Source of the DNA: a virus | Virus record (IMG/VR): IMGVR_UViG_3300037587_000199 | Span: 1-20,647 of that record | Direction: 5' to 3' (one strand) | DNA length: 20,647 nt | Shown here: one piece after another, positions 1 to 20,647 of the stretch | How positions within the stretch are numbered: position 1 is the first letter of the stretch | Layout of the letters: the number at the start of each line of letters is the position of its first letter | The notes under the pieces: model-generated | Seen by the model: the letters and a program-made list of their open reading frames with translations, nothing else | What the model was told of the DNA's origin: nothing | Database searches by the model: none | Position numbers and translations under genes: made by a program

Positions 1-15
1 AAGAGGATGAAGACG

Positions 16-366
16 ATGGGTGATATAAGCAAGCATTTCAATCGGTCAGAATTTGCATGTAAAGATAAATGCGGATTTGATACTGTTGATGTCGAGTTAA
101 TAACGGTTCTAGAAGATTTACGGGAGCACTTTGATAGCCCTGTACGCATCAATTCAGCATCCAGATGTAAAAAGCATAACGACAGCATTGGTGGTGCCAA
201 AAAAAGCCAGCATTTACTTTGCAGGGCCGCTGATGTGACTGTTGATAAGATATCGCCCATTGCTGTTTGGGAATATCTAAATTATAAATATATGGGTTAT
301 TACGGTGTGGGGCGTTATCAGAGTTTTACGCACATCGATACCCGCAGCAATAGCGCGAGGTGGTGA
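16..366 (+). CDS. Peptidase M15-type endolysin (D-Ala-D-Ala carboxypeptidase-like)
   Basis: Predicted zinc peptidase that cuts peptide cross-links of peptidoglycan at lysis. Numbered from the start used here (116 aa), an N-S-A-S-R segment lies at 46-50, S64-x-H66 with A71-x-D73 give two zinc ligands, and T105-H106-I-D108 gives the last histidine ligand. This is the order seen in the small phage Peptidase_M15_3 proteins, which are also about 115-120 aa. A cysteine replaces the usual glycine in the SxHLxGxAxD motif. There is no signal peptide, so export must depend on the holin that follows one base later. Start choice: an ATG at 7 abuts the GAGG at 3-6, whereas the ATG at 16 has that same GAGG at 9-nt spacing and matches the family's usual N-terminus. 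An earlier start outside the window cannot be excluded. Confidence 0.88.
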   Translation: MGDISKHFNRSEFACKDKCGFDTVDVELITVLEDLREHFDSPVRINSASRCKKHNDSIGGAKKSQHLLCRAADVTVDKISPIAVWEYLNYKYMGYYGVGRYQSFTHIDTRSNSARW

Positions 367-367
367 T

Positions 368-853
368 ATGAGTTGGAAAGACACTTTAGCAGCAATAGCG
401 CCGACATTAGCCACGGCTATCGGTGGGCCATTTGCCGGTGCCGCGACAAAGTTTTTAACCGGCAAGTTCCTTGGTGATGGCTCAACTGAAAACGATTTAC
501 AGTTATTCGTTGAGCAAGCAAGCCCCGAGCAATTAGCCGAAATTAAAAACGCTGATAATGAATTTAAGCTCAAGATGGAAAAAATGGGCGTTGATGTCTT
601 TGCTCTTGAAGTTGCAGATAAACAAAACGCAAGGACAGAGAATAAACATAGCCGCATGCCCGCTGTGATAAGCGTGGGCCTTACTATATTTGTAATGGCT
701 ATCGTTTATGCCCTTTTCTATTCAGAGCCACCACAAGGCGCGAGAGAGGTTTTGTTTATGCTTCTTGGTGTGGTGGTTAAAGAGTGGTCAAACAGCCTAC
801 ATTTTTGGTTCGGCACAACCAGAAGCAGCGCAAACAAGGATATGCGGAAATAA
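368..853 (+). CDS. Holin, three-TM family (GTA_holin_3TM-like)
   Basis: Predicted 161-aa inner-membrane holin that would permeabilise the membrane and release the endolysin encoded just upstream. Hydrophobic segments lie at about residues 8-30 (Ala/Gly-rich, more amphipathic), 98-118 (strong TM) and 127-140. A charged region of about 60 residues separates the first two. The C-terminal part V-K-E-W-S-N-S-L-H-F-W-F-G is characteristic of the 'holin of 3TMs' family known from gene transfer agents and many proteobacterial phages. The ATG at 368 was chosen because GAGGTG at 357-362 sits 5 nt upstream and the endolysin stop ends at 366. A longer frame from 305 would overlap the endolysin and adds no family-like sequence. 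Function rests on family resemblance plus cassette position. Confidence 0.82.
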   Translation: MSWKDTLAAIAPTLATAIGGPFAGAATKFLTGKFLGDGSTENDLQLFVEQASPEQLAEIKNADNEFKLKMEKMGVDVFALEVADKQNARTENKHSRMPAVISVGLTIFVMAIVYALFYSEPPQGAREVLFMLLGVVVKEWSNSLHFWFGTTRSSANKDMRK

Positions 854-960
854 TGCCAAACATACAAGGTGCAATCACGCTAATCGGATTCGTTGCATTA
901 GCGTGTTATCTGGTTTATATGCACAATAACAGCCCCTTTCGGGGCTTGTTTCTACCCTAG
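853..960 (+). CDS. 35-aa single-pass membrane peptide of the lysis cassette
   Basis: Small frame starting with a TAATG junction on the holin stop, so translation is probably coupled. The peptide has one hydrophobic segment (about residues 7-23) and a short polar tail with H-N-N and one arginine. The cysteine at residue 18 follows A-L-A, which is not a canonical lipobox, so a spanin-type lipoprotein is not supported. Its last ten codons run through a rho-independent terminator hairpin (931-946). Its stop overlaps the end of the convergent tailspike gene by 9 bp. It may be a small lysis accessory or membrane peptide, or an untranslated run to the terminator. The TAATG coupling and hydrophobic pattern favour a real gene, but no homologue is recognised. 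Confidence 0.45.
   Translation: MPNIQGAITLIGFVALACYLVYMHNNSPFRGLFLP
931..953 (+). terminator. Rho-independent terminator of the lysis cassette
   Basis: Perfect 6-bp stem AGCCCC (931-936) / GGGGCT (941-946) with a TTTC loop, followed by TGTTTCT. It ends plus-strand lysis transcription, at the boundary with the convergent minus-strand tailspike gene. Read on the minus strand the same hairpin has a GNRA-type GAAA loop but no U-tract. Termination of the minus-strand operon here is therefore possible but weaker. Confidence 0.72.
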
Positions 961-3309
961 ACCCCCACTGTAATTGAAACCATCATTTTGCACTTCAACA
1001 AATAACGAGTTATTGCTATTATTTGCAGCCACATCAGTTGGAACCAGATCAGTTAAAAAAACATCTACAGTTTCAGTGCCTATCGTCCATGTCGCTCGGA
1101 GTTTTCGGTTTAGCTGGTAAGACTCGTTAAGAATCTGAACGGTTCTTGCTGTGCCACTTCCCGAAACTAAAAACGTTGTTTTACACGCTCTCTGGCTTGC
1201 TGCGGATGCCGATCCGCTGTTCCTCTCTGAGTATGTAACATCCAAGATCATGTTGTCAGAGTTTGTGTTAGTTCCGACAAGCGAAACGATCGCAACCCCA
1301 GATGACACCGCAAACGAGTCTCTGAACATCCGTCGGTGCTTTCCTGTGTCACCGTATAGAGTTTGCTGCTTCTGTCCTGTTCTTGCGGTTTGTATTAGTT
1401 TTTCGTTATCAATTAAAACGCCTTGCGAGTCGCGGCAGCCATGAAGTGATATCACCGCAGTCCCAATAGGCTCATAATCAGGGCCAACGTTTAATTCGCT
1501 GGTGACGCCATAACAATCAACTTGTGCGCTTGATGACTTAATGCCGCCTGCTGCGCTGAACTTTACAATACCATTTGATATTTTCACTCGGCTAGCACTA
1601 TCAGATACGTTAATTCCGTTTCTGCCAGATCCGCTAACGTGAAAATTACTTACTGTTAACTGATCTGTTGCGCCAACAATGTTAATTCCAAAGCTATTGC
1701 CGCCGATACCGCCAGACCATCCAGCGTTAATGGCCGTCAAGCCTACAGCATAACCACGCCCCGCTGGCGTGTTAGCGTGACCAAAGTTAATGCCCACTTG
1801 GAAGCTGTTGTGATAGCTGTGCAAGCTGTCCATCCCTGAAAGCTCAGAGTCATTACTAAACGATGATGCCCGACAAAATGCGGCGTAACCATCAGCTATT
1901 AAATTCATCTGGCCCTTAGCGCCTGAAATCCTAACAGATGTAAACCCTAAATCCCCGACAATATCACGCTCAACTAATGCCCATCTTCCCCCGTCTGTGT
2001 AATCCTCAAGTCCTAAATTAATACTGCCAGCCACTAAAGACTCATAGATTAAATCAGGTTGCTGCTCAACCCCACCGAAAAAGTGATCAGCCTGAACTAA
2101 TACGGTATCATCTATTGCAACGGTAACAGTCCCGGCACGCGATCCGAATGTGACCGGCACGTAATAAGTTTCTGTTGTTTCGGGCCCGTTTATCGCCCTA
2201 AAGTTTGTAACGCTCGTTCCTTCATTCCAGCGGGGGCTAATGCCCTCTTGAGCCCAATCTATTAAATTAAAACTATGAATGTGATTACTCCGGCCACCCA
2301 TAAACGTTACCATGCCGATAGTTGGGAATAAAAATGATTGCTCACCATATGGTACGCCGTTATCAAATGGCCCCAATGGGTGATTAGATGGTGCGATTTC
2401 AGGAGCGTAATTTTTGCCCCACTTGCCGCCGAACATATCAAAGTTTGAACAATCACCCAAGAATAAAGCGAAAACATGGGAGATATTACCTGATTGATTT
2501 GTCCGGTTGCCGTCTAGTTCTCCATTGGTGACATCAATTGTTACGTTGTCATTCCCGTTTGTGACATCGGCGTTAATTAAAACACTGGCCCAATCAGGTG
2601 AGCTATCAGGCATTTTTAATGTGCCAGTGACCGTGATCAGAGTATTATCTTTAACTGCAACATTACGAGCTTTAATTATCGTAGCGTCAGGGATGAAGCA
2701 TTTATTAACGTGCGCTATAGCTGCGTTACAAATTGATCCGTTGTCTGCGGTTGCTGGTAATGCGCCATATTTAAGGACGTTCCCGTCAGTGTCACGCATC
2801 TCAAACGATAACGATAGCGTATTATGAGCAACTATAAATGTGCCGTTTGCGGTTCCTGTGCCTGCGATTATGTCAGCAATCGCGCCGCCGCCAAATCCTG
2901 TGCTGCGCTCTGCTGTGGTTACTACATCACCAGCCTGTGCCGATGTGTCAGCCTGCCAGATGGCTAGCGTTGCGGGGTTTAGGCGGTCTATTAAAGCGTT
3001 GGGATCTGTTGCTTCAACATCGATGGCAAATCTTAAGGCGTTCGACGTGTCGTTTGCATCAGCCTCGGCTTCGGTTGGAAATGCCCATAAATCATACGCG
3101 CCGTTAATATAAGGTGTTATTAATGCGCCACCTGAAGTTTTAGGGAACCCGTCCTTATCAAGCTCAAACTTGGCAACAGTAGTTCCGCCGGTCTCGTCGG
3201 TTGCCATTAGTTTCGGCGTTGTGGTTGCGCCTGGCTCGTAAGCTTTTAGCCAGTAGTTTTTAAAATCTCGATAATTAGGTATCGTTAGCGCTATTGGTGC
3301 AAATGCCAT
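952..3309 (-). CDS. Tailspike / tail fibre with right-handed beta-helix
   Basis: Predicted 785-aa receptor-binding tail protein and last gene of the structural operon, the place of P22 gene 9. Residues 1 to about 95 form a compact domain (Y-R-D-F-K-N-Y-W near residue 13, then a T-x-K-F-E-L-D-x-D-G-F stretch) of the kind that attaches fibres and spikes to podoviral tails. From about 190 to 640 the sequence shows repeated short hydrophobic/Asn/Gly/Ser patterns typical of a pectate-lyase-like beta-helix. A linker of about 40 residues follows, then a beta-rich C-terminal domain of about 125 residues, probably for trimerisation or receptor binding. No catalytic triad can be assigned with certainty, so depolymerase activity is only possible. 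It starts in a TAATG overlap with the ejection-protein gene, and its end overlaps the convergent lysis peptide by 9 bp. Confidence 0.8.
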   Translation of the reverse strand: MAFAPIALTIPNYRDFKNYWLKAYEPGATTTPKLMATDETGGTTVAKFELDKDGFPKTSGGALITPYINGAYDLWAFPTEAEADANDTSNALRFAIDVEATDPNALIDRLNPATLAIWQADTSAQAGDVVTTAERSTGFGGGAIADIIAGTGTANGTFIVAHNTLSLSFEMRDTDGNVLKYGALPATADNGSICNAAIAHVNKCFIPDATIIKARNVAVKDNTLITVTGTLKMPDSSPDWASVLINADVTNGNDNVTIDVTNGELDGNRTNQSGNISHVFALFLGDCSNFDMFGGKWGKNYAPEIAPSNHPLGPFDNGVPYGEQSFLFPTIGMVTFMGGRSNHIHSFNLIDWAQEGISPRWNEGTSVTNFRAINGPETTETYYVPVTFGSRAGTVTVAIDDTVLVQADHFFGGVEQQPDLIYESLVAGSINLGLEDYTDGGRWALVERDIVGDLGFTSVRISGAKGQMNLIADGYAAFCRASSFSNDSELSGMDSLHSYHNSFQVGINFGHANTPAGRGYAVGLTAINAGWSGGIGGNSFGINIVGATDQLTVSNFHVSGSGRNGINVSDSASRVKISNGIVKFSAAGGIKSSSAQVDCYGVTSELNVGPDYEPIGTAVISLHGCRDSQGVLIDNEKLIQTARTGQKQQTLYGDTGKHRRMFRDSFAVSSGVAIVSLVGTNTNSDNMILDVTYSERNSGSASAASQRACKTTFLVSGSGTARTVQILNESYQLNRKLRATWTIGTETVDVFLTDLVPTDVAANNSNNSLFVEVQNDGFNYSGGLG

Positions 3310-5660
3310 TATTGTTGCTCCTGTTGTTGTCCGAATGCGTAGCCTAAAAAGCCACCAGCTAGCGCCGCCTGGTCATCTGTACCAAGTGCGTCAACCCACT
3401 GTTTATAACGCTTTGACTTCATTAATTTAGCCTCTGCCGCTAATAGTTTTTGTGAAGCTTGTGCCCCGTCAACTACGCCCTCTTTAACTGACTGCCTGAT
3501 TAGGTTTTGAAACTGTGCTGTACCCATTAAATCTGATGCGGCCTTAGCTCCGTCTGACCCTTGGCGTAAAAAGTCCGACACTGCATTAGTTGCAAATGCT
3601 GCCGTTGGGCTTCCTGTGGCGATACTTACCGCGCTTGGGATTGCTTTACCTACCATTCTGCGAATAAATCCAGTTTCAGGGTTAAACATGGCGTTAATAC
3701 GACCTGTTGGTGTTATTTGACCCAATGCCCTGCTAATACCTCTTGAAACTTCAAACAGATTTTCAATAGATTTTCTGCTATCAGTTGGTAACGCATTAAA
3801 CAAAGCTTTTTTAGTTGCCGGTGATCTGCTTATAGTCTGAAACCATTTAACAAATTGAGTCGGGTTTAATTGTTGCTGTCCGACCCCTGTACCTTTAAAA
3901 ACATCATTCATTGCAGATAAAACAACCTCGCCGCGATCTTTTTTAGGTATCGCATTCATCACTTGGTTGAATTTATCAATCTCGCCTTTTTGTAGGTTCT
4001 TTATTGCGCCAGCAACATTGACATTTAAAGCCTGGTTTAAATCTTTTCCTAACAATAACTGTAAATCATCCTCTAACTGTTTGCGCCGAACCACTAAAGC
4101 TTTAGCCCCATCTGTAACATCAGACAATCCAGCGCCGGAAGCGATAGCGTCCTGATCTCGTGTGAGTCTTGCGTATAGGGCTTTATTTAAACCTGTTTCG
4201 ACATCTTTAAACGGGCCGCTGTTTTTATTAATGGCCTGTCCTATTTCGCGCCTAATTTGGTCTATTCTGCCTAATGTCGGAAATATTGTTTCAGTGGTGC
4301 TAGTGTCCCGCCTCGCTCCGGTAGCAGGGTTTACAATAATTCTACCTTTGGTGGTCTTGGTTCTTGGGTTTAATTGTTTTAATTTAGTTACAAACTTAGG
4401 CGGTATTTTTTCCTTAGCGGCTAAATCTTGAAGGAAAGCAACCGCATTAGGCGCTTCAAATCTGTTGCCCTCTGGTAATAATTGCCTGATAGAGCCATAA
4501 ACATCATCGGCCTGAGTCGCTAAATTCTCGATTGTGTCTAATGCGTTGGCTTTGAAGTCCTGCCCTAACTGAGCCTTATCTAATACCCCGCCGTATTGCT
4601 GAATTAATTCATCAGCTTTATTTGCCGTTGCTGTTATAAATTCACGCGCCTGAACGTCGATAACACTACCCGGCACTTTCTGAAGCGCACCCGATACATC
4701 TCTAAACTGTGGGTTTTGACTTGCGAATGCCGCAATAGGCTCGGTTGTTATACCTAGCTCATCCGCTGCCCTGAAGAATTCAGGATCCGCCTTGACTATT
4801 TCCGCGACTTCTTCCGGCGTTCCAGCTCTAACCGTATCGGCAACATTTTGTAAACCTTCGTCAGTAACTCGTCCAGCCTTGGCATCTTCGATTATATTGA
4901 TAGCATCTTGCGCTCTTGCGACCCCCTGATCTGCTGCCGCTCTTGTGCGCCTTGCGCCCTGAACAAATGCCCCGCCCGGTATTAATTCCGCTGCTAATTC
5001 TGGCAATGCCGCGCCGACAGCCGCCACCGATGGCAACCCCGTTGCCTGAAAACCTCTCTCAGCCGCGACCGGGCCTAACCCTTGCTCTTGCACTGCTTGT
5101 TGTACTTGCTGCGCTCTCTGCCCTGCTTGCGCCCTTGCTGATGGGTCAAATGCCAACGCAGCCACCCCTGCCGGCGTTGCCAGTGGTGACAATTCAGCCG
5201 CCGACGCAATAGCCCCACCAACCGGCCTTATAATATTTTGCTCTAAAGCTTGCGCGGCTCCCGCGACAGTTTCTAATCCTGCTCGTCCTGCTTCCGTTTC
5301 TGGTGCAAATCTAGCCGCCACGTCTTGTTGAACAAATTTTACAGCTTCAGCCGCCTTATTGAGATCGCCGGTTCTTATTGCTTCAGCAATACCAGCCAAA
5401 CCAGACCCAACAAATCCAGCGAATCCAGCACCAACAGCGCCTAATGGCTCAAAAAAAGCATCGGATGTGGTACCTTGCTGCACCTCTTGACCGGGAGTAA
5501 CTTGTGGTTGCTCACTAACAAAGCTACCTGTCTCTAAATTTATGACTCCGCCAGCCGGTTTAGGTGGCTGCGCCTGTTGTTGACTAGGCGGCACAATCTG
5601 ACTTGCTATGTCCGGTGCGTCCTGAATTATTTTTCCATCATTTAAATCGATTACAGGCAT
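3309..5660 (-). CDS. Large ejection (DNA-transfer) protein, P22 gp16-like by position
   Basis: 783-aa protein rich in Ala, Gln and Gly, in the slot of P22 gene 16, the last of three consecutive ejection-protein genes. Such proteins are packaged in the head and leave with the DNA to help form a conduit across the cell envelope. Features: a proline/glutamine-rich N-terminus with two similar short motifs (residues 3-9 and 39-45), Gly/Ala-rich hydrophobic stretches at about 70-90 and 125-225 that could be membrane-active, a long helical middle, and a more conserved-looking C-terminal third ending in a Q-Q-Q-E-Q-Q tail. No lytic transglycosylase motif is evident. P22 gp16 is about 609 aa, so this one is longer. 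The assignment rests on gene order and composition rather than clear sequence identity. TAATG junctions occur on both sides. Confidence 0.6.
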   Translation of the reverse strand: MPVIDLNDGKIIQDAPDIASQIVPPSQQQAQPPKPAGGVINLETGSFVSEQPQVTPGQEVQQGTTSDAFFEPLGAVGAGFAGFVGSGLAGIAEAIRTGDLNKAAEAVKFVQQDVAARFAPETEAGRAGLETVAGAAQALEQNIIRPVGGAIASAAELSPLATPAGVAALAFDPSARAQAGQRAQQVQQAVQEQGLGPVAAERGFQATGLPSVAAVGAALPELAAELIPGGAFVQGARRTRAAADQGVARAQDAINIIEDAKAGRVTDEGLQNVADTVRAGTPEEVAEIVKADPEFFRAADELGITTEPIAAFASQNPQFRDVSGALQKVPGSVIDVQAREFITATANKADELIQQYGGVLDKAQLGQDFKANALDTIENLATQADDVYGSIRQLLPEGNRFEAPNAVAFLQDLAAKEKIPPKFVTKLKQLNPRTKTTKGRIIVNPATGARRDTSTTETIFPTLGRIDQIRREIGQAINKNSGPFKDVETGLNKALYARLTRDQDAIASGAGLSDVTDGAKALVVRRKQLEDDLQLLLGKDLNQALNVNVAGAIKNLQKGEIDKFNQVMNAIPKKDRGEVVLSAMNDVFKGTGVGQQQLNPTQFVKWFQTISRSPATKKALFNALPTDSRKSIENLFEVSRGISRALGQITPTGRINAMFNPETGFIRRMVGKAIPSAVSIATGSPTAAFATNAVSDFLRQGSDGAKAASDLMGTAQFQNLIRQSVKEGVVDGAQASQKLLAAEAKLMKSKRYKQWVDALGTDDQAALAGGFLGYAFGQQQEQQ

Positions 5661-6901
5661 TATTTATTAAGCCTCTTTATGGTTTCTTCAATAGTTAAAT
5701 TGTTTTGTACCGCTGTATCTTGAATATCCTGTAAAGTAAACACGCCTTTCTTTGTTTTTACTGGTTCACCAAAGTTAAAACTAAATGAATCAGGATCGCC
5801 GCCGCTCTTAACGTGATCATCAAATTGTTTAAATTCACGCTCATTAAAGAACCTTGCTCTATCTAGTGATTTGATTCGAGCTATGTTAGCCGATTGCGAT
5901 TGTCCCAATGAGCCGGATATTGATTCGGTTACGCCAAACTCAAAGTCAGTTGTAGGGCCTTTAAATTGTTGTAATTGCTCAAGAGCAAGAGTTCTTAGCG
6001 TTGCGTCAAGTGCGGCCTCGTTAGATGCGTCAACACCTGGCAGCAACCTACTTAATTGTAATTTAGCCGCGCCAGTAAAGCCCTGATTAGCCTTTTGCGC
6101 AAGAGTTAATGCCTGTCTTAATGTTCTACCTGATCTTGCTGCGCTTCTGTTTCTTTCTGACAGTTCTTTTTTAATCGCTGATGATCTTTTTACTCGTTGC
6201 GTTATAACTGCTTTTCTCTCAGTCTCAGTGACCGCTATTTCGGATATTTTTAATCTTTCTTTTATTTCAGCTTCCCTTTTTTGTGCCGATGTTTGCTGAA
6301 CTGGCGCGCCTGGAACCTGCTGAAAACCCGCCTGGCCTGTTGCTGGATCAAATGTTGGAATGCCTAACTCGCCGGTTGCTGGGTCGACTATTGGCGCAAA
6401 CGCCTTAGTTGATGCGGTCCTTGCTCCTTTTAAAAATCCAGCCTGTTGACCCAATGTGATCGCTTGTGCTGTTCTTTGGCGCAATAGGTCAGGATTACCA
6501 CTAAGCAATTCAAGAGATTCGTCTGTTGTTTCAGTTGGTAAGTTGAGTTTTACTAACCGGGCCTTTCTTGCGATTAATTGCGATCTCGCACCGGCAAAAT
6601 CGTTAGCCTCAAGCAATGGGCTTAACTCTTGCGCGGCCTGGGCAACAGACTGTAACCGGGCCTTGTCTCTGCGGTTAAGCTGTGCTATTGGGCTTGCTGC
6701 CTCTTGTGCTACCTGTAATTGACCGGGCTGTTGAGCTTCGGCTAATCCGGTCTGTAATTCCAATAGGCGATTCCGGAAGGGCGCTTGCTCTCGTTGCTGA
6801 GTAATCTCCGCCCTACCTAATTCGTTAGCCTGATTTTTAGCAAAAAGATTAGCCAAGTCGATCGGTTGTGCGGCTAGGGATATTCTCGGATCTATGGCCA
6901 T
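5660..6901 (-). CDS. Ejection (DNA-transfer) protein, P22 gp20-like
   Basis: 413-aa, Gln/Ala-rich, largely helical protein between the gp7-like and gp16-like genes, matching P22 gp20 (471 aa) in position, size and composition. Residues 1-45 are charged and helical. Around 165-205 there are two related P-A-T-G repeats (D-P-A-T-G-E-L-G and D-P-A-T-G-Q-A-G), followed by a basic helical stretch at about 215-265. The C-terminus carries a small K-K-G-V-F-T-L-Q-D-I-Q domain. It probably leaves the virion with the DNA and helps build the trans-envelope channel. Start and stop codons are joined to both neighbours by TAATG overlaps, so the three ejection proteins are probably made in coordinated amounts. 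Function is inferred from synteny and composition. Confidence 0.6.
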   Translation of the reverse strand: MAIDPRISLAAQPIDLANLFAKNQANELGRAEITQQREQAPFRNRLLELQTGLAEAQQPGQLQVAQEAASPIAQLNRRDKARLQSVAQAAQELSPLLEANDFAGARSQLIARKARLVKLNLPTETTDESLELLSGNPDLLRQRTAQAITLGQQAGFLKGARTASTKAFAPIVDPATGELGIPTFDPATGQAGFQQVPGAPVQQTSAQKREAEIKERLKISEIAVTETERKAVITQRVKRSSAIKKELSERNRSAARSGRTLRQALTLAQKANQGFTGAAKLQLSRLLPGVDASNEAALDATLRTLALEQLQQFKGPTTDFEFGVTESISGSLGQSQSANIARIKSLDRARFFNEREFKQFDDHVKSGGDPDSFSFNFGEPVKTKKGVFTLQDIQDTAVQNNLTIEETIKRLNK

Positions 6902-7512
6902 TAACCTATACCCCCTGATAGAAATTTAAATGCGTCCTGAGCATCAGAACGAGAAGGTAATAACGACAAGATATTACCCGCCCGTTGCCCTCTCGCGTTA
7001 GCCGCTCCTACTATTCCAGCCGCTTGCGCCGCCGCGCCTCCGGTTTGAAGGTTGGCAACGTCCGCCGCTGTGCCTTGGATTATTCCGCCGCGCTCACTTG
7101 CTACACCTCGACCTAAGTTTAATAGATTTAGAATGTCTGATCGCTGATCTTGAATGAATGGCCTGGCTTGCTGAAATGTATTAGCCGTCAATTCTTCAAG
7201 CGTATCACCAGCCGACAACCTGCCCCTGGTGGCCGCTCGCCTTTCGGTGCGAACATTGGCGCTTTCTAGTGCTCGTTGGAATAGTGGGTTTTGCTGTAGA
7301 AATTGGAATTGCTGATTCGGATCGCCAAGGAACCCGGCCAAGTCAACACCACGTTGACCAATATCCTGAAACGGCTGCAACAACTCACCGGCCTGAGCAC
7401 CCGCCGCGCCGACATCTTCAGCCGCGCCAAATGCCGTTTCTCTCTGCAACTCACCGGCTTGTGTTGCCGCCCTTACTGCTGTTTTACCTGTTAGATCCCT
7501 GATGAATCCCAT
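6901..7512 (-). CDS. Ejection (DNA-transfer) protein, P22 gp7-like
   Basis: 203-aa protein in the P22 gene 7 slot (P22 gp7 is 229 aa). The middle carries the pattern usual in phage 'DNA transfer protein p7' relatives: F-Q-F-L-Q-Q-N-P-L-F-Q-R-A-L-E, a basic E-R-R-A-A-T-R-G-R-L-S-A-G segment, then T-L-E-E-L. The remainder is rich in Ala, Gly and Gln with no Cys, as expected for a small packaged, unfolding-prone protein. The ATG at 7512 has GAGGT about 8 nt upstream and lies 29 bp inside the end of the preceding gp14-like gene. Its stop overlaps the next start as TAATG. It is the most recognisable of the three ejection proteins. Confidence 0.68.
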   Translation of the reverse strand: MGFIRDLTGKTAVRAATQAGELQRETAFGAAEDVGAAGAQAGELLQPFQDIGQRGVDLAGFLGDPNQQFQFLQQNPLFQRALESANVRTERRAATRGRLSAGDTLEELTANTFQQARPFIQDQRSDILNLLNLGRGVASERGGIIQGTAADVANLQTGGAAAQAAGIVGAANARGQRAGNILSLLPSRSDAQDAFKFLSGGIG

Positions 7513-7945
7513 CGTTATACCTCAATACGTTTGTGGAGTATTTAACTCCGTTCTTGATATACCCATCATCATATTTGTCTATAATTTCAAAGTTGTTTAA
7601 CTTCGCGAAATCTAAAACATTTTGATATAAGTCGGGTATCTCTGCGTAAAGTGGTCGAGTTCCGCTAAATCTAAGGGATTGTTCGCCAAATTCTCCTGCA
7701 TAATCTTTTCTAAACCCCGGTAACACTTGCACATGGCACTTGTTACCGTCTAAATATTTATGATAAACCATTAACCCAACCGGCTCACCTTTCACGTAAC
7801 CGCAAACATATAAATACTCATCGGTTAATGGCGGTTCAAAATCCTCAAGCTTTGGATCGTTATCATCTGATATTGTATCATAAATTGACGGATTACATAA
7901 AACCGCTTTAATGTCGTCAATGTTTGTCGTTTCTTTAACTATCAA
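7484..7945 (-). CDS. GNAT-fold protein, P22 gp14-like (DUF2824-type)
   Basis: 153-aa protein in the place of P22 gene 14, just before the gp7-like gene. It begins with the K-E-T-T-N-I-D-D-I-K-A-V-L helix and has a conserved-looking core, G-E-P-V-G-L-M-V-Y-H-K-Y then H-V-Q-V-L-P-G-F-R-K. That is the beta4-beta5/helix arrangement of GNAT acetyltransferases, with an R-x-x-Y-A-x-E-F-G region where the acetyl-CoA loop would be. Phage proteins of this kind are often called DUF2824 or head-assembly protein gp14, and their enzymatic role is unproven. The start is unusual: the only possible initiator near the beginning is a TTG at 7945-7943, overlapping the preceding stop as TTGA. An in-frame TGA lies two codons upstream. 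This suggests low, translation-coupled expression. Confidence 0.65.
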   Translation of the reverse strand: MIVKETTNIDDIKAVLCNPSIYDTISDDNDPKLEDFEPPLTDEYLYVCGYVKGEPVGLMVYHKYLDGNKCHVQVLPGFRKDYAGEFGEQSLRFSGTRPLYAEIPDLYQNVLDFAKLNNFEIIDKYDDGYIKNGVKYSTNVLRYNDGIHQGSNR

Positions 7946-8286
7946 TTGTCAATTACCGTTGCTGTAATGTTTACATTAATCGAATTATTAGTGCTTGCTT
8001 TGGCCTGGATAATTCCGCCAGTAGACAATGCCTGACCAATCATCGCCGGGGCTAAATCTCTGCCTTTTTTTCTAATGTTTTCGTCTGTGATTATTTCATT
8101 TAACACTGTACTTGTGCCTGATTGGATCAATCTAACAGTAAATGTCTCACTTCCTGATGAATAATTATTAAACACAACCGCATCAATTCCTATGCCTTTC
8201 TTATTGTCTGGCACTTTGAATAAATCCTGAAACACAGTGGTTAAATCAAATGCAGAAACTATCGGTGTTAGTGGTGTTGTTGCCAT
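7942..8286 (-). CDS. Unrecognised small virion-type protein (114 aa)
   Basis: 114-aa protein between the needle block and the gp14-like gene, with AGGGG about 7 nt before its ATG. It is rich in Thr, Ser, Asn, Ile and Val with alternating hydrophobic residues, suggesting a small beta-sandwich. No signal peptide, membrane segment or catalytic motif is visible. With the preceding 278-aa gene it forms an addition to the P22-like order, because P22 gene 14 follows gene 26 directly. A structural or decoration role is inferred only from context and composition. Its stop overlaps the next gene's TTG start by four bases. Confidence 0.6.
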   Translation of the reverse strand: MATTPLTPIVSAFDLTTVFQDLFKVPDNKKGIGIDAVVFNNYSSGSETFTVRLIQSGTSTVLNEIITDENIRKKGRDLAPAMIGQALSTGGIIQAKASTNNSINVNITATVIDN

Positions 8287-8289
8287 AAT

Positions 8290-9126
8290 TTACCCCTGTA
8301 ACTCATGTCCGCCAGCAGTCATTGATAGCCTGGTGAATCCTGTTGTTAGATCGTCCTGTATAACAACTTGCCATTCTTCGGCTAGACTACCGTCAAGCCT
8401 GACGGCTACCCCATGTTTTGATCGTCCCGCATAAGTTAGTCTGTAAACATAACCAAACCCGCCACCGCCTGATTTGACTTGCGGTATGCTATCAAAGGCT
8501 TTTTCAATAAAATCACCGTTTGTTTTAAAATTAAGTTGATTTCTGAAATCGCCACCTGCGCGTCTGATTCTTAAAACGCAACCAATAAGCAACGCTCCTG
8601 AACTGCCAAATTTTGAAAAATCCATTGCGGAGTTTGATTCCATCCGTAATATAACCCTAGTCATATCACCCGCCTGGGCAGTTGAGGGTAACACGCTAAA
8701 AATCTGAGGTGTAACAGATCCGTCAACTCTCATATCATTAGTTGCTCTAGCCCCGAGTCCCCCCCCTAAATAAACATGATTTATAGGCGTGTCAACTTCA
8801 ATAGCGTTAGTTAGTACACCCAAAACAGTCGCTTGCATAAATGTTGAAGTATCAAACAGCTCAACAATTTCGCCAACCGCTATCCCATGGCCAGCGACAG
8901 CGTTAAAAAATCGACTTTCTCTAGTTGTGTCACCGTCTAATGTAAAAGACCCCCTACTAAGCAGGAATGGAACGTCAAGCGACTCCTGTGTTTGCTCCTG
9001 AACGAATACAGGAACCCCAACAACTCCTCTATCGCTAGTTTCTAATGGACTGACTATATCCACCGGCAGCGGATCCGGACTGACAACATTAACATTAAGC
9101 GGATCCGGAAATACGTTATTGCTCAT
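8290..9126 (-). CDS. Conserved-looking virion protein of unknown role (278 aa)
   Basis: 278-aa protein immediately after the needle-like gene. The N-terminus carries two copies of P-D-P-L-x-V (residues 7-12 and 17-22), encoded by a DNA repeat containing GCGGATCCGGA, and a further S-P-L. A beta-rich body follows. The C-terminal part, with K-H-G-V-A-V-R-L-D-G and then V-V-I-Q-D-D-L, resembles endings of phage structural proteins seen in other podo- and myoviruses, though no defined function is attached to them. No TM segment or signal peptide is present. The proline-rich repeated N-terminus could dock onto another virion component (inference). Spacing to both neighbours is 0-3 nt, so it is probably translated with the tail genes. 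Confidence 0.6.
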   Translation of the reverse strand: MSNNVFPDPLNVNVVSPDPLPVDIVSPLETSDRGVVGVPVFVQEQTQESLDVPFLLSRGSFTLDGDTTRESRFFNAVAGHGIAVGEIVELFDTSTFMQATVLGVLTNAIEVDTPINHVYLGGGLGARATNDMRVDGSVTPQIFSVLPSTAQAGDMTRVILRMESNSAMDFSKFGSSGALLIGCVLRIRRAGGDFRNQLNFKTNGDFIEKAFDSIPQVKSGGGGFGYVYRLTYAGRSKHGVAVRLDGSLAEEWQVVIQDDLTTGFTRLSMTAGGHELQG

Positions 9127-9603
9127 TTATATCTGACTCCAATCTGTACCATTAAAAACTAAATGCAAGCTAAATAGCGGGACGTTAATAGTTAAATTTA
9201 TTAAACCGTCTACCTGGCCAATTACCTCGACAACATCACTAGACCTTTTTATATGAACCTCATCACCTTCGATAGCTTCAGGATCTAACGTGATATTAAT
9301 CGATCCAGTATTTTTACAAATAATAATCTGGTTTTGAAATGTTGTTAATGATTCCGTTGTATTTATTATTTCAAATTCTTTAAGCTCTAACGAGTTTATT
9401 CTTGCTGCATTTCTGCTAACTCTCGATGATGAACTTGTTATGTTTTGCTCTGCATTATCTATTGCATCATCACCACCGCCCACCCTTTTCCATAATTGAA
9501 ATAATATAAAGTGCGTATCATCAAAAGCCTTTTTAAGCTCAATATTTGATGCTATAGACTTCGGTAATACTAACTGTTTAGGCGGGTTTACTCTGTTAGA
9601 CAT
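9127..9603 (-). CDS. Tail needle / neck-fibre-like protein (P22 gp26 position)
   Basis: 158-aa protein directly after the gp10-like hub, where P22 encodes the tail needle gp26 (233 aa). Residues 20-45 contain the stretch N-I-E-L-K-K-A-F-D-D-T-H-F-I-L-F-Q-L-W-K-R and then G-G-G-D-D-A-I, a pattern found near the N-terminus of proteins in this slot in other podoviruses. Residues about 45-80 form a short coiled coil, and the rest (about 85-158) is a beta-rich tip domain. It probably plugs the tail hub and contacts the cell surface first. It is shorter than gp26, so it may be a short needle or a neck appendage rather than a true needle. The start overlaps the hub stop as TAATG. Confidence 0.55.
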   Translation of the reverse strand: MSNRVNPPKQLVLPKSIASNIELKKAFDDTHFILFQLWKRVGGGDDAIDNAEQNITSSSSRVSRNAARINSLELKEFEIINTTESLTTFQNQIIICKNTGSINITLDPEAIEGDEVHIKRSSDVVEVIGQVDGLINLTINVPLFSLHLVFNGTDWSQI

Positions 9604-11015
9604 TACCTACCCACTAATTTCAAATCTATCGTTGCGCTGTAAATTGACAACGGAACCGGGTCTGACATTGAGATCCGTAAAATTAAATCGGTGAATGTCT
9701 CAATGTGAAAAACTTCAACTCGTAACGTATGCTCACCAGCCCGGCCCACTTCTACCCAGTCAAGGGCGCTAAACGACCTGGCGCCATCAAATGAACCTTC
9801 GATTATTAATCTAGGGTTTACGCCTTGGCCCAACGCCAGACCAACACCAACTTCCATGATGAACTCAATGCGTGACATGCGTACTTCATGACCCTTGGAT
9901 TGAAGTAAGTCCCCGTTAATAGATGACGTTATGCGAGTCCTTAGCATTGTGTCAGTGTCTTGAGTGAACTCGTCGAGCTTTAATTCTAGATTCTTCCCGC
10001 CGCTACCTACGATTAATTTATTGTAAACCTGAATTATTGATGTGCCTGAGTAGATGTCGTTGCCGGTTCCAGATGACAGGTAAAACCAGCCATCAACGCC
10101 TAACTTCTCGTTAATGACAAACGTCACGTTTTCACTAGGGAAAGAGATCATGTAAAAATCTTGACCCTGCAATGTAAACGCCTGACCAAACGCATCATCA
10201 AACTTTGTCATATTCTCAATCGAGTTTGATATACCATCACTCGAAATTCGCTCATTAATACCGCCCGAGACTCGATAGATAGCCTTATCGTCACCAAGCC
10301 AATAGATAGCATTGTCAGTATTTGCAACGCTGTGAATCGCTACTAGCCCCACTGAGAACTCTTGTCCTTCAATCCGGTCTATTGGTGGCGTTCCTACCTC
10401 TGAATTATACCAAGGCTCTGTTGTTCTAACTCCAAATCTGTAAATTGTTTGATTAAATGCGTAATCCCTGACTAAATCATCAGGGTTTGACTCTGCGCCA
10501 ACCCCATCTAATCCGCTTACTGATAATGGATCGCCTGGCGCTGCCATAAATGTAATTGTTGGCAGTGTATAAAGAAATTGATTGTTGATTATCGTTACTG
10601 ACAATACATTAACTAGGTTTACGTTTGTGTTAATAACTAACGTGTCTGTAAATGAGTTATAAACAAACACTTTATCGGCTACAATGACAAGGTTTTCCCC
10701 GTCATCCGCAAATATACACCTATCTGCACCGGTGATGGTTCCTTTTGATGTATGGACACCTAAAGAATCAACTTGATATAAAGTCGTATCAACAACTTTG
10801 AATTGAACCTCTTTCATCCGATGCTGACCACGATCAACAGTGCCAGCAACAGAGCTGATTAGCTTTTGACCAGGGAACGAATGCAGAACAAATTTATCTT
10901 TGCCACCTTCGGCAAATTGTTGATACATGTTCATTGTTAATTGTGATGACAATGGGCGTGACCGGCTTTCATACGTTGGGCCGGTTACGTTAATAGGGAT
11001 CGTTGTGAACGTCAT
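9603..11015 (-). CDS. Tail hub / packaged-DNA stabilisation protein, P22 gp10-like
   Basis: 470-aa protein with the size (P22 gp10 is 472 aa), position and beginning of the Phage_stabilise family. A short I-N-V-T-G-P-T-Y-E-S-R-S-R-P-L stretch leads into T-M-N-M-Y, followed by P-G-Q-K and repeated beta strands compatible with the family's beta-propeller. Family role: it forms the hexameric tail hub under the adaptor ring, closing the head after packaging and carrying the needle and tailspikes. The motif F-A-D-D-G-E-N-L and the later Y-W-L-G-D-D-K-A-I-Y look like propeller blade strands. It overlaps the adaptor gene by four bases (ATGA) and joins the next gene by TAATG. The start codon has only a weak AGG upstream, fitting translation by coupling. 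Confidence 0.82.
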   Translation of the reverse strand: MTFTTIPINVTGPTYESRSRPLSSQLTMNMYQQFAEGGKDKFVLHSFPGQKLISSVAGTVDRGQHRMKEVQFKVVDTTLYQVDSLGVHTSKGTITGADRCIFADDGENLVIVADKVFVYNSFTDTLVINTNVNLVNVLSVTIINNQFLYTLPTITFMAAPGDPLSVSGLDGVGAESNPDDLVRDYAFNQTIYRFGVRTTEPWYNSEVGTPPIDRIEGQEFSVGLVAIHSVANTDNAIYWLGDDKAIYRVSGGINERISSDGISNSIENMTKFDDAFGQAFTLQGQDFYMISFPSENVTFVINEKLGVDGWFYLSSGTGNDIYSGTSIIQVYNKLIVGSGGKNLELKLDEFTQDTDTMLRTRITSSINGDLLQSKGHEVRMSRIEFIMEVGVGLALGQGVNPRLIIEGSFDGARSFSALDWVEVGRAGEHTLRVEVFHIETFTDLILRISMSDPVPLSIYSATIDLKLVGR

Positions 11016-11650
11016 GGCGTTGAGCCTAATACTTTCATTGCCGGTGCTGGGCCGTATCGGCCTTTTTTGGCCCGGTCATTAGCTCCACGAATGGCAGCAT
11101 TGAATTTATTAAAGTATTTAACAGCCTCGTTATCGTCTTCAGTAAACACAAATACCTGATGTAATGCACCGTATAAATAGATATTGGGATCACTTAATAA
11201 GATTGTGTTGGTTTGATTTAATGTTGTTAATGCCGGTGGCTTGGCAAAGTATTTCATTGTCAGCGTGTAATCTTGATCCGGTACTATATCAAGTTCAATT
11301 TGGCTGGTTGTTGTAAATTGTGTTGGTGTGCCGGCACTTGGTCTAATCCTTAATGCCGTGGGCGCTCTGTATTTTAAATTAGTCTGATCATCTTGGATTG
11401 TTATCTTAAGAGATCGTTGACTAATAAAGTCGGTTGGTAATGTAATAAAACGCGACTCGTTCGGTGACGTACCAACGGCGGTTAATGCTGCTGTCTTTTC
11501 ATCATCTCTGATTTCTAATACTTCATCGTCATTAGCAAACATTTCAACTTCTGCCAAAGTTATGAAGTCAGGAATTAACACACCTAAATCTTTGCGGTGT
11601 GACCATGTGATTATTGATTTGACTAAATTATCAAAGTTATCTAATGCCAT
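11012..11650 (-). CDS. Head-tail adaptor, P22 gp4-like
   Basis: 212-aa protein in the P22 gene 4 slot, likely the dodecameric ring attaching below the portal. The N-terminus (D-N-F-D-N-L-V-K-S-I-I-T-W followed by L-I-P-D-F-I-T-L-A-E) and the central L-P-T-D-F motif are typical of the phage adaptor family. The end is basic (R-A-K-K-G-R-Y-G). Start choice: a TTG at 11668 would lie inside the U-tract of the terminator ahead of this gene and has no Shine-Dalgarno sequence. The ATG at 11650 has GGTGA about 4 nt upstream and begins with the family-like A-L-D-N-F. The gene sits immediately after the terminator at 11660-11683, so it and all tail genes depend on read-through or an unseen promoter. It is the first tail gene. 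Confidence 0.78.
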   Translation of the reverse strand: MALDNFDNLVKSIITWSHRKDLGVLIPDFITLAEVEMFANDDEVLEIRDDEKTAALTAVGTSPNESRFITLPTDFISQRSLKITIQDDQTNLKYRAPTALRIRPSAGTPTQFTTTSQIELDIVPDQDYTLTMKYFAKPPALTTLNQTNTILLSDPNIYLYGALHQVFVFTEDDNEAVKYFNKFNAAIRGANDRAKKGRYGPAPAMKVLGSTP

Positions 11651-11659
11651 TATTTCACC

Positions 11660-11683
11660 AATAAACAAAGGGGGCGAACCCCC
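11660..11683 (-). terminator. UUCG-loop rho-independent terminator between head and tail genes
   Basis: Read on the minus strand, a perfect 5-bp GGGGG/CCCCC stem (11679-11683 with 11670-11674) is closed by a TTCG loop, followed by TTTGTTTATT. The UUCG tetraloop is exceptionally stable. It lies 12 nt after the stop of the 74-aa gene, which ends the head block, and just before the adaptor start. It probably attenuates rather than stops the operon, lowering tail mRNA relative to coat and cement mRNA (inference). No convincing promoter is visible between it and the adaptor gene. Confidence 0.7.
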
Positions 11684-11695
11684 AATTAATTAAGC

Positions 11696-11920
11696 TTAGT
11701 CTTTTTTGGCCTTTAGCTTTCGCTTGGCTTTAAGGTTAGGCTTTGCCATTAATGCTGGTATTTCTAATGGCTCATACTTCGGCTTCACGTAAGGCTTGGT
11801 TTTTGGAGTTATAACCTCCATCCAATTCTTAGAGAATTCGGCCTCGGTGCATTCAAACTTGTCACCGGGCCGTCTGTATAAGCCATTATGAAACCCTCGC
11901 TTCTTGGCTTGCACTTCCAT
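11696..11920 (-). CDS. 74-aa head-region protein with lysine-rich tail
   Basis: Small protein following the cement gene through a TAATG overlap. The N-terminal half has G-F-H-N-G-L-Y-R-R-P-G-D-K-F and F-S-K-N-W-M, a pattern seen in small uncharacterised phage proteins near capsid genes (a short SH3-like beta unit seems plausible). The C-terminal half is extended and highly basic, with P-x-x-K-P repeats and an ending dominated by Lys/Arg (K-A-K-R-K-L-K-A-K-K-D). The basic tail could bind packaged DNA or the acidic inner capsid surface (inference). It is the last gene before the internal terminator. No known function is assigned. Confidence 0.6.
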   Translation of the reverse strand: MEVQAKKRGFHNGLYRRPGDKFECTEAEFSKNWMEVITPKTKPYVKPKYEPLEIPALMAKPNLKAKRKLKAKKD

Positions 11921-12396
11921 TAGTTAATGGTCACGTTGTCAGCGTATGCTACGTATTGAGACACGTCAGACAGTAAACCAACCCATGTTTTAACGGTTAT
12001 TGTCGGGGCAGTTCCTACGGTCACATATCGAACCCCAAGAAATTGACCGTTTTCAGTGCCAGTAGTAGGCGGGATCGGAATAGCAAACACGAAACCAGCA
12101 ACAAGAAGATCTGCATCTTGCGCCGGTGCATCCGGTGTGCCAGATTCAAACACCCGACGACCAACAAGTTGTACACCTGTGGATTGTGCCGCATTGGTTG
12201 CATACTCGACATCAAACGTATAATCTTCTGCCGTGCCGCCACCTTGTGCCGCCGCTACTGATACGCTAAATATAACAGCCAACGGCTCACCGTTACCGAT
12301 GCTACGAGCAACCGTCAAGTCAATGACGTTAGTCCCAACAGCCGACGTTGTTACCGCCTGATCGTCGGATAGTAATGTAAAGTTATCTAAATACAT
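11920..12396 (-). CDS. Capsid cement protein, Bbp16-like
   Basis: 158-aa beta-rich protein directly after the major capsid gene. The N-terminus (L-D-N-F-T-L-L-S-D-D-Q-A-V-T, then A-V-G-T-N-V-I-D-L and G-N-G-E-P-L) and the closing Q-Y-V-A-Y-A-D-N correspond to the Bbp16 family of cement proteins from BPP-1-type phages. That family clamps adjoining HK97-fold capsomers from outside. Expected copy number is high, and AGGAG about 8 nt before the ATG gives a strong ribosome site. Because it is next to the coat gene, identification is fairly secure, though it rests on remembered family features rather than a search. Its stop overlaps the 74-aa gene's start as TAATG. Confidence 0.75.
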   Translation of the reverse strand: MYLDNFTLLSDDQAVTTSAVGTNVIDLTVARSIGNGEPLAVIFSVSVAAAQGGGTAEDYTFDVEYATNAAQSTGVQLVGRRVFESGTPDAPAQDADLLVAGFVFAIPIPPTTGTENGQFLGVRYVTVGTAPTITVKTWVGLLSDVSQYVAYADNVTIN

Positions 12397-12410
12397 AATA
12401 ATCTCCTAAG

Positions 12411-13430
12411 TTATGCGACAACGCGCGCTTCTGCAACGGTTAAAACATCCTGAAGACGCACAGGAATGCCAAGGAAAGTCATCTGGTGAATCGAGCGCCC
12501 AAATTGATTTAGGGCTGGCTCAATCATCACAGCAGAGTTTGACTTGTCTAACGCTGCAATACGCAAATGCGATGCTAGCGTCCGGTTAACGTAAAATACC
12601 GGCTTAACAGTGTCAATTGCTGGTATATGGTCAATGGCGCGAGACATAAGCTTGATAATTGCTGTGGCGGCAGTTATTGCTTGTGTTCCCGAGGCGGAAA
12701 CCAAGTCGCTGTTGTCAATGTTTGCAATACGAACTGTATAGCGCCAATCTGCAACAACTAAACCAGCATCCTGCTGAAACAGGTCTTTATATGCGCGGAA
12801 TGGATTGCCGGAAGTATCGTCAACATCATCAATGCCCAAATCTTCATGCGACAAACCCGCCGATGATCCTTTAGGGAAAATACCAAAAACAGTTTCAGAT
12901 CCCCAGCCAACAAGCCATACAGACATATTATCCGAATCTGTGCCGCCAGCATCAATAATATTATCGGCATTAGGTGCGGATAAACTATTGTAACGATTAG
13001 CAAAGCCAACGTATTCTTCAGGGTTTGCGTTGGAGCCGTAAATTAATGTAGTCTGAGCGGTTTGGCTCATACCTTCCATGTGGGCGCGCGCCTTTTGCAT
13101 CCGGTATGCGTTAACATCGCCATTAAGTTTAGCAAGCTTTACGTCAACGTGAGATCGACCTTCAAGCATTGCCATGCTTTCAGTAACCTGGACTTCTGTC
13201 GCTTTCTCTGGTGGTGTACCTTGGTTTATCATGCGATAAAAACCAGTCGGTAAACCTGTTCGGATTGTGGTTCTGTGAGATGTAGCCTCATTACCTTCTA
13301 CCCATACCTGATCTTCAAGCATGGAGTTTGTCTGAGCTAGAATCTCAACGATTTTTGCGGTCTTGCCGCTTGGATCTCGGGACTTTGCCCAATCCAATAG
13401 TGTTGGATTTTGTACACTTAGTGTAGCCAT
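12411..13430 (-). CDS. Major capsid protein, epsilon15 GP7-type HK97 fold
   Basis: 339-aa coat protein that would form the icosahedral shell. The N-terminus N-P-T-L-L-D-W-A-K followed by I-V-E-I-L-A-Q-T-N and L-E-D, then N-E-A-T-S-H-R-T-T-I-R-T-G-L-P, matches the GP7-type major capsid family (epsilon15, BPP-1; about 330 aa). A later W-L-V-G-W-G motif, F-P-K-G-S and D-W-R-Y-T-V-R-I-A-N-I are also typical. P22 coat is larger (430 aa) and carries an inserted domain not evident here. It lies between scaffold (12-nt gap upstream) and cement protein (14-nt gap downstream), with AAGG before the ATG. There is no obvious cleavable N-terminal delta domain, which fits use of a separate scaffold protein. 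Confidence 0.85.
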   Translation of the reverse strand: MATLSVQNPTLLDWAKSRDPSGKTAKIVEILAQTNSMLEDQVWVEGNEATSHRTTIRTGLPTGFYRMINQGTPPEKATEVQVTESMAMLEGRSHVDVKLAKLNGDVNAYRMQKARAHMEGMSQTAQTTLIYGSNANPEEYVGFANRYNSLSAPNADNIIDAGGTDSDNMSVWLVGWGSETVFGIFPKGSSAGLSHEDLGIDDVDDTSGNPFRAYKDLFQQDAGLVVADWRYTVRIANIDNSDLVSASGTQAITAATAIIKLMSRAIDHIPAIDTVKPVFYVNRTLASHLRIAALDKSNSAVMIEPALNQFGRSIHQMTFLGIPVRLQDVLTVAEARVVA

Positions 13431-13442
13431 AACTAAACCTTT

Positions 13443-14330
13443 TTAATTGTAAAATAAATCAGTGGCGGATTTGCCTGGCTTGTCTAGAGCTTTCGCCTTT
13501 GAGTTGCCTTTTTTAACAATCGGAGCTTTCTTGACTTTCTTAGTGATTGCTGCCTTTTTACCCTGCAACGCATCATATCTAGCCGCCTTTAGCAGTGCAT
13601 CAATATGCTTTGACTGGTAAACAGTGGCGAACTCTTCCGCCGTCCAGCCGTTATTGCCAAGATAAGTATCAAGTGCAGCCATATCGGATTTGTAAACGTC
13701 TGTCGCTTTACCATCCGCATCAACCCACGTAGGATTGTTTTTAATCAACTGCTGTTGCTCTGCCGCTATGTCTGCATCGCTTGTCGGTTTGGTCGTGGTT
13801 AATGACTCCTTGGCTTTGCTTAATAGCTTTTCTCGCTTGGCTTTCTGCTCACTAAGCCTGATGTATTCATCAGGATCGTACTTGTCCGATTCAACGTCAC
13901 GCAATTCATCAAGATTAACTTCGTCTTCGCTACCAATGACAGCCTGTAATTCTGCTGCTAATGATGCGATTGATTCGGTTTGTGTAGCTAGTTCAACCCT
14001 GTCAGCTTCAAATGCTGTGCGTTGATCTGCTAGCTCCTGAGTTTTGCGCGTATAATCCGCCTGCATTAAACCATGTGATTTCCACTCCTTGACTTGATCC
14101 AGGCTTACTTCTTCACCATCTAAGTCGATGTAAAGAAGCTCTTGATCTTCGTCTGAGCTTTCGTCTTCATTGCCTTCTACAACTTCAGATTCTTCGGCAT
14201 CAACTTCAGCCGGGGTTTCATCTTCGGTTTCGGTTATGACTTCATCGGTTGTGCTTTCAGCGTCCGGTTCGGTCTTTTCCTGGGTGGTGCCATAAAAAAT
14301 ATCAGTGGGTTCCAAGGTTGGAGTGTCCAT
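13443..14330 (-). CDS. Capsid scaffolding protein
   Basis: 295-aa protein ahead of the coat gene, with the charge layout of a scaffold. Residues about 15-80 are very acidic (Glu/Asp/Thr-rich), 95-190 form long coiled-coil helices, and 258-290 are strongly basic, with K-K-V-K-K and further lysines. It would assemble inside the procapsid with coat protein and then leave or be degraded; no protease gene or protease motif is visible nearby. A notable detail is the near-identical motif at both ends: T-D-I-F-Y at residues 9-13 and T-D-L-F-Y at 290-294, both possible coat-contact points (inference). AGGA lies 7 nt before the ATG, and the gene starts 2 nt after the previous stop. Confidence 0.8.
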   Translation of the reverse strand: MDTPTLEPTDIFYGTTQEKTEPDAESTTDEVITETEDETPAEVDAEESEVVEGNEDESSDEDQELLYIDLDGEEVSLDQVKEWKSHGLMQADYTRKTQELADQRTAFEADRVELATQTESIASLAAELQAVIGSEDEVNLDELRDVESDKYDPDEYIRLSEQKAKREKLLSKAKESLTTTKPTSDADIAAEQQQLIKNNPTWVDADGKATDVYKSDMAALDTYLGNNGWTAEEFATVYQSKHIDALLKAARYDALQGKKAAITKKVKKAPIVKKGNSKAKALDKPGKSATDLFYN

Positions 14331-14332
14331 GA

Positions 14333-14629
14333 TTAATTCCTGATCTTGTTAATGAGTTGTTCAAGTCGACTGATTTTTGTTTCAGCCAGCTTGCCGTTTT
14401 GCATTGTGCGCTCAAATATATCTTGCAACTTCTCGATAGTATCCATGCGCCGTTTAATTTCTAATAGTTCGTCAACGTCCTTATGTGATGCGTTAGTAAA
14501 CTTTTGCAGCAAGTCGGCCCGTATTAACATCATGGCTTGCTTATATGCCGGATTGGTCGTCACCTGATGCGCGTAACTTGCCGTTTGTAATTCTTCGCTT
14601 GCTTTTTCTAGCTCTTGCTTATGATCCAT
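14333..14629 (-). CDS. 98-aa helical protein between portal and scaffold
   Basis: Small, all-helical protein with coiled-coil character over almost its whole length and an ending M-Q-N-G-K-L-A-E-T-K-I. Small phage proteins with a similar M-x-x-G-K-L-A ending occur in portal/scaffold regions and have no firm function. A head-assembly or packaging accessory role is plausible from position only. It is the first minus-strand gene after the plus-strand cassette. An AGGA lies 6-7 nt upstream and a perfect TATAAT on the minus strand at 14664-14669, so it may start a separate transcript for scaffold, coat and cement. Confidence 0.65.
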   Translation of the reverse strand: MDHKQELEKASEELQTASYAHQVTTNPAYKQAMMLIRADLLQKFTNASHKDVDELLEIKRRMDTIEKLQDIFERTMQNGKLAETKISRLEQLINKIRN

Positions 14630-14663
14630 TCACAGTCCTAATCTGGTTGTTGTGACTTGTTAT

Positions 14664-14669
14664 ATTATA
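14664..14669 (-). promoter_or_regulatory. Candidate minus-strand -10 element for the scaffold-coat transcript
   Basis: A perfect TATAAT on the minus strand lies 35 nt before the ATG of the 98-aa gene, in the divergent region 14630-14737. The -35 region at the best spacing is weak (about 2-3 of 6 matches), so an activator, or a phage-specific signal, would be needed. Its position just inside the break in the head operon makes it attractive. Confidence 0.35.
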
Positions 14670-14688
14670 GCGTTTTTGCTATTGTGTT

Positions 14689-14705
14689 GGTATATGGCGC
14701 ATACC
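14689..14705. repeat. Imperfect inverted repeat in the divergent intergenic region
   Basis: GGTAT (14689-14693) and ATACC (14701-14705) form a 17-bp imperfect palindrome between the divergent 98-aa (minus) and 67-aa (plus) genes. The size and placement suit a dimeric repressor operator. The 67-aa product with a possible helix-turn-helix would be the natural candidate to bind it. Both statements are inference from position. Confidence 0.3.
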
Positions 14706-14737
14706 GCGTTATCTATAGGCTTTTGCTCGGGAGAACA

Positions 14738-14941
14738 ATGAATAAATTCACACTAATAGTTCATAACAAAGACTGGACGGTTAAAGATGCTTGCGCGTAT
14801 TGGGGTATTCGATACGAGACATTTAACAAGCGATGCAACAGCGATAGGATGCACAACCAGCTTGAGTGTATGTGCATGGGCCTTGAGGATAAGTCTACAC
14901 TTTATAGGCTTGGTGTCTCAACAACGGAGGGTAAGTTATGA
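14738..14941 (+). CDS. 67-aa protein with possible helix-turn-helix, inserted plus-strand cassette gene 1
   Basis: First gene of a three-gene plus-strand cassette sitting inside the minus-strand head operon. The middle, W-T-V-K-D-A-C-A-Y-W-G-I-R-Y-E-T-F-N-K-R, has the spacing of a helix-turn-helix (helix, turn around W-G-I, recognition helix with Y-E-T-F). The rest contains three further cysteines, one in an E-C-M-C-M pattern. A DNA-binding role is possible but not established. The ATG at 14738 has GGGAG about 6 nt upstream. A longer frame starting with TTG at 14657 lacks a ribosome site and would cover the divergent promoter region. Its stop overlaps the next start as ATGA. No homologue recognised. 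Confidence 0.6.
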   Translation: MNKFTLIVHNKDWTVKDACAYWGIRYETFNKRCNSDRMHNQLECMCMGLEDKSTLYRLGVSTTEGKL

Positions 14942-15186
14942 TCTTTACGAAAGATAAGTACAGATACAACTGGCTGACAAAGCAGTGGGAGTTTCTTTGT
15001 AAAACATGTATAAGAGCTTTGCCAAAGGAAGCTATGAGTATGCTAGAGTTAACTAAAATGTTGGACTCGGAAAAGTTAAAGAAAGCCTATATAGAGGGCT
15101 TCCACGATGCTAGGGATGCTGATTATTTGGGCGCTGATGTATTTGCGCGATGGGAGTCTTCAAAAACTAAGAGTGGAAAGCAATGA
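14938..15186 (+). CDS. 82-aa unknown protein, inserted plus-strand cassette gene 2
   Basis: Charged, probably soluble 82-aa protein with a good GGAGGG site about 7 nt before its ATG and an ATGA overlap with gene 1. It begins with a basic, aromatic stretch (K-D-K-Y-R-Y-N-W-L-T-K-Q-W-E-F-L) with a C-K-T-C pair at 21-24. A helical region follows, ending in Y-I-E-G-F-H-D-A-R-D-A-D-Y-L-G-A-D. That A-Y-x-E-G-F-x-D-A-R type of helix is common in very small phage early proteins. One C-x-x-C pair is not enough for a zinc finger. Function unknown; host takeover, superinfection exclusion or regulation are all possible. Confidence 0.6.
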   Translation: MIFTKDKYRYNWLTKQWEFLCKTCIRALPKEAMSMLELTKMLDSEKLKKAYIEGFHDARDADYLGADVFARWESSKTKSGKQ

Positions 15187-15314
15187 GTAAACTCATAGGC
15201 TACGGGCTGCAAGCCATCGCCTATTTCGGTTTGTTTATGGTGACGGGTAATCCGTATATCCCGGCCTTTGTATTTATAATATTCTTAGGCCGGGGAATGG
15301 TTAAGGTTGGCTAG
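15183..15314 (+). CDS. 43-aa hydrophobic peptide, inserted plus-strand cassette gene 3
   Basis: Short frame with an ATGA overlap on gene 2 that ends inside the convergent portal gene (14-bp overlap). Hydrophobic residues run from about 4 to 20 and again from 27 to 37, separated by T-G-N-P-Y, giving one or two membrane passes. A short basic end follows (R-G-M-V-K-V-G). An 8-bp inverted repeat lies within its coding sequence. The coupled start and clear membrane character make it more likely than chance. Its role could be a membrane anchor, an exclusion peptide or a lysis-timing peptide; the sequence does not decide. Confidence 0.45.
   Translation: MSKLIGYGLQAIAYFGLFMVTGNPYIPAFVFIIFLGRGMVKVG
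15260..15294. repeat. Perfect 8-bp inverted repeat with AT-rich 19-nt loop at the portal/cassette junction
   Basis: CCCGGCCT (15260-15267) pairs exactly with AGGCCGGG (15287-15294) around a loop made almost entirely of A and T. It begins 6 bp beyond the portal stop, and in the same interval the 43-aa gene ends. Neither strand has a U-tract after the stem, so it is not a standard intrinsic terminator. It may be a 3'-end stabiliser or pause site for both convergent transcripts. Confidence 0.6.
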
Positions 15315-17526
15315 GCAATTCAGGATCTAACTTGTCATCGCCTTGTTGGGCCTCGATTACCTCGCGGGTTTGATTAATCACCGCCGCCTGTGTTCCCGGC
15401 CCTATCACTGGGCCTTGTGCGGCATCCTGTAACGTCTTCAGTGCTTGCGCTTGTGATTGGATAGCTTCGAGTATTGCGCTCTGCTGTGCCATTACCTGAT
15501 TGAATCGTTGGTCTTGAGCTGCTAAGTCAATCTTCTGCTGTTCCTGTATCGCATCCGATTGATCTTTTGCGTCCTTAGATTCAAGTTTGGCCGCTTCTAA
15601 TGTTAGCTTACCTTCAGCGATTGCAATGTCACCTTCACGCTTAATGGCTTCTGCTTCGGCCAGTGGGTTGGCTGATGCTTGTAACTGCTGGGTTAATTGC
15701 TCAAGCTGCCCCCTCATTAACTCGTTCTCAGCCTGTAAAGTTTCAGTCTCAACCTCAGGGTTGTTATAGAAGTCCTGAACATTACCAAGGCCGGTTGCTT
15801 TGATTAGTCGCTGCCTAACATTGTAAATCTTGACACTATCAACTAACTCTGAACCCTGAGCTTGTAACTGTAGTTGGTCAGCAGACACAGCCGTTAACGT
15901 GCTAATGCTTTCCTCGTTGTCGCTAATGGCTAGACCAACTTCAGAAACTACCGAGTGATCAAACTCCCAATCAGCCGGGTTAACCGTTAACGCCTCGCCT
16001 AAAATCATGGTTTCGATTTCAGTGTTTTGGAATCTTGAAACCGTCCAGGCTACACCTTCAAATAGTTTGCGCCAGCCGGTTTCTGCAAATACTCTTGCGA
16101 CTAACTCGATCTTCTCCTTGCCAGCCGATTCTATGCCGTTAAACCGTGTCGCTGTCTCTTGGTTCAAGTCATCAGCCGCAAGCCCTTGTGATGTTGCAAG
16201 CGCGCCTGTGCGGTTGGTTCTTTGTTGGTCTAGGTAGTTAAGCATGAGTAACGCTTTGTCACCGATGAACGGCACCTCGACAGGGAACATATTTTGCCCT
16301 GGGTTTGTTTCTCCCTTGCTTCTGATTATTCCATTTAACACAATGGTTGTCATATCATCGACATTAATATTTTCATTGATTGCTATTCGTGGGTTGTTAA
16401 CTGCATAGGTGTTATCAGCAGCACCCCGAAGCATCACAGACTTAGATCTTTGTGTCTCCATGACGAGTTCGGCACGACTACGACCAATTAGCTTATGAGG
16501 CATTAAGATAGCTGACAATGCCGCGTATGGCTCGTGATTAAATGCTTCATCTGATAGCAGCACTGAGCCTGATTTACGAATGAACCGGCGCTCTGCAACA
16601 CCATCGCCATCGCGATCTATTTTGACATAACGATTCTCAACCCTGACTTCTTCACTTGCCCAATCCGTAATCTCGTTGCCGCCTGAACTGTCCTTGTCTC
16701 CGTCTTCGTCGTTGAATCTGATACTTTTTAGATTAGATGATGAATTTGATGAGGTTGTGTTAGTTGTTGTATTGCCGCCAACTCTTAATAGTTTGTTGAT
16801 TAGCTTTTTACTAAAGCCTTGGCTTAACAGTTCACCACGAGTGACTATTTCATCATCGCCAACTAGCTCGGCGTCTTCAATCGACGTTGCCAGCCTGGAC
16901 ACCCTGAAGGCTTCGGGCGCAATACCAACTATCTGTAATTTCTGCTGCCCTTTCGTTACCTTAAATGTTACATCAAACTCCCCGGTTTCTTCGTCCTGCT
17001 CGGTTGACTCAACGACATCAATCTTTTTAACGTCTTCACCTTTCAGGCTTTCTTCGAGCGCGACCAATTCGAATTCAGAAATGTTTTCAAACTTATGCTC
17101 AGTGGTTGTTAATGTGTCTTCGATAAAGTATTTAACGACTGAAACCTTTTGTATTTCCGCATCCTTCATCCAACCGTGAAGCGTGGCGAATGATTCAGGT
17201 TGATGGCGAATGAGCCAGTTAATATACTTGGTCTTCTGCTCTGCCTCCTTGCGATCTTCGGGGCTGTCAGTGTGTGGCTCAAACTTCATCACGCTATTTG
17301 AACCAAGGAACGTGCGCACCAGTGACGGCATGTCAGCTTCAACAACGTCCTGAACATCAGTAGAGATTAAAGATGATCGCCCGTCTTCTTCGTCACCAAA
17401 TGGCAAGCCTAAGTAATACTCAAGAGCCTTTTCGCTTTCTCGATTGAACTCACCGCTGAACTGAACCGCATCAGCATCAGCTGCATTTACCAACGTGATC
17501 AGTGTGTCATCTGTCATTCTTGCCAT
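15301..17526 (-). CDS. Portal protein, P22 gp1-like
   Basis: 741-aa portal (P22 gp1 is 725 aa), the dodecameric ring through which DNA enters and leaves the head and where terminase docks. Family-typical features: S-x-L-I-S-T-D-V-Q-D-V-V-E near 52-63; E-N-R-Y-V-K-I-D-R-D-G-D-G-V-A-E near 297-312; N-R-T-G-A-L-A-T-S-Q-G-L near 438-449. The C-terminal part from about 594 to 702 is a long Gln/Ala/Glu-rich helical region, corresponding to the internal barrel of P22 portal. A Thr/Ser/Asn-only stretch at 253-266 looks like a flexible loop. The gene begins in a TAATG overlap with terL. Its end overlaps the opposite-strand 43-aa peptide, so it is the last gene before the plus-strand break. Confidence 0.85.
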   Translation of the reverse strand: MARMTDDTLITLVNAADADAVQFSGEFNRESEKALEYYLGLPFGDEEDGRSSLISTDVQDVVEADMPSLVRTFLGSNSVMKFEPHTDSPEDRKEAEQKTKYINWLIRHQPESFATLHGWMKDAEIQKVSVVKYFIEDTLTTTEHKFENISEFELVALEESLKGEDVKKIDVVESTEQDEETGEFDVTFKVTKGQQKLQIVGIAPEAFRVSRLATSIEDAELVGDDEIVTRGELLSQGFSKKLINKLLRVGGNTTTNTTSSNSSSNLKSIRFNDEDGDKDSSGGNEITDWASEEVRVENRYVKIDRDGDGVAERRFIRKSGSVLLSDEAFNHEPYAALSAILMPHKLIGRSRAELVMETQRSKSVMLRGAADNTYAVNNPRIAINENINVDDMTTIVLNGIIRSKGETNPGQNMFPVEVPFIGDKALLMLNYLDQQRTNRTGALATSQGLAADDLNQETATRFNGIESAGKEKIELVARVFAETGWRKLFEGVAWTVSRFQNTEIETMILGEALTVNPADWEFDHSVVSEVGLAISDNEESISTLTAVSADQLQLQAQGSELVDSVKIYNVRQRLIKATGLGNVQDFYNNPEVETETLQAENELMRGQLEQLTQQLQASANPLAEAEAIKREGDIAIAEGKLTLEAAKLESKDAKDQSDAIQEQQKIDLAAQDQRFNQVMAQQSAILEAIQSQAQALKTLQDAAQGPVIGPGTQAAVINQTREVIEAQQGDDKLDPELPSQP

Positions 17527-19082
17527 TAAGCTATACTCACTCGCGTCTTGTAATTAATAGGTTGCCAAGTTTTTTCAATCGGCGGTTTAAATAGTGACAT
17601 CATAACACAATCGCCCTCGTTCGGTGAATCGATGCTATTTGACTTCATTTCTTTCTTGTTCATTATTTGCTGCAATCCCTTACCGTTTGGTACTCTTGGG
17701 ATTCTCGTTAACTGTGACCGTAAATCAATCAGGTTTTCTATCCCTTCACTGTCGAAGCTAATCATATCATTAGGATCAACATAATCACCTTTGACAACGC
17801 AGCGATATGTATTAAACATTAAATCCCTTAATGCTATGTAATACTGAGCCCGGTTGTTAAGGAATGTTTCTTTGTATTTTTTAGGCTTCTTATCTTTCTC
17901 GTCGACTGTTGGCTGATAAATATCTTCTGCGCTATCTTGGCCCGAGCCAGATAGCGACCCGCGAAAACCATGAAACTTAACCTTGGTGCCAGCGAAATTA
18001 TCAGAGATTTGCCGCTTCAGTCCGGTTCCCATGCCGTCAAAGTCCCACACAAACCAATCGGCATCATCATTAATTGCATGGTCAGTTGCCCAATCGCACG
18101 TTTCGTCTATCTCACCTTTAGTCTTTGAGCGTACCTTTTTAATGATTGAGCCATGCTTTAATACATAACCCCCGGCATCGTCACCATCATTAAACGGATC
18201 ATGTACTGCTATCTTACAACCGTGTGGCTCAAATGCTTTCTTGAGCCTGTCTAGCTTGTGGGCATCAACGCAAGCGTCAAACCATTCGCCTTTAATGATT
18301 GAGTTTTCAACCTCGTCTAAGTAGAAACCTAACCATTTGTGTTCATACTCTGCCGTTGACATCTTCTCTAAGTCATCAAGCCGTTCAACCTCTAACCCTG
18401 AAGCTATAAACCATGATTGAGGCATATCGGTGTAATTCATCTCGACAACCATAATGCTGCCATCCTCATAATAGCCGCACCGCTTTAGTTCTTTCTCAGC
18501 TCTGTCTAGCCATTTCTTAGCTACCGCCCCATCCCTACGCCCCCTATTCATTGTTATTATTATCTCGGGCATTTTCATTCCTGATGCCTCTAACAGTTCC
18601 TCTAACTGTTCTTGTGACTCTAATTTAGCACCATTTAAAAGCTTTTCAGTGTCTTCTGCATTTAATCTTACCGATGCCGTTAATACTCGAAGCGTGTTGT
18701 CAGAAATATCCTCACCTTCTTCTATCCAAAGTAAGTTAACTCCTGATAATGTTGACTTTAATGATGTGATATTACGGGATAAGCCACGATAGAAGGTACG
18801 ACCTCCGCTGACGTGAGTTATTGCGGTCTTAGTGTCGTCAAAGCCCGTCATTCCTAACCGGCTTATTTCGTCGAGTATGGTTCTGTGAACTGATTCCTCA
18901 ATTGAGTTTTGATTCTCACGAGCGCAACATATCAATTCGCCATTAGATATTTTTGCGGCCACCAGATCAGCTATGCCGGTTGACTTAGTTGAGCCGCGAC
19001 CACCGACAATGATTTTGATTCGCTTTGGCTTGGTGAATATTGGATGAAGGTTTTTAACGTATTCAATATTAATACTAGCCAT
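17526..19082 (-). CDS. terL: Terminase large subunit
   Basis: 518-aa packaging motor with N-terminal ATPase and C-terminal nuclease domains. Walker A is G-G-R-G-S-T-K-S-T (27-35). Walker B is L-L-W-I-E-E (117-122), and a coupling segment I-I-I-T-M-N-R lies at 174-180. Nuclease acidic residues are likely D295 (H-D-P), D347/D349 (W-D-F-D-G) and D486 or D491 near the end. A helical Glu/Leu-rich segment of about 30 residues (142-170) separates Walker B from the coupling motif. Start choice: the frame opens at 19136, but the extra 18 residues lie wholly within terS and are not family-like. The ATG at 19082 overlaps the terS stop (GATGGCTAG) by 8 bp. Its Shine-Dalgarno sequence is weak, so coupling to terS is likely. 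Confidence 0.9.
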   Translation of the reverse strand: MASINIEYVKNLHPIFTKPKRIKIIVGGRGSTKSTGIADLVAAKISNGELICCARENQNSIEESVHRTILDEISRLGMTGFDDTKTAITHVSGGRTFYRGLSRNITSLKSTLSGVNLLWIEEGEDISDNTLRVLTASVRLNAEDTEKLLNGAKLESQEQLEELLEASGMKMPEIIITMNRGRRDGAVAKKWLDRAEKELKRCGYYEDGSIMVVEMNYTDMPQSWFIASGLEVERLDDLEKMSTAEYEHKWLGFYLDEVENSIIKGEWFDACVDAHKLDRLKKAFEPHGCKIAVHDPFNDGDDAGGYVLKHGSIIKKVRSKTKGEIDETCDWATDHAINDDADWFVWDFDGMGTGLKRQISDNFAGTKVKFHGFRGSLSGSGQDSAEDIYQPTVDEKDKKPKKYKETFLNNRAQYYIALRDLMFNTYRCVVKGDYVDPNDMISFDSEGIENLIDLRSQLTRIPRVPNGKGLQQIMNKKEMKSNSIDSPNEGDCVMMSLFKPPIEKTWQPINYKTRVSIA

Positions 19083-19449
19083 CGTTACCAACTGGGATGA
19101 AATTAAATGTTGTGGACGTTTCGATGGGGCCACCATTAGCGCCAGTTAATTCGGCTTTAACCTTTAGACCTTCTTTGCGGTCAATAACCCGGTGAGCCGT
19201 GTTTAAATCGTCCTTATCAAGTGCTTTATCTATTATCAATTTAGCCTTTAATGTTGGCTGATTTTTAAGTGTCTCTTTTCGCTCCAAAAATTTAGGGTTA
19301 TCATTGCAGTAATTATATAGAGTTGATTTGCTAATGTTAGCATGGCAGCAAGCCTCTAGGTCAGTTGCGCCAACTAAGAAGGCTGATTCTAATTTTTGGA
19401 TTGTTGCCGGTGTCATTTTTGACTTCGCACCGGCTTTTGATTTTGTCAT
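19075..19449 (-). CDS. terS: Terminase small subunit
   Basis: 124-aa DNA-recognition subunit of the packaging terminase, placed directly before terL and overlapping it by 8 bp. A helix-turn-helix runs over about residues 28-50 (T-D-L-E-A-C-C-H-A-N-I-S-K-S-T-L-Y-N-Y), the usual N-terminal pac-binding domain. A lysine/asparagine-rich oligomerisation helix comes next (Q-P-T-L-K-A-K-L-I-I-D-K-A-L), then a flexible C-terminal tail that would contact TerL. The N-terminus is basic (K-S-K-A-G-A-K-S-K). An AAGGA ribosome site lies about 9 nt upstream of the ATG. The pac/cos site cannot be located from this window. Identification follows from the motif and the adjacent terL. Confidence 0.85.
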   Translation of the reverse strand: MTKSKAGAKSKMTPATIQKLESAFLVGATDLEACCHANISKSTLYNYCNDNPKFLERKETLKNQPTLKAKLIIDKALDKDDLNTAHRVIDRKEGLKVKAELTGANGGPIETSTTFNFIPVGNDG

Positions 19450-19490
19450 TTTATCGAGTCCTTATAGGTTGTTCGATGGTTTATTTCGCG

Positions 19491-19883
19491 CTATTCTTGG
19501 ACGAAATTCATTCCAACAGAATATGTTATAGCATCCGTGTCAGCGTGAACCATTCGCAATCTGAAATTTTGGGGAATAAATCCTTGATTGGCACTGTTTG
19601 CAACTGCGTCGGTTCTTACCCCGTATTTAATGACTGTCGTTCCTGTGGTGGTCACTGGAGTTATTGCCGCAACTAGATCATACCACTCACCGGATAACGG
19701 ATCTTGACCTTCAAGTGACGGCTGAACGCTTGGTGTTAGCGCTAGCGCTGTTACATCGATAACGATATGAACATCAGTTATCGTATCAGTGAATTGACCG
19801 GCATTAGATATCACCAAACTAGCATCTGTTGGCGTTGCTGTTCGTGCTGCACTTTCTAAAATTGTTAAGCTACTTTTGGGCAT
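19491..19883 (-). CDS. Small beta-rich phage structural-type protein ahead of terminase (130 aa)
   Basis: First gene after the promoter at 19911-19939, with GGAG about 8 nt before its ATG. The sequence alternates hydrophobic and Thr/Ser residues and contains V-I-D-V-T-A-L-A-L-T-P-S-V-Q-P-S-L-E-G-Q-D-P-L-S-G-E-W-Y, split here by the length rule only for display (residues about 41-55 and 56-68). It ends with A-I-T-Y-S-V-G-M-N. This pattern occurs in uncharacterised small virion-type proteins of many tailed phages, probably beta-sandwiches. No TM or signal peptide is present. A decoration or appendage role is inferred. Its position before terS, away from cement and tail genes, is unusual. It is followed by a 41-nt gap to terS. 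Confidence 0.6.
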   Translation of the reverse strand: MPKSSLTILESAARTATPTDASLVISNAGQFTDTITDVHIVIDVTALALTPSVQPSLEGQDPLSGEWYDLVAAITPVTTTGTTVIKYGVRTDAVANSANQGFIPQNFRLRMVHADTDAITYSVGMNFVQE

Positions 19884-19910
19884 TTTCTTTGCTCCAATTG
19901 TTAAAACTCG

Positions 19911-19939
19911 ATTATATCACACTATTGAACCCATGAAAA
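19911..19939 (-). promoter_or_regulatory. Sigma70-type promoter of the packaging/head operon
   Basis: On the minus strand TTTTCA (19939-19934), a 17-nt spacer and a perfect TATAAT (19916-19911) precede the 130-aa gene. The -35 matches TTGACA at 4 of 6 positions. Transcription would start near 19904, leaving a short leader of about 20 nt that contains the GGAG ribosome site. It is the best promoter in the window and would drive the 130-aa gene, terS, terL and portal, and perhaps the rest. Confidence 0.65.
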
Positions 19940-19963
19940 AACCCCGGCTAAGGCGCTTAGTGG
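19936..19963 (-). terminator. Weak terminator-like hairpin after the 51-aa gene
   Basis: On the minus strand CTAAG-CGC-CTTAG (perfect 5-bp stem) is followed by CCGGGG and then six T. The spacer between stem and T-tract is too long for a model intrinsic terminator, but the GC-rich segment may extend the fold. The T-tract also supplies the -35 box of the downstream promoter, so the end of one transcription unit and the start of the next are superimposed. Confidence 0.3.
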
Positions 19964-19964
19964 C

Positions 19965-20120
19965 TTATGTGTTGCTGATTATTTTACCGTTCAACTTAAT
20001 TACTTTCGTCCTCTTGTTTGACCTTGCCGCAACTTTCCACATCTCATTGCCAACTATCGGATCGCGTTTCTTTGTCGCGCCTTTGTTTAGCGCTAGGTCT
20101 AATTCTGGTATTTCTAGCAT
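19965..20120 (-). CDS. 51-aa basic protein of unknown function
   Basis: Short frame starting three bases after the stop of the upstream gene, with AAGGGG about 7 nt before its ATG inside that gene's end, so co-expression is likely. The N-terminal third (L-E-I-P-E-L-D-L-A-L-N-K) is acidic/hydrophobic; the rest is basic (K-K-R, S-N-K-R-T-K), with a hydrophobic end. The overall size and charge resemble small regulatory or DNA-associated phage proteins, but no family is recognised. It is the last gene before the head-operon promoter and a terminator-like hairpin. Confidence 0.5.
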   Translation of the reverse strand: MLEIPELDLALNKGATKKRDPIVGNEMWKVAARSNKRTKVIKLNGKIISNT

Positions 20121-20123
20121 TAC

Positions 20124-20647
20124 TTACCCCTTGTTTATTCTCATGTTTATGTCTTTGTTTGCCAGTAAAGAGTCGATCATTTCTTCTAGCAAAATGTCAT
20201 CAACATGAGAATTAACTATCGCCTCGTAAACTGCATCGCGCAATTTTTGATCTTCCGTCCTGTTGTCTATTGGCTTGAATGAATTACTTCCACCGTTCCA
20301 CTCTTTTCCATCTTCACCTTTAAAGATAACAAAACTTGGTGAGCTGTAAAGTATTTCAACCTCGTTCATTTCATCAATATGAATAGCGCGACAGCCAACA
20401 GGAGGTCTAACGCAATCATCTGCCATCGCTTGAGTGAATACTGGCTTGGGAATCTCACCATTGCAAGGCGGCAACTCGGAATATGGAACACTGATTACAT
20501 CACCGGCTTTTAGTTTATCAACACCCGGACCAATGTTCTCTTGCTGCTCTGATGTCGGCCATACTTTTTCAACAACGTCATTAAGTGCGCCGGCAGTTGT
20601 GGCCAGGTCAATATGGTGTAGATGCTGAATACCCAAATCTTCAATCT
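20124..20647 (-). CDS. Unrecognised protein, truncated by the window edge (3' part)
   Basis: The frame is open to the right edge (at least 173 codons), so the true start is outside or unresolved. The first in-window initiator codon is a TTG at 20636 without an obvious ribosome site, and I treat the gene as partial. Visible features: P-P-C-N-G-E-I-P-K-P and V-R-P-P-V-G-C-R-A-I-H-I-D-E near the middle, a beta-rich I-L-Y-S-S-P-S-F-V-I-F-K-G-E-D-G-K-E-W stretch, and a C-terminal acidic helix (V-D-D-I-L-L-E-E-M-I-D-S-L-L). No TM segment or catalytic motif is clear. It lies upstream of the head-operon promoter, so it may belong to a preceding early or middle transcript. Confidence 0.5.
   Translation of the reverse strand, partial: IEDLGIQHLHHIDLATTAGALNDVVEKVWPTSEQQENIGPGVDKLKAGDVISVPYSELPPCNGEIPKPVFTQAMADDCVRPPVGCRAIHIDEMNEVEILYSSPSFVIFKGEDGKEWNGGSNSFKPIDNRTEDQKLRDAVYEAIVNSHVDDILLEEMIDSLLANKDINMRINKG

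Follow-up and report, generated by a model that had tools for sequence, protein, structure and literature searches.

The DNA analysed here, a 20,647-nt stretch from a virus (hereafter the window), carries a block of virion genes read from the minus strand and interrupted at 14738-15314, between the portal gene and a 98-aa gene, by three coupled genes of 67, 82 and 43 aa on the plus strand. What kind of element is this insert, how is its expression controlled and what might it do for the phage? The original prediction regarded the interval as a moron, essentially from its position. By comparison with related viral loci we arrive, with a probability of roughly two in three, at the view that it is a mobile, self-regulated accessory cassette (moron) of podovirus-like phages, likely bearing cargo for anti-defence or host takeover. 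The features on which the argument turns are collected in Table 1.

Table 1. Features of the insert and of its flanks, in window coordinates
Feature	Position	Strand	Description
98-aa virion-block gene	14333..14629	-	Flank; next after portal in insert-free relatives; homologues directly 3' of portal in L002, L003, L006, L009 and L017
Predicted sigma70-like promoter block	14657..14685	+	-35 TTGTTA (14657-14662), 17-nt spacer TATTATAGCGTTTTTGC, -10 TATTGT (14680-14685), TGC just before -10
Putative operator	14689..14711		GGTAT-ATGGCGC-ATACC (14689-14705) overlapping TGGCGC-ATACC-GCGTTA (14695-14711)
pA	14738..14941	+	67 aa; small helix-turn-helix protein, predicted autoregulator
pB	14938..15186	+	82 aa; charged orphan cargo protein
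pC	15183..15314	+	43 aa; predicted membrane peptide, orphan cargo
Portal	15301..17526	-	Flank; Pfam SU10_portal, E 3e-140

Anatomy of the insert and the slot that it occupies

The surrounding minus-strand genes encode the terminase large subunit, the SU10-type portal, a scaffold and a GP7-type coat protein. Within the insert, both the pA/pB and the pB/pC junctions are 4-nt ATGA overlaps, and pC converges on the 3' end of the portal gene with an overlap of 14 nt. None of 1000 dinucleotide shuffles of this stretch yielded three coupled ATG open reading frames (ORFs) of at least 40 aa in a row, and the GC skew is +0.22 over the interval as against about -0.05 to -0.15 on either side. The three-gene plus-strand arrangement is real, as first proposed, and not a chance occurrence. 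The good ribosome sites noted at first hold for pA, which is preceded by the Shine-Dalgarno-like GGGAGA (14729-14734), and for pB, which is preceded by the strong GGAGGG (14926-14931), but not for pC, whose site is weak (AGAG/GGAAA only). The coding status of pA follows from its conservation (73% identity to relatives), while that of pB and pC rests on coupling and skew because neither has a homologue in the searched sets. No RNA families or tRNAs were detected in a scan of the window, so that integration targeted to a tRNA is not suggested.

Relatives were gathered through the capsid protein (38 viral loci) and through the portal (80 more). In L002, L003, L009 and L017, nothing separates the portal from the 98-aa-type gene, which it abuts or overlaps, and the insert of the window is therefore not core; many relatives have no cassette and join the portal straight to the next gene. 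The nearest relatives, L004 and L005 (portal 69%, MCP 92%), are nearly identical over their common stretch and were counted as one virus type. In exactly the same slot they carry a different opposite-strand gene pair (85 and 131 aa), preceded by a related promoter block that in L004 reads CATTATAACCTTTTTGCTAG. A single same-strand gene of 425 aa, with no family match in Pfam or PHROGs, fills the portal-downstream slot of L008 (L008:7582-8859), and the portal/98-aa junction of L177 holds a pA cassette. Empty or variously filled as it is in relatives, this slot is therefore an insertion hot spot.

Phage morons, familiar from lambdoid and Mu-like phages, are accessory genes with a promoter of their own. 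The insert resembles them in lying between genes that are adjacent in relatives, in its predicted own promoter and in its orientation, since morons, too, often occupy the opposite strand; on this comparative definition it can be classed as a moron. The accessory character originally proposed is thereby upheld: far from being core, the genes are absent or replaced in the relatives compared, and the insert has a conserved, predicted promoter block of its own, described below. The cassettes described here differ from the known morons in being multi-gene and regulator-led and in exchanging their cargo at a small number of fixed junctions. Nor was a terminator recognised, a scan for terminator-like hairpins at 14300-15700 having found none, and the phages are mostly without an integrase. 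A tyrosine integrase was not seen in seven of eight related records, three of which are 37-38 kb long with terminal repeats, and lysogenic conversion, one of the roles first considered, is in general less likely. The sole tyrosine-recombinase match among the eight lies in a 212-aa open frame of G014 (the record of L070) at 16065-16595.

The pA family and its genomic positions

The search for relatives of pA began with a weak tblastn match in Vibrio phages and proceeded through two alignment-based scans and one promoter-based scan of viral contigs, which together yielded homologues in about 28 distinct phage records, obvious duplicates merged, at 42-73% identity. An AlphaFold2 model built from 19 sequences (pLDDT 84) contains five helices, at residues 3-10, 15-22, 26-33, 36-47 and 52-58, whose order and spacing are those expected of Cro/XRE domains, and family members give weak Pfam matches to HTH_23, HTH_59 and HTH_17. 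Foldseek returned no significant match (best E 3.2), most of its PDB matches being of XRE, LacI and C-protein types with Aca1 among them, and a family-profile search found no sequence relative in the PDB at E <= 10. From its topology and the weak profile matches, pA is predicted to be a five-helix, Cro/XRE-like helix-turn-helix (HTH) protein, which agrees with the original suggestion of a possible HTH product. A plasmid search found no relatives of pA, and a nucleotide search of phage genomes gave no match. The sole match in a genome-contig scan (L055) was discarded as false, lying inside a Methanothrix protein.

Most pA genes are sited at the TerL/portal junction, others at the portal/98-aa junction (the window and L177) or, in a second phage group, at the scaffold/portal junction. 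Opposite-strand cassettes in general occupy the TerL/portal junction in about 30 records and the scaffold/portal junction in the second phage group. The supposition of one cassette per genome was rejected on account of L177, in which two opposite-strand cassettes coexist, a zinc-ribbon-only one at TerL/portal and the pA one at the portal/98-aa junction. In podovirus-like records with readable neighbours, pA is on the strand opposite the virion genes. As a general rule, 'always opposite strand' was likewise rejected, with pA homologues on the same strand as the terminase in some Vibrio phages and in the siphovirus-like L053 and L054; opposite orientation is a property of the cassettes near that of the window and not of the whole pA family. 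Same-strand small genes are found at the TerL/portal junction of L134, L169 and L181. In Vibrio phage 1.131.O (L045) a pA homologue lies opposite the head genes, behind a gene that is ParB-like by eye, and in Vibrio phage 1.168.O (L046) the same pair is found in the early region, a difference of site that argues for mobility.

Predicted promoter block, leader and type of regulator

The predicted promoter block of the window is kept ahead of about 23 related cassettes. Its consensus is TTG/TTT-17-TAnnnT, with a spacer that starts TATTATA and often a TGC before the -10, and the 17-nt spacing and TAnnnT are retained though the first gene or the cargo differs. Within the window the pattern occurs without mismatch only once. 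When the pattern alone was scanned over all viral contigs, 26 loci were recovered, of which seven have a pA homologue just downstream, and this recovery of pA cassettes by a promoter-only scan is, in our view, what most strongly ties the promoter to the cassette. The same scan picked out L093, a related phage in which a different 68-aa protein, Cro/CI-type-regulator-like by eye, lies downstream.

The block can also be read in the other direction. The complement of TATTATA is a perfect TATAAT, a minus-strand TATAAT is present in most cassettes, and several of these score well together with a -35 (in L004, TTGTCA-17-TATAAT, 11/12). Cro-like genes often have divergent overlapping promoters beside them, and pA might mainly regulate late transcription of the phage, the TATTATA block serving as a minus-strand promoter that restarts the virion genes beyond the insert and pA switching between the two directions. 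We consider this quite improbable: conservation extends to the plus-strand elements (TTG/TTT, the 17-nt spacer and TAnnnT) but not to the minus-strand -35; no promoter is seen at this place in relatives that lack the insert; and zinc-ribbon-only cassettes retain the block without any HTH gene.

Under the preferred reading, in which the block is the plus-strand promoter of the cassette, the DNA that follows it would be the place of control. Leader dyads in related cassettes are located after the -10, usually from 7-9 nt downstream, and their summed score across the set of cassettes is 76, compared with 43 +/- 6.4 in mononucleotide shuffles. The dyad of the window itself is weak (p about 0.08; 0.37 with longer arms). 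One pA subgroup has the dyad ATAGGC-n-GCCTAT and another TAGTGC-AATTC-GCGCTA, and the pA cassette of L177 has a perfect one, ATGGGT-gattt-ACCCAT. An automatic per-locus dyad test gave p <= 0.05 at 5 of 26 loci, with the promoter misplaced in several. Because this automatic placement failed at several loci (for example L052, L073, L143, L145 and L149), the per-locus dyad statistics and the leader-length test are rough, and the leader ranges quoted here come only from loci with a recognised promoter block.

These leaders are 38-55 nt long in pA cassettes and 31-33 nt long in zinc-ribbon-only cassettes, where no clear dyad is seen. Cassettes of a second HTH type (L123, L130, L133 and L147) have another promoter, TTGAC[AT]-17-TACGAT, and are headed by a second HTH-like protein of 53 aa that begins MNEATRQLRKKGYTVNEF (for example L123:2782-2447). 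Promoter and leader appear to co-vary with the type of regulator, as computed with kinship among records uncorrected. Further HTH-like types occur in L161 and L144. In L140, L141, L152, L160 and L164, the TerL-portal junction holds minimal opposite-strand cassettes in which the promoter block is accompanied by a single FmdB-type zinc-ribbon gene (59-60 aa) and nothing else. A solitary zinc ribbon is present also in L167, L177 and L178, where the promoter is less clear. Of all the cargo, the zinc ribbon seems to be the most constant.

From this organization we infer that pA binds DNA and represses its own synthesis. On phage entry, host RNA polymerase would read the sigma70 plus-strand promoter into pA, pB and pC, against the direction of the virion genes. 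As pA accumulates, it would most likely bind the leader dyad just after its own promoter and shut that promoter, and the cargo would thus be made in a short pulse early in infection. Later minus-strand transcription of the virion genes, being antisense across the cassette, could then keep expression low.

An operon that opens with a small HTH gene coupled to variable small partners also recalls antitoxin autoregulation, and the non-significant fold matches of pA include HigA2 and NatRT chains. That pA is paired with its neighbour in a small toxin-antitoxin or addiction-like unit maintaining the cassette is nevertheless very improbable, given that the partners of pA differ in nearly every cassette, with no toxin-like family in common and no constant partner. 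Also comparable are the controller (C) proteins of restriction-modification systems and HigA-type antitoxins in general, which are minimal Cro-like autoregulators and appear among the same non-significant matches; here, neither a restriction endonuclease nor a toxin partner was found.

Exchangeable cargo and its possible function

Profile and tblastn searches of phages, viral contigs and related loci found no relatives of pB, whose match to DUF7562 (E 3e-4) is sub-threshold and whose AlphaFold model, computed for the single protein, is poor (pLDDT 60). Such searches, with related loci included, found none for pC either. The peptide is hydrophobic, with a peak Kyte-Doolittle value of 1.86 over 19 residues, in keeping with the membrane peptide first proposed, and its start, ATGAGTAA, places stops in both other frames. 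By these searches pB and pC remain orphans, and the initial statement that none of the products is recognisable still applies to them; pA, on the other hand, is now the marker of a cassette family.

The cargo genes of the cassettes include pB, pC, zinc ribbons and the MTNEMKLLRAFIEASGFD family. When 63 cargo proteins were scanned against Pfam, PHROGs, PADLOC and NCBIfam, the recognisable ones were FmdB-type zinc ribbons, four of which match NCBIfam TIGR02605, and a single DNA methyltransferase (L066-L068; Pfam E 1e-35). Most had no match to known anti-defence proteins, and there was no known anti-CRISPR of the families listed among the 63. The 131-aa cargo of L004 has an N-terminal MTNExKLLRAFIEASGFD and a DYKVTKK motif in common with cargo in L059, L063, L061, L062 and L065, and the nearest relative of the window therefore draws on the same cargo pool.

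The way in which these genes are joined is also distinctive. Starts of the form [AGT]TGA are found in 74 of 85 cassette genes versus 16 of 62 virion genes, and starts that stop both other frames in 31 of 85 versus 0 of 62, counts that are indicative, the start sites having been hand-chosen and homologous cargo included. In the cassettes of L048-L074, the frame-stopping starts take the form ATGANTRA and neighbouring genes mostly overlap by exactly 4 or 8 nt (40 of 68 pairs). Starts of this kind would let modules join in any frame, and the cargo genes may be plug-in modules read through overlapping start and stop signals.

By inspection, related cassettes repeatedly contain predicted membrane peptides of the MIEYIxxSYxFMF type. 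Together with the hydropathy of pC, and with the general precedent of small membrane exclusion proteins, this would suit a membrane-active moron in which pC and its counterparts block the entry of related phages (superinfection exclusion) while pA sets the level. Such a role is unlikely, in that exclusion pays mainly in lysogens and the related records mostly lack the integrase, and in that the recurrent class of cargo is the zinc ribbon and not a membrane protein, the minimal cassettes carrying a zinc ribbon only.

Anti-defence is the leading but unproven function for the cargo, and the charged 82-aa protein and the 43-aa membrane peptide of the window would most likely aid against host defence or in host takeover. 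This assignment is drawn from the resemblance to acr-aca operons and from the anti-restriction-type genes nearby in relatives; in Vibrio phage 13VT501A, for example, a gene annotated as Lar-family restriction alleviation is found two genes away from a pA homologue. In acr-aca operons, anti-CRISPR genes are accompanied by Aca autorepressors, small HTH proteins that repress their own promoters via inverted repeats (PMC9410906). Like them, the present cassettes are accessory operons of phage genomes in which a small (about 60-70 aa) predicted HTH protein is apparently co-transcribed with small variable proteins (here pA comes first, with a 4-nt overlap with pB), a predicted sigma70-type promoter is associated with a putative inverted-repeat operator and different HTH families are swapped between similar operons. 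The cassette is not filed as an acr-aca operon because no known anti-CRISPR was found among the cargo; because pA has no detectable sequence relation to the Aca families with solved structures, to which the comparison was made; because pA usually opens the operon instead of closing it; and because the dyad is in the leader after the -10, not inside the core promoter. The FmdB-type zinc ribbon that recurs in related cassettes is a further difference. By analogy, it may work like one all the same.

In archaeal viruses, early promoters mark anti-defence gene sets (PMC11065993). There, as possibly here, variable genes with a likely anti-defence role can be discovered through the conserved regulatory DNA that marks them; the differences are that the present promoter is of the bacterial sigma70 type, that the viruses are of other kinds and that the type of regulator changes with the promoter. 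We found no description of this cassette class in open-access papers, most of the subscription literature lying outside the search. A broader proposal, which we advance tentatively and at somewhat less than even odds, is that these cassettes form a widespread, previously undescribed class of plug-in anti-defence or takeover elements in podovirus-like phages, with a conserved promoter block, exchangeable HTH-operator modules and ATGANTRA starts. The three-gene insert, at first unrecognised, can in this way be placed in a cassette class that recurs and can be searched for by its promoter and its marker protein. If the cargo is indeed anti-defence, pA and the promoter would be bait for inhibitors of bacterial immunity in environmental phages, for which few are known. 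It would also make testable the general idea that standard, regulated sites inside the virion gene block are reserved by phages for exchangeable counter-defence genes.

Elsewhere in the window, two overlapping plus-strand ORFs at its left end (7-366 and 305-853) also lie opposite virion genes. One product is small and resembles a peptidase, the other has 182 aa and contains a hydrophobic stretch; from an impression of their sequences only, the two are possibly lysis genes.
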